Of a DNA stretch of 64,000 bases, positions 1 through 64,000 are shown piece after piece (the first letter of the stretch is position 1; every line of letters starts with the position of its first letter). Source of the DNA: Candidatus Poribacteria bacterium. Its GTDB lineage: Bacteria > Poribacteria > WGA-4E > WGA-3G. The notes under the pieces were generated by a model. That model was not told the origin of the DNA. It made no database searches and saw only the letters and a list, made by a program, of their open reading frames with translations. The position numbers were made by a program, and so were the translations under genes. Location: positions 1 through 64,000 of the forward strand of contig JAJDWA010000053.1 in NCBI GenBank assembly GCA_022825825.1. The letters run 5' to 3'.

Positions 1-46
1 GGGGAAGTTTAAAACGAAAGTAAAAGAACAAGCATTTACCATAATG

Positions 47-361
47 GGGGTATGTAAAGTCTTTGCCCCCATTTTGTCTGAATCACAGATTTCGCGGATT
101 TCACAAAAGACGCGGATAAGACCTCGGCATCTAATTGTCCTGATTAGAGAACACTTATCCGTTCATGATGTGGTCAGAATCACGGATTACGCGGATTACG
201 CGGATTTCGCGGAGAAGACACCTGCCTGAAATCGTAATGGCAGCGAATAAGTACTATCTCAGCAATACGATTAGATGCAGAGGTCTTATCCGCGAAATCC
301 GCGTAATCTGTGTAATCCGCGATTCAGACAACACCATGCCAAAAACTTTACACACCCTGTA
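47..361. repeat. Large imperfect inverted repeat built from GGATTACGCGG-type units
   Basis: The left arm (about 47-135) reads almost identically to the reverse complement of the right arm (about 270-361). Both contain GTAAAG, then TTGTCTGAATC, several CGGATT repeats, GCGGATAAGACCTC and GCATCTAAT. The middle (about 165-215) holds another set of GGATTACGCGG repeats. Short open frames here (44-229, 165-365) are made of the repeat itself and are not genes. No transposase is seen, so this looks like a non-autonomous element or a folded intergenic repeat just upstream of the promoter at 375. Confidence 0.75.
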
Positions 362-374
362 TTAAACTTATGTC

Positions 375-403
375 TTGTCATAATTCAAAACGTTTGGTAA
401 GAT
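375..403 (+). promoter_or_regulatory. Sigma-70-type promoter, extended -10, predicted leaderless
   Basis: TTGTCA (375-380), a 17-nt spacer and TAAGAT (398-403), preceded by TGG (extended -10). Only six bases separate the -10 box from the ATG at 410, so transcription should start at or within a base of the start codon. No Shine-Dalgarno sequence precedes the ATG, consistent with a leaderless mRNA. Confidence 0.65.
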
Positions 404-409
404 ACAGAC

Positions 410-2302
410 ATGCTAAACAGGGAGCCAAACTCAAATAGAAACACCGAAAAACCTTCACTATTCCGTTTTATTGTCGGTACGCTCCTCTTCGGTTCTATCC
501 TCATAATACTAACCTGTTATTGGATTATCTCCGCAGAAAACCGTGTCGTGTGGGAACTGACTGATTTCTCTATCTTTCCCACAGTCCTTTTCACTTTCTT
601 TCTGCTCGCAGCAATTGCACCCCTACTTAGAAAATACTTCAAACGTGCGGCACCTACCTCACGTGAACTCGCAATGACCTACATCATGGTTTCAGTTGCA
701 ACGGCACTTGCCGGACACGACATCGTTAGGCAATTAGTACCGATGATTGCAAATGCAGGATGGTTCGCTACACCCGAAAATGAATGGAGTGAAATATTCT
801 TCCGCTTCCTACCAACTTGGCTAACTATTACAGACAAAAGCATACTACAAGGTTATTTCGAAGGTGATGATTCATTTTGGCAAACTCGCTACATGGAAGC
901 ATGGCTATGGCCAATAGTCGCTTGGAGCAGTCTGGTAATTGTCCTCCTTTTTATTATGATGTGCATCAACATCATCATCCGAAAACAGTGGATTGACCAT
1001 GAAAAACTAAGTTATCCGCTCACAACACTCCCGGTCGAATTACTTGGCAACACCTCAAACCTATTTCGCAATAAACTGATATGGCTCGGGTTCGGAATCG
1101 CATTCGGACTGGAAATCCTTGCAGGATTAAATTTCCTCTTTCCTGTAATCCCTTCACTCAAAATAAAATATCAACTCTTTTTCGCAGAAAGACCTTGGAA
1201 CGCGATGGGTAGATTACCCGTCTATGTATATCCATTTGCAATTGGACTCGGTTATCTAATGCCGTTAGATTTAGCACTATCGTTTTGGGCGTTCTATCTG
1301 TTCTGGGGCGTTCAACGTGTCATTTTCAATGCAACAGGTTGGACAACAGCGATCGCATTTCAGACTGAACAACGCGCCGGCGCATGGATAGGGATAGGGC
1401 TGCTCGCACTCTGGACAAGCCGAAGAGAAATATTAAGGGTTTTAGGAAGCGTGTTCTCGTTTAGATCAAAGGACGGGTTGTACCAACTTGCTGTTTTCGG
1501 ATTGATCTTTGGATTAGTTTTTGTCGTAATATTTTGGTACGTCGCAGGTTTATCTCCTTGGGTCGCACTTGGCTATTTCGGAATCTATTTGGTCTTGTGT
1601 ATCGGTATGACACGCATGCGCGCTGAACTCGGTCCGCCCACACATGAACTACACAGAGTACACCCTGACCGAATAATGCTACTATTCTTAGGAAGCCGCC
1701 CCTTAGGCGCGCAAAATCTGACAAACACAACCCTCCTATCATGGCTTGCCTACGGATATCGATGTCATCCTATGCCACACCAACTTGAAGCCTTCAAAAT
1801 CGGTAGGCATTTCAGACTCAGTGAGAACCGTTTAGTTGTCGCATTGATAGTCGCATCAATAGTCGGCGCGATTATCTCAGTTGTCGGACATGTCGCACTC
1901 TATTATGAATACAGGTTCGTCCGTTGGGGAATCGGTGAATTTAGAAGACTGCAAAACTGGATCACCTCCCCAACCACACCAAACCTAATAGCAATACAAC
2001 ACATGGGGTTCGGTTTCATATTTACAGGTGTATTAACAGCTCTAAAAAGACAGTTCCTATGGTGGCCATTCTACCCAGTCGGATACGCTGTCGGAAATGG
2101 TTGGGCAATCGGATGGATGTGGTTCTCAATCTTCTTAGGATGGCTCTTCAAAAGAATACTATTCACCGGGGGCGGCGTACGCGCATATCGTAAGGCATTA
2201 CCCCTATTTTTAGGACTCATCTTCGGACAATTTCTTGCAGGCAGCTTATGGAGTTTATTAGGTGTACTTTTCAATAAAAATATGTACACCCTATTTCCGT
2301 AG
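410..2302 (+). CDS. DUF6785/DUF6784-type polytopic membrane protein
   Basis: A 630-residue integral membrane protein with about a dozen hydrophobic segments. The first runs over residues 20-45 and the last ends near the C-terminus. The segment with TSRELAMTYIMVSVATALAG followed by GHDIVRQLVP resembles the DUF6785 family, large membrane proteins common in Planctomycetes and Poribacteria whose substrate is unknown. A mid-protein stretch (RMRAELGPPTHELHR, about 402-416) recalls cytoplasmic loops of peptide-transporter-like families, but no transport function can be assigned. Translation begins at an ATG with no Shine-Dalgarno, directly after a promoter. The gene converges on the STAS gene with a 2-nt gap. 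Confidence 0.8.
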   Translation: MLNREPNSNRNTEKPSLFRFIVGTLLFGSILIILTCYWIISAENRVVWELTDFSIFPTVLFTFFLLAAIAPLLRKYFKRAAPTSRELAMTYIMVSVATALAGHDIVRQLVPMIANAGWFATPENEWSEIFFRFLPTWLTITDKSILQGYFEGDDSFWQTRYMEAWLWPIVAWSSLVIVLLFIMMCINIIIRKQWIDHEKLSYPLTTLPVELLGNTSNLFRNKLIWLGFGIAFGLEILAGLNFLFPVIPSLKIKYQLFFAERPWNAMGRLPVYVYPFAIGLGYLMPLDLALSFWAFYLFWGVQRVIFNATGWTTAIAFQTEQRAGAWIGIGLLALWTSRREILRVLGSVFSFRSKDGLYQLAVFGLIFGLVFVVIFWYVAGLSPWVALGYFGIYLVLCIGMTRMRAELGPPTHELHRVHPDRIMLLFLGSRPLGAQNLTNTTLLSWLAYGYRCHPMPHQLEAFKIGRHFRLSENRLVVALIVASIVGAIISVVGHVALYYEYRFVRWGIGEFRRLQNWITSPTTPNLIAIQHMGFGFIFTGVLTALKRQFLWWPFYPVGYAVGNGWAIGWMWFSIFLGWLFKRILFTGGGVRAYRKALPLFLGLIFGQFLAGSLWSLLGVLFNKNMYTLFP

Positions 2303-2304
2303 AC

Positions 2305-2649
2305 TCAAAAGTCTTCTAACGCCTCTGCTTCAGACGCATACACACCAATGCTCTGGGTCAAACCGATCGTATTGAATATCGTCCGCACTTGCATCGCCGG
2401 ATGTACAATCCGCAACTCTTGACCTTTATCACGAGTCTTCCAAAGCAATTTAATTATAGTCCCAAATCCACTGCTTGTAATAAAACTTTGCCGATCAAAG
2501 TTTAATAGTAGCTTCTTAGATTCCTGAACTCCGTTGTCTGCATAAGCATCGCTAATCGAATCTTCAGATTCGTTCGTTAAATATCCGGTAATATCAAAAA
2601 TCGCTACGTCATCTTCGTGTCTAATAGAAACCTGTGGTTGTGCTCTCAC
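2305..2649 (-). CDS. STAS-domain protein (anti-sigma-factor antagonist type)
   Basis: A single-domain protein of 114 residues with the STAS layout: an N-terminal strand (VAIFDITGYLT), then LLLNFDRQSFITSSGFGTI and a helix. The SSG motif is where SpoIIAA/RsbV-type antagonists carry the phosphorylatable serine, so a partner-switching regulator is likely. The start is GTG at 2649. AGGAGG lies five bases upstream, while the overlapping ATG at the same place runs straight into TGA, which settles the start. No kinase or anti-sigma gene adjoins it, so its partner is unknown. Confidence 0.85.
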   Translation of the reverse strand: MRAQPQVSIRHEDDVAIFDITGYLTNESEDSISDAYADNGVQESKKLLLNFDRQSFITSSGFGTIIKLLWKTRDKGQELRIVHPAMQVRTIFNTIGLTQSIGVYASEAEALEDF

Positions 2650-2693
2650 ATTTTCCTCCTAAGGATAAAATTCTGAATTCGTAAATAAAATCG

Positions 2694-3638
2694 TCAATCT
2701 TCAGTGAAAGTGCGTTGAAGCGGTGTATGTTCCTGTTGCTCACGCACTATAGTGCCGTTGTCAAGATGGAGCCAAGTCTCAAATTGACGTTCACCTTCTC
2801 GTAGTTGAATCACTCGTGCCCCGCGTGGAAACCCATCTTTACCATAAGTATTGTAGCCGGTGGCTCTACCGTAGCAGAGACGTATTCCGTGCAAATCTCC
2901 CCAGAAATCGTTGATATGCTCATGCCCAACAAACGTTCCCATAACATCTCCCGCTTCATGTAGGGCAGCAAAAAAACCTGTATTGATTCGAGGCGCGCAA
3001 ACATCCTCATATTTTACACCGTAGCAGGTGTGAAAATCCCATACTTCATGATATTCAGGAATCGGGATGTGGAAAAAAGCGAGCGCAGGAAGCAGATGCC
3101 CCGCGGAAGCCGTGTATCTCGCGGATTCACTGAGATACCACTCTATCTGATCGCGTCTGATCCAATCGTAACCACCAATATCTGTTGGCGCATAACTACC
3201 TGAATCGATAAAATAAAGAAGTGTTGCAGGTTTGTATGCATCAGAATGTTGAACCGTTAAAACATAATTCCCGACCCCTGAAATTTCTTCCGGTCCTGGT
3301 TCCGCAAGTGACAAATCACTTTCCTGCATGACTTCCATCAATTCAGAACGATTTGCTGTGCCCTCATCGTCATGGTTACCGAAAACCGCTGCCCAAGGAA
3401 AACCGCACCGTTCCAAAATCTCTACAATCTGTCGAAGGGATTCGGCAGCATCATCACACCCTCCTCCGGACAAAATGTCGCCAGTTAACACGATTAAATC
3501 TGGTGATTCTGCCCCCGCAACATTTTCCATCAATTCTGCAGATTTCTGGTCGACAGATTCACCGTTTTGCCAATGAATATCGGTGAACTGGACGATCTTA
3601 AAACAACCGTTCGCGTGAAACTTTAATTCCTTTTTCAT
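2694..3638 (-). CDS. Calcineurin-like metallophosphoesterase
   Basis: A 314-residue protein with the full dinuclear metallophosphoesterase signature: FTDIHW near residue 19, LTGDILSGGG near 51, FGNHDDEG near 86, then histidine-containing HIP and GHEH (about 240). It has no signal peptide, so it is probably cytoplasmic. The fold order resembles the PAP/Dcr2-like branch of phosphodiesterases; the substrate is unknown. It lies 44 nt upstream of the STAS gene on the same strand and may be co-transcribed with it. A second unrelated member of the superfamily is at 5950-6795. Confidence 0.88.
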   Translation of the reverse strand: MKKELKFHANGCFKIVQFTDIHWQNGESVDQKSAELMENVAGAESPDLIVLTGDILSGGGCDDAAESLRQIVEILERCGFPWAAVFGNHDDEGTANRSELMEVMQESDLSLAEPGPEEISGVGNYVLTVQHSDAYKPATLLYFIDSGSYAPTDIGGYDWIRRDQIEWYLSESARYTASAGHLLPALAFFHIPIPEYHEVWDFHTCYGVKYEDVCAPRINTGFFAALHEAGDVMGTFVGHEHINDFWGDLHGIRLCYGRATGYNTYGKDGFPRGARVIQLREGERQFETWLHLDNGTIVREQQEHTPLQRTFTED

Positions 3639-4331
3639 TCTCTATCATTTCCTCCCGTGAACTATAACGCGACTTTGGTAAATCCCGTCCGCTTTCTAAT
3701 CCCGATTTATTGCCCCAAGGTAGGCACGTTTTGGAAACACACCTGTCCCTGTGCTGAAGAGGACTAACGGCGCTTTTAGAAAACGCGCCTACCAGGGGTG
3801 TAGACCGCTAAATTGACGACTATGAGTTCCGCTGCGCTCTACCCAACGGACTATACTTAATCAAATTATCAAACTCACGTTAACACGTTAACTATAAACA
3901 CAATTCTGAAAAATTGCAAGGAAATTCGGAGATTTTATTTCGAAATGTGAATCTTTCGCTCAAAATAGGGCGGTAGAATATGTCGTTCTGCTCCGCGGGT
4001 CTTTTGTAGAAACATTTAATCTGAAAAGGGTAACAAAACCGGGGAAAAGCGGTTATTTACCGAAGAAATTTTAACTAATTTACAACTAAAACAACTGATT
4101 GATACAATCTGATTAAAAGAAAATATGAATGTCGCAAATTCTCCAAAAAATGGTAACAAAATACAAAAAAGTAGCGTTAATTTTTTCAATCAAAATAACA
4201 AGTTGTTTGTACTTATTTGAAGTTGTGCAATATGATTAAGTTTTGAACACCGATCCTAATTTTTAGTGTAACCAACAAGAAACCTTCTAATGTTTCCAAA
4301 AGGTAGAAATTACAGAGCCAGGTGATTGATT
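3639..4331. other. Long intergenic stretch with a palindromic repeat element
   Basis: The first part (about 3690-3830) is a reverse-orientation copy of the repeat that also lies at about 57536-57827. It contains the hairpin GGCGCTTTTAGAAAACGCGCC at 3769-3789 and, at 3732/3733, the undisturbed (empty) counterpart of the site occupied by a 115-bp insertion in the other copy. The rest (3830-4331) is AT-rich and has no convincing gene; an open frame of 31 codons at 4125-4220 has no supporting signal. The promoter of the next gene presumably lies here but I could not pick one out with confidence. Confidence 0.6.
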
Positions 4332-4688
4332 ATGCAAAAAGCACTTCTTATAACTTGTATCTACTTCATTGTATCTGTGTTTCTGGGAATCTTATGGTCC
4401 TATCCTGTGATGCCATTTCTCTTTTATCACACGCTCGCGGATTCTGAAATGAAGTATCAGATGGAAGGGGATTTAATTGAATTCTATGGGATCGTTAACG
4501 AAATTCATGAGCTGGCAAGAAAGAGAGCACCACTTACCGCTCAAGAAAAAGTCGTTTTAATATTAACGCCTTGGAGTGAATACGGTTTTTTACTATGGCC
4601 TATCGTTGGTGTTCTATGGGGTTTGTGGCGCGGCCTATCTACTCGCTCCCGTCTGAGAAAACGTGTTCCTGTCTACCCTACTTTGTGA
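4332..4688 (+). CDS. Small membrane protein, function unknown
   Basis: A 118-residue protein with two hydrophobic segments, about residues 3-27 and 78-96, joined by a polar, partly helical loop that includes EIHELARKRAPLTAQEK. The C-terminus is basic (RSRLRKR), suggesting it faces the cytoplasm. I do not recognise the family. ATG at 4332 is used in preference to the TTG two codons earlier; AGGTGA lies seven bases upstream. It stands alone between a repeat-rich gap and a hairpin repeat at 4729-4750. Confidence 0.55.
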   Translation: MQKALLITCIYFIVSVFLGILWSYPVMPFLFYHTLADSEMKYQMEGDLIEFYGIVNEIHELARKRAPLTAQEKVVLILTPWSEYGFLLWPIVGVLWGLWRGLSTRSRLRKRVPVYPTL

Positions 4689-4728
4689 TATATTGGTAGA
4701 TTTAAGAATTATTTGAACACTCTGTGCT

Positions 4729-4750
4729 GGCGAGGTTGAAAAGCCTCGCC
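4729..4750. repeat. Short palindrome of the GGCGAGG...CCTCGCC family
   Basis: A 7-bp perfect stem, GGCGAGG / CCTCGCC, with an 8-nt loop. It is flanked by AATTATTTG on the left and a degenerate copy of the same flank on the right, as in related units near 16450 and 30680. It may also fold in RNA as a weak terminator for the upstream gene, but there is no T-tract. Confidence 0.6.
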
Positions 4751-4826
4751 TATCGGAGTACAAAAGTGTCTATTTTCTATAATTCTCTATATAGTAAAAC
4801 TTAGAAGTAGATAAACACCTTTAGAC

Positions 4827-5513
4827 TTATGGAATTTGGACTTGTTGCATAAGCCGTTCCAGTTTTTGTTTATCTTTCACACCCTTTGATGCCTCTACAC
4901 CTGAACATAGGTCTATACCGTAAGGTGCAATTGTTTCAATGGCAGATTTTACGTTCTCCGGACGAATTCCCCCCGCGAAAAAAACTGGCAGTGGGCTCTC
5001 AGCAATTAACTGAGCAGCAACACGCCAATCACAGGTCTTTCCCGTCCCACCGTACCGAGGTGGGTCAATGCTGATATCAACAGTATCAAATAAGAGAAAA
5101 TCCGCACCAGCATTATGGAATTCTTGCATCTGTGCTCGCGCTGCTTGCATATCCACATTTTCTGGACTTCCTGCAGGTAGATAGATAGATTTCCAGAGTT
5201 GACATGTCACGCCTCGTTTGAGTTTTTCAACTTGTTGTGGTGTCTCCTGCCCAAGAAGTTGTACTGCATAAGGTTGAATTTGTGATACAGCTTCTTGAAT
5301 GTCTGGCGTTGTGCGATTGTATAATAACAACACCGTCGGGATAGGACTGTCCTTAGCAATTTCTACTGCTTGGGGGGTGGTTAGCGATCGTTCTGAAGAC
5401 GCTACGTCGACTAATACGCCAGAGTAATCCGCACCCGCATCAGCTGCAAGGCAAGCATCGTGAATTGAGGTTGTACCGCAGATTTTAACTTTGCACCTTG
5501 ATTCATCGGACAT
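4827..5513 (-). CDS. trpF: Phosphoribosylanthranilate isomerase
   Basis: A 228-residue TIM barrel for the third step of tryptophan synthesis, the Amadori rearrangement of phosphoribosylanthranilate. Family motifs are clear: KICG near residue 9 with the catalytic cysteine, RYGGTGKTCDW near 150, FFAGGIRPENV near 178 and GIDLCSGVEASKGVKD near 199, the last two forming the phosphate site. The usual second motif is GVDVSSGVE; here Cys replaces the first Ser. No other trp gene is nearby, so trpF is separated from any trp operon. AGGA precedes the ATG. Confidence 0.88.
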   Translation of the reverse strand: MSDESRCKVKICGTTSIHDACLAADAGADYSGVLVDVASSERSLTTPQAVEIAKDSPIPTVLLLYNRTTPDIQEAVSQIQPYAVQLLGQETPQQVEKLKRGVTCQLWKSIYLPAGSPENVDMQAARAQMQEFHNAGADFLLFDTVDISIDPPRYGGTGKTCDWRVAAQLIAESPLPVFFAGGIRPENVKSAIETIAPYGIDLCSGVEASKGVKDKQKLERLMQQVQIP

Positions 5514-5565
5514 AGTTCGTAATTCCTGTATGCCTTATTTCAATATGTTTTTGTTTGGCAACTAT

Positions 5566-5925
5566 TTAATCACAAAAGACTGTTTGTCTATCAGCATCTG
5601 AATAACAGATAATCATCGTTACCGGTTGCCAACCCGTATTGACAGCATTGTGTTTAACATTACGTGGAATACGCAACATCATCCCTTGTTTAAGCGGAAT
5701 AATTTCGTCCCCTAATTTGTGGTCGCACTCACCTGAAAGTACATAGATAAGTTCCTCACAGTTCGGATGATAGTGGGTAGGATTACCTTCGCCGGCATTA
5801 ATATAAACAACACCGAATGTCATCTCTGCATCCGGATCAATCTGATCGTTGCATAACCATTTAATTGCTCCCCATGGAAATTCAAGGGCACCCGTTTCAT
5901 TGCTATTTGTTAACGTAATTTCCAT
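5566..5925 (-). CDS. Small cupin-domain protein
   Basis: A 119-residue single cupin barrel. The metal-binding motif is visible as THYHPNCEELIYVLSGE (two His and one Glu, about residues 57-67), with a late histidine in RNVKHNAVNTG (about 94). Such small cupins bind a metal and serve as sugar or amino-acid related isomerases, dioxygenases or sensors; the substrate cannot be told from sequence. AAGGAG lies five bases before the ATG. It sits 24 nt downstream of a metallophosphoesterase gene start-to-end on the minus strand and upstream of trpF, possibly in one transcript. Confidence 0.8.
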   Translation of the reverse strand: MEITLTNSNETGALEFPWGAIKWLCNDQIDPDAEMTFGVVYINAGEGNPTHYHPNCEELIYVLSGECDHKLGDEIIPLKQGMMLRIPRNVKHNAVNTGWQPVTMIICYSDADRQTVFCD

Positions 5926-5949
5926 ATTGTTCTCCTTTTGTTCTATATT

Positions 5950-6795
5950 TCAAGCGATTGCTAAAGAAAAACAGGCCAAACTTTCTTCAGCATAAGCCTG
6001 CAAGCCTTCAGTCGGTTGTTCGTAGAGATAACCGATAGGCGCACAGATTGCCTTAACGTTTTTAACCTGTTGGTTGACAGCATAATGGACATGTCCAAAA
6101 AGGGCATGCGTAACAAGCGGTTCCTGCAAACATAACATGCCAAGACCTTCGCTTCCGTAAAACGCGCGAAAATAGTCCCAAGGCAATTCACCACGGTACC
6201 GAATACACTCCCGAAACGGCACATGGTGTGTTACAACAATAATGCGTTGGACCTTGTCCTTCAGGAAAGTAATCTGCTTATTAAGCTCATTTTCAAAGCG
6301 ATGTGCGACTTTTTGATCTGTCTCTGCCCACCTTGCATATCGTTTATCGTTCCAGACTGTTCCCATCAACTGTTTTTCAACATACTGCTCTGTGGAAAAA
6401 TCGTATTTATTCGATGCAAACGTATAATCGTACCAACCGATGGTGCCGCAAAAACCTATTTCTTCAATAATACATGGCGCATCAATGAGTGAGTAAAATC
6501 CGTGGTCTTGGCAAATTTCTGAAATTACACGACATTTCTGTTCACTCGTCATGTTAGCATCTTTGCTAACCCAAATATCGTGATTACCCGGAACAAACAA
6601 CTTTTGGCAAGTTAAATCTGCATTGTTAAATTCACCGAGGACTTCGTAAAATTCAGATAACTTCGGGGTGACATCACCTGCAAGGATGAAAACATCAAGT
6701 TCAGCTGCTTTAATGGTATCAATTAGAAATGCAACAAGCACCCTGTTTGCCTCGGATGCTTCCACATGCAGGTCGGAAATTAGTCCAATTTTCAT
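5950..6795 (-). CDS. Metallophosphoesterase (predicted phosphohydrolase)
   Basis: A 281-residue calcineurin-fold phosphohydrolase. The metal ligands are in ISDLHVEAS (near residue 6), LAGDVTPK (near 38), VPGNHDIW (near 68), VVTHHVPF (near 188) and LFGHVHYA (near 232). No signal peptide is seen. The domain order fits bacterial YkuE/Icc-like hydrolases, without clear substrate. The ATG has no Shine-Dalgarno; an extended -10 box (TGGTATACA, -10 at 6805-6810) ends nine bases before it, so the mRNA may have a leader of only a few bases. Confidence 0.85.
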   Translation of the reverse strand: MKIGLISDLHVEASEANRVLVAFLIDTIKAAELDVFILAGDVTPKLSEFYEVLGEFNNADLTCQKLFVPGNHDIWVSKDANMTSEQKCRVISEICQDHGFYSLIDAPCIIEEIGFCGTIGWYDYTFASNKYDFSTEQYVEKQLMGTVWNDKRYARWAETDQKVAHRFENELNKQITFLKDKVQRIIVVTHHVPFRECIRYRGELPWDYFRAFYGSEGLGMLCLQEPLVTHALFGHVHYAVNQQVKNVKAICAPIGYLYEQPTEGLQAYAEESLACFSLAIA

Positions 6796-6804
6796 TAATT
6801 TTTG

Positions 6805-6810
6805 TGTATA
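6805..6810 (-). promoter_or_regulatory. Candidate extended -10 box close to the ATG
   Basis: On the minus strand TATACA is preceded by TGG, an extended -10 element, and lies nine bases from the ATG at 6795. A -35 box at the right distance is weak (TCCAGA at 17 nt). If used, the transcript would be leaderless or nearly so, like those at 410 and 12763. Confidence 0.4.
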
Positions 6811-6903
6811 CCAACTTGCAGCGTGTTTCTGGAAAAGTTCATGGCTTTTGTCAATTTATATTCCAAAATCCTACGCAGTATGTATAAATAAGGAAAACAG
6901 TTG

Positions 6904-8328
6904 CTACTGAAAAGGTGTCGTCAAGCTGCTAAAAACCTCATCGAGGAAAATACGGATAGCAGAATCGTCTTCTTGAAAACGTTGTCGTTGGCGTTCAAGT
7001 GCGCTGAGTGCAAATTCATCTCCGATTTTGGCGATTGCGTCCACCAGCGTTAATTGTACCGCAGGATCATCAGTAGTTTCTAAGGCGTTAATCAGAAAGT
7101 CGCGTGCCTGTGTTCCGCCAATAGTGCCGAGGGCAGAAGCAGCGATGTCCTTCGCAGCGGTATCAGATTCATTAAATGCGGTCATAAGAGCGTCAACAGC
7201 AGGCGTGCCGATCTGACTAAGCGCTAAGCCAGCTTGGAAACGGATACCTGGAATTTCATTTTGATCTCTAAGCACTTTGATGAGAGGTTCAATTGCGGAG
7301 ATAGGGCTAAGAGTACCAAGAATGGAGAGGCATGCGCGACGAATTTCCTGTTCCGGTTCAGTAGTAATTTGGATATATTGTTCGGCAAGTTCCACAAGAG
7401 CCCCTTCGTTCACCTTCTGGTACAAGGCTTCAGAACGGTGCCGGAATTGGATTCCGAATGGTGCTTCGAGCGTTGTTATATTTGCTGCGGGGTCAGTGAG
7501 GAGTAATCCGAGAATTTCAGCAGATTCACGCTGTTGACTATCAAGTGTATCCGCGGGGAGTTGATTCGCATTTTCCTGCTGAAACTGCTGAAAGAGTGGA
7601 TTGAGTTCACTGAGAGCGACAAGCCGTTCTAAACTTCGCGATGCTGCTTTGCGGAGTGCAAGTTCTTTACTATTTTTAAGAATCTCTATCAAAGATTCTA
7701 CGGCGCGAGCATCCCCCAAATTACCAAGGGCAGTAACAGCCGCTATTTTTACCCCAATTAATTCTGTTGTTCTGAAGGTTAAGTTAGCATTCAATTTTGA
7801 GAATTCGTTGACAGTTTTTTTGTAGTCATTTAAACTGTGGATTTTTCGCTCATCAACAATTTTTTCGACAACATCACCAACCTGGATGACATCACTATTT
7901 GCGGCAGGGGTTCCAGGTACAATTTCTTTAATACGAACAGATCCGCTGCCTTCAACCTCTAAACCAACTTTATCTCCAATTTTTCGGACTGCAATACGTA
8001 GGGGTTGTTTGCCTTTGAGATACAGGAGCATGTTATTGTCATCAGCCATTGCTTTTTTAACTGCCCGTGTGAACTCTCGCGGACTCTGAATAGGATATTC
8101 ACCAATTATATAAGAGATGAGTTCTCCAGGTGTGAGTTTTGCTGCATCGGCAGGACCATTCTGCGTGATAGCTTTTACAACAACACCACTCGTTGACCAT
8201 CTATTTTCGAGGTCACTATCAAGTTGTTGCACTTCCATTTTTAAGTGTTCATCGTAATAGTGGTTCTCACAGCCAAGTGCAAATACTAAGATACTTAAAA
8301 TGAGTATTATCGGTATATCTCTAAACAT
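6904..8328 (-). CDS. Lipoprotein with PDZ domains and HEAT repeats
   Basis: A 474-residue protein. The N-terminus is a lipoprotein signal (ILSILVFALGCENH), with the cysteine at about residue 20. Two PDZ-like domains follow, about 48-110 (VVVKAITQNGPADAAKLTPG) and 122-190 (VRIKEIVPGTPAANSDVIQVGD). From about 195 to the end run alpha-helical HEAT-type repeats, each with a pattern such as AAVTALGNLGDARAVESLIEIL. No protease domain is present, so it is probably a scaffold that binds peptides or C-termini in the periplasm. AAGGAA precedes the ATG. The next upstream gene is also a HEAT lipoprotein and may belong to the same transcript. Confidence 0.82.
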   Translation of the reverse strand: MFRDIPIILILSILVFALGCENHYYDEHLKMEVQQLDSDLENRWSTSGVVVKAITQNGPADAAKLTPGELISYIIGEYPIQSPREFTRAVKKAMADDNNMLLYLKGKQPLRIAVRKIGDKVGLEVEGSGSVRIKEIVPGTPAANSDVIQVGDVVEKIVDERKIHSLNDYKKTVNEFSKLNANLTFRTTELIGVKIAAVTALGNLGDARAVESLIEILKNSKELALRKAASRSLERLVALSELNPLFQQFQQENANQLPADTLDSQQRESAEILGLLLTDPAANITTLEAPFGIQFRHRSEALYQKVNEGALVELAEQYIQITTEPEQEIRRACLSILGTLSPISAIEPLIKVLRDQNEIPGIRFQAGLALSQIGTPAVDALMTAFNESDTAAKDIAASALGTIGGTQARDFLINALETTDDPAVQLTLVDAIAKIGDEFALSALERQRQRFQEDDSAIRIFLDEVFSSLTTPFQ

Positions 8329-8394
8329 TCACGTTCCTTTCAATCATTCGGATAGCCAAAGTGGTATTTGCTCCTACACAACTTCAAATTGGGT

Positions 8395-9297
8395 CTAATT
8401 TCTTAACTTCACAACAACTTCCCGACTACTTTTCTCCTTCAATGCGTCTAAAAGGGGTTGAACAGCTTTCTCATCACCGAGCGTGGATAGGGCACGGATT
8501 GCATCAACGCGAAGGGAAGACCCTTTGTTTTGAGTAATTTTGACCAGCTCAGGAACTGCTTTGCCTCCGATTTTTCCGAGTGCTAATACAGCCAACTGAC
8601 GCACCTCAGGTTCTTCACGGTCACGTTTCCGCTTTGCAGAACCGGATTCAATGAGGGCGGCAAGGATAGGAATAGCATCTTCACTGCCTATTTCACCGAG
8701 TGCTTTGATAGCATTCAAACGGGTTCCTACCTGATTATGTTTTAGCAATTCAATCAAAATTGGTACCATAGTTGTTGGATCAGATGTACCAATGTTTGCC
8801 ATGACCCAATGGGCATCGTGCCTGTCGCGGTTGTCTTTGGACTTAATCGCTTTTTGTAGTTGCTTGAGAAGTTGTTTGCGATCACCTTTCTGGTAAACAA
8901 GCGTAAGTGCTTCTAATGCAGCTTTTTGCACATTTACATCATCATCTCGGAGCGTATCAAAAATAAGAATTTCAAGGTATTCACCTGGATCTTCTTGATA
9001 TGCTTTAAACATGTGCTGTCCTCTCTGAGCGATTGATGCTTGATTCCATGCTGATTGGTCGACTTCGTAAAACTCTTGTGAATCGTAGAATCCAAGCAGA
9101 TAATGTGCTTCAGCGTTATCACTCTCCTGTTCAATAGCAAGTTTAAATTCACGGACAGCGCGTTCCTCTTTTCGCCGCTTGTCGGATTTTATCAATTCTT
9201 TTCCTTTGGCAAGATATTCGTTCTGGTTGCCGCATCCAATTACAAATAAGGCAAGCCCAAAAATAAGAAATATTTTTTTCATACTCTGTTTATCCAT
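8395..9297 (-). CDS. HEAT-repeat lipoprotein
   Basis: A 300-residue protein starting with a lipoprotein signal peptide (MKKIFLIFGLALFVIGCGN). A TPR-like pair of helices follows (about 45-75, FKLAIEQESDNAEAHYLLGF), then five or more HEAT repeats such as NAIKALGEIGSEDAIPILAAL and LAVLALGKIGGKAVPELVKI. It is probably an envelope scaffold. The first ATG (9297) and a second one five codons on (9282) are both possible; neither has a convincing ribosome site, and the second gives the more typical signal peptide. It lies 66 nt upstream of the PDZ-HEAT gene, with which it likely works. Confidence 0.78.
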   Translation of the reverse strand: MDKQSMKKIFLIFGLALFVIGCGNQNEYLAKGKELIKSDKRRKEERAVREFKLAIEQESDNAEAHYLLGFYDSQEFYEVDQSAWNQASIAQRGQHMFKAYQEDPGEYLEILIFDTLRDDDVNVQKAALEALTLVYQKGDRKQLLKQLQKAIKSKDNRDRHDAHWVMANIGTSDPTTMVPILIELLKHNQVGTRLNAIKALGEIGSEDAIPILAALIESGSAKRKRDREEPEVRQLAVLALGKIGGKAVPELVKITQNKGSSLRVDAIRALSTLGDEKAVQPLLDALKEKSSREVVVKLRN

Positions 9298-9351
9298 GTT
9301 GTTGTCAACTTGATTTTTTATGGGTATATATGCCCTCTCAAATGGGCTATT

Positions 9352-9885
9352 TCATTTTAAGAGTTCCTGCTGTTCTACGACTGTCTCATTTACCTGAGGT
9401 TGATCGTCCTCTTCTTCAGCATCATCATTTTCTTCTTCAGTATTTAGGTCTTTTTGAAGCGTGACAATCGGTTTTTCTGAGAATCCCCAATCCTTATATC
9501 GTTGTATGACGGGTGCGTCTGTGGACGCAAGTTCAATTTCAAGGGTTTTCAAGCCATTCTCTATTCCTGCCGCCTCAGCCGCTTCAATGAGATGGTCTGC
9601 AACGCCCAGCAGCCGAAAAGGACCAGATACTGCAAGGTCACTAATTTGACCAACCTCATCATTTAGTGGGTGCTGTTTCAGCGTGATGTGTCCGACAGCA
9701 TAACCACTTGCATCAGCAACGAGTCGGGTTGTTTGACTATCTGCAGCCAGATCGGCTTTCAGTTCATCAGCGACCTGTTCTCTGGTTTTTTCAGGAAAGC
9801 AGTATGTCTGTAAATGGTTAGCATCATCCTCGTTAGCAGATCGAACATTGAGTTTACCTCTTAAGTCGAAGTCTTTAGTAGCCAT
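9352..9885 (-). CDS. GNAT-family N-acetyltransferase with acidic tail
   Basis: A 177-residue protein with a GNAT domain over about residues 10-140. It contains TRLVADASGYAVGHITL, ISDLAVSGPFRLLGVADHLI (acetyl-CoA-binding region, although the usual R/Q-x-x-G-x-G/A is degenerate) and the C-terminal VIQRYKDWGFSEK typical of the family. A tail of about 30 residues is very acidic (EEENDDAEEEDD). The start at 9885 is chosen because GGAGGAGA lies right before it; an in-frame ATG at 9909 overlaps this ribosome site. The substrate is unknown. Confidence 0.78.
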   Translation of the reverse strand: MATKDFDLRGKLNVRSANEDDANHLQTYCFPEKTREQVADELKADLAADSQTTRLVADASGYAVGHITLKQHPLNDEVGQISDLAVSGPFRLLGVADHLIEAAEAAGIENGLKTLEIELASTDAPVIQRYKDWGFSEKPIVTLQKDLNTEEENDDAEEEDDQPQVNETVVEQQELLK

Positions 9886-10082
9886 TTTTCTCTCCTCCAT
9901 TCTCTTCAAAATAATGTAAGTTCAATATAGAATAATTCACTATTATGTTAGATTGAACAGTGTAAAACCCATAAGTATCTTAGCGTGTAGATTCAGCCAT
10001 TTTTCTTATAGAAAGGCATTGTAAGCCTGATTTTTGTGCCCAATTTGTAAGTTGGATAGCGCGAAGCACAATCAACCTAAGA

Positions 10083-12470
10083 CTATACTGAGTCACTATC
10101 AATGTTTTCTGTGTTATCTTTGTCTTCAAACGGTTCTTCATGGCCAATTCGTAGCTGGCGTTCAGCATCAACAATATCACGATTGATTTTACCAATGCAG
10201 CGATTTAGTTTATCTGTAAGAGCGGTATGTCCTATCATGGTACGGCGAATTTGGCGCAGTTGGTCAATCACAAGTCGAAAAGTTCTGACAAAGTCTCCAG
10301 GATCAAGTTCAGCATGGTCTGTTAATTCATCAAATTCACACCCACGGCTCCAAGCCAACATAGCCGAGCACAGACGAGGTTCCAACAGTGGAATTATTCC
10401 GGAGATGTTGAGTTGCCTTTCTAACCGTTGAATGTCTAAAATTTCGTCCCACGCTGCGCCCAGAATTGATAAAAACCTCTTATCCTTTACCCTTTTAAAA
10501 TAACCCTCTCTGCGAGGTTCAGAAACAATCGATACCATGAGACAATTTATTTCATCTTCAGTCAACCGTTCAAAAAATCCTCTAAAGAGAAGTTGAGTCA
10601 GTTGTAACTCGTATCCATAGATATGTGATGCAATGTTCCCGCGCGGCAGCAGTGTCTGCGATTCAATATATCCAAGTGTCTCAAGAACATTAAGACGGGC
10701 AGATATCTGTTCTCGCTGATAATTCTCAATTGATGTCTGTTTTTGCTTTAAATTTTCAATTCGCTGTTGATCTTTATGTATTGCCTGGTATTTTTTCGTA
10801 CATTGTTTGCGCTTGTAACACTCGTGACAAAGGTTTTTAGAGAGTTCATCATTAAGCGCTTCCATTTTGTTGTGAATCGGTGCCAACTTCGTTTCTTGTG
10901 ACTTACCTCGCATAGACCTGGATTTTAGAGATGTTAATTCTATTTGCAACCTTTCAAGACTCTTTTGATTTGAGTGCTTAAGTCTATGATAACTTTCGAT
11001 CTGTTTCATACCTTCAATGTGGTCGTGGATACAAGTCGGGCGAGGTAAAGACGCGCGTTTTTCCTCTAAAAGAGCAATCTGTTTGTTGAAATCGTTCGTG
11101 CGTTTATAATTTTCATGATTGCTCAGACTCATTGTGTAGACATCGTAAATCTCGTCCCCATATTTTTCATACAGATTGAGGATACTGGAATATGAGAGGT
11201 TGAACCGGCTTGTGATGGATTCGATGGTGTTGGAAACGACTTTGCTAACTTCGGTATGCGATGCATATTTGGTGTCAATTTGGGCATACACATAACCGAC
11301 TGTATCAATCCCGCGTCTCCCTGCTCTCCCTGCTATTTGGTGATATTCACGTGCCTTAAGGTAACGGAAACTGATGCCGTCATATTTTCTCAAACTATCA
11401 AACACAACTGTACATGCCGGCATATTGATGCCAACAGCGAATGTCTCAGTGGTAAAGAGCAGTTGAATTAATCCTGAAGTAAATAACCGCTCAACCACCT
11501 CTTTTAATGTCGGTAACATGCCCGCGTGATGATAGGCTATTCCGCAGCTTATCAGTTTACGAAAATCTGTAATTACTTTCTCTTCAGTAATATCAAATTG
11601 TACACAAAGTGCGTCAAATTTTTCTAAAATCTGTTCCTGCTGTTCTGTCTCAAGCAACTCCTGTCGTCTTCGGGATGCATAATAGTGTGCGTTGCCTTCA
11701 CATTTTCTACGACTGAAACAAAAATAAAGACAGGGAAGGCGATTTTGTTTGTTCAGGTAAGAGATTAATTCCGTCTTAATTATACCCGTTGGTATTTTAG
11801 GTTTTTCCTCACTCTGATGTTGCCTCTTACGTTTCCGTTGTTTTGTTATCTGTCGAAGATCATTAAAGTGTTCCAATTCGCCTATACCAAATCCCCTAAA
11901 ATAGAGGCGATGTTCTAAAGGCACGGGACGTTCTAACTCTTCAACAACTGTAATGTCAATTTCTCTAACGCTTTGCATCCACTCCGCAAATGAGATGATG
12001 TTCGGAATCGTAGCGCTCAGACAGACAAATTTAATATGCTGTGGCGCAAAGATAATACTTTCTTCCCAAACGGTGCCGCGCTCTATGTCATTGATATAAT
12101 GGATTTCGTCAAAGATGACATAGGAAACATCTTGTAGTCTTTCTATGTCATCAAAAATAGTATTACGGAGTATCTCGGTAGTCATCAATAGGACTTGAGC
12201 ATACGGATTTAAGACCACATCTCCTGTGACAATGCCGATTTTATCACCGTATTCAGATTGAAAATCTCTATATTTTTGATTGCTAAGGGCTTTGATCGGA
12301 GCGGTATAAATAGCGCGTTTATTGGTCTGAAGACATTTTTCTACAGCATATTCGGCAATAACGGTTTTGCCAGCACCAGTAGGCGCTGTCACTATCACAG
12401 AGTGGTCACGATCAATCGCTGTAATTGCCTCCTCTTGAAACTGATCTAACACGAAGTCTTTATATTTCAT
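10083..12470 (-). CDS. Ski2/Mtr4-like DExH-box RNA helicase
   Basis: A 795-residue superfamily 2 helicase. Motif I is PTGAGKT at 30-36, motif II DEIH at 121-124, motif III CLSAT, and motif VI QIAGRAGRRG. A cysteine cluster (CHECYKRKQC) follows the helicase core. The C-terminal region (about 600-760, RLTEDEINCLMVSIVSEPR and ELDPGDFVRTFRLVIDQLRQ) is the DSHCT helical domain that marks the Ski2/Mtr4/HelY group. Related bacterial proteins act in RNA turnover or ribosome work. AGGAGG sits four bases before the ATG. It is followed on the same strand by the GNAT gene at a distance of about 200 nt. Confidence 0.9.
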   Translation of the reverse strand: MKYKDFVLDQFQEEAITAIDRDHSVIVTAPTGAGKTVIAEYAVEKCLQTNKRAIYTAPIKALSNQKYRDFQSEYGDKIGIVTGDVVLNPYAQVLLMTTEILRNTIFDDIERLQDVSYVIFDEIHYINDIERGTVWEESIIFAPQHIKFVCLSATIPNIISFAEWMQSVREIDITVVEELERPVPLEHRLYFRGFGIGELEHFNDLRQITKQRKRKRQHQSEEKPKIPTGIIKTELISYLNKQNRLPCLYFCFSRRKCEGNAHYYASRRRQELLETEQQEQILEKFDALCVQFDITEEKVITDFRKLISCGIAYHHAGMLPTLKEVVERLFTSGLIQLLFTTETFAVGINMPACTVVFDSLRKYDGISFRYLKAREYHQIAGRAGRRGIDTVGYVYAQIDTKYASHTEVSKVVSNTIESITSRFNLSYSSILNLYEKYGDEIYDVYTMSLSNHENYKRTNDFNKQIALLEEKRASLPRPTCIHDHIEGMKQIESYHRLKHSNQKSLERLQIELTSLKSRSMRGKSQETKLAPIHNKMEALNDELSKNLCHECYKRKQCTKKYQAIHKDQQRIENLKQKQTSIENYQREQISARLNVLETLGYIESQTLLPRGNIASHIYGYELQLTQLLFRGFFERLTEDEINCLMVSIVSEPRREGYFKRVKDKRFLSILGAAWDEILDIQRLERQLNISGIIPLLEPRLCSAMLAWSRGCEFDELTDHAELDPGDFVRTFRLVIDQLRQIRRTMIGHTALTDKLNRCIGKINRDIVDAERQLRIGHEEPFEDKDNTENIDSDSV

Positions 12471-12726
12471 CTATCCTCCTATACTTGAAACCCTAATAAA
12501 TAGTATAACGAATTTACGGCTTTTTGTCAAGAAAGATTGATTGAAGGCAGGGCTATTTAGTTTTAAGAATTCCATTTTATGAGGTTACCTGTAAGTTTAT
12601 GTCTTGAAGGTTAGGAAACCGCACCTACCATGAAGTGTGTATCCATCGTTAGATAAATATTAACATTTGTGGCAAACATAACAAGAAAAACCAAAACTAA
12701 ATAATCCTGGAAATCAGGAATTACGT
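12471..12726. other. Intergenic region between divergent genes
   Basis: AT-rich spacer between the helicase (minus) and the gene at 12763 (plus). It contains a half-decayed member of the GGTTAGGAAACC repeat family at 12609-12620 with the trailing GCACCTACC seen in other copies. I see no gene here. Confidence 0.5.
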
Positions 12727-12755
12727 TTGCATTAATAGGGCATGCATGGTATAAT
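12727..12755 (+). promoter_or_regulatory. Strong extended -10 promoter, predicted leaderless
   Basis: TTGCAT (12727-12732), a 17-nt spacer and a perfect TATAAT (12750-12755) preceded by TGG. The ATG at 12763 lies seven bases downstream of the -10 box, at the expected transcription start. No Shine-Dalgarno is present before this or the next in-frame ATGs (12772, 12775). Confidence 0.75.
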
Positions 12756-12762
12756 ATAGCAC

Positions 12763-13575
12763 ATGATATTTATGATGGACGAAGTGTCTGATAAAGAGGT
12801 ATCCATAATAGAAGAGAGTGAGCCAGTGCTCACCTATTGCTATGGTAAGTCGGTCCCGTGTTCACATTTTCATCCGCTCTATGCACCGAATGGACAAGTG
12901 GTAACGGAAGGAATAGCGGAAACTGGACAACAGCATCTACCGGGCATCTGTTTTACATTTGGTACGGTGAACGATGATAGCGGAAAGCCTGTTGAACTGC
13001 ATAGAAGTGGTACAACACTTGATCGGGACCCATTAAAATATTCTGAAACTGAAGAATTAGCCAAAATTGTTAGTAAGATAACTTGGAAAGCCGCTAATCC
13101 CGTATTGACAGAAATATCTAAAGTTAAAGTCTATCCACTTCAAAATGATGTTCGGATACTTGACTTAACAGTGATTTTACACGCAGCTTCTAACTCTATG
13201 ACTTTTGAAGGCAAAATTGGATTAAGTTACCAAGCCGTTGAGATGGAGCATAGGAAAGCAGCTAACGCAAGTGGAAAAATTGGCGAATCTGAAGTAAACG
13301 GACAGGAATCAGAATGGGCAACGTTATGTGGGATAAATGCTGATACTGCCATTGGCGTGGCAATCCTGCCTCATTCTGCAAACGGACAAACACTTTTTCT
13401 CGCTGAGGATGCATACAAAGGATCTTTATTTGCTAACGCAGCCCCCTTTACGCTAAATGTCAACGAAAACCGAGAATTAAACTATCGCGTGCTTATCTAT
13501 CTTGGAGATCTATTTACTTTTGACGTGTGGGATCATTATCAAAACTACTTAACTTCAAACGATGTAAATTTGTAG
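12763..13575 (+). CDS. DUF6807 (PmoA-like) protein
   Basis: A 270-residue protein, probably all beta. The N-terminal half carries the layout I associate with DUF6807, once called methane oxygenase PmoA: a YCYGKSVPCSHFHPLYAPNG segment (about 26-45), then GICFTFGTVNDDSGKPVE, with histidine-rich patches. The late segment GDLFTFDVWDHYQNYLT ends the domain. These proteins are frequent in Planctomycetes and Poribacteria with sugar-related genes; a true methane mono-oxygenase role is not implied. The start is the ATG directly at the predicted transcription start; two further in-frame ATGs follow within five codons. Confidence 0.6.
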   Translation: MIFMMDEVSDKEVSIIEESEPVLTYCYGKSVPCSHFHPLYAPNGQVVTEGIAETGQQHLPGICFTFGTVNDDSGKPVELHRSGTTLDRDPLKYSETEELAKIVSKITWKAANPVLTEISKVKVYPLQNDVRILDLTVILHAASNSMTFEGKIGLSYQAVEMEHRKAANASGKIGESEVNGQESEWATLCGINADTAIGVAILPHSANGQTLFLAEDAYKGSLFANAAPFTLNVNENRELNYRVLIYLGDLFTFDVWDHYQNYLTSNDVNL

Positions 13576-13593
13576 ACTCAATTAGGGATAGCG

Positions 13594-13821
13594 ATGGAAA
13601 CCGATCTTACCGAATTGACTCACGCACAACTTTGTGCTTTATTAGAATCGATTGTAAATAGTAGGTTCTTTGATTCCTGTCAATGTGTCACCGCACTGCT
13701 TGCTGAAAATGCCACAAAAGATGCACTTGAAGAAGAATTCCGTGAGTTTTTTGAGGGGTACTACGGATTAGCATTTTCACTTGAAGATTATGAAAATTCG
13801 TTACTTTCAATACAAAATTGA
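13594..13821 (+). CDS. Small acidic hypothetical protein
   Basis: A 75-residue, strongly acidic, mostly helical protein (LTHAQLCALLESIVNSRFFD, then DALEEEFREFFEGYYGL). AGGGA lies six bases before the ATG and the gene begins 18 nt after the preceding stop, so it is likely in the same transcript. I do not recognise the family. Confidence 0.5.
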   Translation: METDLTELTHAQLCALLESIVNSRFFDSCQCVTALLAENATKDALEEEFREFFEGYYGLAFSLEDYENSLLSIQN

Positions 13822-14028
13822 ATCAATTACGCGAAAGTTGTGAACAGCGTCGGCACAAGGCACTGAAAGGCAAACATAGGGGTAAATTCAGTTTACGAGC
13901 TGCTGATGCTTATTACCATGTTTTATTATCATAATTCTTAAACCTTTTTTCGTTAATAATTGAAAACATTGTTTCACCATTCATTTTTCACCTCATTATA
14001 GGATATTTTATCATAAAGGAAAATAACT

Positions 14029-14331
14029 GTGAATACAGTATCCGTTGTATATTTCATATCGTGTAAAGGGTTCATAAAAATCGGTCGATGCCGAAAACAT
14101 AACTTTGGCAAATACCGAACAACAACCAACAACCGCATACAAGAGTTACAAGGAGGCAATCCTTTTGAATTGGAAGTCCTTGCATTCATTGAATTCCCAA
14201 CTGAAGATGCAGCAAAAACAGCAGAAAAAGAGATACAAGGCTTTTTCTCTGATTTGCATCACAGGGATGAATGGTATTCTGATGATGCTAAATTGCAAGA
14301 CTATATTCGTGAACATGCCACCCCATATTAA
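14029..14331 (+). CDS. GIY-YIG-like / T5orf172 (MUG113) small protein
   Basis: A 100-residue protein that starts VVYFISCKGFIKIGRC, the two-strand opening of the GIY-YIG-related T5orf172/MUG113 domain. Then come RIQELQGGNPFELEVLAFIE and a final FFSDLHHRDEWY, both typical of the family. The domain is found in phage and bacterial DNA-binding or nuclease-like proteins. A target is not evident. The start codon is GTG at 14029, supported by AAAGGA about nine bases upstream. It is followed after 14 nt by another small gene, suggesting a two-gene unit. Confidence 0.7.
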   Translation: MNTVSVVYFISCKGFIKIGRCRKHNFGKYRTTTNNRIQELQGGNPFELEVLAFIEFPTEDAAKTAEKEIQGFFSDLHHRDEWYSDDAKLQDYIREHATPY

Positions 14332-14345
14332 AGAAGTAACCAGTT

Positions 14346-14600
14346 ATGAATATATCTGACAGACAACTCACTGCCAAAATATTTATGAACAAACTTATGA
14401 TTCTTAAGTCTCGACTTGATCCATTTGATGATGTTTCTGCCGGCCTGGACGATGAAACCACCACCGCTTTTGATGAGTTTTGGAACGATGTCTATCCTCG
14501 CCTTCAAGAATGTTGGACAATTGCTGAGAAGATGGATCAAATATCAAGACTGTCTTTGGAGATTTTTTCACTTGATCCAGACACTTCTGGCATAGACTAA
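14346..14600 (+). CDS. Small hypothetical protein downstream of the T5orf172 gene
   Basis: An 84-residue, acidic and mainly helical protein (IFMNKLMILKSRLDPFDD, then FDEFWNDVYPRLQECWTIAE). No known motif is visible. It begins 14 nt after the preceding stop codon. Shared strand and spacing suggest co-expression with the GIY-YIG-like protein. The ATG lacks a clear ribosome site apart from AAGAAG. Confidence 0.45.
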   Translation: MNISDRQLTAKIFMNKLMILKSRLDPFDDVSAGLDDETTTAFDEFWNDVYPRLQECWTIAEKMDQISRLSLEIFSLDPDTSGID

Positions 14601-14777
14601 TTTTCTCTATCATTTTTTTGTATCATTATGTTATTATATATTATACTACAGGAGTTGTGTAATCCCCTACCTACTTATTGCCTAGAATTATTTATACTTT
14701 CAATAAACAGAGCAGAAGTATTTTCGTTCACGAAATTGGGCACAAGAGTAAAATCTATTAAGACTATTAAGAAATAG

Positions 14778-16184
14778 ATGAGAAAACGAATAACGATGAA
14801 TACAATAAGCAATTTATCTATTTATAAGAATACTCCAAATTTGGGTTTACAGAAACCGCAATTGCCCAGCGGTACGGTATCAATACGCAATGTCTATATT
14901 GAAACTTATGGATGCCAGATGAACGTCAGTGATAGTGAACTGATGGCAGGTATCTTGACACAATCGGGGCATCGGACTGTTTCCCACATTGATGACGCGG
15001 ATGTAATTTTACTGAATACTTGTGCAATACGAGAGAACGCTGAAACTAAAGTTATCAATCGGCTTGAGCATTTGAATCATCGGAAACGGCGAGAAGGTAA
15101 TCTAATTATTGGGGTTTGTGGATGTATGGCACAACATCTGCGCGACAAACTTTTGAAAGCGGCACCGTATGTTGATCTTGTGATGGGACCTGATGCGTAT
15201 CGCAATCTACCGATGGCGCTCAATGCTGTAGCAAATGGTGATCCTTTTCTCGGTTTACAATTGGATAAAAGTGAGGACTATGCAGACATTGCCCCTATAC
15301 GCAAAGAAGGAATTCGGGCATGGCTCACAATCCAGCGCGGATGCGATAAAATGTGTACCTTCTGTATTGTCCCGTTTGTGAGGGGCAGAGAGCGAAGTCT
15401 ACCGCTGAAACTCCTAACGGATGATGTCCAAAGACTTGTAGATGAGGGGTTCAAAGAGATCGTCCTTCTCGGGCAAACGGTAAACTCTTATCACGATGGT
15501 CAACATGATTTTGGTGAACTATTGTGGTCTATTGCTGAGGTTGATGGTGTGGAACGGGTGCGATTCACTTCGCCTCACCCAGCAGATGCCACGGACAGCA
15601 TGATTGATGCAATGGAAAATTGCCCACAAGTGTGTAAACAACTTCATCTCCCGTTGCAATCTGGGTCAACACCGGTATTAGAACGGATGCGGCGTACCTA
15701 TACAGCTGAAGAATATAATGAACTGGTTTCAAAACTCAGGGAACGTATCCCACAAATTGCACTTTCAACGGATATTATTGTCGGTTTTTGTGGCGAAACT
15801 GAAGCAGATTTTATGCAAACCTATCAACTAATGGCAGATATCCGTTTCGATTCAGCGTTTATGTTTAAATATTCTGACCGAGAAGGCACGTTAGCAAATA
15901 AATCGTTGGAGGACGACGTGCCTGAGTCTGAAAAGGCAAGGCGACTCAATGAGATAATAAAGTTGCAAGAGGAAATATCTGCCAACATCAATCAAGATGC
16001 GATTGGAACTACTGCTTCTGTATTAGTGGAGGGTGATAGTCGACGCGATGCTGAACAATATCACGGTAAGACAGACACATTCAAAACGACAGTTTTTCCA
16101 AAGGAAAATGCTCAGGTTGGTGACATTGTTAATGTTGAAATCCATTCTGCTACAGCGCATACATTGATAGGAGAAATTGTTTGA
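14778..16184 (+). CDS. miaB: tRNA-2-methylthio-N6-dimethylallyladenosine synthase
   Basis: A radical-SAM methylthiotransferase of 468 residues that modifies A37 of tRNAs reading UNN codons. The N-terminal UPF0004 domain starts at YIETYGCQMNVSDSE (Cys46), followed by LLNTCAIRENAETK and GVCGCMAQ, whose cysteines bind the auxiliary cluster. The radical SAM motif is C189-x3-C193-x2-C196 in RGCDKMCTFCIVPFVRGRE. The C-terminal TRAM domain covers about 400-468. Length is normal. A second in-frame ATG lies six codons in (14796), and either could be used. The gene is preceded by an AT-rich leader without a clear promoter. Confidence 0.96.
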   Translation: MRKRITMNTISNLSIYKNTPNLGLQKPQLPSGTVSIRNVYIETYGCQMNVSDSELMAGILTQSGHRTVSHIDDADVILLNTCAIRENAETKVINRLEHLNHRKRREGNLIIGVCGCMAQHLRDKLLKAAPYVDLVMGPDAYRNLPMALNAVANGDPFLGLQLDKSEDYADIAPIRKEGIRAWLTIQRGCDKMCTFCIVPFVRGRERSLPLKLLTDDVQRLVDEGFKEIVLLGQTVNSYHDGQHDFGELLWSIAEVDGVERVRFTSPHPADATDSMIDAMENCPQVCKQLHLPLQSGSTPVLERMRRTYTAEEYNELVSKLRERIPQIALSTDIIVGFCGETEADFMQTYQLMADIRFDSAFMFKYSDREGTLANKSLEDDVPESEKARRLNEIIKLQEEISANINQDAIGTTASVLVEGDSRRDAEQYHGKTDTFKTTVFPKENAQVGDIVNVEIHSATAHTLIGEIV

Positions 16185-16231
16185 TGGAAAATGATTTTCA
16201 GTAAAGACTTTTGGCATAGACGTTACATTTA

Positions 16232-16512
16232 TAGTAAAACCTATAATTATTTGGATACTACTGTATCGCAAACTGTCAGTTTGCGCATCCACGGAAACAC
16301 AAACTAAATGAAGATAAAAAAATAGATTTGGTAATTCCGTAACCATGCCCAGTGCGGTTAGGAAACCGCACCTACCGGGCCTAGGAAAATAAATATTACC
16401 GAATTAATAAATTAATCTTCATACAGTTTGTGCTATCGCATAGGCGGTAGGCGAGGTTTCCTAACCTCGCCGGCACAAATGTCCAAATAATTGTAAAATC
16501 TATCATAATCTA
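16232..16512. repeat. Composite intergenic repeat with imperfect terminal inverted repeats
   Basis: The left end (ATAGTAAAACCTATAATTATTTGGA) and the right end (TCCAAATAATTGTAAAATCTAT) are imperfect inverted copies. Inside lie, in order, a hairpin around TCGCAAACTGTCAGTTTGCG, the 115-bp element at 16308-16422, and the hairpin GGCGAGGTTTCCTAACCTCGCC at 16450-16471. It reads as nested insertions of non-autonomous elements between miaB and map. No gene is present. Confidence 0.65.
16308..16422. mobile_element. 115-bp palindromic MITE-like element, copy A
   Basis: Bounded by ATGAAGAT and ATCTTCAT, with the inverted similarity extending about 28 bp inward to GGTAAT / ATTACC. The centre contains a GTGCGGTTAGGAAACCGCAC hairpin. 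A copy of exactly the same length lies at 57629-57743 with most bases identical. The flanks are themselves inverted repeats (CACAAACT at 16298-16305, AGTTTGTG at 16425-16432), so the element sits at the tip of a hairpin. No coding capacity. Confidence 0.85.
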
Positions 16513-16534
16513 TAACCATTTTCTAATAGAAAAT

Positions 16535-17323
16535 ATGCAAAAGATTAAAATAAAAAACAGAGTAGAAATAGAAAAAATGAGGCATAGCGGGCAAGTCGCA
16601 GCAAAAGTCTTGCAGGCGATTGCAAATGCAATTGAACCAGGCATAACGACTTATGAATTAGAAATGGTCTCCCGCAAAACGATTGCTAATCTGAATGCTA
16701 CATCATCATTTTTGAACTACGTAATTCCAGACCACAGTCCTTATCCCGCCACGATCTGTGTCTCTGTGAATAACAAAGTCATTCACGGTATCCCAGATAA
16801 ATCCGAGGAACTCATGGAAGGTGACATTATCGGTGTGGATACCGCTGTGAGCGTTGGCGGCTATCACGGGGATAACGCCTTTACATTTCCGGTAGGAAAA
16901 ATCTCACCCGATGCACAAAAGTTGCTTGATGTGACGAAAGATTCGTTGTATGCTGCAATAGTGGAAGCGAAGCCAGGGAACCGTATGGGTGATGTCTCTT
17001 TCCAATTACAAAACGTTGCTGAAAAGGCAGGGTTCTCCGTAATTGAGAATTTTTCTGGGCACGGTATCGGTCGACACTTACATGAAGAACCGCAAGTGCT
17101 AACTACTGGCAAACCGGGACGTGGTACCCGTTTGCGTCCGGGGATGGTGCTGGCAATTGAGGCAATGGTCAACGCTGGACACTCGAGCGTAGATGTCCTG
17201 GAAGATGGGTGGGGTGTTACGACATCAGATGGCAGTTTGTCTGCCTTTTTTGAGCATACGGTGGCTGTTCTTCCTGACGGTCCTGAGATTTTAACGGGGA
17301 GTCCAATATGGGAAAATCTGTAA
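16535..17323 (+). CDS. map: Methionine aminopeptidase, type I
   Basis: A 262-residue pita-bread-fold metalloprotease that removes the initiator methionine. All five metal ligands are recognisable: Asp in GVDTAVSVGG, Asp in YHGDNAF, His in FSGHGIGRHLHEEP, Glu in AIEAMVNAG and Glu in AFFEHTV. The substrate-side histidine is in TICVSVNNKVIHGIP. Length matches type Ia/Ic enzymes without an extension. The ATG at 16535 follows an AT-rich leader with no Shine-Dalgarno. Its 3' end overlaps ccmC by 16 nt, so the two are probably translated from one mRNA. Confidence 0.96.
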   Translation: MQKIKIKNRVEIEKMRHSGQVAAKVLQAIANAIEPGITTYELEMVSRKTIANLNATSSFLNYVIPDHSPYPATICVSVNNKVIHGIPDKSEELMEGDIIGVDTAVSVGGYHGDNAFTFPVGKISPDAQKLLDVTKDSLYAAIVEAKPGNRMGDVSFQLQNVAEKAGFSVIENFSGHGIGRHLHEEPQVLTTGKPGRGTRLRPGMVLAIEAMVNAGHSSVDVLEDGWGVTTSDGSLSAFFEHTVAVLPDGPEILTGSPIWENL

Positions 17324-17982
17324 AAATCCTTACGGTTGTCACTGCAATTCTACTTTTCATTTCCCTCTTTCTTATCTTCGGATATGCACAAGTTGAAAAA
17401 ACAATGTTAGAGGTACAGAAAATTTTCTACCTCCACGTTTCAGCTGCAATGACTGTTTATCTGGCATTCGGTGTAAACTTCATATTTTGTATAAAGTATC
17501 TGATTCAACGCAAACCTGACGATGATCTATTGGCAGTATCTGCAGCAGAAATAGGTCTTGTTTTTTGTACCATTGTGCTGCTTTCTGGACCAATTTGGGC
17601 AAAATATGCTTGGAATACATGGTGGAACTGGGAAGCACGGCTTACAAGCACGCTTGTTCTCTGGCTAATGTATGTGGGCTATTTCATTCTGCGTTCAGCA
17701 TTAGCTGAAGACAAACGCAAACTCTATTCAGCAGTACTTGGTATTATCGCCTTTTTTAATGTGCCGATAGTCCATTTTGCCACAAAATTGTGGGAAGAGG
17801 GAGCACATCCTGAGCGCGGTGCAAAAGTTAATACACTTCCTTCAATACAATACACATGGATGGTTGTTTTAGTAGCATTCATTGTGCTTTTTTCATTACT
17901 ATTAATTTTGCAGTATCGGGTAAAAAAAACAGAGTCCCGCTATGAAGTGATACGCCGCAAACATATAGAGGAGACATCTTGA
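17308..17982 (+). CDS. ccmC: Heme exporter / cytochrome c biogenesis protein CcmC
   Basis: A 224-residue membrane protein with six hydrophobic helices. The tryptophan-rich heme-handling motif YAWNTWWNWEARLTS lies near residue 110, flanked by conserved histidines in FYLHVSAAMTVYL (about 42) and VPIVHFATKLWEEG (about 153). It hands heme to the CcmE chaperone in system I cytochrome c maturation. The start overlaps map, with GGGGAG six bases upstream. The stop overlaps the next start by one base (TGATG). No ccmA, B, E, F or H follows here, so the rest of the pathway must be elsewhere. Confidence 0.9.
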   Translation: MGKSVKILTVVTAILLFISLFLIFGYAQVEKTMLEVQKIFYLHVSAAMTVYLAFGVNFIFCIKYLIQRKPDDDLLAVSAAEIGLVFCTIVLLSGPIWAKYAWNTWWNWEARLTSTLVLWLMYVGYFILRSALAEDKRKLYSAVLGIIAFFNVPIVHFATKLWEEGAHPERGAKVNTLPSIQYTWMVVLVAFIVLFSLLLILQYRVKKTESRYEVIRRKHIEETS

Positions 17983-18338
17983 TGCGAATTATAATTATAA
18001 TTAGTTTTCTAATCGTTGTCGGTTTGGTATTCTCGGCAATTCAGGTGCCAACTATACATAGCAAAAAGGTTGAAGAGGCTATCAAGGAAGCGACATCGCA
18101 ATCTCAAGTTACACCAGAGGATGAAGACATTGTGAGACAAGCTGTCACCCTTTCAGTGGAAAAGCTGGAATCGGCACAACGGACACGCCTCAAATATCTT
18201 GTCTCTGCATATCTCGTTATTTGGTTGGTTTTTATGCTCTACTTGTTGCGATTGGGGAGGCAGCAGCAAGCATTAGATCAACGTCTTGCGCAATTGGAAC
18301 AGGAAACATCCGATAATCAAGATGAATCCATGAAATGA
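17982..18338 (+). CDS. CcmD-like protein with an extra N-terminal membrane segment
   Basis: A 118-residue protein. The second half matches the small heme-export subunit CcmD: LKYLVSAYLVIWLVFMLYLL followed by LGRQQQALDQRLAQLEQE, one helix and a short coiled tail. CcmD proteins are usually about half this long. Here an extra N-terminal hydrophobic segment (residues 2-20) and a polar linker of about 50 residues precede it. Start by ATG at 17982, with GAGGAG eight bases upstream, overlapping the ccmC stop by one base. The position directly after ccmC supports the call. Confidence 0.7.
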   Translation: MRIIIIISFLIVVGLVFSAIQVPTIHSKKVEEAIKEATSQSQVTPEDEDIVRQAVTLSVEKLESAQRTRLKYLVSAYLVIWLVFMLYLLRLGRQQQALDQRLAQLEQETSDNQDESMK

Positions 18339-18415
18339 TTCCTCGAAGCAGGTATCATACCATATTAACCTGATTTGTCCTGTTTGCCCGGGCGACGGCC
18401 GGTCTTTAGTTCCAA

Positions 18416-18497
18416 GTGCGGTTAGGAAACCGCATCCGCTGAATACCAAACGCGTATTCAGCGTTGATTTGGCCAAATGCCAAAAAGCGCATTTGGC
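18416..18497. repeat. Three stem-loops in tandem between convergent genes
   Basis: TGCGGTTAGGAAACCGCA (18417-18434), then a 9-bp stem GCTGAATAC / GTATTCAGC (18438-18462), then a 9-bp stem GCCAAATGC / GCATTTGGC (18472-18497). The second and third stems have close relatives at 52203-52313. They may double as transcription barriers between ccmD and the oppositely oriented glycosyltransferase, though none has a T-tract. Confidence 0.7.
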
Positions 18498-18543
18498 GTT
18501 GATTCACTGTCCAGAAAATAAGATAAATCCCGTTAATTGGGTA

Positions 18544-19965
18544 TTAGTCTAACAAAAAAATGTGAATTGTCCTATCTTTTGCCCGTGAGAACGCTGGTAA
18601 CGTTTCTATCATGCGTCCTCGTTCGCGTATCCAATTACGCACAGTCATATCTGAATCAAGCACATTAAAACTTGCTACGTCTACGATAAACCATAGCCTT
18701 TTCCAACCTGCATTTTTCCACTCCTTCTCAAAATCTACTTTATCTTTTACCAACTTATCAATATCAACTGCCTCCAATGTAGGCATATAATACCGAGCCA
18801 TTTCAGGTTCTGATAGTACCAATACATCGGTAGGTTTATGCACTGTCTGAATTGCTTCAAATGCCTCTCTCCATTTAGGCCTCCCACCGTTTTCATATCG
18901 AAAATAGAGATAATCTTGAGATAGCAACACAACAACAATTAGGCAAGGGAGTAACACCTTAAGTAAGTTAGATTTGTCTGCAGCTATTGCTTCCCAGATA
19001 TAGGTGCATGCAACTGCAGCGAGGATAAAATAGGCAGGTGTTGTCCAAAACAGGTAATAGCCTGCTACATTCTGCAACTGAGAGGCAATCAGTAGAAGTA
19101 CCAAAGGCACACCAGCGAAACAGAGTAAAAAGCGGGTAGCACGGTCACGGAGATTTACGATTGCGGCAAAAAAAGCAGTAACCACTATCGGAATGCTAAC
19201 GCTTTCGACAAGTGTTAGAATAATATAGATTGGACTCCGCCCCCATTCATTATGTCCCCATCCAGAAAAAAGGTGTCCGCGAATCTGTGGAAGTATAAGC
19301 ATTAGGACAGGTAGAGCAAAAGGCAGAAAAAATAGAAGTAGATTGATCCACCGTTTTTTGTTTCGTTCCTCTAAAAGTTGAAGTATCGAATAAACTGCCA
19401 ACGCAGGCACAATTGCTGCAGCCAACAAGTGCGACAGGATAAGGCAGATACAGAAAAAGAGCGCACATATCGTTAGTAATGTTGAATCGTTTTCAAGGGA
19501 ACGGTAGAAAAACCATGCTGTCAACACCGCAAACAGGAAGGTGAAGATATAGGACCGTGCGTTTTGCGACCAAAATAGATGCCAATTTGATAAAGCCACA
19601 AACGCTGCTGCGAATAATCCTACTCTACTATTGTATAAAGTCTGTCCTAAACTAAAGACTATCGGGATTGATAGGATACCTGCAATACAGAAAATGAGGC
19701 GTCCGTTCCACTCACCCTCTCCCTGTGCCAAAAATGATAGCTTTTCACCTAAAAAAACGGAGAACTTCGCTGCGATATAAGGAACTGGATTGATCGGAGA
19801 ATTGGAAAGAGAAAATTCCCTGGCATCCAGCACCGTGAGCACCTCATCAATCCAGAAACTCCACACTCCGAGATTCCAAAATCGAAGAAACGCACCAATG
19901 CTGACTATACATATAAGCAGAATATGCTTATTTTTTAGGCAGTTTTGTGATGAAAATTTCAGCAT
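18544..19965 (-). CDS. GT39/PMT-like membrane glycosyltransferase
   Basis: A 473-residue protein with about ten membrane helices. The N-terminus contains SFWIDEVLTVLDARE near residue 36, the extracytoplasmic acidic motif of the GT-C (ArnT/PMT, DUF2029-like) fold that uses polyprenyl-phosphate sugars. The C-terminal 100 residues are soluble and periplasmic. The acceptor is unknown. The ATG at 19965 is the first in frame; a GAGGAG motif lies 19 nt upstream, too far for a normal ribosome site, so the true start is uncertain. Confidence 0.75.
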   Translation of the reverse strand: MLKFSSQNCLKNKHILLICIVSIGAFLRFWNLGVWSFWIDEVLTVLDAREFSLSNSPINPVPYIAAKFSVFLGEKLSFLAQGEGEWNGRLIFCIAGILSIPIVFSLGQTLYNSRVGLFAAAFVALSNWHLFWSQNARSYIFTFLFAVLTAWFFYRSLENDSTLLTICALFFCICLILSHLLAAAIVPALAVYSILQLLEERNKKRWINLLLFFLPFALPVLMLILPQIRGHLFSGWGHNEWGRSPIYIILTLVESVSIPIVVTAFFAAIVNLRDRATRFLLCFAGVPLVLLLIASQLQNVAGYYLFWTTPAYFILAAVACTYIWEAIAADKSNLLKVLLPCLIVVVLLSQDYLYFRYENGGRPKWREAFEAIQTVHKPTDVLVLSEPEMARYYMPTLEAVDIDKLVKDKVDFEKEWKNAGWKRLWFIVDVASFNVLDSDMTVRNWIRERGRMIETLPAFSRAKDRTIHIFLLD

Positions 19966-20134
19966 TTTTGATAGAAACCGATCTCCTCAAAACATGTAAT
20001 TTCACTAACTACTCTGCCGTATTTTTGACACTTTATGATGCAGGTTAGAATACGGATAAACTAAAGTTACTCTTATGTCAAAGGTGTATCAACCTTACAT
20101 AGAAGATTAAGTAAAGTTTACAAATATTATATAA

Positions 20135-20152
20135 TTGGCACGTATATTGCTT
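20135..20152 (+). promoter_or_regulatory. Sigma-54 (RpoN) promoter
   Basis: TTGGCACGTATATTGCTT contains the -24 GG and -12 GC elements with ten bases between them and matches the consensus TGGCAC-N5-TTGC(A/T) fully. Transcription should begin near 20162, giving a leader of about 140 nt before the barrel gene at 20305. No clear NtrC-type binding site was found in the 150 bases upstream. Confidence 0.8.
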
Positions 20153-20304
20153 TAAATGCAGCAGTGCAACTAAGCACAGATTCTATCACAAGTTGATGCC
20201 GCGTTCAATAAGAATTGGGCAAGTTGAGTTTCTCAAACTGGCATACAACTTATTGCAGCACGATAATATAGTGCTTGAATACAATATCTATTAAGGAGAT
20301 TTTA

Positions 20305-21051
20305 ATGAAATTTAAAGCGTTTTGGTTACCCCAATTATTGGCAATAGTTTGCATCCTCACAGTTGGTAGTGTTCCGATGGTTTACGCTGACGGACACGAA
20401 GCAGGTGAAGAGATGGAAATGGAAGAAGAGTCAGGTATTTCCGGTTGGTTCCGGACCGATACAGATAGCTTAGGTACGCAAATTTGGTTTGGTGGTAGTT
20501 ATCCAGCTGGCAGTGTATCTATAGACAGCGATATTTACGTCGTCGGCACTTTCGCAGAGTTTGACCTTGGACTGGGAATTCCAGTTGTTGATAGTGATTC
20601 CTTATCACTTACATTCCTTCCGATGGTTGGTATTGGGTTTGACTATGAATCTGCAAACGGTCCCTCTTCTCTGATTGCTCCGCAGCTGTTTACCTATCTT
20701 ACTGCTGGGTCTATCTATTTTGAGTCATGGATTCAATTTTTCTTCAATACCCCATTTGATTACGATGATGATTCTTTATATACCCGAGATTTTCTCCTCT
20801 ATTCTATTACTGATAATATTGCTATCGGTCCGCAGGTAGAAGTAGGACTGACTTTAAGTGGTTTAGAGGAAGAAACTGAAACAGGCTTAAGTAGTTTGGT
20901 TGTTGGTGGACGGATCAATCTCGGTTATGGTGAAAACAACACACTCGGTCTCTTTGTCGGTTATGAAACCCAACCTGCTGAGGATGATGAAGGAAATGAA
21001 ATTGATCAAACCGGATTTACCGGTAGAATGACATTCGTCCGTACGTGGTAA
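20305..21051 (+). CDS. Small outer-membrane beta-barrel protein
   Basis: A 248-residue exported protein. A signal peptide covers about residues 1-28 (LLAIVCILTVGSVPMVYADG), then a short Glu/Met-rich stretch (GEEMEMEEES). The rest alternates hydrophobic and polar residues in about ten to twelve strands with aromatic girdles, and it ends in FVRTW; a terminal aromatic residue is the usual barrel-assembly signal. The start at 20305 is set by AAGGAG five bases upstream; an earlier in-frame ATG at 20275 precedes this site. It is the first gene after the sigma-54 promoter and lies upstream of two ammonium transporters, which suggests, without proof, a porin-like role under nitrogen control. Confidence 0.72.
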   Translation: MKFKAFWLPQLLAIVCILTVGSVPMVYADGHEAGEEMEMEEESGISGWFRTDTDSLGTQIWFGGSYPAGSVSIDSDIYVVGTFAEFDLGLGIPVVDSDSLSLTFLPMVGIGFDYESANGPSSLIAPQLFTYLTAGSIYFESWIQFFFNTPFDYDDDSLYTRDFLLYSITDNIAIGPQVEVGLTLSGLEEETETGLSSLVVGGRINLGYGENNTLGLFVGYETQPAEDDEGNEIDQTGFTGRMTFVRTW

Positions 21052-21096
21052 TTGTATGTTTGTAACAGTCGTTGTGCTGTTTCTTTCATAGGTAAA

Positions 21097-21133
21097 TCAT
21101 CGCGAATCAGAAAAAACGCTTGATTCGCGATGA
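21097..21133 (+). terminator. Perfect 13-bp stem-loop after the barrel gene
   Basis: TCATCGCGAATCA (21097-21109) pairs perfectly with TGATTCGCGATGA (21121-21133) around an 11-nt loop. There is no T-tract, so it may be a partial terminator, an RNA-stabilising 3' end or a protein site between the barrel gene and the first amt. Confidence 0.6.
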
Positions 21134-21219
21134 ACCCAATTATCACAAAACGGATGTAAACTTTCAGTTCCTCGGAGTTTTAAAAAGCAGTTTTATTGAA
21201 ATATAGGAGATCTTTTCAA

Positions 21220-22617
21220 ATGAATAAAGTGTTTATAATAACGGTTCTCATCTTAACCTGCCTATTGAGTCTAAACGCTTTTGCCTTAAACGGAAATGTT
21301 GATGACTTGGAAGCTGAAGGTGAAAAAGTAAAGGCTTACGAAGGCACGCCCTACGAAAAAGAGATGGTTAAGGTTCCCCCTGTGAAATACAGTGCGGATA
21401 CACTATGGGTGTTGGTTGCTGCATTTCTCGTTTTCTTTATGCAGGCAGGTTTCGCTATGGTGGAATCTGGATTTACACGTGCCAAAAACGCTGTGAATAT
21501 TCTCATGAAAAACTTGATGGACTTTTCAATGGGTTCAATCGCTTATTGGGCAATCGGCTTTGCCATAATGTTTGGTGCAGGCAATGCGTTCATGGGAACA
21601 AGCGGTTGGTTCGTTCCATCTGATTCCGGTGTTTTTAGTTCGTTAGAGTGGAGTTCTGTCCCAACACACGCAGCATGGCTTTTCCAACTTGTATTCGCCG
21701 CTACCGCAGCAACAATCGTCTCTGGTGCGATGGCAGAACGGACACAGTTCAAAAGTTATCTGATTTATAGTGTATTTATCACAGGTATCATCTATCCGAT
21801 TGTTGGTCACTGGGTTTGGGGTGGTGGTTGGTTATCAGATTTGGGCATGTCCGATTTCGCAGGTTCAACAGTCGTTCATTCAACGGGCGGTTGGCTTGCA
21901 TTGACAGGTGCTATCGTCTTAGGTCCACGCCTCGGTAAATATGATAGTGAAGGTAAACCGAGACCGATTGCTGGGCATAATTTACCTCTTGCTGCTCTTG
22001 GTGTCTTTATCCTGTGGCTCGGTTGGTTTGGATTCAATCCTGGCAGTCAAATGGCTGCCGATGCGTTACCTCTTGCTAGTATTGCTGTGACAACAAATAT
22101 CGCAGCTGCTGCCGGTGCGATTACCGCTATGATCACAGCATGGATTTTCCTCGGCAAACCTGATGCTGGTATGTCTCTCAACGGTGCACTCGCTGGGTTG
22201 GTAACAATTACTGCTGGTTGTGCTTCCGTTACTCCGACATCTGCTGCTATTATGGGAGCACTCGGTGGTATCGTTGTTGTCCTCAGCGTGCTATTGCTTG
22301 AACGTTTCCGTGTTGATGATCCGGTTGGTGCTATTTCTGTTCACGGGACGTGTGGTGCTTTAGGTACACTTCTACTCGGATTTTTTGACAGTTCAAGTGG
22401 AGTTTTTGCTGGTGGGGGATTTACCCTCCTCTGGGCACAATTCGTTGGTGTCGTTGCTGTCCTCGTGTGGTGTCTCGTAACAGGCTTTATTCTCTTCTAC
22501 GCAATTAAAGCAGCTACAGGTCTACGGGTCACAGAAGAGGAAGAACAAGCAGGACTTGACTACGAAGAACACGGTGCAAGTGCTTATCCGGACTTCAATG
22601 TTTCATCAATGCGTTAG
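21220..22617 (+). CDS. amt: Ammonium transporter (Amt), first copy
   Basis: A 465-residue Amt/MEP/Rh channel. A signal-like first segment (IITVLILTCLLSLNAFA) is followed by eleven membrane helices, as in AmtB. Signature stretches include MVESGFTRAKNAVNILMKNL, the first pore histidine in VVHSTGGWLAL and the second in SVHGTCGALGTLLLG, and WLGWFGFNPGSQM. The pattern is closer to cyanobacterial and plant-like Amt than to E. coli AmtB. The start is ATG at 21220 after AGGAGA; an in-frame ATG at 21196 lies before that site. No glnK/PII gene is linked. A strong hairpin terminator follows. Confidence 0.95.
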   Translation: MNKVFIITVLILTCLLSLNAFALNGNVDDLEAEGEKVKAYEGTPYEKEMVKVPPVKYSADTLWVLVAAFLVFFMQAGFAMVESGFTRAKNAVNILMKNLMDFSMGSIAYWAIGFAIMFGAGNAFMGTSGWFVPSDSGVFSSLEWSSVPTHAAWLFQLVFAATAATIVSGAMAERTQFKSYLIYSVFITGIIYPIVGHWVWGGGWLSDLGMSDFAGSTVVHSTGGWLALTGAIVLGPRLGKYDSEGKPRPIAGHNLPLAALGVFILWLGWFGFNPGSQMAADALPLASIAVTTNIAAAAGAITAMITAWIFLGKPDAGMSLNGALAGLVTITAGCASVTPTSAAIMGALGGIVVVLSVLLLERFRVDDPVGAISVHGTCGALGTLLLGFFDSSSGVFAGGGFTLLWAQFVGVVAVLVWCLVTGFILFYAIKAATGLRVTEEEEQAGLDYEEHGASAYPDFNVSSMR

Positions 22618-22665
22618 ACACATTTCAGATAACCTCCGAATACAAAATCGTTGGTTATACAATTC

Positions 22666-22738
22666 AAAATAGGTCGCCCATAAGAAGTTTCACTTATATC
22701 CCTGAGTTTACTTCTTGGCTTATGGGCGTTCCTATTTT
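22666..22738 (+). terminator. Rho-independent terminator after the first amt
   Basis: AAAATAGG and GCCCATAAG on the left pair with CTTATGGGC and CCTATTTT on the right, with an internal loop of two or three bases and a 27-nt apical region. The right arm ends in TTTT. It separates the two amt genes into different transcripts or reduces read-through. Confidence 0.7.
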
Positions 22739-22930
22739 ACTGTTTGCTAAGGTGTAATCTTTTACCGTTAGATTGAAATCACTTGAAACCTTTGTTATAT
22801 TTTGGTAGAATGCTAAATCAAAACTTATAGAAGTTAGACTTTATTAAGAAGCGTTAGTAGATCGAATTATTTTTATGAAATTAAAAGTTGAACGGTAGAC
22901 AAGGTTGTTTGCCATTATAAAAAATAACTT

Positions 22931-22950
22931 AACAAGCATCATCGCTTGTT
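22931..22950 (+). promoter_or_regulatory. Perfect inverted repeat just before the second amt ribosome site
   Basis: AACAAGC-ATCATC-GCTTGTT ends six bases before AAGGAGG (22957-22963). It could be a repressor operator or an mRNA hairpin that limits access to the ribosome site. The sequence shows only the symmetry and the position. Confidence 0.5.
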
Positions 22951-22969
22951 AATACCAAGGAGGATACAG

Positions 22970-24409
22970 ATGCAACAACGAAGTGCATCACATTTTTTAA
23001 AGAAGCGTTTTAATTATTCGCTAATTGGAGCGCTTATACTAATTTTACTGATATCTGGTGTACCAAGCTTAATCCTGACACAACATGTGTTTGCAGACCA
23101 GCATGAGACATCTGAAGTGGAGGCAGAAGCACCTACTGAACAAGCGGCGGATGCCGAAGAAGAGGTAGCAAAACTTGAGCCCGGTGATACCGCTTGGATG
23201 CTTACCGCAACAGCACTTGTGCTGTTTATGACTATTCCCGGACTTGCCCTCTTCTATGGTGGGCTTGTGCGCGTACAGAATGTACTCTCCGTACTCATGC
23301 AGTGTTTCGCTTTAACGGGGCTTATCACTATCTTATGGATTGTCATCGGGTATAGTCTCGCTTTTAACACCGCTGGTATGGAGGCAGGAAAAATAACGCT
23401 CAACTCTTTTGTTGGAGGACTCGGCACCTATTTCCTGAAAGGAATTGGTGTAGGTACTTTAAGCGGAACTATTCCCGAAACCGTTTTTGTTGTCTTCCAA
23501 ATGACATTCGCGATTATCACCCCTGCCCTGATCGCTGGTGCATTCGCTGAACGTATGAAGTTCTCAGCAATGCTTCTCTTTTCAGCAATCTGGTCACTAA
23601 TCGTTTATGCTCCCCTCTGCCACATGGCATGGTCAGGCGACGGTTCACTGTTTGGTGATATAATCGGTGCTATTGATTTTGCAGGCGGGAATGTCGTGCA
23701 TATAAACGCAGGTATCGCAGCGTTAGTCGCAGCGATTTTAGTCGGGAAACGGATCGGTTACCAGACAACAGCCATGCCGCCGCACAGTTTGACACTCACC
23801 GTGGTCGGCGCGTCAATGCTCTGGGTAGGCTGGTTCGGTTTCAATGCTGGCAGCCAACTTGCTGCTGACGGTACCGCTGGCATGGCAATGCTCGTCACGC
23901 AGGTTTCAACTGCTACTGCCGCAATTACATGGATGTTTATTGAATGGGCTAAACATGGCAAACCCAGTGTTCTGGGTATTGTTACAGGTGCCGTTGCAGG
24001 ATTAGTTGCTATTACACCTGCTTCTGGAACAGTTGGTCCGATCGGGGCATTGGTTATCGGGTTCGTCTCTGGTGCTGTTTGCTTCTGGGGTGCTACCAGT
24101 TTAAAAACAAAACTCGGCTATGACGATTCATTGGATGCTTTCGGTGTTCACGGAATCGGTGGAATTGTCGGGGCACTGTTGACAGGTGTTTTCTCAGCTA
24201 CAGTTTTAGGCGGATCTGAGGATATTATGATTGGAAGTCAGCTTTGGGCACAGTTCCTTAGCATCGCTATCACCATTGTTTGGAGTGGTGTGATTTCGTT
24301 TATTATCCTTAAGATCGTTGACGCTATAGTCGGTCTACGCGTTGAAGAGGACGATGAACGTATGGGTCTTGACCTATCACAACACAACGAACGCGGTTAT
24401 AACCTCTAA
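22970..24409 (+). CDS. amtB: Ammonium transporter (AmtB type), second copy
   Basis: A 479-residue Amt channel, of the E. coli AmtB branch. The N-terminal extension has a hydrophobic signal segment (LIGALILILLISGVPSL) ending in VFADQHE and an acidic linker (EVEAEAPTEQAADAEEE), then eleven helices. Markers are PGLALFYGGLVRVQNVLSVL, the pore histidine in NVVHINAGIAALVAAIL, and FGVHGIGGIVGALLTG. ATG at 22970 follows AAGGAGG by six bases. It differs enough from the first copy to be a separate branch and not a recent duplicate. Two Amt types together often differ in affinity. Confidence 0.96.
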   Translation: MQQRSASHFLKKRFNYSLIGALILILLISGVPSLILTQHVFADQHETSEVEAEAPTEQAADAEEEVAKLEPGDTAWMLTATALVLFMTIPGLALFYGGLVRVQNVLSVLMQCFALTGLITILWIVIGYSLAFNTAGMEAGKITLNSFVGGLGTYFLKGIGVGTLSGTIPETVFVVFQMTFAIITPALIAGAFAERMKFSAMLLFSAIWSLIVYAPLCHMAWSGDGSLFGDIIGAIDFAGGNVVHINAGIAALVAAILVGKRIGYQTTAMPPHSLTLTVVGASMLWVGWFGFNAGSQLAADGTAGMAMLVTQVSTATAAITWMFIEWAKHGKPSVLGIVTGAVAGLVAITPASGTVGPIGALVIGFVSGAVCFWGATSLKTKLGYDDSLDAFGVHGIGGIVGALLTGVFSATVLGGSEDIMIGSQLWAQFLSIAITIVWSGVISFIILKIVDAIVGLRVEEDDERMGLDLSQHNERGYNL

Positions 24410-24448
24410 CAAAACATGCGTGGTTACAAACTACGCTTACAGATGAGC

Positions 24449-24470
24449 GGGCGGGCAATTATGTCCGCCC
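24449..24470. terminator. GC-rich stem-loop between convergent genes
   Basis: GGGCGGGC pairs with GTCCGCCC (eight pairs including one G-T) around a six-base loop. On the plus strand ACACTGTTTTA follows. It lies between the second amt and the esterase and could stop transcription from both sides. Confidence 0.6.
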
Positions 24471-24486
24471 ACACTGTTTTACCAGA

Positions 24487-26496
24487 TTATAACTCCGCTA
24501 TCCTTCCAGCTATCTCATCATTTGACATCATTTCTTTTCTCACAAGCAGATGTTGTTCTGCACCGATATTCTGATACACCTCTTCAATCCACGCCGTGTT
24601 AAAAACATTACCAGTATTGTGGATAATCAGATTACGTGGCGCGACAAGTGTTCCCGCAGTGCGGAAATCCCCTACTTTGCGTAGACTTGGTATTGGTAAG
24701 GTCTCCAAAAAAGCATCACCACTTTTGCTATCAAATTGTGCAGCGTCCGCAACCACGTTTTTAATATTCGTGAATCCGGCTGCAAGTAATGCCCATAAAC
24801 CTGCCTCACCTATTCCGATTAGGCTTACTTCTGAAACGTCACCTCTGGTTGAGAAATAGAGTAACGTCGTCAAAATGTCCTGCACGCGTAACGCCGCAGT
24901 TGTTCTGTTGTAGGTGGTGAAAAAGTTTGTGTCCTCTGACCTCTCATATTCTCCGTGTTCCCCTGTCCCGAACACATCAATAATCAGAACTTTACGATCA
25001 GAACTTAGCAGGTCGGTGATCATTAGCGCAGGTTCCCCTGTTTCTGGATCGATTAATTTCTCTTTGCCTTCAGGATGCACAATGATAACGACCGGATCAT
25101 GCCCCACCAGCGGTTCTGTGCGGAATAGCACAGCAGGGATTGCGTCTCCGATATCTTGTCTGCCGATGATAACGTGACGCGCAGAATAGCGTGGGTGATA
25201 GGTCGTTGGAAAAGCGCCTTCTGGCTCAACAAGGGTTACCTCACTGCTATTTGGCAAGTGCAACCCGAGCGAATGTTGCAAGACACTGCCCATCTCTTTT
25301 CTAAAAGTCTGATGTTCGATTGCATTTGTCGGCTTAAGTTTTTCTATTGTTTCTTGGGAACGTTTCGCCCAAGCAGGTAGAATTCCCTTCTGTTCCAATG
25401 CATGTTTTGGTAAATCACGATCAGAGAATACCAGTAAATCATCATCCGATTCCACCTGATATGACACCTCTTTGAACGCAGACGTATCCTGTGCACCTAA
25501 AAGCCATTTTGCGAACCATGCATATACTGCCTCGCGGCTCTCCTTATTGTAGTTATGTTCTGCATCTACCTGAACCTGATGCACTTTGTCTTCCGCATCA
25601 AAGTGGGCATAGATACTACGGATAGCGGGATATTCAACCGTTGGCGTTTTCGCTGTCCAATCGCCAGTGCAGGATACAAGCAGCAGTGGACGTGGTGCCA
25701 TCAATGCCCCAATTTCAAGGTTGCTTGCTTCTAACCGCAAATTCGGTGCGTTTTCACACACACAACCGCCCTGCATGGTGGCAGAAATCATATTGACAGG
25801 CGCGGAGACCTTGATACGTTCATCCACTGCCGTTAAGATAAAGGTTTGCGTTCCACCACCCGATGCGCCTGTGCAACCGATACGTTCTTTATCCACATCC
25901 GGTAGGCCCTGCAAGAAATCGATGGCACGGATGCCATTTTGGAGTTGCAGCCCCATCGCGCTTAATCCCCATAAAGCTTCTTTCGCGCCACCGAAGTGAT
26001 GTTCAAACTGTTTACTACTATCATTGTAACCTATCATATCATAGGCAAAAATAACGTAACCTTGTTTGGCAAAATTGATACATCGGGCAGGAATCGAACC
26101 ACGTTCGATATCTTCTAACCGTCCACGTCCCCAATGTCCATGCGGACTTACAATGCCGGGAAACGGACCGGTTTTTCCTTTTGGTCGATAAAGATTACCC
26201 GTTGTGAAAAAGCCGGGAAAAGGTTCAAAATAGACCTTTTCTACGGTGTAATCTTCATGTTCAATTTTTCCAAAAATTTGGGCGTTGAGCGGTGTCGGTT
26301 CAGGCGTAGGAACTAAGCCTGTTGCAACGCAAATCTGCTGCCGTAATGCGTTGGCTTTTTCTGTCCACTCCGCTTTGGTGTAGTTTGGAAAAGTGTACGG
26401 TGTGTTGAGGTCGCGTGCGGCAGTGCCTCGCGCATCGTTAACAGTCTGTGATGGATCGGCGAAAACGTGTGCAAGTTCGTGATGTTGTTCAGCCAC
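24487..26496 (-). CDS. Acetyl-xylan-esterase-like alpha/beta hydrolase, tandem-domain
   Basis: A 669-residue protein without signal peptide. The first hydrolase domain (about 60-335) has an HGHWG oxyanion segment, nucleophile Ser212 in CTGASGGGTQ, Asp279 in SCTGDW and His314 in DAEHNYNKE, so a complete triad. The second half (about 420-660) looks like another alpha/beta hydrolase (LIIDVFGTGEHG, then LIGIGEAGLWALLAAG), but Glu stands where Ser would be in the nucleophile elbow, so it is probably inactive. Related proteins in Planctomycetes and Poribacteria are annotated as acetyl xylan esterases. The start is GTG at 26496, with GGAGG nine bases upstream, overlapping the previous gene by eight bases. 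Confidence 0.8.
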   Translation of the reverse strand: MAEQHHELAHVFADPSQTVNDARGTAARDLNTPYTFPNYTKAEWTEKANALRQQICVATGLVPTPEPTPLNAQIFGKIEHEDYTVEKVYFEPFPGFFTTGNLYRPKGKTGPFPGIVSPHGHWGRGRLEDIERGSIPARCINFAKQGYVIFAYDMIGYNDSSKQFEHHFGGAKEALWGLSAMGLQLQNGIRAIDFLQGLPDVDKERIGCTGASGGGTQTFILTAVDERIKVSAPVNMISATMQGGCVCENAPNLRLEASNLEIGALMAPRPLLLVSCTGDWTAKTPTVEYPAIRSIYAHFDAEDKVHQVQVDAEHNYNKESREAVYAWFAKWLLGAQDTSAFKEVSYQVESDDDLLVFSDRDLPKHALEQKGILPAWAKRSQETIEKLKPTNAIEHQTFRKEMGSVLQHSLGLHLPNSSEVTLVEPEGAFPTTYHPRYSARHVIIGRQDIGDAIPAVLFRTEPLVGHDPVVIIVHPEGKEKLIDPETGEPALMITDLLSSDRKVLIIDVFGTGEHGEYERSEDTNFFTTYNRTTAALRVQDILTTLLYFSTRGDVSEVSLIGIGEAGLWALLAAGFTNIKNVVADAAQFDSKSGDAFLETLPIPSLRKVGDFRTAGTLVAPRNLIIHNTGNVFNTAWIEEVYQNIGAEQHLLVRKEMMSNDEIAGRIAEL

Positions 26497-27160
26497 TGTT
26501 TATTTCCTCCAAGTGCTTCGCAACGATAAACTTCAGAAGCTGGACGATCTGTTCAGCGTCCCATATTCCGTTGTATACCGGCGAAAATTCAATCGTGAAC
26601 GTTGGTTTGTCGGTTTCAATGTCGCTGACGACACCGCGCACGAATGTCCAGCTGTCATTGACTGTATAGCAACCAAAGATTTCTTGTTCGGGCTTAGGTT
26701 TTTTTTCCCAATTGAGCCATGCGGCAGCAAGCATTTCGCCGTAGAGTTGAAACTGTGGATCAGGTGCCTGAATGCCGCGTTTCGCTTCATTCACGATAAG
26801 ATAAGGCGGACGGATACGCCCACCGATTGCAGGAGCAAGCGCGCCATCTGCTTCACCCTCCAATTCAAATGTTAGATATGAGGCTTTCAACGGAACACCA
26901 CTCCATGCTTGAATATGCCCCTGTTCTGCAAGCATCAGCATCGGATAAATTGCGCGAGCCCAGAGCGTCGTTTCGTTCATGACAACCAGATGACGATGGC
27001 GCAAAGTTGCTTTGATGTCGTCAAGTCGTCTACTCTCTTCTGCTGTTAGTGCCACCTGCATTTTTTCCCATTCCGCTGGCGCAATGTCCTTTTCGTTCAA
27101 CGTTACAAGTGTCTTAAGTGTTTCTTCCGAAAGTTGTGAAAATGTATATGTGTCCATCAT
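26489..27160 (-). CDS. Uncharacterised protein with a PD-(D/E)XK-like pattern
   Basis: A 223-residue protein of unknown family. Residues 85-150 show the order expected of a PD-(D/E)XK nuclease fold: Asp105 in EGEADGALAP, then a strand with E125-A-K127 (LIVNEAKRG), then Gln138 in a helix (FQLYGEMLAAAW). The N-terminal 60 residues are helical. Similar small proteins occur in cyanobacteria and filamentous bacteria without known role. Its stop overlaps the esterase start by eight bases, so the two are translationally linked. GAGG lies seven bases before an ATGATG, and either ATG may be used. Confidence 0.5.
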   Translation of the reverse strand: MMDTYTFSQLSEETLKTLVTLNEKDIAPAEWEKMQVALTAEESRRLDDIKATLRHRHLVVMNETTLWARAIYPMLMLAEQGHIQAWSGVPLKASYLTFELEGEADGALAPAIGGRIRPPYLIVNEAKRGIQAPDPQFQLYGEMLAAAWLNWEKKPKPEQEIFGCYTVNDSWTFVRGVVSDIETDKPTFTIEFSPVYNGIWDAEQIVQLLKFIVAKHLEEINSG

Positions 27161-27282
27161 TCAAAACCTCTGTTCAATGCACGTTAAGCAAAACTTCAGA
27201 ATACCTTTTAAATACTATGCGTTTGATGTAAATAATATAACAAATTTCAAAATTATTCTCAATAAGTTAAGTGCCTATAATT

Positions 27283-29457
27283 CTACATATTCACATAATG
27301 CGCTCGCGGTTCATCTAAATCAGCAAGCACTTTTGCCCGTACTTTAAGGGACCGCCCATTGATCATCACAAATTTATCCCCACGTAAAAACAGATATTCC
27401 CCTTTAAATTCGATTTTTTCGTCTGTCTCAGAAGTTGACATTGTAGCAAAGCCATCATCAGAGATCAGAAAGGTATCTGTTACGTCATTAGATTGGACCG
27501 TGAAACCGGTTGCTAATACATCCGCATCCGCACAGACCGAAACAGAATGAATCTCGGGACGGTGTTCCACGTTAGGTTTCATCGGAAATAGTACCACATT
27601 AAAAACTGCAGGTAATTCACATTGGGTATGATAAGTGAGTCTATGTCCATTTAATTTAACGGTAAGGTTGGTCGGATTAACAGCACCGATAAATATATTA
27701 CTGCATTCCGGCACCTGTGTGCAAACTTGTCCAGCATCCGGCACAATATTTTCTCCACATGCGCCGAGGTGAAAAATCTGCTCCAACAAATGTGCTCCGT
27801 TTCCGAGAACAAGGTCATGTAAAATAAAGTATTCCCCTTTAATATAAAAAATGGATCGTTTATGATGGTAGTCAGATGTTTTGTACCAGCCTTCAACAAA
27901 ATCAAAAGCGGAGGTCGTTATCCAGCGTGTATCAGAGGCAGGGGCAATTTCCGGTTCAGGCGATTGTCTTTTCCCATCAATCAGAACAACGTTGTGTGCT
28001 TCGCTTGTCGTCCTGGGCGAATCCGCATCATTTTTACGGTTATGTGTAATAAGTTGTCGTCCATGTGCGTGCAACACAAAGCTCAACTTATCTTCATAAC
28101 CATGTTTTCCCAACGGGCCACTATCAAAAAGCAGATATTGTGCGTCTGATTCCCAATTATCCCTCATGACATAGTAACCAGTATACGGTAGCGCGTGCGA
28201 TAATGCATGCGGCTCACTATCTTTCCGATTAAAGTTCATAATATTACACAGTTCAACAACATCTAATTTATCAGGAACATTAGCACCTACAGGCGGAAAA
28301 GACAAATTTGGCTGGCTAATATAGATACAGGCCTCTAACTGCTTCTCTAATAACGTTCTCATATCTTCAGCACACGCAAAATGGCAGGAGTGCTTTATTT
28401 TGTCATAAGTTTGCAGAAATCTGGCGAAATTCGTAATTGCTTCTACTTGAGAACGCAATGATGTGTCTTTGTGAAAACCATCTGGATAGAAGAACGCATC
28501 AACTATCCACTTGTAGCGACGAGATGCCAGCATGAGAAGTTGCTCACTAAACCGAAATTCTGGAAAAAGGAGTGATGCAATACCGATTTCTGTAGTTCCC
28601 AAAATAGAAGGAGTGGGATATATTAACAATCGAAGCAAGCAGTCAAGATAAGATTTGGCAGTGTTGAATGTATCTGTTCTTTCCAAATGTGGAATCTCTT
28701 TAAACTTCTTTGAATACTGTTGGCGATACGCGGTATACTCGAATATTGCAGCATCTAAATTGATCTCCGAGAAAGCATCTTTGACATTTTTCAATCCTGG
28801 AAAGTCCAAATTCAGATAATGGAAAAACGCTTTATCACTTAACGGAAACCTTAGCCTGTTATTAGCAGAAAAATGACGGTTCAGAACCTTGTTATAGCAT
28901 TCAATTGCGGAATCCAGAATTGGAAGGTTTAATTTATTGGCAAAGATAAATGATGCTTCAAGCGGTTGTATAACATGTGTCCCTGATGATGTCGGGGCTA
29001 CTTCACTAAGATTCGCGGCGATGCGCCCAAATCCCGCGAGTCGCCATAGTTCAGATTGCGGCAACAAAGCACAAACATTACCTGCTAATGCCAACGCATT
29101 GGCAGCCGCCAATTTTTCGCGTGCTGTAGGTGCTTCAGGATATGTCCAGAGATATTCTGTATGCTCTAACAGAATTCGGGCAAGTGATCGCCATCCAATA
29201 TCATTTAGCGGTTCATGCGCCGCGATCGCAATAGCTTCGATTACGCGTGCTGCTACCGATTCAAGTCGCCACGCAGGATGTTGCTCTGCGAATTCAATTG
29301 GTGTGGGATATGCTTCAGAAAAGGTAAAAAGTTCTTCAAAATCGGCAATCGGCTCAAATTGGTCAATTACTGACAACTTTCGTTCTGCAAGTTCTAACGC
29401 CAACAACTCAACTTGGTTAGATTGAACTGTCGTGTACCCATCTAACGACATAAACAT
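27283..29457 (-). CDS. Heparinase II/III-family polysaccharide lyase
   Basis: A 724-residue protein with an N-terminal alpha/alpha toroid (about 60-380) and a C-terminal beta-sandwich of the Heparinase II/III type. The conserved segment LLFDSGPLGKHGYEDKLSF (about 447-465) and the following HAHGRQLITHNR carry the conserved histidines and the tyrosine. No signal peptide is seen in the first 30 residues, so if exported it uses another route or acts on imported oligosaccharides. It probably starts at one of two ATGs, 29457 or 29451; GGAGG lies 12 nt before the first. It leads the block heparinase - PD-(D/E)XK-like - esterase, which suits breakdown of an esterified uronic-acid polysaccharide. Confidence 0.8.
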   Translation of the reverse strand: MFMSLDGYTTVQSNQVELLALELAERKLSVIDQFEPIADFEELFTFSEAYPTPIEFAEQHPAWRLESVAARVIEAIAIAAHEPLNDIGWRSLARILLEHTEYLWTYPEAPTAREKLAAANALALAGNVCALLPQSELWRLAGFGRIAANLSEVAPTSSGTHVIQPLEASFIFANKLNLPILDSAIECYNKVLNRHFSANNRLRFPLSDKAFFHYLNLDFPGLKNVKDAFSEINLDAAIFEYTAYRQQYSKKFKEIPHLERTDTFNTAKSYLDCLLRLLIYPTPSILGTTEIGIASLLFPEFRFSEQLLMLASRRYKWIVDAFFYPDGFHKDTSLRSQVEAITNFARFLQTYDKIKHSCHFACAEDMRTLLEKQLEACIYISQPNLSFPPVGANVPDKLDVVELCNIMNFNRKDSEPHALSHALPYTGYYVMRDNWESDAQYLLFDSGPLGKHGYEDKLSFVLHAHGRQLITHNRKNDADSPRTTSEAHNVVLIDGKRQSPEPEIAPASDTRWITTSAFDFVEGWYKTSDYHHKRSIFYIKGEYFILHDLVLGNGAHLLEQIFHLGACGENIVPDAGQVCTQVPECSNIFIGAVNPTNLTVKLNGHRLTYHTQCELPAVFNVVLFPMKPNVEHRPEIHSVSVCADADVLATGFTVQSNDVTDTFLISDDGFATMSTSETDEKIEFKGEYLFLRGDKFVMINGRSLKVRAKVLADLDEPRAHYVNM

Positions 29458-29716
29458 TACTCTGATTTACCTCCAGTTTTTTTGAAACAAATGTACATAA
29501 GGTTTTACCCCCTTTATCCTCCCAATTCGCATGCCACAAGCGCATGCAATGGCGAGGGGAATGCGTAAGTCCTGGTTACCAATTAGGATGGTATCTCATG
29601 TATAAAAAGTCAAGAATAAAACGCATTTTCGTAACGATATCTATTCTATATGTTGATGGTTATTGAATTTTGCACCATTTTGAGAAATATCAGATTAATT
29701 TTCAATTTGTTGGCAA

Positions 29717-29744
29717 TTATGTTATACTTAAAACATGTTATACT
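29717..29744 (+). promoter_or_regulatory. Tandem extended -10 elements before phyH
   Basis: ATGTTATACTTAAAACATGTTATACTTT contains the direct repeat ATGTTATACTT twice, 16 bases apart. Each copy is TGT-TATACT, an extended -10 box (TATACT at 29723-29728 and 29739-29744). TTATGT (29717-29722) could serve as the -35 of the second. The upstream 29458-29716 otherwise shows no gene. Confidence 0.5.
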
Positions 29745-29810
29745 TTAATATACGCAGACTGCAATGAAAAGGATTTTATAACCTATACACTCACATGGGT
29801 GGAGGTAAGG

Positions 29811-30611
29811 ATGGAACAACTGATAACAGATGAGCAGTGGGAACATTTTACAGAATACGGCTATGTTCGTATAGGGCAAGTCGCCACTGATGAAGAATTA
29901 ACGCGGTTACAACAACGGATGGATGACATCATGCTTGGTAAGGCGCCTCTTGATTATAACCAAATCATGATGCAACTTGACAGGGAACCTGGAACAAACA
30001 AACCCGGTCCTCAATCCGCAGGGCATAAAGGCGCAACGTTATTATATCGTAAAATTCAAAATCTCGAATTTGATCCATACTTTTTAACGTATCTTCAGAA
30101 TCCGACCTTTAAGGAAGTTTGTGCGAAAATCTATGGGGAAGGTGTCCCAGTACTATGTTTCCGCGCAATGTTTATGAATAAACCAGCAGGCGAAGGCACT
30201 TACCTTGTTTGGCACCAAGACAGATGGACAGACCTTGACCGTGATCCACAGATTACCATCTATACCGCCTTGGACCCAGCAACGATTGAAAACGGTTGTG
30301 TGCACATTATTCCCGGTTCACACAGTGACCTTATTAATCCTTCCCACGGTTCTGGATTTCTCACACAGGAACAGATAGACGATATTGTTGAAAACGCTAC
30401 GCCTCTGCCGTTAGAATTGGAAGCGGGAGAAGTGGTTTTGCTACATAATTGGATGTTGCACAGTTCCGGCACAAATCAGACAGATATTCCACGGCGTGCT
30501 TTTAGTGTGTGTTATATGCATGGTGACACGCGTTCCCATCGCGGTGGATCTTTTAGACGCGTTTTTGGTGAAGGTGCGTTGAGCGTAGATGATTTAGCGA
30601 AAACTGCTTAG
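29811..30611 (+). CDS. Phytanoyl-CoA dioxygenase (PhyH) family protein
   Basis: A 266-residue Fe(II)/2-oxoglutarate oxygenase. The metal triad is His135-x-Asp137 in VWHQDRWTDL and His217 in LHNWMLHSSGTNQ; an Arg a few residues later (PRRAFSVCY) fits 2-oxoglutarate binding. GCVHIIPGSH is the usual jelly-roll strand. The start at 29811 follows GGAGGTAAGG directly; an upstream in-frame ATG at 29670 would put the promoter inside the gene. This family is much expanded in Poribacteria. The substrate is unknown; the neighbouring Gfo/Idh enzyme suggests small-molecule catabolism. Confidence 0.88.
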   Translation: MEQLITDEQWEHFTEYGYVRIGQVATDEELTRLQQRMDDIMLGKAPLDYNQIMMQLDREPGTNKPGPQSAGHKGATLLYRKIQNLEFDPYFLTYLQNPTFKEVCAKIYGEGVPVLCFRAMFMNKPAGEGTYLVWHQDRWTDLDRDPQITIYTALDPATIENGCVHIIPGSHSDLINPSHGSGFLTQEQIDDIVENATPLPLELEAGEVVLLHNWMLHSSGTNQTDIPRRAFSVCYMHGDTRSHRGGSFRRVFGEGALSVDDLAKTA

Positions 30612-30637
30612 GCGTGATGTTCACCTTTAACTTTTGG

Positions 30638-30730
30638 GATTATCGTGAATTTGAAAATAATAGACACTTCGTCCTGGTAGGTGAGGTTTCCTAACCTCGC
30701 CGGTGCACGGAGTCCAAGTAATTCTAAAAT
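30638..30730. repeat. Intergenic palindromic repeat unit
   Basis: GGTGAGGTTTCCTAACCTCGCC (30680-30701) is nearly the same hairpin as at 16450-16471, and its flanks AATAATAGACAC and GTCCAAGTAATTCTAAAATCC match those of the unit at 16232-16512 and 4700-4790. It is a third member of that small inverted-repeat family. Confidence 0.65.
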
Positions 30731-30766
30731 CCATGATAAAAAATTTATAACAAATAAGGAGTAATT

Positions 30767-31771
30767 ATGTCAAAAATTCGGCTCGCCATAATTGGATGTG
30801 GCGGCAATTCTTCAGGGCACGCGCGGCGAATGAACGGAAACCCTGACGTACAAATCGTTGGTACTTGTGATGTCAATACAGACATCGCTAACGGCTATAT
30901 TGACCGTAATCTGTCTGACCTCAGTCCGCGTCCGGGGGCTTATGACGATATAGCGAAAATGCTTAAAGAGACAGAACCGAATGCAGTGGTAATTTCTACG
31001 CCGCATACATTACACTTTGAGCAAGGCATGCAGGCACTTGAAGCAGGATGCCACGTTTTGATGGAAAAACCGATGGTCACCTCCTCCGAAGATGCGTATA
31101 CGCTTGCCGAGAAGGTTGAAGAAACAGGACTTATATTGACAATTGGCTACAATACACCTTGTTCTGCAAATTTTCACTATATCCGCGAGATTGTGCGCAA
31201 TGGCGATTTTGGTAAGTTGGAATTGGTAATCGGTTATATTACACAGAATTGGAAACGCGCGACAACCGGTGCATGGCGACAGAAACCAGAACTTTCTGGT
31301 GGTGGGCAGGCTTACGATAGCGGCGCACACCTCCTTAATAGTCTGTGCTGGACAGTGGAAGCGAAAGTAGAAGAAGTATACGCTTATACCGACAATATGG
31401 ACACAGAAGTAGACATCAATTCCTCAATTAACATCAAATTTGAAAACGGTGTGCTTGCGTCAATGGTGATAAGTGGAAATTGTCCAAGTCCTGGTGGCAC
31501 GCACATGGCACTTATCTTTGACAACGGCAGAATTGAAGTTGATGGCTGGGGCGGTGGCTGGATTCGTGCCTGGAAAGGTGGCGAGGCATTAGACCCGCCT
31601 CCGATTACGCCTGAGATGTCCGCTGGCAACCCGGATGACAACTTCATTGACGCTATTTTGGGAAGAGCCGAACAGCGCACAAATCCTATGAATGGAATTA
31701 TACAATCTGAACTGATGGATCTGATTTATGAATCCGCGGAAACAAAAACACCTGCGCGTCCGAAACGGTAG
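30767..31771 (+). CDS. Gfo/Idh/MocA-family oxidoreductase
   Basis: A 334-residue NAD(P)-dependent dehydrogenase. The Rossmann motif is IIGCGGNSSGHARRM at residues 8-22, followed by GTCDVNTD, then VVISTPHTLH and the EKPMVTSSEDA motif with the catalytic-region lysine (about 101). The C-terminal alpha/beta domain (about 130-300) includes SGGGQAYDSGAHLLN, where the Asp and His of the family active site lie. These enzymes oxidise or epimerise sugars and inositols. AAGGAG precedes the ATG by five bases. It follows phyH after a 155-nt gap with a palindrome. Confidence 0.92.
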   Translation: MSKIRLAIIGCGGNSSGHARRMNGNPDVQIVGTCDVNTDIANGYIDRNLSDLSPRPGAYDDIAKMLKETEPNAVVISTPHTLHFEQGMQALEAGCHVLMEKPMVTSSEDAYTLAEKVEETGLILTIGYNTPCSANFHYIREIVRNGDFGKLELVIGYITQNWKRATTGAWRQKPELSGGGQAYDSGAHLLNSLCWTVEAKVEEVYAYTDNMDTEVDINSSINIKFENGVLASMVISGNCPSPGGTHMALIFDNGRIEVDGWGGGWIRAWKGGEALDPPPITPEMSAGNPDDNFIDAILGRAEQRTNPMNGIIQSELMDLIYESAETKTPARPKR

Positions 31772-31831
31772 AAATGATTATCAGGAAACCAGGCAATTAG
31801 AATGTTGCTGGGGACATTTTGGGAGATTGTA

Positions 31832-32107
31832 ATGGGTTTGTCCTACATTTTTCTCATTTTTCTATCGCCTGTTGCGGTAATAGTTGGAATTTTCGTGTAT
31901 ATGTTCCTTTTTTTAAAATTGGATATACGGAGCTTAAGTTACACAGAAACCGATAGATTCGGACGTAGCTACCGCAGGAAATTGTTTTATCCAGGACGGT
32001 TCTGCATTGGGTGTGGAAGAAGGATAATAACAAATATCCCTAAGTGCCCTTCGTGTAATCACTATTTTAAAAGACAGTTAGCGGAAGAAGCTTCATCAGA
32101 GGAATAA
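31832..32107 (+). CDS. Small membrane-anchored zinc-ribbon protein
   Basis: A 91-residue protein with one N-terminal membrane helix (LIFLSPVAVIVGIFVYMFLF) and a C-terminal zinc ribbon, CIGCGRRIITNIPKCPSC. The start at 31832 is favoured by GGGAGA six bases before; the ORF extends back to an ATG at 31802 without a ribosome site. A shorter protein of the same plan is encoded at 41068-41238. Function unknown; it lies 58 nt upstream of era. Confidence 0.6.
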   Translation: MGLSYIFLIFLSPVAVIVGIFVYMFLFLKLDIRSLSYTETDRFGRSYRRKLFYPGRFCIGCGRRIITNIPKCPSCNHYFKRQLAEEASSEE

Positions 32108-32165
32108 TTTTAAATCCCATTTTCATATTTTTATTGATACGAAATCATCCCGTTTGGAAAACAAC

Positions 32166-33119
32166 ATGTCAAAAACCTCACATCAAGATGCGGAAAAGGT
32201 GTCTGAAGATCAAAATTTTAGGTCCGGATACGTAAGCATCATCGGTGCACCGAACGTTGGCAAATCTACACTGCTGAACACCATTTTAGGGCAGAAATTG
32301 GCGATAGTTACCCCAAAACCGCAGACAACCCGTAATCAGATTCGCGGGATTGTTACGACTGATACACATCAGATAGTTTTTGTAGATACGCCAGGACTGA
32401 TGGATCCGAAGTATCGTTTGCAATCTGAGATGGTTCGGACTGCTTATGGGGCTTTACGCGATGCGGACATCGTACTTTTTGTGATTGATGTTGCACGCCC
32501 TGCTGAAGAAACTGAGGACAGGATTTTAGAAAGGTTGCGCCGCGCCAAAATTGCTAAGACAATTCTTGTGCTAAATAAGGTCGATATTGTTGAAAAGCCG
32601 ACACTTTTACCTATTTTTGAGAATTTCAGTGCAAAATTTGAATTTGATGATATGGTGCCGATCTCCGCTAAAACCGGTGATGGCGTGCCGCTCCTCCTTG
32701 AACAGGTTCGTTCATATCTACCGACAGGACCTCTCTATTTCCCGGAAGACCAACTCAGTGATTTACCCGAACGTTTTTTCATCTCTGAAACAGTCAGAGA
32801 GAAAATTATGCTTATTACGCAAAGGGAAGTTCCCTATGCGTCTGCTGTTGTCGTTGAGGAATTTGAAAAAAGACAACGTCGCAACGCAGAGGAGATCATT
32901 TACATCAGAGCAATCGTCTATACTGAAAGACAAACACAAAAGCAGATAATTATTGGTAAAGGCGGAAAGTTGATTAAACGGATTGGTGAATTAGCACGTC
33001 TTGATATAGAGAAGTTCTTGGATACATCAGTCTATTTGGAATTATACGTAACGGTTAAAGCGGATTGGCGGAGAGACGTGCGTAAACTCAAAGAATTAGG
33101 CGGTTTTTTGGATTTATAG
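32166..33119 (+). CDS. era: GTPase Era
   Basis: A 317-residue ribosome-assembly GTPase that binds the 3' end of 16S rRNA. G1 is GAPNVGKST, G2 around PQTTRNQIRG, G3 DTPG, G4 NKVD and G5 SAKTGDG. The KH domain at the C-terminus has IIIGKGGKLIKRIGELAR. Length is close to the usual 300. ATG at 32166 is chosen over a TTG four codons earlier (32154). No strong Shine-Dalgarno is seen. Standard housekeeping gene, useful as a phylogenetic marker for this contig. Confidence 0.95.
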   Translation: MSKTSHQDAEKVSEDQNFRSGYVSIIGAPNVGKSTLLNTILGQKLAIVTPKPQTTRNQIRGIVTTDTHQIVFVDTPGLMDPKYRLQSEMVRTAYGALRDADIVLFVIDVARPAEETEDRILERLRRAKIAKTILVLNKVDIVEKPTLLPIFENFSAKFEFDDMVPISAKTGDGVPLLLEQVRSYLPTGPLYFPEDQLSDLPERFFISETVREKIMLITQREVPYASAVVVEEFEKRQRRNAEEIIYIRAIVYTERQTQKQIIIGKGGKLIKRIGELARLDIEKFLDTSVYLELYVTVKADWRRDVRKLKELGGFLDL

Positions 33120-33226
33120 TAAAAGCACACAACATCGTCTGTCGGAAATTGCAATAGAAAACTTTTAGCAGGTTTTCTAATAATCGAGCGCCGAAGTTGA
33201 CGATCATGAAAAGAGGGTATAATACT

Positions 33227-36200
33227 ATGGTAGACGCGTCAATTGACATTCACGGCGCACGAGAACATAACCTAAAAAATATTGATATCCAACTCCCAAA
33301 AGATAAACTGATAGTTTTCACTGGCGTTAGCGGTTCAGGCAAATCTTCACTTGCAATAGATACGTTGTATGCAGAAGGACAAAGACGATACATAGAATCA
33401 CTTTCCGCTTATGCCCGGCAGTTTTTAGGACAACTTGGTAAAGCAGAAGTAGACAAGATAATCGGTTTGTCCCCCTCCATTGCCATCAATCAAGGTTCCA
33501 CAGGACATAATCCCCGCTCAACGGTTGCGACAGTAACTGAAATTTACGATTATCTCCGTGTTCTATTTGCCCGCGCGGGAGAATTCCACTGTCCTGAATG
33601 TGGACAACAGGTCGGTTCACAAACGATCGCTGATATTGTCTCACATATTTTGAGTTTCCCACCTCGCACGCGCCTCATGATTTTAGCACCTATCGTCCGA
33701 GGTAGACGCGGAGAATATCGGAAAGAGTTATCAGATGCTCGTAAGATGGGCTTCGTTCGCGCCCGAATTGATGGTGAAGTCCACGAAATTAACTCCAATA
33801 TTGCTCTCAACCCGAATCAAACCCATAACATTGATATAATCATTGATAGGATTATCATTAAAGAAAACATCCATAGCCGTGTTGCTGATGCTGTTGAAAC
33901 AGCACTTTCCCTCGGAGATGACACGCTTATTGTCAATGTTATGTCTTCAGAAAGTGATGCTTCACGAAAGAGATCAAAGGATGAGGATTTACTGTTTAGT
34001 AGGCAGTATGCCTGCGCAAACTGCCAAATCAGTTACGATGTGCCTGAACCTCGCCATTTTTCTTACAACAGTCCTTATGGTATGTGTGAACAGTGTCGGG
34101 GATTAGGCGTGCAAATGGCGATTTCTCCGAAGTTAATTATCGCAGATGAAACGCTGTCTATTTTGGAAGGTGCGATAACTCTATGGGAAAAACCTGACCC
34201 TCAAGAAAAGATGGTAGCGCAGTCCCTTGCATCATACCTGAAGTTCAATTTAAAAACCCCGTGGAAAGATCTAAAACCTGAGCAGCAGCATGCGATTCTT
34301 TATGGGACAGGTGATACTGTGCTTACTTTTCGTCAGCCTTCAAAGGATAGTAAGCGGAGAGGGAAACGGTTTCGCGGCAGATTTCATGGGCTGATTCCTG
34401 CGCATGAACAACGGTTTCTTTTTTTAGACGTAAATGAAGAGGGTGATGGGAATTCTCATCTTCCTGACTACTTTGTTAAGATGGAGTGTAGAGAATGCAA
34501 CGGAACCCGTCTAAATCAATTGGTTAAAGCTATCACCTTAGCGGGGCTAAACATTACTGATGTAATGGATATGTCAATTCAGGACGCTACCTCCTTTTTC
34601 AATACCCTTGAACTACCGGATCGCGAGGCTTTTATTGCTTCAGAACTGTTAAAAGAAATTCGCTCACGTTTAGGATTCTTGATGGACGTAGGTTTAGGGT
34701 ATCTAACATTGTCGCGTTCCGCCCCGACATTATCCGGTGGAGAGGCACAACGTATCCGACTTGCGAGCCAAGTTGGTGCCGGGTTACGCGATGTAACTTA
34801 TGTCCTTGATGAACCGAGTATCGGCTTACATCCTCGGGACCATGCTGGTTTATTGAAAACCTTGATGAACCTCCGAAATCAAGGAAATACCGTTATTGTC
34901 GTTGAACATGATGAAGCAACTATGTTGGTGGCAGATTGGATAGTAGACTTCGGTCCTGGTGCTGGTATAAGAGGTGGCGAAATAACTGGTATGGGAACTC
35001 CGAAACAATTGATAGAAGAGAATGACTCACTTACAGCACAATATTTGCGTGGTGAGAAGGAGATTGTCCATCCCGAATCGAGACGTCCCACAGGTGATAA
35101 ATGGGTGCAAATCTGCAACGCGCGGCAAAACAATCTTAAAGAAATTAGCCCGAAAATACCGATTGGGACGCTCTGCTGTGTGACAGGTGTAAGCGGTTCA
35201 GGAAAAAGTTCGCTCATCCACGATATTCTCTACAGTGCGCTTGCACGCGACTTAATGAAGGCAAAAACTGTACCGGGCGACTATGACAAAATTCAGGGTA
35301 TCATCGGAGACGAAACTGTTGCGGTCCCTGATGTTATTGACAAAATTATCAACATTGATATGGCACCTATCGGACGGACTCCTCGTTCTAATCCGGCTAC
35401 GTATACAAAAGTATTTGATGCAATACGAGCCTTCTATACTAACTTACCAGATGCCAAACTGCGTGGATATAAAGCAGGACGATTTAGTTTCAATGTTCCC
35501 GGGGGTAGATGTGAGGCGTGCAACGGCAATGGGGCGAAAAAAGTCGATATGGGCTTGCTTGCGGATGTTTGGGTAGAGTGCGACGTTTGTAACGGAAAAC
35601 GTTATAACAATGAAACGCTCACCATTAAATATAAAGACAAAAATATTTCCGATGTGCTTGAAATGGATATAGAAACTGCACTTGCACATTTTGCTGATCT
35701 GCCCAAAATAGCAAGAGGGTTACAATTGCTTCACGATGTTGGTTTGGATTACATTAAACTTGGACAACCTGCGCCTACACTTTCCGGTGGTGAAGCGCAA
35801 CGGATTAAACTCTCTAAAGAACTTTCAAAACGGAGCACTGGCAAAACACTTTATATCCTTGATGAACCCACAACCGGCTTACACTTTGACGACGTAAACA
35901 AGCTGTTAACTATTCTTCATAGATTGGTTGATGAAGGCAATACTGTAGTGGTTGTTGAGCATAACCTTGAAGTGATCAATTCAGCAGACTACCTGATTGA
36001 TTTAGGACCAGAAGGTGGTGCTGATGGGGGTAAGGTTGTTACTGTGGGGACTCCTGAAGAGGTTGCGGATATGCCTGACTCATATACCGGGAAAGCACTT
36101 CGGGGGGAATACGAACTCTGGAAAACCGAGGACACAAAACAGAACATAGCAGCAAATGGTAATTCCCAAAATCCTCCTTATCAAGGGGATAGGCAGGACG

Positions 36201-38965
36201 ATGTTGATGGAACAGGTTCTGAAGTTTCCAAATCTATTATGGTCCGAGGGGCAAAAGAAAACAATCTTAAAGGTATTGATATTGAAATTCCGCATCAGAG
36301 GCTAACAGCCTTTACAGGTGTGAGCGGGTCTGGAAAGACATCGCTGGCGCTTGATACGATTTATGCTGAAGGGCAACGTCGTTATATTGAGACACTCAGC
36401 ACTTATGCGCGCCAATTTATTGGCACGATGGAGAAACCTAAGGTCTCTAAAATTGAGGGATTGTCGCCAGCGATTGCAATTTCGCATTCAAGTCCAAGCC
36501 AAAATCCGCGTTCTACAGTCGCAACAATTACCGAAATCCACGATGGTTTGCGTACGCTTTATGCGAGATGGGGGCAACCACACTGCCCCGATTGCCAAAC
36601 AGAGGTACTCCCACAGAGCGCGCAGGAAATAGTTGAACATGTTTTCCAACTTTTACGAGAAAAAAGAGTGGATATCCTTTCACCGCTTACGAACTTTCGT
36701 ACGCATGAAAATGATTCTGAGGTGGTAATTGGAGCGGATCGTACCCCTGGTTTGAAAGGGAACGAGGATTACGCTGATGCGTTTCGCAGGTTGCAGAGGA
36801 CAGGTTTTGCACGTGTACAAATTGATGGAGAAATTTACCGCCTCGATGAGGCACCGGAAATTCACAAACGGCGTAGACATGAAGTTTTTCTCGTGATAGA
36901 CCGCGTTCAGCTTGCTGATGATGAAAAAAGCCGTTTCACAGAAGCAGTTGAATTAGCACTTATAGAGAGTAACGGCTTTGTTATTATAGAGGAGAAAAAA
37001 AGTAAAGGCGAACCGAATAGACATTTCTTTAGTGAACATGCGATGTGTTCAAAATGTGGCCGGAATTTTCCGCAGCTAACGCCCCGGCACTTCTCTTTTA
37101 ACAATAGGTTGGGGGCTTGTAGTGCATGTGAAGGGATTGGTAGGCTGCTTTCGGATGGCCAAAAAATCTGTGGAACCTGTAATGGGACAAGGTTAGATGA
37201 ATTTCCGCGCAATGTCAAGTTCTCTGAAGCAACAATCGCTGAATTAATGGCGATGCCAATTTCAGACATCATTATATTTTTTGCCGCACGGATAAACGCT
37301 ATAGAAAAACATCTTACTACGACTGTTGGTGCACAGGAAGCAAAGGCAGCCAGAGACCAAGTGAGAGATGTGTCAACCTCACGGGCAACGCACACGACAC
37401 TCCACTCCCATACTTCGCCTGAGTTTGAGGCCCAACTGCTTCGGCAAATTCAGATTCGCCTTAAGTTTTTAGAGGACATCGGACTCGGTTATCTTGGGTT
37501 AGACCGACCCGCACCGACACTTTCTGGTGGAGAAATCCGCAGAATTCGGCTCGCAAGTCAACTCGGTACAGGTCTAACCGGCGTAACCTACATCCTTGAT
37601 GAACCGAGTATTGGACTACACCCTCGCGACCAGGAACGATTGATTTTAGCGATGAAGGATTTACGCGATATTGGTAATAGCGTCCTCGTCGTTGAACACG
37701 ACAGAGATACTATTTTATCTGCCGACCATATCATTGATTTCGGGCCGAAAGCGGGTAAGCAGGGAGGGAAAATTGTTGCTACTGGCACACCTACCGCCTT
37801 TACCGATTCGGAACCTATCTCCTTCTCTAAACATATCACAAACGACTCAGATGAAGCAACGTCTACTCCCCAGGATAAAGGGTTGACACAAGCATATCTT
37901 TCCGATGAAATGCAAATTCCTGTTCCCGCTGTTCGACGCAAAGGGTCAGGAAAATGGCTAAAGTTATCTGGTGCAAAGACAAACAACCTTAAAAACATTG
38001 ATATCGAAATTCCTTATGGAACGCTTACCTGTGTTACAGGTGTTTCGGGATGTGGAAAGAGTTCGCTTATTGAAGGCACGTTACGTCCCGCTTTGGAAGC
38101 CCGAAAATCTATCAGAAAAGGAAACGAACAATCGGATAATTCTTATGGCGCGGCATTGTATGACAGCGTTCAAGGCACGAGTGCAATCGAACGGATTATC
38201 CACATAGATCAAAAACCGATAGGTGAAACCCCCCGTTCAAACCCTGCGACTTATACTGATCTGTTCACCAAAATTCGAGAAATGTTTGCAGAGTTACCTG
38301 ACGCAAAACTCCGTGGATTTAACCGAGGACGTTTCAGTTTCAATCTTTCCTACGGGCAGTGCGAAGTATGCGATGGACAACGTTTCAATCGAGTAGAGAT
38401 GCACTTCCTTCCTGATGTATGGATACCTTGTGAAAACTGTAACAGCACAGGGTATAATGCTGAAACGCTTGAAGTGCGTTACAAGGGCAAAAATATCGCA
38501 GAGGTATTACAAATGACAGTGCAGGAAGCTCTTGAGCTATTCAGTAACATAAATCGTATAAAACGTCCACTCCAAACGTTAGCAGATGTCGGTTTAGATT
38601 ATATTCAATTAGGCCAAGCTGCAACAACACTCTCTGGAGGTGAAGCGCAGCGCGTTAAACTTGCGAAGGAACTTGCCCGCCGCCAAACTGGTACAACCCT
38701 CTATATTATGGACGAACCGACGACCGGATTGCACTTCGATGATGTCCAAAAACTGCTCAATGTGCTGAATAAACTCGTTGATGCAGGCAATACGATTGTT
38801 GCAATAGAACATAATATAGACGTTATTAAATCAGCAGATTGGGTTATTGATTTAGGGCCTGAAGGAAGCGAGGGGGGCGGTTATCTTGTTGCGATGGGTA
38901 CTCCTGAAGAAGTTGTTGAAGTAGCGGAATCACATACTGCAAGGTTCTTACGCCAAGTGTTGTAA
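33227..38965 (+). CDS. uvrA: Double-length excinuclease ABC subunit A (two fused UvrA units)
   Basis: A 1912-residue protein made of two complete UvrA sequences, about 1-925 and 1010-1912, joined by a hydrophilic linker (QNPPYQGDRQDDVDGTGSE). There are four ATPase sites: Walker A near 33, 653, 1031 and 1605 (the last is GVSGCGKSS), and ABC signatures near 502, 851, 1431 and 1801. Three are LSGGEAQR; the third is LSGGEIRR. All four zinc modules keep paired CxxC motifs. Two UvrA chains normally form the dimer that scans DNA and loads UvrB, so this protein may act as a built-in dimer. Chlamydia has a similarly doubled UvrA. ATG at 33227 follows GAGGG; TATAAT also lies just before it. Confidence 0.95.
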   Translation: MVDASIDIHGAREHNLKNIDIQLPKDKLIVFTGVSGSGKSSLAIDTLYAEGQRRYIESLSAYARQFLGQLGKAEVDKIIGLSPSIAINQGSTGHNPRSTVATVTEIYDYLRVLFARAGEFHCPECGQQVGSQTIADIVSHILSFPPRTRLMILAPIVRGRRGEYRKELSDARKMGFVRARIDGEVHEINSNIALNPNQTHNIDIIIDRIIIKENIHSRVADAVETALSLGDDTLIVNVMSSESDASRKRSKDEDLLFSRQYACANCQISYDVPEPRHFSYNSPYGMCEQCRGLGVQMAISPKLIIADETLSILEGAITLWEKPDPQEKMVAQSLASYLKFNLKTPWKDLKPEQQHAILYGTGDTVLTFRQPSKDSKRRGKRFRGRFHGLIPAHEQRFLFLDVNEEGDGNSHLPDYFVKMECRECNGTRLNQLVKAITLAGLNITDVMDMSIQDATSFFNTLELPDREAFIASELLKEIRSRLGFLMDVGLGYLTLSRSAPTLSGGEAQRIRLASQVGAGLRDVTYVLDEPSIGLHPRDHAGLLKTLMNLRNQGNTVIVVEHDEATMLVADWIVDFGPGAGIRGGEITGMGTPKQLIEENDSLTAQYLRGEKEIVHPESRRPTGDKWVQICNARQNNLKEISPKIPIGTLCCVTGVSGSGKSSLIHDILYSALARDLMKAKTVPGDYDKIQGIIGDETVAVPDVIDKIINIDMAPIGRTPRSNPATYTKVFDAIRAFYTNLPDAKLRGYKAGRFSFNVPGGRCEACNGNGAKKVDMGLLADVWVECDVCNGKRYNNETLTIKYKDKNISDVLEMDIETALAHFADLPKIARGLQLLHDVGLDYIKLGQPAPTLSGGEAQRIKLSKELSKRSTGKTLYILDEPTTGLHFDDVNKLLTILHRLVDEGNTVVVVEHNLEVINSADYLIDLGPEGGADGGKVVTVGTPEEVADMPDSYTGKALRGEYELWKTEDTKQNIAANGNSQNPPYQGDRQDDVDGTGSEVSKSIMVRGAKENNLKGIDIEIPHQRLTAFTGVSGSGKTSLALDTIYAEGQRRYIETLSTYARQFIGTMEKPKVSKIEGLSPAIAISHSSPSQNPRSTVATITEIHDGLRTLYARWGQPHCPDCQTEVLPQSAQEIVEHVFQLLREKRVDILSPLTNFRTHENDSEVVIGADRTPGLKGNEDYADAFRRLQRTGFARVQIDGEIYRLDEAPEIHKRRRHEVFLVIDRVQLADDEKSRFTEAVELALIESNGFVIIEEKKSKGEPNRHFFSEHAMCSKCGRNFPQLTPRHFSFNNRLGACSACEGIGRLLSDGQKICGTCNGTRLDEFPRNVKFSEATIAELMAMPISDIIIFFAARINAIEKHLTTTVGAQEAKAARDQVRDVSTSRATHTTLHSHTSPEFEAQLLRQIQIRLKFLEDIGLGYLGLDRPAPTLSGGEIRRIRLASQLGTGLTGVTYILDEPSIGLHPRDQERLILAMKDLRDIGNSVLVVEHDRDTILSADHIIDFGPKAGKQGGKIVATGTPTAFTDSEPISFSKHITNDSDEATSTPQDKGLTQAYLSDEMQIPVPAVRRKGSGKWLKLSGAKTNNLKNIDIEIPYGTLTCVTGVSGCGKSSLIEGTLRPALEARKSIRKGNEQSDNSYGAALYDSVQGTSAIERIIHIDQKPIGETPRSNPATYTDLFTKIREMFAELPDAKLRGFNRGRFSFNLSYGQCEVCDGQRFNRVEMHFLPDVWIPCENCNSTGYNAETLEVRYKGKNIAEVLQMTVQEALELFSNINRIKRPLQTLADVGLDYIQLGQAATTLSGGEAQRVKLAKELARRQTGTTLYIMDEPTTGLHFDDVQKLLNVLNKLVDAGNTIVAIEHNIDVIKSADWVIDLGPEGSEGGGYLVAMGTPEEVVEVAESHTARFLRQVL

Positions 38966-39020
38966 GATAATCCATAAGTCTTAAAATATTCCGCTGTCTT
39001 AGGAATGCCTTCATTTTTTC

Positions 39021-39049
39021 TTGATATTTTGATTCACATGTAATATAAT
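39021..39049 (+). promoter_or_regulatory. Promoter of the small membrane protein gene
   Basis: TTGATA (39021-39026), a 17-nt spacer and a perfect TATAAT (39044-39049). Transcription should start near 39056, giving a leader of about 24 nt that holds AAGGTGGG before the ATG at 39080. Confidence 0.7.
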
Positions 39050-39079
39050 AGCAATAGACGATTAAGGTGGGATACACCC

Positions 39080-39493
39080 ATGGAAAAGAAACTAAAGCAT
39101 TTAGAACTAATTCAGAATGTCATTAATCGATTGGCGAATAGTTCCTTTTTTTTGAAAGGATGGACGGTGATTTTTGTTGCTGCCGTTTTAGGTTTTGCTA
39201 CAAAGGACTCCAAACCCCACTATGTTTGGTTAGCTGCGATTCCCACCGTTTCTTTTTGGTTATTGGACGGTTTCTATCTTAATCAAGAACGGCTTTTCCG
39301 GCGTTTATACGATGCCGTTAGAGAGACAGATGAAGATGAGATAGACTTCTCTATGAATACCGTCCCTTTTAAGAAGAGTGGAGACTGGTTTAAAGCCATT
39401 TTTTCAAAGACGCTTCTGCCTTTCTATATCCCAATCATACTTGTGATTGTGTTAGTTCTCATTTGGAAGTTGGTAGGAAATGGGACTGGATAA
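39080..39493 (+). CDS. Three-helix membrane protein, candidate effector partner of the TIR-like protein
   Basis: A 137-residue integral membrane protein. An N-terminal amphipathic helix (LELIQNVINRLANSSFFLKG) leads to two close membrane helices (about 28-40 and 48-64), then a conserved-looking polar stretch, LLDGFYLNQERLFRRLYDAV, an acidic loop and a C-terminal helix (about 112-131). I recall proteins of this plan, with IQ..I.RM/L.. and LD.YYL..ER.FR.LY, next to TIR-domain genes in other bacteria; that is memory, not a search. The gene has its own promoter and faces the TIR-like gene across 38 nt. A membrane-damaging effector role is inference. Confidence 0.6.
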   Translation: MEKKLKHLELIQNVINRLANSSFFLKGWTVIFVAAVLGFATKDSKPHYVWLAAIPTVSFWLLDGFYLNQERLFRRLYDAVRETDEDEIDFSMNTVPFKKSGDWFKAIFSKTLLPFYIPIILVIVLVLIWKLVGNGTG

Positions 39494-39531
39494 CAAGAGG
39501 TGTTGCAATTCCACACATCCGACTGATCCGA

Positions 39532-39921
39532 TCATTTTTTCAAACATTCAGAAATCTTTGCATCAATTTTTTTCCACTTCCATGAAATGACATCGCCTGC
39601 TCCAGGAACCTTACCGCTTGTACTATTTTTTGAACGAATCTGGAAAATCGGTTTATCTTGCTGGTTTGCAATTGTCACCTCTTTTTCAACACCGGGTGCG
39701 TTATGTGTATCTTCCCCTAACATCACAATCACAATGTCCGAACGAAAAATCTGGGCCTGTGCATTCTTCAACCAACCATTATCATGGGGGCGATATGCTT
39801 CGTTTAATGAAGAATCTTCAATCTCATGGCAGGAGTGTTTTGCAGCTTGTCCGAAAAAACCGCGATAAAGTTCTTTATCCCTGTCAAACTCGAAACTTAG
39901 AAATATCTTAACCTTTACCAT
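39532..39921 (-). CDS. TIR-like protein of the ThsB/DUF1863 type
   Basis: A 129-residue single-domain protein. It starts VKIFLSFEFDRDKELYRGFF, the first strand and loop of TIR-like ThsB proteins, continues with FRSDIVIVMLGEDTHNAPGV and then EKEVTIANQQDKPIFQI. The Glu at 81 falls where TIR NAD-cleaving enzymes keep the catalytic glutamate (W/G-V-x-x-E). In Thoeris anti-phage systems ThsB makes a cyclic-ADP-ribose-type signal that activates ThsA. No SIR2- or macro-type ThsA is present here; the convergent membrane protein could be the receiver. AAGGA precedes the ATG; the promoter is at 39981-40009. Confidence 0.75.
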   Translation of the reverse strand: MVKVKIFLSFEFDRDKELYRGFFGQAAKHSCHEIEDSSLNEAYRPHDNGWLKNAQAQIFRSDIVIVMLGEDTHNAPGVEKEVTIANQQDKPIFQIRSKNSTSGKVPGAGDVISWKWKKIDAKISECLKK

Positions 39922-39980
39922 ATTGCATTTCCTTTTATGTATGTAACATCTAAACTCTGAAATTAAATCTAACTATGTAA

Positions 39981-40009
39981 AGTATACCATTAGAAAACAC
40001 CACACGCAA
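39981..40009 (-). promoter_or_regulatory. Promoter of the TIR-like gene
   Basis: On the minus strand TTGCGT (40004-40009), a 17-nt spacer and TATACT (39981-39986) preceded by TGG (extended -10). The predicted leader is about 50 nt. Confidence 0.65.
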
Positions 40010-40134
40010 ATATTCTGGTACTATCAGCAGCTTGCCTCCTTCCTCTTTTTATTTTCTACCTTCCAATTTCCACTTGACAAATCCTACAATACATGGAATT
40101 ATAATACTATATCAATCTGAAATATAGTATCCAC

Positions 40135-41022
40135 ATGCAAATCCCAAATTATTATCAAATATTAGAAATAGGTCGAAATGCGACTGTGTCCGAAATAAAG
40201 CAAGCATTTCGCAAACTTGCCAAACGATACCATCCTGATAAACTTCACATCAACTTTAGTCCGGATGAAGTGGCGCATGCGAAACGGATGTTTCGTGAAG
40301 TTTGTAACGCTTACGGTGTGCTGCAGGACCAAAAACGCAAGGCTGACTATGACCGGATACTTCAGAACATTGAACGGCAGAAGAAGTCGTACCGCTCGTA
40401 TTTTGACACGCGTAGTAGACTTGATCAGGACTACGTCAAGTTAGAATTGTTGTTCCAAGCACTACTACATCAGAACTACGAAACCGGTATCTCCATTTAT
40501 GAGCAGCTATGCCGAAAATGTGAAAAGAGTGGCACTAAATGGTGTCCTGATGATTTTTTCAACTATGAAGATAGCCGAGACTGTGAATTTCTGATTGCTG
40601 AAGCGTATCAGAATCTCGGTTTTTCCAATGGAGATGTTTCTGCTTCTGAACGGCACCGAAAAATTGAGTTGGCAATGCAAATTTATGAGTCTCTGTTATC
40701 TGCAGAAGGTCAACGTCCCTGTTTCAAGCACTTTATCAAAGAGATAAAGGAACGTCTTAAAAGAATCTATCTCTATCATTTCAGTGTTGAAGGATACGAA
40801 CAGATGACTCAGATTTCATTAACGAAGATCCAGGCATTAAAATTGCCGAAGCAAGAAACTGCATGGATGTACAAGAAAATTGCTGAGTTTTATGTTGAAA
40901 TCAATCTGTTCCCAGAAGCACGGAAAGTATTACTTATGGCATTTGAACTGCAACCTAACCTGGCCGGTGCTAAGAAGATTTGCAGAACTTTGAATTTAGG
41001 AAATTCACAAGCGGTATCTTAG
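40135..41022 (+). CDS. DnaJ-domain protein with a helical repeat C-terminal region
   Basis: A 295-residue protein. The J domain spans about 4-70: NYYQILEIGRNATVSEIK, the HPD triad in RYHPDKL, and YGVLQDQKRKADYD. The remaining two thirds are alpha-helical with TPR-like pairs, ending FPEARKVLLMAFELQPNLAG. There is no Gly/Phe or zinc-finger region, so it is a J-protein with a special task, passing one substrate or partner to Hsp70. A near-consensus TTGACA (40074-40079) with an extended -10 TGGAATTAT 17 nt on gives a short leader, and there is no Shine-Dalgarno. It neighbours the TIR-like gene divergently. Confidence 0.85.
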   Translation: MQIPNYYQILEIGRNATVSEIKQAFRKLAKRYHPDKLHINFSPDEVAHAKRMFREVCNAYGVLQDQKRKADYDRILQNIERQKKSYRSYFDTRSRLDQDYVKLELLFQALLHQNYETGISIYEQLCRKCEKSGTKWCPDDFFNYEDSRDCEFLIAEAYQNLGFSNGDVSASERHRKIELAMQIYESLLSAEGQRPCFKHFIKEIKERLKRIYLYHFSVEGYEQMTQISLTKIQALKLPKQETAWMYKKIAEFYVEINLFPEARKVLLMAFELQPNLAGAKKICRTLNLGNSQAVS

Positions 41023-41067
41023 TTTGAAAGTTATTCTGTTGAGCAAGAAGATACAAGGAGACGAAAG

Positions 41068-41238
41068 TTGGCTGAACCTATCATAATGATAATACCTTTT
41101 GTTATTATAGCGATAATTTGGATTTATGCACACCGTACGGGGGTAAGGTTGTTTTGTCCGAATTGTGGACAGCGGCAAACAGGATGGTCAACGCAGTGTC
41201 CGAGGTGTGGTGTTGTTTTCAAGGATTGGAAAGAATAA
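41068..41238 (+). CDS. 56-residue membrane-anchored zinc-ribbon protein (TTG start)
   Basis: Read directly from the sequence. TTG at 41068, preceded by AAGGAG seven bases upstream, opens a frame encoding one membrane helix (IIMIIPFVIIAIIWIYAH) and a zinc ribbon (CPNCGQRQTGWSTQCPRCGV), ending in FKDWKE at TAA 41236-41238. The only in-frame ATG is six codons later and has no ribosome site. The plan equals that of the 91-residue protein at 31832-32107. Function unknown. Confidence 0.65.
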   Translation: MAEPIIMIIPFVIIAIIWIYAHRTGVRLFCPNCGQRQTGWSTQCPRCGVVFKDWKE

Positions 41239-41278
41239 AATTAGCAGTCTAAATTTGTCATATATTTGAGGAATCCTA

Positions 41279-42166
41279 ATGCGAAAAGAAGTACGTTGGG
41301 AACGCATGTTCCCCGATGAATTAGAAGCGGCTTTTGCAGCGTGTCCCGGTGTCTATTTTACTTACGGATTGTGCGAACCGCACGGCCCGCAAAACACAGT
41401 CGGGCTTGATGCACTCAAAGCACATGCAATCGCTTGTCGTGTAGCACAAACGCACGGTGGCATTGTCGCACCACCCGACTATTGGCACATCCATGAACAC
41501 GGAATGTATGCAAACTGGGCACAGCAGAATGTCGGTGAAGTGCGGAGTTGGATGACGGCTATGCCTGCATGGCAGCATTTCAAAAATGTGTGCTACCATG
41601 TCCGTGCCGCCGATGCACTCGGATTTCACGCTGCTATCTTCCTTACCGGTCATTATGGACCGAATTGGCAAGACCTCAAAACACTTTTGGACTTAATTCA
41701 ACCACACTTCGCGATGCGTTTGTATGGGCTGCCAGATTTTGAGGCAAATCATATCGGTTTCAGTAAACAAGGGGATGGTGCAGACCACGCGGGGAGGGTT
41801 GAAACCTCGCTGTTATGGGCGTTAGAACCTGATTGCGTTGACATGTCTCGGATGCCAGCAAGAGATGAACCAGGACCGCATTTCGCAATGGGCGGAAATG
41901 CTTATGACTCAGACCGGCGCATCGGTGAGCGTATGGTAAACGATGAAGTTGCATGGCTTGGCAAGAAAATGCAGGAGTTGTTAGATGCTTACGCACAACA
42001 GAATATCACCGAACGCCAACCCGTAACCTTTGAAGAAGTTGAAAAGATTTGGACAGAACAGGTAACACCTGCTCTGAAAACTTTTGAGACGATGGAAAAT
42101 AAAGGTGAACCGCCTCCAGAAGATTCACAATGGTTTCGTCAGTGGAAAATTCCAGAACTTTCATAA
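41279..42166 (+). CDS. Creatininase-family amidohydrolase
   Basis: A 295-residue protein of the creatininase / FAPy-deformylase family. The metal-binding start is visible as GLCEPHGPQNTVGLDAL (Glu, His and Asp ligands, residues about 27-43), and the later FLTGHYGPNW replaces the common NGHGGN. GGIVAPPDYW is also typical. A further Glu in GRVETSLLWALEP fits the last ligand. Family members hydrolyse cyclic amides or formamides; the substrate is not known. GAGGA is six bases before the ATG. It ends 13 nt before the phyH2 start, so both are likely one transcript. Confidence 0.85.
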   Translation: MRKEVRWERMFPDELEAAFAACPGVYFTYGLCEPHGPQNTVGLDALKAHAIACRVAQTHGGIVAPPDYWHIHEHGMYANWAQQNVGEVRSWMTAMPAWQHFKNVCYHVRAADALGFHAAIFLTGHYGPNWQDLKTLLDLIQPHFAMRLYGLPDFEANHIGFSKQGDGADHAGRVETSLLWALEPDCVDMSRMPARDEPGPHFAMGGNAYDSDRRIGERMVNDEVAWLGKKMQELLDAYAQQNITERQPVTFEEVEKIWTEQVTPALKTFETMENKGEPPPEDSQWFRQWKIPELS

Positions 42167-42179
42167 GAGAGGACATCAC

Positions 42180-42941
42180 ATGAACATCACAAAAGAACAA
42201 CTTGCTCAAAAATACCAAAAAGATGGATTTTTAACTGGCATCCACGTCGCTGAAGATGCTGAAGCTTCACATTTTCGTAAAGAATACGATGCGTTAGAAG
42301 CAGAGGTCGGTGCAGAAAAATGCGAAATCGGGCTTATAGATTGGCATTTTGATTATAAATTTATATGGGACATTGCTATACATCCCAAAATTGTTGATGT
42401 TATTGAAGCACTTATTGGGCCGGATGTGATGCTGTTAGCTACGCATTTCTTTTGCAAGTATGGTCCGCGTGAAAAATTTGTTGCATGGCATCAAGACGTG
42501 ACATATTGGGGACTTGAGCCACCTGATGCGATTACTGCTTGGTATGCTATAGATGACAGCGATACGGGAAACGGATGTATGCAGGTGATTCCCGGTAGCC
42601 ACCATAAAGGTGTTCAAGAGCATGGTAAATCTGAACAGGAAGGCAATCTACTGAGCATCAATCAGGAAGTCCCTGTTACCGAAGCGGACGCAGAAACAGC
42701 CGTAGATTTAGTCCTAAAAGCAGGCGAAATGTCTATCCATCACGGACAGATAATTCATGGGAGTTTGCCAAACCATTCTACACGGCGTCGATGCGGTTTA
42801 ACAATCCGATATATCCCGCCATCAGTGAAACAAGCAGAGGATAATTCGCTGAAACGTCCGTGGAAACCGATTCTGCTGCGTGGCGAAGATCGGTACCAGA
42901 ATTTTAACACTGTGCCAAACCCGTTCCCACTTCCTGGCTAA
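42180..42941 (+). CDS. Phytanoyl-CoA dioxygenase (PhyH) family protein, second copy
   Basis: A 253-residue Fe(II)/2-oxoglutarate oxygenase. The HxD motif is in VAWHQDVTYWGL and the distal histidine is in IHHGQIIHGSLPNHS, with arginines following (TRRRCGLTIRYI). MQVIPGSHHKG is the family strand. The start at 42180 follows GAGAGGA; the open frame continues upstream into creatininase, but those codons are not expected to be used. It resembles the 29811 protein only in the core. Sequences of this subtype are often near FAD amine oxidases and amidohydrolases, as here. Confidence 0.88.
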   Translation: MNITKEQLAQKYQKDGFLTGIHVAEDAEASHFRKEYDALEAEVGAEKCEIGLIDWHFDYKFIWDIAIHPKIVDVIEALIGPDVMLLATHFFCKYGPREKFVAWHQDVTYWGLEPPDAITAWYAIDDSDTGNGCMQVIPGSHHKGVQEHGKSEQEGNLLSINQEVPVTEADAETAVDLVLKAGEMSIHHGQIIHGSLPNHSTRRRCGLTIRYIPPSVKQAEDNSLKRPWKPILLRGEDRYQNFNTVPNPFPLPG

Positions 42942-42972
42942 TTTATGGTAAAGATTAGAATTAACGTTACAT

Positions 42973-43110
42973 TCCTGAACTGTAGGAGGGAACTCCGATT
43001 CCGACTGTTCCTACAGTTCGGTCGCGACTCGGAGATCGCTCCTACAGAGGAAATGTAGAATTATCTCTATACTCTACTATAGTTTGCTGTTAGCGCGTTT
43101 GTAAACGCGC
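42973..43110. repeat. Two palindromic intergenic repeats
   Basis: CTGTAGGAGGGAACTC and the later GCTCCTACAG bound an imperfect hairpin (42981-43048) with an inner pair CTGTTCCTACAG. It is followed by GCGCGTTTGTAAACGCGC (43093-43110). The GTAGGAGCGA-type arm recurs in the hairpin at 44330-44389. They may also work as terminator-like structures after phyH2. Confidence 0.6.
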
Positions 43111-43135
43111 AAAACTTTAAGCTCAAAGACAAAGA

Positions 43136-44260
43136 ATGCAATCTCATATCTACGACACAATCGTAATCGGTGCAGGAGGCATGGGGAGTGCAACCGCATA
43201 TCACCTCGCCAAATCAGGTGCGGATGTGCTTGTCTTAGAACAGTTCCAGCGTGGACATACATTCGGTAGTTCACATGGGGAAACGCGCATCATCCGCTTC
43301 TTTTACGATAAGCCTTTTTACACCGAATTGATGAAAACTGCATACGCCGAATGGCGCGATCTTGAAGCAGTGTCAGGAAAGCGATTACTGTTCATCACAG
43401 GAAGCGTCAGTCTTGGTAAAAGTGGAAATCAGTATACAACTGCGGTGCGGCAAAGTTTAGATGCTGCGGGTGTTGCATCAGAGTGGTGGGATGCGAAACA
43501 ATTGACAGAACGATTCTCGCAATTCCGCGTGTCTAATGATATGGATATTTTGTGGCAGAAGGATACCGGTTTTCTTTATGCTTCCGAATGCGTTTTGACT
43601 CACCTGCAATTGGCTGAGCAACACGGGACAGAAATTCAAGAAAAGACACCTGTCGGACGAATAGATTGGCAAGCAGATGTTCCGACCGTCTATACTGAAG
43701 ACAACCAATTTCGTGGTAAAAAAGTTGTCGTGACAGCAGGGGCATGGACAACCTCTCTACTCAAAGAACTAAATCTACCACTCACAGTGACAAAGCAGCA
43801 GGTCTGCTATTACATACCAACCATTGCTGCTGAGCGTTTCCTACCAAATCAGTTTCCTGTCTTCACAGAGATTACAACTGATAACGAATTTATGTATGGT
43901 ATACCTTTTTTTCATAAAAAGGGTGTAAAGGTTGCACGCCACGGAATGGGGCAGACCGTTTCGCCTAATGCATGCAATCGGACACCTGATTCAGATTACA
44001 TTGAGCGGATGGATACTTATTTGAGTGAACGTATTCCTGAACTTGGCAATACGGTTCACGCAGAAGTTTGTTTGTATACCGAAACACCGGACGAAGATTT
44101 TATTATTGACGCGCACCCACACTGTCCAAATATATTCATAGCAGCAGGCTTTTCTGGGCACGGCTTTAAGTTTTGTTCACTTGTCGGACGCATTATGAGT
44201 GAATTAGCACTGGCAGGTGAAACTGCTTTTGATATAAATCCTTTTCGTATTAATCGATAG
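43136..44260 (+). CDS. Monomeric sarcosine oxidase / N-methyltryptophan oxidase-like flavoenzyme
   Basis: A 374-residue FAD-dependent amine oxidase. The dinucleotide-binding motif is VIGAGGMGSATAYHLAKSG (residues 9-27), followed by FGSSHGETRIIRFFY, a segment found in the MSOX/MTOX group. Cys312 in EVCLYTETPDEDFIID matches the cysteine that binds FAD covalently in these enzymes. GFSGHGFKFC follows near the active-site face. Length equals E. coli SolA. It oxidatively demethylates N-methyl amino acids or a related secondary amine. With the creatininase-like gene upstream this could be a small pathway for N-methylated amides (inference). Confidence 0.88.
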   Translation: MQSHIYDTIVIGAGGMGSATAYHLAKSGADVLVLEQFQRGHTFGSSHGETRIIRFFYDKPFYTELMKTAYAEWRDLEAVSGKRLLFITGSVSLGKSGNQYTTAVRQSLDAAGVASEWWDAKQLTERFSQFRVSNDMDILWQKDTGFLYASECVLTHLQLAEQHGTEIQEKTPVGRIDWQADVPTVYTEDNQFRGKKVVVTAGAWTTSLLKELNLPLTVTKQQVCYYIPTIAAERFLPNQFPVFTEITTDNEFMYGIPFFHKKGVKVARHGMGQTVSPNACNRTPDSDYIERMDTYLSERIPELGNTVHAEVCLYTETPDEDFIIDAHPHCPNIFIAAGFSGHGFKFCSLVGRIMSELALAGETAFDINPFRINR

Positions 44261-44274
44261 TGTGTAGGTTGGGT

Positions 44275-44471
44275 TGGATAGAGCGACGCACATAACTGTC
44301 AACTTAAGAAAAAATGCAAGATTTTTCTTGTAGGAGCGAGCTTCGCTCGCGACATCGGACAAACGGTCGCGAGCGAAGCTCGCTCCTACAGAAAAAAATC
44401 GGGATCAGAAACTCCGCTAACAAGAGGATATATCCTTAAGTTGACAGTTATAGGTTGGATAGAGCGACGCA
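44275..44471. mobile_element. Nested perfect palindrome, MITE-like
   Basis: The outer arms ATAACTGTCAACTTAAG (44292-44308) and CTTAAGTTGACAGTTAT (44435-44451) are perfect 17-bp inverted repeats. Inside, 44330-44353 and 44366-44389 form a perfect 24-bp inverted repeat (GTAGGAGCGAGC...GCTCGCTCCTAC) with a 12-nt loop, flanked by T- and A-rich tracts. The outer arms lie between direct repeats of GGTTGGATAGAGCGACGCA. The same outer terminal sequence bounds the elements at 57536-57827 and, degenerately, at 3690-3826. Confidence 0.8.
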
Positions 44472-44547
44472 AACCCAACATTTATCCAACGGGAGTTCAT
44501 AGATAGAACGACTTACGTTGATACACGGAAAGGTGAAAAGAGGTTAA

Positions 44548-44853
44548 ATGATGCGAAAAAACAACCTATTTTTGATTCTTAGTGGATGTGTAGCAGCTGC
44601 GGTGGGAATATTATATCTGCATTTCTTCGGATTTGAAAAATCCCGATTTCGTGTTGATGTTCCACAATGGTCAGGTCCAAGTTGGAAGAAACCAGAAAAA
44701 GTTGCCAAAGCAGAATTTATAAATGATTTGTTTAGTATGATAGACTGGGTGATTCTGATTGGAGTAGTCATTATTGTAATCTTGATTGTTGCTATGGTTG
44801 TCACAGCATTTGTCGTTTCTCTATTTCGAATTAAACAATCTTTGCAGAAGTAA
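44548..44853 (+). CDS. Small membrane protein, function unknown
   Basis: A 101-residue protein with a hydrophobic N-terminal segment (FLILSGCVAAAVGILYLHFF) and a second one at about 68-92 (WVILIGVVIIVILIVAMVVT). The polar loop between them contains WSGPSWKKPEKVAK. The end is basic, as in an inside-facing tail. AGAGG is five bases before a double ATG (44548 or 44551). I do not recognise a family. Confidence 0.5.
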   Translation: MMRKNNLFLILSGCVAAAVGILYLHFFGFEKSRFRVDVPQWSGPSWKKPEKVAKAEFINDLFSMIDWVILIGVVIIVILIVAMVVTAFVVSLFRIKQSLQK

Positions 44854-44911
44854 CCGCTCACCATAATTGATAACGGAAAACTAAATAGCCTTGATTCACT
44901 TATTATTCATC

Positions 44912-44940
44912 TTGACTTACGAACCTATCTTTGCTACCAT
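44912..44940 (+). promoter_or_regulatory. Promoter before the MDR dehydrogenase
   Basis: TTGACT (44912-44917), a 17-nt spacer and TACCAT (44935-44940), preceded by TGC (extended -10). It gives a leader of about 37 nt containing GAGGAG before the ATG at 44984, and would serve the dehydrogenase, sixA and the secreted gene. Confidence 0.5.
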
Positions 44941-44983
44941 AGGACAACCGAAATGAAGTCATAATTTGACGAGGAGCAACGCG

Positions 44984-45994
44984 ATGAAAGGCAAACAGAT
45001 AATCATGCCAGCGAAACGTTCGGCAATCTTAGAGGATTTTGAACTTGACGAAACATTAGCACCGAACCAAATTTTGCTCAAAACACATTACAGTCTGATT
45101 AGTCCTGGGACCGAAGGCGCAGGATATACCGGTTTAGAGAGCGGCACCCGGTTTCCGCATGGGTCAGGTTACACCGCTATCGGTGAGGTGCTAAAAGTGG
45201 GTGAGCATGTAACGAAGTGTGCAGTTGGAGATTTCGCCTTCTGCTATAGTTCACATGCTTCTATCGTTAAAACCGCTTCCGTGATGTTGGCTTTCAAACC
45301 GCCGTTAGAGATGGATGCTAAGCTAATTCCGTTTGTGCGGATGGCAACAGTCGCGATGACTTCATTGCGTGTGTCCTCAGCAGAGTTTGGTGATACTGCT
45401 GTTATTATCGGCTTAGGGTTAGTTGGCAACTCTGCTTCACAACTTTTCAATTTGGCAGGTATGCAAGTGATTAGCGTTGAACGTGTACCTGAACGGATAG
45501 AAATTGCGCGGAAATGTGGTATTCAACACCTGGTTAATCCTGACCAAGAGGATGTACTTGAACGTGTCAAAGCTATAACAGGCGGGCACAAAGCGGAAGT
45601 TACTGTTGAGGCAATCGGCAATCCACGGCTTGTTGAATTGGCATATCAGTTAACTCGCACCAAAGGAGAAGTTATCCTACTCGGTTCGCCACGCGGAGAA
45701 TATGTCACTAATGTTACTGCGATACTCAATTATACACATCTCATAGGTTTAGGTGCAGTTACACTGAAAAGTGCACATGAATGGGTTTTTCCGACAATGC
45801 ACTCTGGTGAGTCAAAACACTCGCTTGAACGGAATTCGCAAATAGTTTATTCCCTCATCAAAGAAGGTAAATTCAAGGTTGAGGAATTGCTAACACATGT
45901 AATAAATCCTGAAGATGCGCAATCCGCTTATGATGGTTTGACCGATCAGAAGGATAAATATTTGGGTGTGATTATGGATTGGACACAGATTTAA
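44984..45994 (+). CDS. MDR-family (zinc-type) dehydrogenase without evident catalytic zinc site
   Basis: A 336-residue medium-chain dehydrogenase/reductase. The N-terminal GroES-like domain starts near residue 1; ISPGTEGAGYTG stands where alcohol dehydrogenases have the C-G-T-D zinc ligand, so catalytic zinc is probably lost. The Rossmann motif is VIIGLGLVGNSASQL, with the acidic cofactor-binding residue in VISVERVPER. Similar proteins work next to PhyH and Gfo/Idh enzymes as sugar or polyol dehydrogenases. GAGGAG seven bases upstream fixes the start at 44984. sixA starts one base after its stop. Confidence 0.82.
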   Translation: MKGKQIIMPAKRSAILEDFELDETLAPNQILLKTHYSLISPGTEGAGYTGLESGTRFPHGSGYTAIGEVLKVGEHVTKCAVGDFAFCYSSHASIVKTASVMLAFKPPLEMDAKLIPFVRMATVAMTSLRVSSAEFGDTAVIIGLGLVGNSASQLFNLAGMQVISVERVPERIEIARKCGIQHLVNPDQEDVLERVKAITGGHKAEVTVEAIGNPRLVELAYQLTRTKGEVILLGSPRGEYVTNVTAILNYTHLIGLGAVTLKSAHEWVFPTMHSGESKHSLERNSQIVYSLIKEGKFKVEELLTHVINPEDAQSAYDGLTDQKDKYLGVIMDWTQI

Positions 45995-45995
45995 A

Positions 45996-46493
45996 ATGAA
46001 AACCCTTCTCATCCTACGACATGCCAAATCCAGTTGGGACAATCCAGAACTCTCTGATTTTGACCGTCCCCTTAACAAACGCGGTAAACGAGATGCGCCG
46101 CGTATGGGAAAATATCTACGCGAACAAGGATTAATTCCAGACCGCATTCTTACTTCAGCAGCCAAACGTGCCAGAAAAACTGCTACCAAAGTTGCTAAAG
46201 CATGTAGTTATACAGGAAAAATCAAGCGATTAGAGCGTTTTTATCTTGCTCCACCGGGCGTTTACTTGGAAAAATTACAAGCCTTATCCAATAAATATCA
46301 GCGGGTCATGGTTGTCGGGCATAACCCAACGATGGAACAACTTGTTCGGCACTTGACAGGCCAAATTGAACGGATGCCCACCGCTGCACTTGCACATATT
46401 GAACTATCCATCCAGAATTGGGAAGAACTTGATTTATATACCAGAGGAACACTGGCCAACTTATGGACACCAAAAACACTTTTCACCGACTGA
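45996..46493 (+). CDS. sixA: Phosphohistidine phosphatase SixA-like
   Basis: A 165-residue histidine phosphatase. The RHG-type motif is LLILRHAKSSWDNP near residue 3 (nucleophile His9), the second arginine is in LNKRGKRDAPRMG, and the second histidine is in VVGHNPTMEQL (about 107). Length and the RHAKS motif are typical for SixA, which removes phosphate from phosphohistidine proteins. It is coupled to the dehydrogenase (one base apart) and overlaps the next gene by 31 bases, so these three form an operon. Confidence 0.9.
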   Translation: MKTLLILRHAKSSWDNPELSDFDRPLNKRGKRDAPRMGKYLREQGLIPDRILTSAAKRARKTATKVAKACSYTGKIKRLERFYLAPPGVYLEKLQALSNKYQRVMVVGHNPTMEQLVRHLTGQIERMPTAALAHIELSIQNWEELDLYTRGTLANLWTPKTLFTD

Positions 46494-47863
46494 GTTTCCC
46501 ATTTGTAAAGCTTATATCTCTTTTCTTGGTAGGAGTATTTTTTCTTTTACAGTCTATTGCTGCGTCCGAAAAAATTGATGTATCCACTGCCAAAGACGGC
46601 CAGCTTTTTCCATCGGTCATGCACGATGGGAAAGGTGGCGTTATCATTATATGGGAGGATTACCGCACTGGTAGAGATTGGGATGTGTACGCCCAACGGA
46701 TAGATAATACAAACGCTCCGATGTGGCAACCGAACGGTCTTCCGCTATCTATCGCGGATAGAAATCAACGCCGTTTACGTATGATTCGGCACGATAAACA
46801 TGCAATAGTTGTATGGAACGATCGACGCAATAAAATCAGTTGGGATATCTATGCACAAGCCGTAAACCTTGGAGGTAAGGTGCTATGGCAAATGGATGGA
46901 ATTCCTATCTGCACAAATGCTGCAGACCAGTCTACGCAAGCGATTTTGAGTGATGGTGAGGGGGGTGCTATTGTTGTATGGGAAGATGAACGTCAGAGTT
47001 CCGAATTTCAAGACCTCTATATCCAACGTATCAATTCTGATGGGATAATGATGTGGGAGCAGGACGGTGTCCCTGTTTTTCCATCGGAATCGCTGCAGAG
47101 CAATCCTATCCTTGTCGTAGATGGATTAGGCGGATTTTATGTCGTGTGGTGGGACGTTATCGGAGCTGATACCTGGTCTATTATGGCACATCGTCTCAGT
47201 AATGATGCGAAACCTTTATGGGATGCACCACTTCTTATTACTCCAGAAGATGGTATGCAAGGTGAGCCGCGTGTAGCGGCAGATGGCAAAGGTGGTCTCA
47301 TAGTTGTGTGGCAGATATACGTAAATTTCATTAATGACCAACTCTATGCCCAACGCGTATCTCCTGAAGGTAAGAAATTGTGGCAGGACATGGGCGTTCC
47401 TGTCTGTACAGCAGAAGGTATTCAAAAAAACGCTGCAATTGTCTCTGATGGAGAAGGAGGGATTATTGCTGTCTGGCGAGATAAACGTGATATTTACGGT
47501 GACCTATATGCACAACGCATCCGCGCTGACGGAACGTTGGCTTGGCAAAAAGATGGTATCCCGTTTTGTACTGTTGGCGGTCATCAGGACAGACCTTCTA
47601 TCGTGCAAACTGCCGAAGATAGATTCTTTGTTGCATGGATAGATTATCGAGGGGACTTCGGCGAAAAAAGCGTTGATGCAATCTACTGTCAGCAAATTGA
47701 TTTAGATGGAAACATTTTATGGGATGAAGATGGCGTGCCTGTCTCTACAAGCGAGGGAGAACATTTTCCACCCGTTGTGGTACCTGTGGGAAATGAGCAG
47801 TGTGCAGTCATCTGGAGCAACAGTCAGCGGGATAATGGGGATATTTTTCTAAAAAAGTTTTAG
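46463..47863 (+). CDS. Secreted repeat protein, probable beta-propeller
   Basis: A 466-residue exported protein. A signal peptide (FVKLISLFLVGVFFLLQSIAA) ends near residue 35. From there at least seven repeats of about 50-55 residues follow, each with DGxGGxIxxWxDxR, a DxYAQRI strand and LWxxDGxPV. The pattern resembles bladed propellers found in many PVC-type and Poribacteria exoproteins. There is no enzymatic motif. It begins inside the sixA gene, 31 bases before its stop. It may bind a polymer or protein on the cell surface; ligand unknown. Confidence 0.75.
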   Translation: MDTKNTFHRLSFPFVKLISLFLVGVFFLLQSIAASEKIDVSTAKDGQLFPSVMHDGKGGVIIIWEDYRTGRDWDVYAQRIDNTNAPMWQPNGLPLSIADRNQRRLRMIRHDKHAIVVWNDRRNKISWDIYAQAVNLGGKVLWQMDGIPICTNAADQSTQAILSDGEGGAIVVWEDERQSSEFQDLYIQRINSDGIMMWEQDGVPVFPSESLQSNPILVVDGLGGFYVVWWDVIGADTWSIMAHRLSNDAKPLWDAPLLITPEDGMQGEPRVAADGKGGLIVVWQIYVNFINDQLYAQRVSPEGKKLWQDMGVPVCTAEGIQKNAAIVSDGEGGIIAVWRDKRDIYGDLYAQRIRADGTLAWQKDGIPFCTVGGHQDRPSIVQTAEDRFFVAWIDYRGDFGEKSVDAIYCQQIDLDGNILWDEDGVPVSTSEGEHFPPVVVPVGNEQCAVIWSNSQRDNGDIFLKKF

Positions 47864-47870
47864 GTTGTTT

Positions 47871-49751
47871 TTAAGATTTCCGACTCATCTCAATCAGATG
47901 TGCACCTTCTAACCCTGCACGCACCGCTTCATCATAACTTGTCACTACGACTTGGTGATCTTCAGCAAGTTGTTTGATAAAGTCTACCATCAGTGCTTTT
48001 CGTTCGTCATCTAAATGAAGCGTTGGATCATCAAATACAAAGAAACCGGGGTTGCCTAAAACTTTAGCGAGAGCAACCTTGAAACAGAGATAGAGGAACA
48101 TTTTTTCGCTACCGCTGAGCAACATCAGACTCCGATCTACACCGTCAATTTTGACTGAGGGAAGCAGATGTTGTTTCTGTAAGTCAATACGGGTTCTTCC
48201 AAAAAGTTCCATCTGTTCAAGCCGGCGGTGGAGTTCCTCCTCTGCAGGTTTAAGGATTTGACGTTGAAGTGTTTCAATAGTTTTGTCAACACCTGCACAA
48301 GCAAGTTCAAGACTGAGCGTTGTCCTTTCAACCTGTTCTGCTTCAGCGTTCACCTTCTGAAGCCGCTCAAGCCTATCTAATTGCACTGCTTCCTCCTGTT
48401 TGAGTTTATTAAGTTTTTTTCGTTCGCTGTCGATTCGTGCCTTCAATTGACGTTTATCTATATTTTCGGGGATGGATTCTGCGGATTGTGCATCGTTGAT
48501 TGGGACATCCGTTGTTTCCTCTTCTGACATACCTTTCTCGCTTAACCGCGCTGTGAGTGTGTCAAGCTCAGTCTGGACTTTATCAATATCTGGCTCAAGC
48601 TGTTCTAACCGTGTTACCTTCGTTTGCAAGGTTTGTAGTCTCTGTTCAAGTTCCTGCCGACTTTCTAAACTTTCAGTTTTCTCGGTAAGCGTTTTCTTGT
48701 AAGTTTCTAATTCAGCAGATAGTTGCGATTTTTCAATTTCCTTTTCCTCAATAATCTTCTGCACGATTTCCTCTTCAATTTTCTGATGGCAAGTGGGACA
48801 GTGCCCATTACCACTCTCAATAAGCGTACGAAGCGTGTCGCGGACCTTCGTTAATGCTGCAATTTGAGAATCGATACTACCTATTTTTTGGATGAGTTCT
48901 TCACGTTCTGCTTCTAATCCTGTGGCTTCCTTAACTGCGGTTTCAATAGTAGCTATCATCTCCCGTAAGTGGGTGATGTTGTTAAAACCGCTCAAAACTT
49001 CTGTACGCTCTTGTGTGAGGGTATCTAACTGTGTTTGTGCTTGTTTGCGGTTTCGCCTCCATTCAGCAATTAATTCGGCATCCCCTATATCCGTGCTGTC
49101 CGCCGCCTCAAACTCTCTTAATTTTGCCTCTATTTTCGCAATCTCAGCTTTGTGCGTATTCTGTGCACTGAACCGCAGACTGTTTTGATGTGCTTGAATC
49201 CTACTCCTTTCGCGTTTCGCGAGGCGGCGTGCATCAATGAATCGCTCCCGAACCTCAATCAATCTGTCAATGCCGAGGAGGGCAAATAGAATATCACGCC
49301 GAGTGGCTGGTTGGCGGGCAAGAAATTCAAAAATCTCACCTTCGCGCAAAAACGTCGTCAAAGCAAGTCGGTCGTGCATAATCCCAAATCGCTCTTTCAA
49401 GGTTGCTTCAACAACTGTGATACGTTTCTCATCAAAAACGATATGCCACTCTTCATCTTTTTCCTGCCTGAGTTGGAAACGTTTACCGGTCCCACGAAAA
49501 AGCATGTAGCGTTCACCATTTTCCATAAATTGAAGTCCAGCTGTTCCGCTGTAAGATTTTGCACTTTTTATTGCTGCCGCATCAACTCGGGGCACGATCG
49601 GTTTACCGGTTAAAGTAAAAAAGATAGCGTTGACAAGCGTGCTTTTGCCGCTAAAGTTAGGACCGAAAATGAGATTGATGCCATCAGAAAGCTCAAAATC
49701 TTGCTGTTGGAAACAACCGAATGTCTTGAGGCGAATCCGCTCTAACCGCAT
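47871..49751 (-). CDS. Rad50/SbcC-like ATPase with zinc hook
   Basis: A 626-residue SMC-like ATPase. Walker A is GPNFSGKST at 30-38, coiled coils run over about 170-315 and 325-520, and the hook motif CPTC is at 318-321 (GHCPTCHQK). The signature MLLSGSEKMFLYL and Walker B FFVFDDPTLHLDDE are near the C-terminus. SbcC is about 1000 residues, so the coils here are short. No sbcD-type nuclease is nearby; the two metallophosphoesterases at 2.7 and 6 kb are other subfamilies. The start is the ATG at 49751, one base past the stop of the 68-residue gene, so the two are translationally coupled. Confidence 0.85.
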   Translation of the reverse strand: MRLERIRLKTFGCFQQQDFELSDGINLIFGPNFSGKSTLVNAIFFTLTGKPIVPRVDAAAIKSAKSYSGTAGLQFMENGERYMLFRGTGKRFQLRQEKDEEWHIVFDEKRITVVEATLKERFGIMHDRLALTTFLREGEIFEFLARQPATRRDILFALLGIDRLIEVRERFIDARRLAKRERSRIQAHQNSLRFSAQNTHKAEIAKIEAKLREFEAADSTDIGDAELIAEWRRNRKQAQTQLDTLTQERTEVLSGFNNITHLREMIATIETAVKEATGLEAEREELIQKIGSIDSQIAALTKVRDTLRTLIESGNGHCPTCHQKIEEEIVQKIIEEKEIEKSQLSAELETYKKTLTEKTESLESRQELEQRLQTLQTKVTRLEQLEPDIDKVQTELDTLTARLSEKGMSEEETTDVPINDAQSAESIPENIDKRQLKARIDSERKKLNKLKQEEAVQLDRLERLQKVNAEAEQVERTTLSLELACAGVDKTIETLQRQILKPAEEELHRRLEQMELFGRTRIDLQKQHLLPSVKIDGVDRSLMLLSGSEKMFLYLCFKVALAKVLGNPGFFVFDDPTLHLDDERKALMVDFIKQLAEDHQVVVTSYDEAVRAGLEGAHLIEMSRKS

Positions 49752-49752
49752 T

Positions 49753-49959
49753 TTATTTTTCTCTTTTCTCTTGGATAAGGTCATATATCATTTGTGCTCT
49801 GACCTTTTCGCGCCCATTTGCCAAAGTGAATTCAAAGGCATTCACAATCGCTTCAAGTTCATCAGGGCCGAGGGTAATATACTTCGGGTCGTGTTGGATT
49901 ATCGCTTCTATTTCTGCTTTATAGATTTCTCGTGTTTCATTATTAAGAACAGTATCCAT
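49753..49959 (-). CDS. 68-residue partner gene of the Rad50-like ATPase
   Basis: A small, charged, helical protein (REIYKAEIEAIIQHDPKYIT, then LGPDELEAIVNAFEFTLANG). GGGAG lies six bases before the ATG. Its stop (TAA) and the ATG of the ATPase are one base apart. I do not recognise the family; it could be a short subunit or regulator of the ATPase. It follows the aminotransferase by 44 nt. Confidence 0.6.
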   Translation of the reverse strand: MDTVLNNETREIYKAEIEAIIQHDPKYITLGPDELEAIVNAFEFTLANGREKVRAQMIYDLIQEKREK

Positions 49960-50003
49960 AATTTTCTCCCTGTGAATTTTTGCTCTAAACTCGTCGCTGC
50001 AGA

Positions 50004-51197
50004 TTAGATTTTAGATTTTATTTTCATCAACCGTTCACCCGCTTCAATTAGGACATCATCTGCCATGCTAAACATAAACCTAAACTTTGTTTTGCCGAGA
50101 TGTGGACGACTATAGAAACTGGAACCTGGCACACCTCCTACACCAATTTCTTTCACCAACCAGTGGGCAAATGCAGTGTCATCAGGAAATCCAAAATCGG
50201 AGATGTCTGTCATAATATAATAGGCAGCCTCCGGCGGATGGCAGCGAAATCCAGCCGCTCTTAGTGTATTAACGAGTCTTTTACGATTTTTGTCATATTT
50301 TTCGACTAATTCTTGGTAATAACTTGGTGGTAAGTTGAGGGCAGCGATGCCCGCACGTTGTAACGGATGCGGCGCACCGACGGTTAAGAAATCGTGCATT
50401 TTGCGGATCGCATTCGTTAAGACCTCTGGTGCCACGACATACCCTAAACGCCATCCTGTCATTGAATAGGTTTTACTCAATCCAGATACAGTAATTGTCC
50501 GATCCTGCATCTGCGGCAATGATCCGATGCTAATATGCGATTTGTCATCATAGATCATGTGCTCGTATATCTCATCAGTTACAGCGATGCAGTCATATTC
50601 ACAGCAGAGGTCAGCGATCTGCTCAAGTTCTTCTTGCGTAAAGACTTTTCCGAGTGGATTGTTGGGAGTGTTTATAATAATAGCCTTTGTGTTGGTGGAG
50701 AAAGCATTTCGGAGTTCGGTTGTGTCATAGGTAAACCGCATCACGCCATCTACGGATTGTGTCTCGTTTAATGCGACATAAACAGGCTTTGCACCAGAAA
50801 TGATGGTATCCGGCCCATAGTTTTCATAAAAGGGTTCAAAGATGATTACCTCATCCCCAGGGTTGATAATTGCGAGCAGTGCGGACAGCATGCCTTCCGT
50901 TGAACCACAGGTAACGGTAATATTCGCAGCAGCATCGGTAGGAATATGGTTGAACGTCGTCATTTTGTGGGCAATTGCTTCGCGGAAATCGGGTGCTCCC
51001 CACGTGATGCTATATTGGTTATACCCTTCTTGAATCGCCTCGATTGCAGCTGCTTTGACGACGTCTGGCGGTTGATAGGCAGGTGTGCCTTGCGACAGAT
51101 TAATCGCATTGTAGCGTAAGCAGAGCTGCGTCATGCCACGGATAACAGATTCTGTAAAACGGGTGGATTTGTCTGAGAGTTTGGATTGATGGGACAT
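50004..51197 (-). CDS. Class I/II pyridoxal-phosphate aminotransferase
   Basis: A 397-residue fold-type I aminotransferase. The PLP lysine is in TVSGLSKTYSMTGWRLGYV, the Asp-x-x-Tyr in AVTDEIYEHMIYD, and INTPNNPLGKVFTQEEL is the Asn194-like segment. The C-terminal arginine is in KTKFRFMFSM. The family includes aspartate, aromatic and kynurenine aminotransferases (KAT/YbdL-like); the opening NLSQGTPAYQPPDVV fits the last group. No Shine-Dalgarno is visible before the ATG. It leads the minus-strand set that includes the Rad50-like genes. Confidence 0.92.
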   Translation of the reverse strand: MSHQSKLSDKSTRFTESVIRGMTQLCLRYNAINLSQGTPAYQPPDVVKAAAIEAIQEGYNQYSITWGAPDFREAIAHKMTTFNHIPTDAAANITVTCGSTEGMLSALLAIINPGDEVIIFEPFYENYGPDTIISGAKPVYVALNETQSVDGVMRFTYDTTELRNAFSTNTKAIIINTPNNPLGKVFTQEELEQIADLCCEYDCIAVTDEIYEHMIYDDKSHISIGSLPQMQDRTITVSGLSKTYSMTGWRLGYVVAPEVLTNAIRKMHDFLTVGAPHPLQRAGIAALNLPPSYYQELVEKYDKNRKRLVNTLRAAGFRCHPPEAAYYIMTDISDFGFPDDTAFAHWLVKEIGVGGVPGSSFYSRPHLGKTKFRFMFSMADDVLIEAGERLMKIKSKI

Positions 51198-51266
51198 GTT
51201 ACTATGTGGAATCTATAAAAAACCCTCGCAAAATGCTTATTGAAACGTGTCTATTTCAGCTCGCGA

Positions 51267-52055
51267 CTATCTACTTTCCGTATATCCTACCTTAATTTTT
51301 CCCCAAATTGTCGCAGCTTTGTCCGCTGCCTCAACAGCGAGTGTCCCTTCTAAGCCGTTTTCCATTAACATCTTAATATCCTCTTCCGCTAATGAGACAT
51401 TGAAGAGTAGCATTTCATCAAACATCCCTTGCCACTCCCTGCCACCGTTAGACCATGAACCGATGCGGCCAGGTCCAAATTCACCGGGCAGAGGACCCCA
51501 TTTTCCCTCAGCATCAAGTTCCCCATCAAAGTAGACACGAACCGATTCTTCGGTACTGCTGTATGCAATTGCAAGATGGAACCATTTATTCAAAGTGCTT
51601 TGGTCTGCTGTGAAATTCGATTCTTGCCAGCCTGGGTGTCGCACAGGATCGTTGGAGTGAATGGCAATCTCCATCTTATTGTCTGGACGAAATTGATAAT
51701 GAACAAACCCAGCAGCCCAACCATCGCGGTTAAAAAAGCATCTCCATGCCCCAACTCTGCCTGTCGAATTGAACCACTTTAGCAGTGTAAATTCTTTAAG
51801 CGGTCCGATTGCCGGGACGGTGACCCAAGCGTCTTTTCCATTGAGTTCTATAGCGTTTCCAAATTTGCCTTTTACCCATTTCGCGCCGCCAACGAGGTTG
51901 CCATCATTACCGTTGTCAGATGAATCTGCTGCGGCTTTTCCACTTGCTTCATCAAACAACCACGCACCAACAATAGTATCCGGATCAATTTCAGCGATGC
52001 TGAGTTGTGCAAGCATGAAACCTATGGTGATAACACTAATTGTTAAACGTATCAT
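51267..52055 (-). CDS. Secreted LamG-domain protein
   Basis: A 262-residue exported protein. The signal peptide (LTISVITIGFMLAQLSIAEI) is followed by a single LamG / concanavalin-A-like sandwich: GAWLFDEASGKAAADSSDNG at its start, the strand GNAIELNGKDAWVTVP, WFHLAIAYSSTEESVRVYFDG and a closing MFDEMLLFNVSLAEEDIKML. These domains bind carbohydrate or calcium outside the cell; there is no catalytic domain. AAGGAGG precedes the ATG by six bases. A paralogue in plan is at 58040-58819. Confidence 0.82.
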   Translation of the reverse strand: MIRLTISVITIGFMLAQLSIAEIDPDTIVGAWLFDEASGKAAADSSDNGNDGNLVGGAKWVKGKFGNAIELNGKDAWVTVPAIGPLKEFTLLKWFNSTGRVGAWRCFFNRDGWAAGFVHYQFRPDNKMEIAIHSNDPVRHPGWQESNFTADQSTLNKWFHLAIAYSSTEESVRVYFDGELDAEGKWGPLPGEFGPGRIGSWSNGGREWQGMFDEMLLFNVSLAEEDIKMLMENGLEGTLAVEAADKAATIWGKIKVGYTESR

Positions 52056-52202
52056 TATGTTCCTCCTTAAGTTGTCGGTTATAAATTTCTAAAAACATGG
52101 TAAATCCGAGTTAGATTGTGTCATAACTCACCGTAAAAATGTGTCATCAATAATCTATACTTACGACTTGTATTAGTAACTTTTTGTTTTTGTTGATATC
52201 AA

Positions 52203-52313
52203 CGCCAAATGCGCCAAATCAACGGTATGAATCATGGCGAATCATGTAGAATACCACACGCGTATTCTACCACGCGCATTCGTCTTTAGGCATTCCCCGT
52301 ATGGCATTTGGCG
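52203..52313. repeat. Nested palindromic intergenic repeat
   Basis: CGCCAAATGC (52203-52212) and GCATTTGGCG (52304-52313) bound a region that holds the 9-bp stem GTAGAATAC / GTATTCTAC (52246-52270) with loop CACACGC. Both stems are related to the tandem hairpins at 18438-18497. No gene is present between 52056 and 52400. Confidence 0.7.
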
Positions 52314-52400
52314 GGTGTCGCAAGCGAAACCCAACTTACGAAATAATGCAATATAATCACTTAGAAATGGTATTTTCTGCATGGTGAACCGTGATTATCT

Positions 52401-53396
52401 TTATTGCGTCATACCTTCAGCTTGTTTCAACCGACCCCAGAGGGTCGTCTGGGTGTCCACAGTCGGAGAAACGGAAAAAAAACTTTCGGGGACCCATGCG
52501 GGACAAGCATTTAGCCCATTTAGCCCAGTATGTTGTGTGATTTGCTGTGGCTCGCCCCCCTCAACAGAAACGATAAAAATTTGTTTCCCCACATTCGGGT
52601 TTTCCCAAGGATTCGCAATTCCTGCTTCGTAGGCATCGTAGGCAATCCACTTACCATCAGGTGACCACGCAGGATTGTAGCTAAAAGTCCCAGGAGGTGA
52701 CATGAGGCGGGCGTTTTGTCCGTCTGTATCCATGATGTAGATACCAATCCCTCTCTGTATAGCGACAGCACAAGCAATCTGTTTTCCATCAGGAGACCAA
52801 GCAGGCGTAAAAAGAGATCCGCGTACATCTCTCGGGTTTATAATCTGTCTGGGATGTTTTCCATCTGCGTCCATCACAAAGATACCGTGGCCATCATTCC
52901 CAATAGATTTGAAAGCAATTGATTGCCCATCTGGAGACCAGGTTGGGGAGGAACTACCTCCCTGGTTAGTCAGTCTCTGTAGATTCTCACCGTTGATATC
53001 TATTTTGTAGATATGACTTTCCCCTGTTCTCTTGGATACAAAAGCGATCCAATTTCCATCAGGTGACCAGGCAGGAGCATGATCTAACTCCGGATGGTTT
53101 GTCAACCGACGCGCCTGAGCTACATTGAATGTCTTAATATAGATTTCGGAATTTCCATCACGGTCCGACACAAAAGCAAAAGAACGCCCATCTGGTGCCC
53201 ACGTTGTGCAATAGTCATTAGCGGGATGGTTTGTTAGGTTGCGTAGATTCTTGCCGTTTGTATCAATGATGTAGATGTCGCTTTGCCCTGTACGGGTAGA
53301 ATAGAAGGAGATATACGGAGCTCCCCAAGCGTTTACGGCAAGCAGAAAAAGACTGAACAGTAATGTCATTCCAAACAACATATAGGTGCGTTTCAT
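52401..53396 (-). CDS. Secreted TolB-like PD40 beta-propeller
   Basis: A 331-residue exported propeller. The start at 53396 is set by CCAGGAG seven bases upstream; the open frame continues back to 53507 but that part has no ribosome site. A signal peptide (MLFGMTLLFSLFLLAVNAWG) is followed by six or seven PD40 repeats, each with PAWSPDGxxIAF, and DxNGxNLxxLT strands. It resembles the C-terminal domain of TolB. Its first 130 codons are nearly repeated in the truncated copy at 56089-56516, so a duplication flanks the BNR gene. Confidence 0.85.
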   Translation of the reverse strand: MKRTYMLFGMTLLFSLFLLAVNAWGAPYISFYSTRTGQSDIYIIDTNGKNLRNLTNHPANDYCTTWAPDGRSFAFVSDRDGNSEIYIKTFNVAQARRLTNHPELDHAPAWSPDGNWIAFVSKRTGESHIYKIDINGENLQRLTNQGGSSSPTWSPDGQSIAFKSIGNDGHGIFVMDADGKHPRQIINPRDVRGSLFTPAWSPDGKQIACAVAIQRGIGIYIMDTDGQNARLMSPPGTFSYNPAWSPDGKWIAYDAYEAGIANPWENPNVGKQIFIVSVEGGEPQQITQHTGLNGLNACPAWVPESFFSVSPTVDTQTTLWGRLKQAEGMTQ

Positions 53397-53579
53397 TTTT
53401 TTCTCCTGGAAAATTACTATCAAGACCTGCGCACCCAAGCCTAAATAATAAAGTTTGGGTGGCGATACAAGACGTTGGACTATTACTTTACTACAGAAAT
53501 GATTCATAATTAAAAAACAATCTAATGTTTTTTGCTATTTATGAGATACGCTGTAGATTTAATCAACTCAATGCTAAAG

Positions 53580-56066
53580 TTAATTATCAAGCGTAAAGCG
53601 GAGTACCCCGGTTCCATCTGTTCCGACATAAAGCGTACCCTCATCAATAGCAAGACAGGTAACATGATGTGAGATTTTTGGTGTGACCTGCTGCCACGTT
53701 TTCCTCCACGTGCCTCTAATATTGTTCAATTGATATATTTTCTGATCGGATTCACCGTAGACCGTTGTGCCATCCACTGTCAGTTTATTCATAACGAGAG
53801 GTTTCCCTTTTGCATTGGTAATTGTGTGCCAATCAGCACCGTTGCCTGAATGGACTACGCCTTTGTCAGTTGCCACATAAACAGAGTTTCCCGCGAATAC
53901 TATTTCCCTGAAATGGTCTACGGAAAATGGAAGTTTTGCGGTGACATAGTTCCAGGTGTTTCCTCCATCAACAGATCGCATGAGATGACCATCCAATTTC
54001 CCGACGTAAACAGTACTTCCCAAAACAGCAAGTTTAAAACCGGTATCTTTAGAATTATCACCTTCATCTAATATGCCCGTGTCCGACCATTCAGCTATGC
54101 TTGGTTCCAATTTGAAGAGTTTGTGCATGTATTCCACATAGTACGTTCCGTCGTTAACAGCAAAACTTCCAAGCATTGAAGTATAAAGACTAACATTTCT
54201 GCGTGTCACAGATGATATAGATTTCCTATGAGTAGTATTCATTTCACGCAATTCTTCCATTGCTTTGTGTGGGTCATATACATTAAAGGCGGGTACTTTA
54301 GAAGCGTCAATGAGTCTATTATCTTTGGTAGATAAAAAGTAAAACCGAGGTATCCCGATTTTATCGTCTCTCACATATAGTTGCCCATTAGATTGCGCAA
54401 TACGTGTGATATAACCAGTATCACCTGGAACAGGTGTCCACGATTCTCCACCATCAGTTGAACTGAGAACTCCACCATGCGTATGCGCGTAGAGGATACC
54501 GTTAACAGCAATCAATTCCTGGACATAAGTATTTACGAATCCAGTATTAAATTGATGCCATGATTCTCCGCCATCTGTGGTGCGGTAAATTCCGAATTTT
54601 CCAGATACATAGAAAGTATTCTCATTTAACGATGCCAAACCAGAAGTATCACCTATATTAGCCGTTTTGTCTGAGGTTCTCCAAGTTTCACCTGCATTGA
54701 TAGAATAGAAGTATTCCTCACCGTCAATTAATATCACCTTTTCCTCCGCTGCAGACATTTTGAAGGTTGTATTCACTCGTGTTGCAAAGGGAACATCGTC
54801 TTCATTCTTGCGTGGTGGAAATATATTGGAGATTTTTGGCTTTTCCCCTGTTTTCTTTTCTATATTGTTGCTATCTGGCGTAATAGTTTTCCATGAATTG
54901 CCTATGTCATCTGAACGAAAGATTGACCACACGAATCGTTTTAGCGGCTTAATTCCCATTCTTGACCTCGGAGAATCAATTCTTATGCTTGATATACCGA
55001 AATTTTCATAGAATGGATCATAATCTCCATATATATATTTCCTTGTTACAACATATAGACGGTCATCTGTAACTGACATTGCAATAATAGGTAGCGTGTT
55101 TTCTTTCGTATCTGCTTGAGCGATGGACAATTGTTCCCATTTATCAGCGTTAAGACGATAAAGCCCTTTGTCAGTACCGACAAAAACAGTTTTTCCTACA
55201 TTAGTGATTACGCCAATTTGTCTATCGTTGATACCTTCGGGCAATGGTGTCCATGAATTGCCCGCGTTTTCTGATCGAAATACGCCTTTCTTGTAAGCAA
55301 GGTGGATTGCCATCTTGCTTACAGATCCTGGATTACTTCCTGTTATCACCATCCCAACAAGTTCACCTTTTATACACTCACAAAATTCTTTCCATGTCGC
55401 GCCTCTATCTGTAGAAGCAAAAATCTGTGTATCAAGAGCACGGTAGAGCGTATTCTGCCACTCTGCTAAATGCTGAAATACATTCCTTTTTGTTGCTATA
55501 TCACGCCAGGACTGTTTGACAGCGTTTATGAGTTTCCACGACTGGCCATTATCTGTGAGTCTGTAGAGACCGTTTTTTGCCGTTGCATACACGTCACCAC
55601 GGTTTGTTGTGAATAAGGTAGTAACTCTACCACCCTCTGGTCCTTTGGGATCACTCCATCGTCGTTTCGATTTTGAAATTTCTATGTCATCTATCTGTGC
55701 TGCAGCGAACAGTGGCGCGTCCGGTTTTTGCCCTATTCCTTCGGGACTACCAGTTACATCAGATTTCCCGACTTGAGTCCGCACTGCTGGTTTTGCTGGC
55801 GTGTCAATCACGAGTTGTGTGTCTGTTATCTCAATTGTCGGTTCTGATTGTGCGTTTAAGCTGTACGGTTTCTGAAAACGATTTAAGTATTGCATCCCAG
55901 CACCCATCAGCAATAAGATTAAAGCTGCAGCGGTGGCAGAAACTGCTATCGGCACTAATGGTTTGCTGTTAGCAGGTGTTATCGGATTGAGACGTGAAAT
56001 CTCTTTCATGATGTTTTTTGCCGTCTGTGTCGGCAGTTGAAAACTGCTAAGGTTTTCTTTAATCAT
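53580..56066 (-). CDS. Membrane-anchored BNR / Asp-box propeller protein
   Basis: An 828-residue protein. The start at 56066 follows AAGGAGG by five bases. The first 45 residues (FQLPTQTAKNIMKEISRLNP) are cytoplasmic and resemble the end of an anti-sigma or sigma-like regulator in this lineage, then comes one membrane helix (about 46-63, VPIAVSATAAALILLLMGAG), a linker and a large exported part. At least six Asp-box motifs are seen (STDRGATW, SENAGNSW, SINAGETW, TTDGGESW, SVDGGNTW), the VPS10/sortilin-type BNR propeller. No sigma factor gene adjoins. It may sense or bind ligands and signal inward; that is inference. Confidence 0.78.
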   Translation of the reverse strand: MIKENLSSFQLPTQTAKNIMKEISRLNPITPANSKPLVPIAVSATAAALILLLMGAGMQYLNRFQKPYSLNAQSEPTIEITDTQLVIDTPAKPAVRTQVGKSDVTGSPEGIGQKPDAPLFAAAQIDDIEISKSKRRWSDPKGPEGGRVTTLFTTNRGDVYATAKNGLYRLTDNGQSWKLINAVKQSWRDIATKRNVFQHLAEWQNTLYRALDTQIFASTDRGATWKEFCECIKGELVGMVITGSNPGSVSKMAIHLAYKKGVFRSENAGNSWTPLPEGINDRQIGVITNVGKTVFVGTDKGLYRLNADKWEQLSIAQADTKENTLPIIAMSVTDDRLYVVTRKYIYGDYDPFYENFGISSIRIDSPRSRMGIKPLKRFVWSIFRSDDIGNSWKTITPDSNNIEKKTGEKPKISNIFPPRKNEDDVPFATRVNTTFKMSAAEEKVILIDGEEYFYSINAGETWRTSDKTANIGDTSGLASLNENTFYVSGKFGIYRTTDGGESWHQFNTGFVNTYVQELIAVNGILYAHTHGGVLSSTDGGESWTPVPGDTGYITRIAQSNGQLYVRDDKIGIPRFYFLSTKDNRLIDASKVPAFNVYDPHKAMEELREMNTTHRKSISSVTRRNVSLYTSMLGSFAVNDGTYYVEYMHKLFKLEPSIAEWSDTGILDEGDNSKDTGFKLAVLGSTVYVGKLDGHLMRSVDGGNTWNYVTAKLPFSVDHFREIVFAGNSVYVATDKGVVHSGNGADWHTITNAKGKPLVMNKLTVDGTTVYGESDQKIYQLNNIRGTWRKTWQQVTPKISHHVTCLAIDEGTLYVGTDGTGVLRFTLDN

Positions 56067-56088
56067 TGCTTCCTCCTTTTTCAATCGG

Positions 56089-56516
56089 TTACGGGCTTAG
56101 ATTCTTGCCGTTGATATCTATTTTGTAGATATGATGTCCATCTGGTCTTTGGGATATAAAAGCAATCCAATTTCCATCAGGTGACCAGGCTGGGTCAGAA
56201 TCGGCCCCCTCCGGATGGTTTGTCAACCGACGCACCTGAGCTTCATTGAATGTCTTAATATAGATTTCGAAAGCTCCATCACGGTTCGACCTAAAAGCAA
56301 AAGAACGCCCATCTGGTGCCCACGTTGCGGAATAGTCTCCTGCGGGATGGTTTGTTAGGTTGCGTAGATTCTTGCCGTTTGTATCAATAATGTAGATGTC
56401 ACTTTGCCCTGTACGGTTAGAATAGAAGGAGATATACGAAGCCCCCCAAGCGTTTACGGCAAGCACAATAAGACTGAACAGGAATGTCATTCCAAAAAAC
56501 ATATAGGTGCGTTCAT
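56089..56516 (-). pseudogene. Truncated, frameshifted copy of the PD40 propeller gene
   Basis: It repeats the first 130 codons of the gene at 52401-53396 with high identity, including the ribosome site (CTCCTGG on the plus strand). At the start codon one A is missing (ATGAACGC against ATGAAACGC), which shifts the frame into TGA nine codons on. A frame can restart at the internal ATG at 56502, but the gene ends at KNLSP after three repeats, right before the ribosome site of the BNR gene. It is probably decayed after a duplication; a short exported product is possible if the internal ATG is used. Confidence 0.75.
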
Positions 56517-56698
56517 TTTTTTATCTCCTGGAAGATCCCTTAGGCTTGGGTCCTTGAAGTTACTTACTAAATCCTTATGGACTTAAACATTGTAGTAGTT
56601 ATACCATTTGAGACGATAATTTATTCATCCAAAATGGTATAAAGGGTCTATCGGATTAAGTAGCAACTCAGGCTAATTATTAATGTATCATCAACAGT

Positions 56699-57370
56699 CT
56701 ACACTTCAGTTCTATAACTTAAAATTATACCATCATCCAAAGGAATGTCAACAGAATTTAATAGTGGCGTGTTAAAGACAAATTCGACATAATCTAACAT
56801 CTCATCGCGCATTGTCACGGTATCATCAGCCACGATTAAACCGCCCGAACGAATGTTGGGTAATGTTAATTCAAGATAATGCAGATATTCATCTTTCTGT
56901 GCGTCAAGGAATACAAGATCAAAAATGGCATCACACTTTAGAATTTCATCAAGTGCGTTTCCAACCCGTATTTCAACAATATCGTCTAATTTAACTTCTT
57001 TGAGATGTGCTTGTGCCTCAGCTGCACGTTTTGAATCGAATTCAAGGGTAATAAGTTTGCCTCCTGTTTCTTTTAGCGCAGCAGCAAGCCAAATTGTGGA
57101 GTAACCATTACTTGTCCCGACTTCAAGAACGTTTTGTGCCTGAATAGCGCGGATGAGGATAGAAAGAAATTCTCCGTTTTCGGGGGCGATATTTGTATAT
57201 TGTTTCGCTGTTTTTTCAAGCCGTTTTAAAATAGATTGGTAATCTTTCATCATATCAAGGTGGTTCATAGTGTTATTAAAACTATTTAAATTGAGGCTGT
57301 GCATAATTGAATTTAGCCAGAATATAGGTGGACTCTTATCTAAAAATAAAACAAAAGGAGTATTAACCAT
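56699..57370 (-). CDS. SAM-dependent O-methyltransferase (class I, COMT-like)
   Basis: A 223-residue enzyme with the SAM-binding motif VLEVGTSNGYSTIWLAAAL (about 77-95), the acidic ribose ligand in LITLEFDSKRA, and FDLVFLDAQKDEYLHYLE, the metal-binding Asp segment of the catechol O-methyltransferase group, with VADDTVT after it. The N-terminal 35 residues are an unusual hydrophobic extension. The ATG at 57370 is preceded by CAGGA at seven bases and by a promoter at 57391-57419, which supports the long form. The methyl acceptor is unknown. Confidence 0.85.
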   Translation of the reverse strand: MVNTPFVLFLDKSPPIFWLNSIMHSLNLNSFNNTMNHLDMMKDYQSILKRLEKTAKQYTNIAPENGEFLSILIRAIQAQNVLEVGTSNGYSTIWLAAALKETGGKLITLEFDSKRAAEAQAHLKEVKLDDIVEIRVGNALDEILKCDAIFDLVFLDAQKDEYLHYLELTLPNIRSGGLIVADDTVTMRDEMLDYVEFVFNTPLLNSVDIPLDDGIILSYRTEV

Positions 57371-57390
57371 GTGTTATCCTGACCAAAGGT

Positions 57391-57419
57391 ATTATATCAC
57401 ATTTCGCTGAATGCTACAA
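57391..57419 (-). promoter_or_regulatory. Promoter of the O-methyltransferase
   Basis: On the minus strand TTGTAG (57414-57419), a 17-nt spacer and perfect TATAAT (57391-57396), with TGA before it (extended -10). The leader is about 14 nt and carries CAGGA. Confidence 0.65.
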
Positions 57420-57515
57420 AGATTTTGGTAAGCCTATCAACGCCAATCAAACTAAACCGAAAGGAAAACCTAAGCGCGTCCCGATCTCTTTCAGAAAATC
57501 ACAACTTCATCGTTA

Positions 57516-57846
57516 GCGGTGAGGTAACCTCGCCGCTTATGTGTCAACTTAGCGGCCCACACCCCTGGTAGGCGCGTTTTCTAAACGCGCCGTTGGCTAA
57601 TCTTCAGCACAGAGACAGGCGCGTTTCCATGAAGATTAAGAAAATATTTCGGTAATTTCATAATTATATCCAGTGCGGTTAGGAAACCGCACCTACCGGG
57701 CCTGGGAAAATAAATATTACCAGATTAATAAATTAATCTTCATCAAAACGCGCCTACCTTGGGATCCTAAATCGGACTTAGAAGGTTTCCCTCCAACAAG
57801 ATGATGGCCCCTTAAGTTGACAGTCATGAGGCGAGGTTACCTCGCC
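57516..57846. mobile_element. Composite palindromic element carrying the 115-bp insertion
   Basis: An outer unit bounded by TGTCAACTTA (about 57541) and TTAAGTTGACAGTCATGA (57812-57829), the same ends as at 44292-44451. It contains the hairpin GGCGCGTTTTCTAAACGCGCC (about 57573-57593) and is a near copy, in opposite orientation, of 3690-3826. Between GGCGCGTTTCC and CAAAACGCGCC lies the 115-bp element (57629-57743). Hairpins GCGGTGAGGT/ACCTCGCCGC (57516-57536) and GGCGAGGTTACCTCGCC (57830-57846) adjoin both ends. No gene lies between 57371 and 58039. Confidence 0.8.
57629..57743. mobile_element. 115-bp palindromic MITE-like element, copy B
   Basis: Same length and ends (ATGAAGAT...ATCTTCAT) as 16308-16422, with the same central GTGCGGTTAGGAAACCGCAC hairpin. 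It interrupts a repeat whose uninterrupted form is visible at 3715-3750 on the other strand. GTTTCC|AAAACG there becomes GTTTCC-element-C-AAAACG here, so the insertion is precise and duplicates at most one base. Confidence 0.88.
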
Positions 57847-57970
57847 CTATAAAGAAAGGCCGCTTCTAATTGAGCGTGGATCCCCACCCCTAACAAGTGA
57901 TTTATGAGGTCCGCTTTAGTAACTATATTCGCTTGTTAAAAGTTTTAACCTGACCACAAAATAAATGAGG

Positions 57971-57999
57971 TTGTTTGGTTCGCTTTAATATGCTATACT
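57971..57999 (+). promoter_or_regulatory. Promoter of the LamG - cyclase - glycosyltransferase operon
   Basis: TTGTTT (57971-57976), a 17-nt spacer and TATACT (57994-57999) preceded by TGC (extended -10). The leader of about 34 nt includes TTGGAG before the ATG at 58040. Confidence 0.65.
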
Positions 58000-58039
58000 T
58001 TTCAAAATCTCGTAGCGTATTTTTGGAGAAAAATAAAGA

Positions 58040-58819
58040 ATGTTTTCTATAAAATGGTATTGTATTCTTTCATGTATTAGCCTTCTTTTTTTCGGGCTTA
58101 ACACATGTTTCGCGGCAGGTGGATTTGAATACCTTCCTGACAACAACACCCTCGGACTCTGGCATTTCAATGAAGCCAAGGTTGAAGATGTGTCAAACAA
58201 CAATGTGGAGGCAAAAGTTGAAGGAAAAGCAGCATGGGATCCAAACCAAGATTGGAATAAAGCAAACGAAGCAGGAAAGTCGTTTCGTTTTGATGGGAAC
58301 ACAGTGATTTCTCTTGGAAAAACGAAGGAGCTTATACCTGAAGTTGCTATTACCGTGGAAGCCTGGGTTTACCCTGAAGATTTAACCGGATGGCGACTTA
58401 TATGTGCTAATTGGGATGGTCCGCCAGGTGCATACCACTTAGGTGTTTCAAATGCTATGCCCAAATTCCACATTAATACGACAAATGGAAGCGCTTCCGC
58501 TGAACCAGCAGAAACACTTAAATTGAAGCAGTGGTACCACATCGCTGGCACTTATGACTCCAACGCAGTTAAACTTTATATCAATGGTAAAGAGGCGGCA
58601 TCAAAGAACCATGGCGGCAAACTGAAAGGCGCCGACTACGACGTAGTCATTGGGAGTAAGAATACGCGCCAATTTAAATGGATAGGTTTAATCGACGAAG
58701 TACGGATAAGCGATATTGCCCGCGAAGCCGACGCGCTTAGTCCTAATTTCGATAAACCACAAGCGGTTGAATTCACTGAACTGACCTTACCACTTTTATG
58801 GGGTAGCCTTAAGCGATGA
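58040..58819 (+). CDS. Secreted LamG-domain protein, second copy
   Basis: A 259-residue exported protein. The signal peptide (ILSCISLLFFGLNTCFAAGG) is followed by a LamG sandwich: LGLWHFNEAKVEDVSNNNVE, SFRFDGNTVISLG, ITVEAWVYPEDLTGWRLI, WYHIAGTYDSNAVKLYINGK and IDEVRISDIAREADAL. The C-terminus ends LPLLWGSLKR; the 262-residue LamG protein ends in a similar IWGKIK. It shares a four-base ATGA overlap with the cyclase-like gene, so translation is coupled. Likely binds carbohydrate on the cell surface. Confidence 0.82.
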   Translation: MFSIKWYCILSCISLLFFGLNTCFAAGGFEYLPDNNTLGLWHFNEAKVEDVSNNNVEAKVEGKAAWDPNQDWNKANEAGKSFRFDGNTVISLGKTKELIPEVAITVEAWVYPEDLTGWRLICANWDGPPGAYHLGVSNAMPKFHINTTNGSASAEPAETLKLKQWYHIAGTYDSNAVKLYINGKEAASKNHGGKLKGADYDVVIGSKNTRQFKWIGLIDEVRISDIAREADALSPNFDKPQAVEFTELTLPLLWGSLKR

Positions 58820-60531
58820 TGCAAAACCGGACATCCCAACACAATTCGACAATTAAGCAACAGGCTACATCTGTCTTAACACGGGCTATTGATTTTTTGC
58901 TGACACAGCAGCACGCGGATGGAAACTTTGAAGGGCAACTCTCTTCAAGCACGTTTCCATCTTGTGCTTATGCATGGATTCAACTCGCGCGAGGACAGAC
59001 ACCTGAAAAAACGTTGATTGATTGGTTTATAAAAAACCAGAAGGAAGATGGCGCGTGGGGATTGGATACTGCAAATCAGTCGAATCGAGATGCAACGTTG
59101 TTTGTCCAATTGATTTTGGAACAGGTATATGAACAATCTCCCGATCCACAGATTCAAGAAACACTGTCTCACGTTCCAAAGTTCCCCCTTGACCTGGCGT
59201 TGGTTAAACTCGCCTATGCTGCTTTTACCCGTTTTGACTGGCAAAAATTGACTGTTTCAAAAAATGCATTGCCGTTAATGAGACTCGTCAAACTCCTAAC
59301 GCGCACCCGAATGTTTCGCGCTTTGTTAAAACCTCCGCGAAACAAACTCCCTCCCGTTGACCTTTTCAATACTTCTCTTTTTGGAGAGTTGTTTATCGCT
59401 GAGCAACATACTTTAGTTCCCGTTTTTATTCTGATAGAGTTGCACACAGCAAAACGTCCCGAAATCATAAATTCGTTGGTGGCATGGTTGAAAGCACGCG
59501 TTCTGAGTGATGGGAGTTGGTTTCGTGTAAATTACATCACTGCGCTATCGGTGTTGGCGCTGATTGAAGTTCACAAAAACGGCAATGCAGATTCGCAGAT
59601 TCCACAGTTAATAGAGAGAGGTATTGAATGGCTACGAGCGACACAGAATCCGGATGGCGGGTGTCGAGAGGCGCTAAATCTCAATGTGTGGGATACTGCA
59701 CTAAGTATCATCGCTTTGACAGAGGTTGATGCAAAATATATGGATAATTTGAAAGTAACCGCTAAAGCAGCACAGTGGCTTGTTGACCACCAAAATGACA
59801 ACGGGGGATGGGCGTTTTCTGGCATGCGCGATAGTTCGCTTCCGAGTGATGCAGATGACACCGCTTTAGGTACCCTCGCCTTAATCCGCTCGCAACTAAC
59901 ATCTGTTGACGCAAACAGTGCTATTCAACGCGGGATTGAATGGTTGAAACAGAATCAGGGGACAGATGGGAGTTGGAGCACATATCAACCCGGGCAAGGT
60001 GATGTCGGATGTGTTAGCATTACCGCACATGCGATTGAAGCACTGCTTGCAGACGGGAACAATGAAATGTTTGTAAATCGTGGTATCCAATGGCTTCGAT
60101 CTGCTATTCATCGTGATGGCTATTGGAACGATCTCTGGTTGGCAAAACGGACTTATGGAACAGCATACGCGCTTGTTGCGTTTGTCAAGGCAGGATTCGG
60201 AAATGTGCCAGAGATTGCACGTGGAATTCGTTGGTTGGAAAAGACACAAAATGCAGATGGCGGATGGGGAGAAGACCTGTTTGGGAATCCTACTGATAGC
60301 ACTGTGGAGCAGACGGCATGGTGCACTTACGCCCTCGGACTTGCTAATGGTGAAAACCAAGCTGCGCAAAAAGGTATTGAGTTTCTTATAGAGAATCAGC
60401 AGGAAAACGGTTCATGGCAAGAAAGTTGTGTCGGTATTTATTGGGAAGTAATTGGGGGATACAGCGATCCGATTTATGCCTCTGTTTTCCCGATCTTGGC
60501 ACTGAACCAGTATATCAATAAAACTTCATAG
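58816..60531 (+). CDS. Squalene-hopene-cyclase-like class II terpene cyclase homologue
   Basis: A 571-residue alpha/alpha-barrel protein with no signal peptide. It has seven or eight QW-type repeats, such as QQHADGNFEGQL, NQKEDGAWGL, QNPDGGC, HQNDNGGWAF, NQGTDGSW, QNADGGWGED and NQQENGSWQE. The acid motif DADDT (about residues 344-348, in LPSDADDTALGTL) equals the DxDDT proton donor of squalene-hopene cyclases, which protonates the substrate double bond. At 571 residues it is shorter than the usual 630, so the true substrate may differ. Start ATG at 58816 overlaps the LamG stop. A glycosyltransferase follows after 28 nt. Confidence 0.75.
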   Translation: MMQNRTSQHNSTIKQQATSVLTRAIDFLLTQQHADGNFEGQLSSSTFPSCAYAWIQLARGQTPEKTLIDWFIKNQKEDGAWGLDTANQSNRDATLFVQLILEQVYEQSPDPQIQETLSHVPKFPLDLALVKLAYAAFTRFDWQKLTVSKNALPLMRLVKLLTRTRMFRALLKPPRNKLPPVDLFNTSLFGELFIAEQHTLVPVFILIELHTAKRPEIINSLVAWLKARVLSDGSWFRVNYITALSVLALIEVHKNGNADSQIPQLIERGIEWLRATQNPDGGCREALNLNVWDTALSIIALTEVDAKYMDNLKVTAKAAQWLVDHQNDNGGWAFSGMRDSSLPSDADDTALGTLALIRSQLTSVDANSAIQRGIEWLKQNQGTDGSWSTYQPGQGDVGCVSITAHAIEALLADGNNEMFVNRGIQWLRSAIHRDGYWNDLWLAKRTYGTAYALVAFVKAGFGNVPEIARGIRWLEKTQNADGGWGEDLFGNPTDSTVEQTAWCTYALGLANGENQAAQKGIEFLIENQQENGSWQESCVGIYWEVIGGYSDPIYASVFPILALNQYINKTS

Positions 60532-60559
60532 ACAATTATTTTATTGTAGTTTAAAAGAT

Positions 60560-61231
60560 ATGATCTCAGTCATTATTCCAATTCTAAACGAAGCAAAGAT
60601 ATTGGAAAAAACACTCTCTCGACTTCAACCTGAATTGGAAAACCATGAACTTATTACCGTAGATGGCGGCAGCACAGACAGTTCTATCAGCATAGCAAAA
60701 AAATATGGGAAAGTGATTAAATCTGAGCGGGGACGCGCAAAACAGTTAAATGCTGGTGCAGCGGCAGCGACAGGTGACATCTTGATCTTTCTACATGCAG
60801 ATGTCTGGCTTGAACCGGGAGCGTTTGGTGCAGTTGAAAAAACGCTGTCATCAGGGGCTGTCGGAGGAGGATTTCTTCAGAAAATTGATGGTCCGAGTAT
60901 CCTATATCGCATTGTTGAGATTACCGCAAACATGCGCGGTAAATATCTAAAGGTTTTTTATGGGGATAGCGGGATTTTTGTGTCAAGAAGTGATTTCCAG
61001 CGTATCGGTGGTTTTCCAGAAGTGCCGATAATGGAAGAGATGGGATTTTCCAAGGCTTTACGCGGGTTAGGCAAAACGACAATGGTTAAGCCTCGCATTC
61101 ATATATCAGCACGGCGGTGGGAGGCGAACGGTATCATCCGAACGACAGTAAAAAACTGGTTTATTACCCTCCTCTACTTTTTAGGTTTTTCATTGGAACG
61201 TCTCGCGAAATTGTATCGGAATATACGATAA
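60560..61231 (+). CDS. TIGR04283-type family 2 glycosyltransferase
   Basis: A 223-residue GT-A glycosyltransferase. The nucleotide-sugar site starts ISVIIPILNEAKILEKTL, with ITVDGGSTDSS near residue 33 and FLHADVWLEPGAF (the DxD-like region, about 75). The end is GFSLERLAKLYR, with a hydrophobic C-terminal segment. This subfamily (rSAM/selenodomain-associated transferase 2) often sits beside radical-SAM or terpenoid genes. Here it closes the LamG - cyclase operon and may add sugar to a cyclised lipid (inference). The ATG lacks a good ribosome site. Confidence 0.82.
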   Translation: MISVIIPILNEAKILEKTLSRLQPELENHELITVDGGSTDSSISIAKKYGKVIKSERGRAKQLNAGAAAATGDILIFLHADVWLEPGAFGAVEKTLSSGAVGGGFLQKIDGPSILYRIVEITANMRGKYLKVFYGDSGIFVSRSDFQRIGGFPEVPIMEEMGFSKALRGLGKTTMVKPRIHISARRWEANGIIRTTVKNWFITLLYFLGFSLERLAKLYRNIR

Positions 61232-61266
61232 AAAAGAAACGCGGAAACAACAATTGTTCCCGCGTT
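61229..61266 (-). terminator. Rho-independent terminator for the secretin gene
   Basis: The stem AACGCGGAAACAA / TTGTTCCCGCGTT (61238-61266) has one mismatch and a three-base loop. On the minus strand it is followed by TTTCTTTTTT (plus-strand A-tract 61229-61237), so it ends transcription coming from the secretin. The plus strand lacks a T-tract. Confidence 0.75.
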
Positions 61267-61301
61267 AGAAAAATGGAATATAAGCATATTTCTGCTAAAA
61301 G

Positions 61302-64000
61302 CTATTCACTGGAATCTTTTAAAATTTCCTTCCCATTTTTTAGCCAATCGTTATCTTTCTGCTTCAATTTCTTCTGGTCCTCTGGGTTTTTAATGTCTAT
61401 GATGTGAGGCGTAATGATAAAAACAATCTCCGTATCTTGGACTTCGGTTTCGGTGCTTTTGAAAAGTCTGCCGAGTAAAGGGATATCGCCAAGGATAGGA
61501 ACTTTGTTTTCCACCTGTTTCTGTTTCTTCCGAATGATGCCACCGACGATAAGTTGTTGTCCATCTTCAACGTCAACATAGACACTGAGAGAGTTATCAT
61601 CTGTTATGGGGGCATTAAAGTCGGTAAATTCAATGAAGTTACTGGCACTGATATTTGTAATATCTAACCCGATTGTCCGCTTTTCATCATCTTCTGCTTT
61701 TGATTTTGCGATATAAGGCGTGAGCGATATGTTTATGCCGACAGGCGGATCAATAAAATCGTAGTTGAAGAGCGGCTGCGTAGCAGTGTCTCCAAGGATA
61801 CTATTGGTATCAACACTCTGGAGGTATGGAATACGCCGTCCGCTGCTCCATGTGGCAGGATGGCTGTCCCGTGTCGTAATTGTTGGTGTCGAAAGCGTCT
61901 TGACTTTGTTTTCACGAATAAGAGTGTGTAGGAGTGCCATATACTCTTTTGTTACCAAACTGTAGTTAAATCCGGAGATTTCTTGAGCGAGTCCGAGTTG
62001 TGCATTTGTATCACCGATCAGTGGATTCCCTGGCGCGAGTTCAACTCCGCCAAGTTTTCTTTCATTAGCAGCCAATTCTATACCAAGTTTTGTTCTTTCA
62101 TCAAGGGTAACTTCAAGAATTTTAATATCAATTCGCACCTGTCCTCGGACGAAATCAAGTTTTTTGATGAGTTCCCTAACCTGTTCAATATAGCGGTACC
62201 GAGTTGTAACAACGAGCGAGTTTGTATCCGGATCAGCATAGACAGTAACCTTGCCAAAAAGTGAATTAATGTCTGTCGATTCTTCCTGGTTGCGCCTGTC
62301 ATCGTCATAAAATATAAAAAAACCAAACCCATCATCTTCCGCTTGCGGGTCTTGCCAAACTTGTCCGAGCACTTGAGCAAGAGTATCCGCGGTTGCATAT
62401 TCAAGCCGAATTATTTCGGTGACTTCTATCTGTGATTCAGGGGTAGGTATATCAAGCTTCTTAATAAAGTCTTCAATAAGTTCGAAGTTACGTTTTGTCC
62501 CAGTAGATACAATAAGCGCATTGTGACTGGCTAAAGGTTGGGCAGCAACGTTACCAGAAAGGGCACCTTGCGCTTGTGGCGTTGATTGACGTTGCGGAAG
62601 ATAGTAACGGTAATAAGAGTAGCTACTACCGCCTCTAAAATCGTCTTGGTTCCCTTGGTAATGTGTGTTAATCAGATTTGCTATATTTGCCGCATCAGCA
62701 TGCTTAAGATAAAATATCCTTGAACCCCATTCTTGGTCGGGTAGGTTGACATCAAGTTTTTTAATCAGATCGTCAATCATCGGAAAATTCTGGGTGGAAG
62801 TAGAAACGAGCAATGCATTAAGTCTAATATCTTCAACGATGTGAACAGTTCCTTGTACCCCAAAACCCGTATCTTGGTTTGAATCCCTGCGGCTATCCCG
62901 ATCCCACCAATAATACCGGCTGCTATCACTCCCCGTATCCTCGCCTTCAAAGAGGGCGGTTAGATTCTCTTTAAGCGTTGCAGCATCTGCAAACTCAAGT
63001 AGATACATCTTGAACTCATTCTCTGTCTGCTTTTGATCAAGTGCTTCAATAATCTTTTCAATGATAGGAAAATTGCGCGGGTCAGAAGAAACAATAACGA
63101 TATTCAATCTATCATTTCGGGAGACATTTACCGTCCCTACAATTCCTTGATATAGATCACCTGTCTCACCGCGTTCACGTCGATATGCACGCATCTTCTC
63201 AACAGACCACCTGTCCAAACTTCTTCTACCACCGCCTTGGCTACTTTCACCAAAGACGATCTCTTCAAGCGTGGTGGCAACATCTTCTGCAGAGGCATAA
63301 TTCAGTCGATATGTTCGGATATCTGTTGAAAGATTAGGTGCCGTATCAAGATGTAGAATGATTTCTCTCAGAATAGCAAGGTTGTCCTCAGTGGCTTTCA
63401 AAATAATAGAGTTTGAGTTGCTATCTGCCTCAACCTCAACCATTCCTTCAACTAATGGCACACCTAAGCCTTGTTCAATAGCCTCTTTGAGCTCCTCAGG
63501 GTCCATAGCAACTTGCCTTTGTGGCGGTTTGCTATCTTCTTCGTTATCTTCAAATACATTTTCAAGTGTATCTTTTAAAGATTCAGCGTCCGCATAAGCT
63601 AAAGGGATAATCGCAATCTTTAATGGGAGTCTCTCACCTTCATCAGCAAATTGCAAAATGTTAACAATTCTACGGACACTTGAAGCAACATCAGTAACAA
63701 CAAGTGCGTTTGTCGTAGAATCAGCAAAGATATTTGCCTGTTTATTTAACAAAGGTTTCAACGCGTCCGCTTGCTCCGAGGCAGAGGCATTTTCCAACTG
63801 AATAATGTAAGTTTGGATCTCATCGGTCATTTCAACCTGTTCAGGATTAGGACCAATGATCTTGACTGGCACATTCATTGTGGTCGCTTTATCAAAGGTT
63901 GTCACAATGAGGACACTATCACTTCTAACAAAGGTTAAGTTATACTGTGCAAGCACCGTCTTGATTTTCTCAATGATATCATCAAGTGTAACATAGTTAA
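61302..64000 (-). CDS. Secretin with six tandem N-type modules (GspD/PilQ family), 5' end cut by window
   Basis: At least 899 residues; the frame is still open at base 64000, so signal peptide and the first part of the N0 domain are missing. The readable N-terminus (NYVTLDDIIEKIKTVLAQYN) fits the N0 domain. Six repeats follow, each starting with a strand like IIPLAYADAESLKDTLENVF and ending with NxLxVxxxxxNFxxIxxxIxxLD. Typical GspD has three (N1-N3). Most of the modules carry a loop rich in Arg, Gly or Tyr. The secretin domain covers the last 230 residues or so (VPILGDIPLLGRLFKSTE, FIITPHIIDI). It forms the outer-membrane channel of a type II secretion or pilus system. Confidence 0.88.
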   Translation of the reverse strand, partial: NYVTLDDIIEKIKTVLAQYNLTFVRSDSVLIVTTFDKATTMNVPVKIIGPNPEQVEMTDEIQTYIIQLENASASEQADALKPLLNKQANIFADSTTNALVVTDVASSVRRIVNILQFADEGERLPLKIAIIPLAYADAESLKDTLENVFEDNEEDSKPPQRQVAMDPEELKEAIEQGLGVPLVEGMVEVEADSNSNSIILKATEDNLAILREIILHLDTAPNLSTDIRTYRLNYASAEDVATTLEEIVFGESSQGGGRRSLDRWSVEKMRAYRRERGETGDLYQGIVGTVNVSRNDRLNIVIVSSDPRNFPIIEKIIEALDQKQTENEFKMYLLEFADAATLKENLTALFEGEDTGSDSSRYYWWDRDSRRDSNQDTGFGVQGTVHIVEDIRLNALLVSTSTQNFPMIDDLIKKLDVNLPDQEWGSRIFYLKHADAANIANLINTHYQGNQDDFRGGSSYSYYRYYLPQRQSTPQAQGALSGNVAAQPLASHNALIVSTGTKRNFELIEDFIKKLDIPTPESQIEVTEIIRLEYATADTLAQVLGQVWQDPQAEDDGFGFFIFYDDDRRNQEESTDINSLFGKVTVYADPDTNSLVVTTRYRYIEQVRELIKKLDFVRGQVRIDIKILEVTLDERTKLGIELAANERKLGGVELAPGNPLIGDTNAQLGLAQEISGFNYSLVTKEYMALLHTLIRENKVKTLSTPTITTRDSHPATWSSGRRIPYLQSVDTNSILGDTATQPLFNYDFIDPPVGINISLTPYIAKSKAEDDEKRTIGLDITNISASNFIEFTDFNAPITDDNSLSVYVDVEDGQQLIVGGIIRKKQKQVENKVPILGDIPLLGRLFKSTETEVQDTEIVFIITPHIIDIKNPEDQKKLKQKDNDWLKNGKEILKDSSE

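Follow-up and report, generated by a model that had tools for sequence, protein, structure and literature searches.

In the 64,000-nucleotide stretch of Candidatus Poribacteria DNA analysed here (the window), a 115-bp element occurs twice, each time between the two arms of another inverted repeat, and the arms differ between the two copies. This raises the question of whether the element chooses hairpins as its insertion targets and which kind of enzyme moves it. A preliminary description reported inverted repeats of 8-9 bp around both copies, proposed that hairpin loops are the targets, and suggested an HUH Y1 transposase of the REP-associated type. We find the inverted repeats where it placed them, with the arms standing two bases off the element (Table 1). 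The source genome is 5.1 Mb in size and 84% complete, and the window lies on its contig 29.

Table 1. Coordinates, within the window, of the two copies, their target hairpins and the element-free counterpart of copy B.
Feature	Position	Strand	Remarks
Target-hairpin left arm, copy A	16298..16305	+	CACAAACT
Copy A of the MITE	16308..16422	+	ends ATGAAG...CTTCAT are imperfect inverted repeats; GTAG foot on the inner hairpin
Target-hairpin right arm, copy A	16425..16432	+	AGTTTGTG
Target-hairpin left arm, copy B	57618..57626	+	GGCGCGTTT
Copy B of the 115-bp MITE	57629..57743	+	
Target-hairpin right arm, copy B	57746..57754	+	AAACGCGCC
Element-free paralogue of copy B neighbourhood	3694..3818	-	limits approximate

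The two copies are 86% alike. The termini of the element are imperfect inverted repeats of about 28 bp (ATGAAGATTAA...GGTAAT), and its centre holds a second hairpin with a GTAG foot. In both copies the arms of the target hairpin stop short of the element and leave a two-base gap per side, with unpaired spacer bases AA (left) and AC (right) in copy A and CC (left) and CA (right) in copy B. These spacers would be explained by an original loop AAC whose middle A was doubled (16307 and 16423) in copy A, and by an original loop CCA whose middle C was doubled (57628 and 57744) in copy B. Copy A lies between ORFs at 14778-16184 and 16535-17323, which from sequence motifs we take to be miaB and a methionine aminopeptidase gene, and copy B lies in a long intergenic stretch with ORFs at 56699-57370 (-) and 58040-58819 (+) on either side. 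An Rfam search of the window matched no family.

Both copies have other repeats around them. A larger palindrome at 16228-16509 (TATAGTAAAACCTATAATTATTTGGATA ... TGTCCAAATAATTGTAAAATCTATCATAA) encloses copy A and neighbouring hairpins. The miaB-map gap is just 81-92 bp in two related genomes (G002 and G017), which argues that the whole stack at 16228-16509 arrived as nested insertions; as the entire nested stack is absent there, this orthologous gap was rejected as an empty site for copy A. A composite repeat occurs at 3766-3817 and again, inverted and 92% complementary, at 57543-57594, about 54 kb away; the element lies near only one of the two. Elsewhere in the window there are large imperfect inverted repeats at its start (48-357, with arms of 114 nt and 76 nt), four 42-nt repeats at 34799-38743, which presumably code for ABC ATPase motifs of the LDEP type and may mark two neighbouring UvrA-like genes, and two adjacent repeat pairs at 52980-56508, 92% and 84% alike and about 3.1 kb apart, which are at least partly coding (ORF 56089-56502). 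We also observed small hairpins with GTTGATT at one edge (e.g. GGGGAATGCCTAAATGGCATTCATACCGTTGATTT) inserted within the element and within other repeats (C54:19623-19773, L018, L019, L030), and these presumably resemble IS200/IS605-derived palindromic elements. Y1_Tnp matches occur at four loci of the genome (L031, L032, L033, L034); one has an internal stop, and the ORFs at L031 and L032 are 209 and 159 aa long.

When up to two mismatches were allowed, the end pattern of the element had 88 matches in its own genome and the reversed control had 0. The 115-bp element was matched in 43 of the 59 genomes searched, its own genome included, and all 43 belong to one order.

To count flank symmetry over many copies, as the preliminary description had proposed, we scored 96 near-complete copies, 23 from the window's own genome and 73 from relatives. 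The copies in the own genome were those with both ends at most 400 bp apart plus copy A, with single-ended matches left out; the relatives were sampled as 60 copies from among the matches listed, not every listed one, and 16 accompanying loci, and three copies (L150, L157, L168) were dropped because of contig ends. Copies were picked by alignment span and distance to contig ends, blind to the flanks. The flanks were then read as hairpin arms over 8 positions, with 0-4 unpaired bases permitted per side. At least 6 of the 8 positions are paired in 83/96 copies, compared with 8.6% of random sites (20,000 trials in the same DNA), and at least 7 of 8 in 69/96, compared with 1.4%. A second control, in which flanks were mis-paired between copies, reached 17.6% and 8.8% at these two thresholds. 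The stem-bearing copies have 42 distinct stem tips among the 83 of them, which bears out the proposal that hairpin loops are targets, independently of their sequence, although copies with a common stem family may not be independent insertions.

By far the commonest register is two unpaired bases per side (52 of 69 copies). With the register fixed, 76% of copies have the same base on both sides at position 1, just 24% are complementary at position 2, and 72-91% are so at positions 3-9. Copies A and B each score 7/8 in this fixed-register test, where 7/8 was reached by 0.07% and 8/8 by 0.005% of 100,000 random sites.

Copies at sites lacking any symmetry had been named in the preliminary description as the observation that would speak against hairpin targeting. 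They exist but are the minority, as 13 of the 96 copies show no flank symmetry (C12, C19:96816, C62, C67, L130, L148, L154, L164, L176, L179, L097, L103, L118), and in our reading of the listed flanks at least seven of these (C12, C62, C67, L097, L103, L154, L176) retain on one side the half of a known palindrome and look as if they had been rearranged. At C62:1909-2023, L154 and L097, the left flank belongs to one palindrome family and the right flank to another, which could reflect recombination between copies.

We sought joined flanks for 7 copies in two close species (G008 and G014) and for another 10 in a second genus, represented by 15 genomes. For 5 of the 17, the site is found uninterrupted in a different species (L136, L104, L106, L118, L156). 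The empty site of L136 is 95% identical and one base shorter, the missing base being the duplicated G; those of L104 and L106 are also one base shorter and that of L118 is two bases shorter, while at L156 a poly-A run makes the duplication unreadable. A sixth pair of sites before and after insertion comes from the L171 site, which is filled in both species. There, G008 has a second copy inside the inner hairpin of the element, GCGCGCTTACAAAGCGCGC, with the middle C duplicated, and its sister species G014 has the uninterrupted version; this nested copy is L273 (G008 C152). A hairpin is clear at the insertion point before insertion in five of the six cases (L136, the nested site, L156, L104 and L106) and weak in L118.

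The remaining copies searched are less informative. For L101 and L117 the only counterparts are paralogues, both shorter by one base, and the one for L117 has no hairpin at the insertion point; the L164 site in G008 was rejected as a pair because it is not clean, and 8 of the 17 copies had no usable counterpart (L125, L130, L147, L149, L172, L178, L163, L111). Synteny is broken around copy B, so the paralogue in the window alone was used for it. This paralogue is the copy B neighbourhood lacking the element, and its junction is one base shorter. The same stem family is thus seen both with and without the element, and where sites are readable, the target hairpin usually predates the insertion.

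The empty sites also indicate how many bases are duplicated, and this depends on the loop. There are 75 copies whose stem is in the two-base register, and for 73 of them a search of the analysed DNA found that stem elsewhere with a short native loop closing it. In 49 of the 73 the fit is exact, meaning that the first two bases of the loop are the left junction pair and the last two the right pair, whereas shuffling the junction bases among copies gave a mean of 13.5 fits and a maximum of 23 in 1000 shuffles. The exact fits comprise 40 three-base loops with one duplicated base and 9 four-base loops with zero duplication, although 4 of these 9 are compatible with a three-base loop too. The other 24 of the 73 testable copies have no exact native-loop match. 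By these fits, the target duplication equals 4 minus the loop length. L118, in which AA is duplicated and the predicted fold is weak with a four-base loop, would in our reading fit a two-base loop closed by a T.G pair, with a duplication of +2. The full-length element L192 has the junction TA-element-AT, and the native loops of its stem include TAAAT; it would match a five-base loop minus one base (-1), but its native loop may also have been TAAT.

The enzyme was found through the ends of the element. In a genome that consists of a single contig (G009), the same ends recur in pairs with a spacing of about 1.23 kb and enclose 382-aa ORFs, intact in L183 (571-1719) and L182 and broken in L180 and L181. 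The 115-bp copies and the 1.23-kb elements have common ends, as is expected of a MITE and its partner, and the partner was found in relatives only: the window's own 84%-complete genome has no match to its transposase. The encoded protein passes the cut-off of the NCBIfam IS630 model NF033545 (E 1.3e-42, 146 bits, cut-off 100), matches PF13358 DDE_3 (51.5 bits, cut-off 28.6) and has HTH domains. D190, D272 and E332, which we take to be the catalytic triad, are invariant across 8 aligned relatives. A PDB sequence search found no relative, the single match being meaningless (E 0.59), and a predicted structure has a mean pLDDT of 58.

This transposase was matched in 19 of the 59 genomes; ten matches are essentially full length at 58-100% identity, one of them with an internal stop. 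Related transposases are found in Candidatus Poribacteria and more distant ones in Chloroflexota. Six of the eight scorable full-length Poribacteria elements clearly lie in hairpins (L188, L189, L190, L192, L193, L196); the hairpin of L207 is marginal and out of register, and L191 has none. Two elements (L194, L195) were excluded from scoring because their second end is unreadable. Among the Chloroflexota relatives with both ends, L230 and L237 are in hairpins and L229 is not. With six of eight and two of three elements in hairpins, this clade of transposases seems to be the one associated with hairpin targeting. A more distant IS630-like locus, L202, has flanks that are not palindromic, and the element ends of three others (L200, L201, L204) are uncertain. 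The TA duplication of IS630-type elements is absent from these sites, where the junction bases vary and one middle base or none is duplicated.

Based on these observations, we believe, with a probability of roughly 0.8, that the 115-bp element is a non-autonomous MITE moved in trans by an IS630-family DDE transposase (Tc1/mariner superfamily) that would select hairpins by their shape. From the common ends and the common target behaviour, we infer that this enzyme is the one likely to act on the MITE. The attack is probably on a cruciform: the target palindrome would be extruded, one transposon end would attack in each of the two facing loops, at a point two bases 5' of the stem's 3' arm, and gap filling would leave a duplication of 4 bases less the loop length. 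Under normal DDE polarity, this two-base geometry would give N1N2-element-N2N3 in a three-base loop and N1N2-element-N3N4 in a four-base loop. Where a three-base loop gains a base, sequence from both target strands is needed, since a single-stranded hairpin could not template the extra base; this favours attack on a two-strand cruciform over single-strand HUH insertion. The element and its inner repeat are hairpins themselves and so would be new targets, which would give rise to nested palindromes such as the copy within a copy at L273.

We lean slightly toward a broader account, which is drawn from comparing sequences. An IS630-lineage transposase would have swapped TA recognition for extruded cruciforms, using the stem as a ruler and joining the ends two bases away from it, so that the duplication would be 4 minus the loop length (2: +2, 3: +1, 4: 0, 5: -1) and not a constant of the enzyme. 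The use of its own hairpin products as targets would then drive self-nesting palindromes genome-wide.

Several other explanations have to be weighed against hairpin selection by an IS630-family enzyme. The REP-associated Y1/HUH transposase of the preliminary description, or one of the IS200/IS605 type, would insert a single-stranded element into hairpins. There are four Y1_Tnp matches in the genome, and many of the target hairpins have a GTAG foot like that of REPs, which the available part of PMC2817692 gives as a hallmark of these repeats. However, the autonomous elements that share these ends carry a gene for an IS630 DDE enzyme, a one-base duplication needs both strands, and the Y1 matches are on other contigs, with no Y1 gene seen together with these ends when the end pattern was followed genome-wide. 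The attribution to such an enzyme was not borne out, and we give it scarcely any credence. We would also be surprised if the transposase were reading specific palindromic sequences, as IS1397, ISPsy8 or ISRm22 do with REP-like targets, with structure being irrelevant. Many targets do come from a few abundant repeat families (CACAAACT, GGCGCGTTT, GTCCC), but the 42 stem tips include AT-rich ones at L156 (GGATTTTTT) and L106 (GGTTTTTC), where the hairpin was there before insertion.

The symmetry could instead have arisen after insertion, if template-switch repair or gene conversion had extended the element's own inverted repeat outwards. Such repair predicts junctions that are paired perfectly past the loop, and five copies have them (C21, C52:156061, C73, C75, L145; TG-element-CA and the like). 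But the hairpin is already in the empty L136, nested, L156, L104 and L106 sites and in the paralogue of copy B, so we assign this explanation next to no weight for the symmetry in general; it may apply to the perfect junctions only, which could have been corrected later by template switching. It is very unlikely, too, that the element and its surrounding hairpin spread as a composite after a single original insertion per family. The CACAAACT and GGCGCG families do recur alongside the element, and some copies may have spread in this way, but the 42 stem tips, the occurrence of one stem family with and without the element, and the separate insertion events between species refute it as a general account.

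If an IS630-family transposase does select hairpins, this superfamily, known for strict TA targeting, would include a natural transposon guided by the shape of DNA and not by its sequence. Its insertions would then document which palindromes are extruded into cruciforms inside living cells, something that has long been asked and is difficult to test. Strand transfer would be tied to target geometry in a new way if the loop sets the length of the duplication. Hairpin targeting would also help to account for the abundant palindromes within palindromes in these sponge-symbiont genomes, and none of the papers listed in searches of an open-licence library deals with nested palindromes in Poribacteria. 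Nor does any of them report an IS630 element that targets hairpins, although searches of this range do not establish priority.

Some features of the element are familiar from known systems. The RAG recombinase of vertebrates, a DDE enzyme, prefers hairpin or distorted targets in a laboratory reaction. The likeness to our elements lies in the DDE chemistry and the hairpin preference, and the difference is that here the pattern comes from insertions in natural genomes. For Tc1/mariner and IS630 elements the insertion site is TA (NTAN for IS630), which is duplicated, according to the available parts of PMC5481204 and PMC5678879. Our elements are like them in belonging to the NF033545/DDE_3 family, in their length of about 1.2 kb, in their terminal inverted repeats and in having MITE derivatives, but they differ in that there is no TA and any base, or none, is duplicated.

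The REP-targeting ISs insert in palindromic repeats, on the symmetry axis or close to it, and in the available text of PMC1525189 each IS has one conserved REP sequence and a fixed duplication, of 3 bp for ISPsy8 and 6 bp for ISRm22. Insertion at the axis is common to both systems, while here the targets have 42 different stem tips and the duplication varies with the loop. IS1272, of the IS1182 family, transposes by replacing a stem-loop: in the portion of PMC5678879 available, its targets are inverted repeats of varying sequence and size, and its insertion removes the target stem-loop without duplication. It is like our elements in being of DDE type and in having inverted-repeat targets that differ in sequence, and pathway c of that paper, untested there, in which the attack is at cruciform loops, is close to the pattern described here. 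It is unlike them in that here both arms are kept, a three-base loop has its middle base doubled and the transposase family is IS630; at L136, L104, L106 and L118 the filled site is longer in joined length than the empty one, which is not what stem-loop replacement produces. The nearest precedents are IS1272 and the REP-targeting ISs, and a structure-targeting variant of IS630, placed in that family by its transposase, would be new.

Follow-up and report, generated by a model that had tools for sequence, protein, structure and literature searches.

A 115-bp palindromic element of Candidatus Poribacteria lies at the centres of REP-like hairpins and shares its ends with an IS630-like insertion sequence

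In the window, a 64,000-nucleotide stretch of DNA from Candidatus Poribacteria, a sponge-associated bacterium, a 115-bp palindromic unit interrupts a repeat that is intact elsewhere in the same stretch. We asked how this unit came to lie there, what moved it, and what determined the base at which it sits. Two 115-bp units with identical ends and the common centre GTGCGGTTAGGAAACCGCACCTACCGGGCC were present, as originally predicted, at 16308-16422 (copy A) and 57629-57743 (copy B), and were 88% identical to each other by BLAST. The host repeat of copy B was recovered uninterrupted on the minus strand at 3694-3817, with 85.6% identity over 125 bp across the junction. The empty site read GTTTCC/AAAACG and the site of copy B read GTTTCC-element-CAAAACG (the slash marks an insertion point), indicating that a single C was duplicated at copy B. 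Copy A likewise split a hairpin, CACAAACT-AA/element/AC-AGTTTGTG. The features discussed below are as follows.

3694..3817, minus strand: empty copy of the host repeat of copy B, with an unfilled 3-nt loop at 3732-3734 and 85.6% identity through the junction
16298..16307, plus strand: left half of target hairpin A, CACAAACT + AA
16308..16422, strand not assigned: copy A of the putative mini-transposon (MITE); its right end equals the left end of the autonomous insertion sequence (IS), 29/29
16352..16371, minus strand: central GTAG-type hairpin within copy A
16423..16432, plus strand: right half of target hairpin A, AC + AGTTTGTG, with the A duplicated
57571..57591, plus strand: first GTAG hairpin of the host REP pair (BIME), empty, loop TCT
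57618..57628, plus strand: left half of target hairpin B, GGCGCGTTT + CC, complementary to 57744-57754 (score 8/8)
57629..57743, strand not assigned: copy B of the putative MITE, ATGAAGAT...ATCTTCAT; its ends match the autonomous IS at 23-27 of 29 bases
57673..57692, minus strand: central GTAG-type hairpin within copy B, GTGCGGTT-AGGA-AACCGCAC
57744..57754, plus strand: right half of target hairpin B, CA + AAACGCGCC; the first C is the 1-bp duplication

A larger imperfect palindrome, TTATAGTAAAACCTATAATTATTTGGA / TCCAAATAATTGTAAAATCTATCATAA, enclosed copy A and its host hairpins (window 16229-16508). It is probably another MITE, so that three or four mobile layers would be nested there.

In the genome, the pattern ATGAAGAT-N70-100-ATCTTCAT had 7 matches and its reversed control had none, and a 28-base end pattern gave 104 matches versus 1 for the control; counts so far above the controls rule out chance pairing of the ends. 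A BLAST search with the element returned 56 matches in the window's genome, and the same DNA query matched 30 of the 40 genomes searched (the window's genome and relatives). The element was non-coding, carried terminal inverted repeats, and occurred in many copies, mostly of 100-175 bp, as is characteristic of a MITE, and the 115-bp unit is therefore described here as a putative non-autonomous mini-transposon. In an end-pattern scan of named genomes, nearly all matches belonged to Candidatus Poribacteria and a few to Chloroflexi/Anaerolineae MAGs (L092, L095, L137, and L138), suggesting either spread between phyla or misbinned contigs; the L095 element sat in the hairpin GTCACGCT-TG/GT-AGCGTGAC. 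Several MITE copies (L238 12579-13067, L016, and L017) were broken by further hairpin repeats of the GCCAAATGC... and GAATACGCGTTTGGTATTC types, which are other REP-like families. Long elements in L097 and L103 were discarded, their end pairs having proved to be false matches to coding sequence.

The original prediction held that no transposase lies in the window and that the element is mobilised in trans. Neither an IS630-type (DDE_3) nor a Y1 transposase was mapped on the window's contig, and a decayed DDE_3 fragment on another contig of the genome (C65) was unrelated and had no MITE-type ends. Among 80 Poribacteria and Chloroflexi loci, one end pair (L099) enclosed a single transposase-like ORF within 1,240 bp. 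Its product matched Pfam DDE_3 (PF13358; E=1.5e-20, 74 bits, cut-off 28.6) and the NCBIfam IS630 transposase model NF033545 (E=1.9e-52, 178.6 bits, cut-off 100). Homologues of at least 60% identity were present in 10 of 85 genomes of the phylum, and the window's assembly (84% complete) gave no match to this transposase at E<=0.001 and no intact copy. The autonomous IS measured 1,186-1,241 bp; between terminal inverted repeats of the ATGAAGAT type it carried a single ORF, which in intact copies encoded 382-395 aa. Such ends were present on every IS copy with both ends readable; at L291 and L292, no IS ends were found with the pattern used. The MITE and IS ends were identical at 21-29 of their first 29 bases, reaching 29/29 for one end of copy A. 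Mobilisation in trans is thus supported by a same-ended autonomous IS with an IS630-family transposase in relatives and by the lack of a detectable gene of this kind in the window's assembly, and the shared ends and shared sites lead us to infer that a transposase of the L099 type would move the MITE.

An alignment of six transposase homologues showed D191, D273, and E334 to be invariant, which is consistent with the predicted DDE cut-and-paste catalysis. The invariant D273 and E334 are separated by 60 residues, apparently because of an insert around 296-318; the D-E spacing usual in the IS630/Tc1/mariner superfamily is 34-37. The AlphaFold model of the transposase was poor (pLDDT 51), and a PDB sequence search found no transposase.

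We then considered where the copies lie. With flanks counted as a stem at a pairing of 6/8 or better, 91 of the 120 short copies were at the centre of a palindrome, compared with 0.5% of random positions; these copies are not independent, a few REP families supplying many of the hosts. When an offset of one base was allowed, the number rose to 101/120 (null 3.7%). Within 0.86 Mb of the genome, where copies were not selected one by one, 8 of 9 were palindrome-centred. In the aligned flanks, the left side was the reverse complement of the right with an offset of exactly two bases on each side; at this offset (2,2), 71% of positions paired over 141 end pairs, false pairs included; after shuffling, the figure was 26% (bases) or 34% (partners). 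Both stem arms were kept, one on each side of the element. Many exceptions resembled off-by-one sites, decayed arms, or chimeras of two different hairpins, and in L021, L103, L159, L210, and L212 the flanks were halves of different hairpins, as would be expected from recombination between copies.

Autonomous copies occupied similar sites. The 1,240-bp IS of L099/L201 lay in the hairpin CACAAACT-TT/IS/TT-AGTTTGTG, and palindrome-centred copies were also found in L202 (AATGCC-TA/AT-GGCATT), L289 (GTGCGGTT-AG/GA-AACCGCAC), L293 (CACCCC-TA/AC-GGGGTG), and, more weakly, L205. The L290 copy was one base off the centre of its palindrome, and those of L204, L209, L210, and L212 retained just one recognisable half-hairpin. 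The L289 copy (1430-2830) was nested: the IS interrupted a MITE of the same family at that MITE's central hairpin, and the MITE itself lay in the hairpin GGTTTTTC-GT/TA-GAAAAACC.

The form of the filled sites was stem-N1N2/element/N2N3-stem. The inner flanking base was equal on both sides in 70 of the 91 hairpin sites (expected 25%, p=3e-25), and all four bases were used. The duplicated base was that in the middle of the loop, so the anticipated duplication of at most one base was borne out, with 1 bp as the rule. About 20 of the 91 sites lacked this identity, some of them being palindromic (GT/AC, AT/AT); some would fit loops of 2 or 4 nt or later mutation. The loops predicted from filled sites (AAC, GTT, TGT, TCT, AGA, AAA, and CCA) were found on free-standing hairpins with the same stems, and free-standing CACAATCT hairpins had the 3-nt loops AAC or GTT only. 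Hairpins with 4-nt loops (TCCT, AGGA) were at least as common, yet few of them were filled. Of the filled sites sampled from the window's genome, 6 fitted 3-nt loops and none was clearly 4-nt, against 31 (3-nt) and 41 (4-nt) free T-closed hairpins (Fisher p=0.009, with small numbers). The frequent 4-nt loops TCCT and AGGA have the form N1N2N2N3, and might be scars of precise excision of the element from a TCT or AGA loop.

Very probably, then, the MITE is moved in trans, by cut-and-paste, by the IS630-like transposase of the same-ended IS, and both are inserted at the dyad of palindromes, chiefly GTAG REP hairpins with a 3-nt loop. One enzyme would thus insert both its own IS and the MITE at the centre of short palindromes, with the GTAG-tagged hairpin of loop N1N2N3 as its favoured target. 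On each strand, the join to a transposon end would fall two bases 5' of the 3' stem arm. Cuts in a 3-nt loop would then be staggered by one base, and repair would duplicate the middle loop base; a 4-nt loop would give no duplication. The enzyme may read an extruded hairpin or cruciform, which is the simplest explanation of the same geometry on unrelated stem sequences. The broader proposal is evenly balanced in our judgement: that an IS630-type branch has dropped the TA rule and targets by shape, at the tip of an extruded hairpin or cruciform with any stem, each strand being joined two bases before the 3' arm, so that it parasitises the REPs of another mobile system. Since its MITE carries a REP-like hairpin, such a branch would also make new targets for itself.

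Alternatively, the transposase might read the palindrome as plain double-stranded DNA, recognising a symmetric site with T-A at its inner edge (T-NNN-A). T-A closed the loop in 84 of the 91 sites, and dimers commonly bind symmetric sites as duplex. However, the stems of filled hairpins (CACAAACT, GCGCGTTT, GTGCGGTT, CCCCCCTT, GGAATGCT, TTAGTCCC, and GTTATGAT) were otherwise unrelated, with T at the inner edge as their only common feature, and T also closed 31 of 43 loops in free 3-nt-loop hairpins, implying that the loop-closing T may come from the REPs. We consider the duplex reading possible but rather unlikely.

The host hairpins themselves could belong to the moving unit. They bore GTAG at the 5' foot or CTAC at the 3' foot in 64 of 91 cases, compared with 7 in a control region further out, and were often paired head to head. 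This foot, together with a short hairpin and many copies, characterises REPs; judged by foot, stem, loop, and copy number only, the host hairpins fit the GTAG REP superfamily (PMC3733652). They resemble the GTAG REPs and BIMEs associated with TnpA_REP (RAYT) in their GTAG foot, 8-9 bp stems, 3-nt loops, and paired inverted arrangement (PMC3733652, PMC8266576); here such repeats are the target and not the mobile element studied. The GTAG feet, along with four Y1_Tnp matches in the window's genome, identified as Y1_Tnp and not as RAYT specifically, would suit joint movement of element and hairpin, with a Y1 (REP-associated) transposase mobilising them as a single long REP-type unit. This is very improbable, given that the element occurs in many different hairpins, that free copies of such hairpins are common, and that the IS630-type IS has the same ends and sites.

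A further alternative concerns the duplication, which might really be the conventional 2 bp (AT/TA) of known IS630 elements, hidden in the AT at each end of the unit. The element does start and end with AT, and IS630/Tc1/mariner elements duplicate TA. Against this, AT is absent from the junction of the empty copy in the window. Reading the element as GAAGAT...ATCTTC, with AT as the duplicated target, predicts empty sites with NNATNN loops; 0 were found in the DNA examined, compared with 272 NNN loops on the same stems (not de-duplicated), and a hidden AT/TA duplication was ruled out on this absence as extremely improbable. TA/TA, the TA duplication of IS630 and of RUP-type MITEs, was likewise seen at 0 of 91 hairpin sites.

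It is hardly credible that insertion was random and that copies survived only in neutral REP sequences: REPs are intergenic and insertion-tolerant, but survivorship cannot explain why most copies sit exactly on the dyad, to the base, and no spread of insertion points along REPs was seen.

Whether copy B was gained or the empty site lost was examined by deleting the element and one C from the copy B site and using the resulting sequence to query 0.86 Mb of the window's genome. Away from the query site, at least 8 empty host-repeat stretches (88-132 bp, 85-92% identity across the junction) were found, along with further partial ones; the junction was filled in the window copy and at C30:38836. 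In more than 20 hairpins of unrelated sequence, the element occupied an equivalent position. Because empty host repeats outnumber filled ones and so many unrelated hairpins share the element, copy B is an insertion, as had been proposed. The opposite reading, in which the 115 bp is an ancestral piece of the host repeat deleted at 3732, drew on the two-copy comparison in the window and no other support, and is refuted by the host-repeat copies that lack the element with the junction intact and by the many unrelated hairpins it occupies, leaving it practically no probability. The orthologous empty site of copy B was not readable, its flanking genes being on different contigs in relatives. At the copy A locus, the interval bounded by the same genes was only 60-100 bp in ten congeners, and in three others it held unrelated sequence without the element; copy A's whole repeat cluster was therefore most likely gained in the window's lineage, but none of these thirteen gave a precise empty site.

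If this explanation is correct, the element is an unusual case of a transposon target chosen by shape rather than by sequence, and its transposase could be considered as a tool for structure-guided DNA insertion. Few transposon groups have been studied as well as IS630/Tc1/mariner, and a branch that inserts at hairpin centres and duplicates a single base, whichever it is, would offer a natural test of how these enzymes come to choose their targets. It would also account for the Russian-doll palindromes of Poribacteria intergenic regions, where MITEs sit inside REP hairpins and themselves contain REP-like hairpins, which can in turn receive the autonomous IS. We found no literature report of hairpin targeting by IS630-type elements, and no paper combining IS630 and Poribacteria in the literature searched, which mostly leaves out subscription journals.

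Like IS630 of Shigella and ISY100, the autonomous IS consists of a single DDE transposase gene and terminal inverted repeats. Known IS630/Tc1/mariner members insert into and duplicate TA, a target described as near-universal and seen in 34 of 39 ISY100 products in vitro (PMC2170065). In contrast, the Poribacteria element duplicates 1 bp of any sequence at a hairpin centre, without TA, and is on this ground IS630-like by its transposase but not a conventional member by its target. The nearest MITE is RUP of Streptococcus pneumoniae, for which, as for the present element, trans mobilisation by an IS630-family IS has been proposed; the RUP passages of the sources describe a high-copy MITE of about 107 bp, thought to be moved by IS630-Spn1 with similar ends (PMC2229807, PMC3049150). 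According to those passages, RUP uses TA as its insertion site, and they mention no hairpin-centre rule, whereas the Poribacteria MITE sits at hairpin centres. In the "stem-loop replacing" transposition of IS1272 and IS1182, the target is an inverted repeat of variable sequence and structure recognition has been proposed (PMC5678879). IS1272, however, deletes the target stem-loop without duplication; the Poribacteria element keeps and splits the stem, with both arms retained, and duplicates the loop centre. REP palindromes are targeted by members of the IS3, IS110, IS4, IS256, and IS5 families, a list from which IS630 is absent (PMC1525189). The Poribacteria element resembles these REP-targeting ISs (IS1397, ISKpn1, IS621, ISPsy8, ISRm22, and others) in inserting into REP palindromes (PMC1525189), but differs from them in using many unrelated hairpins, in occupying one exact dyad position, and in spreading chiefly as a MITE.
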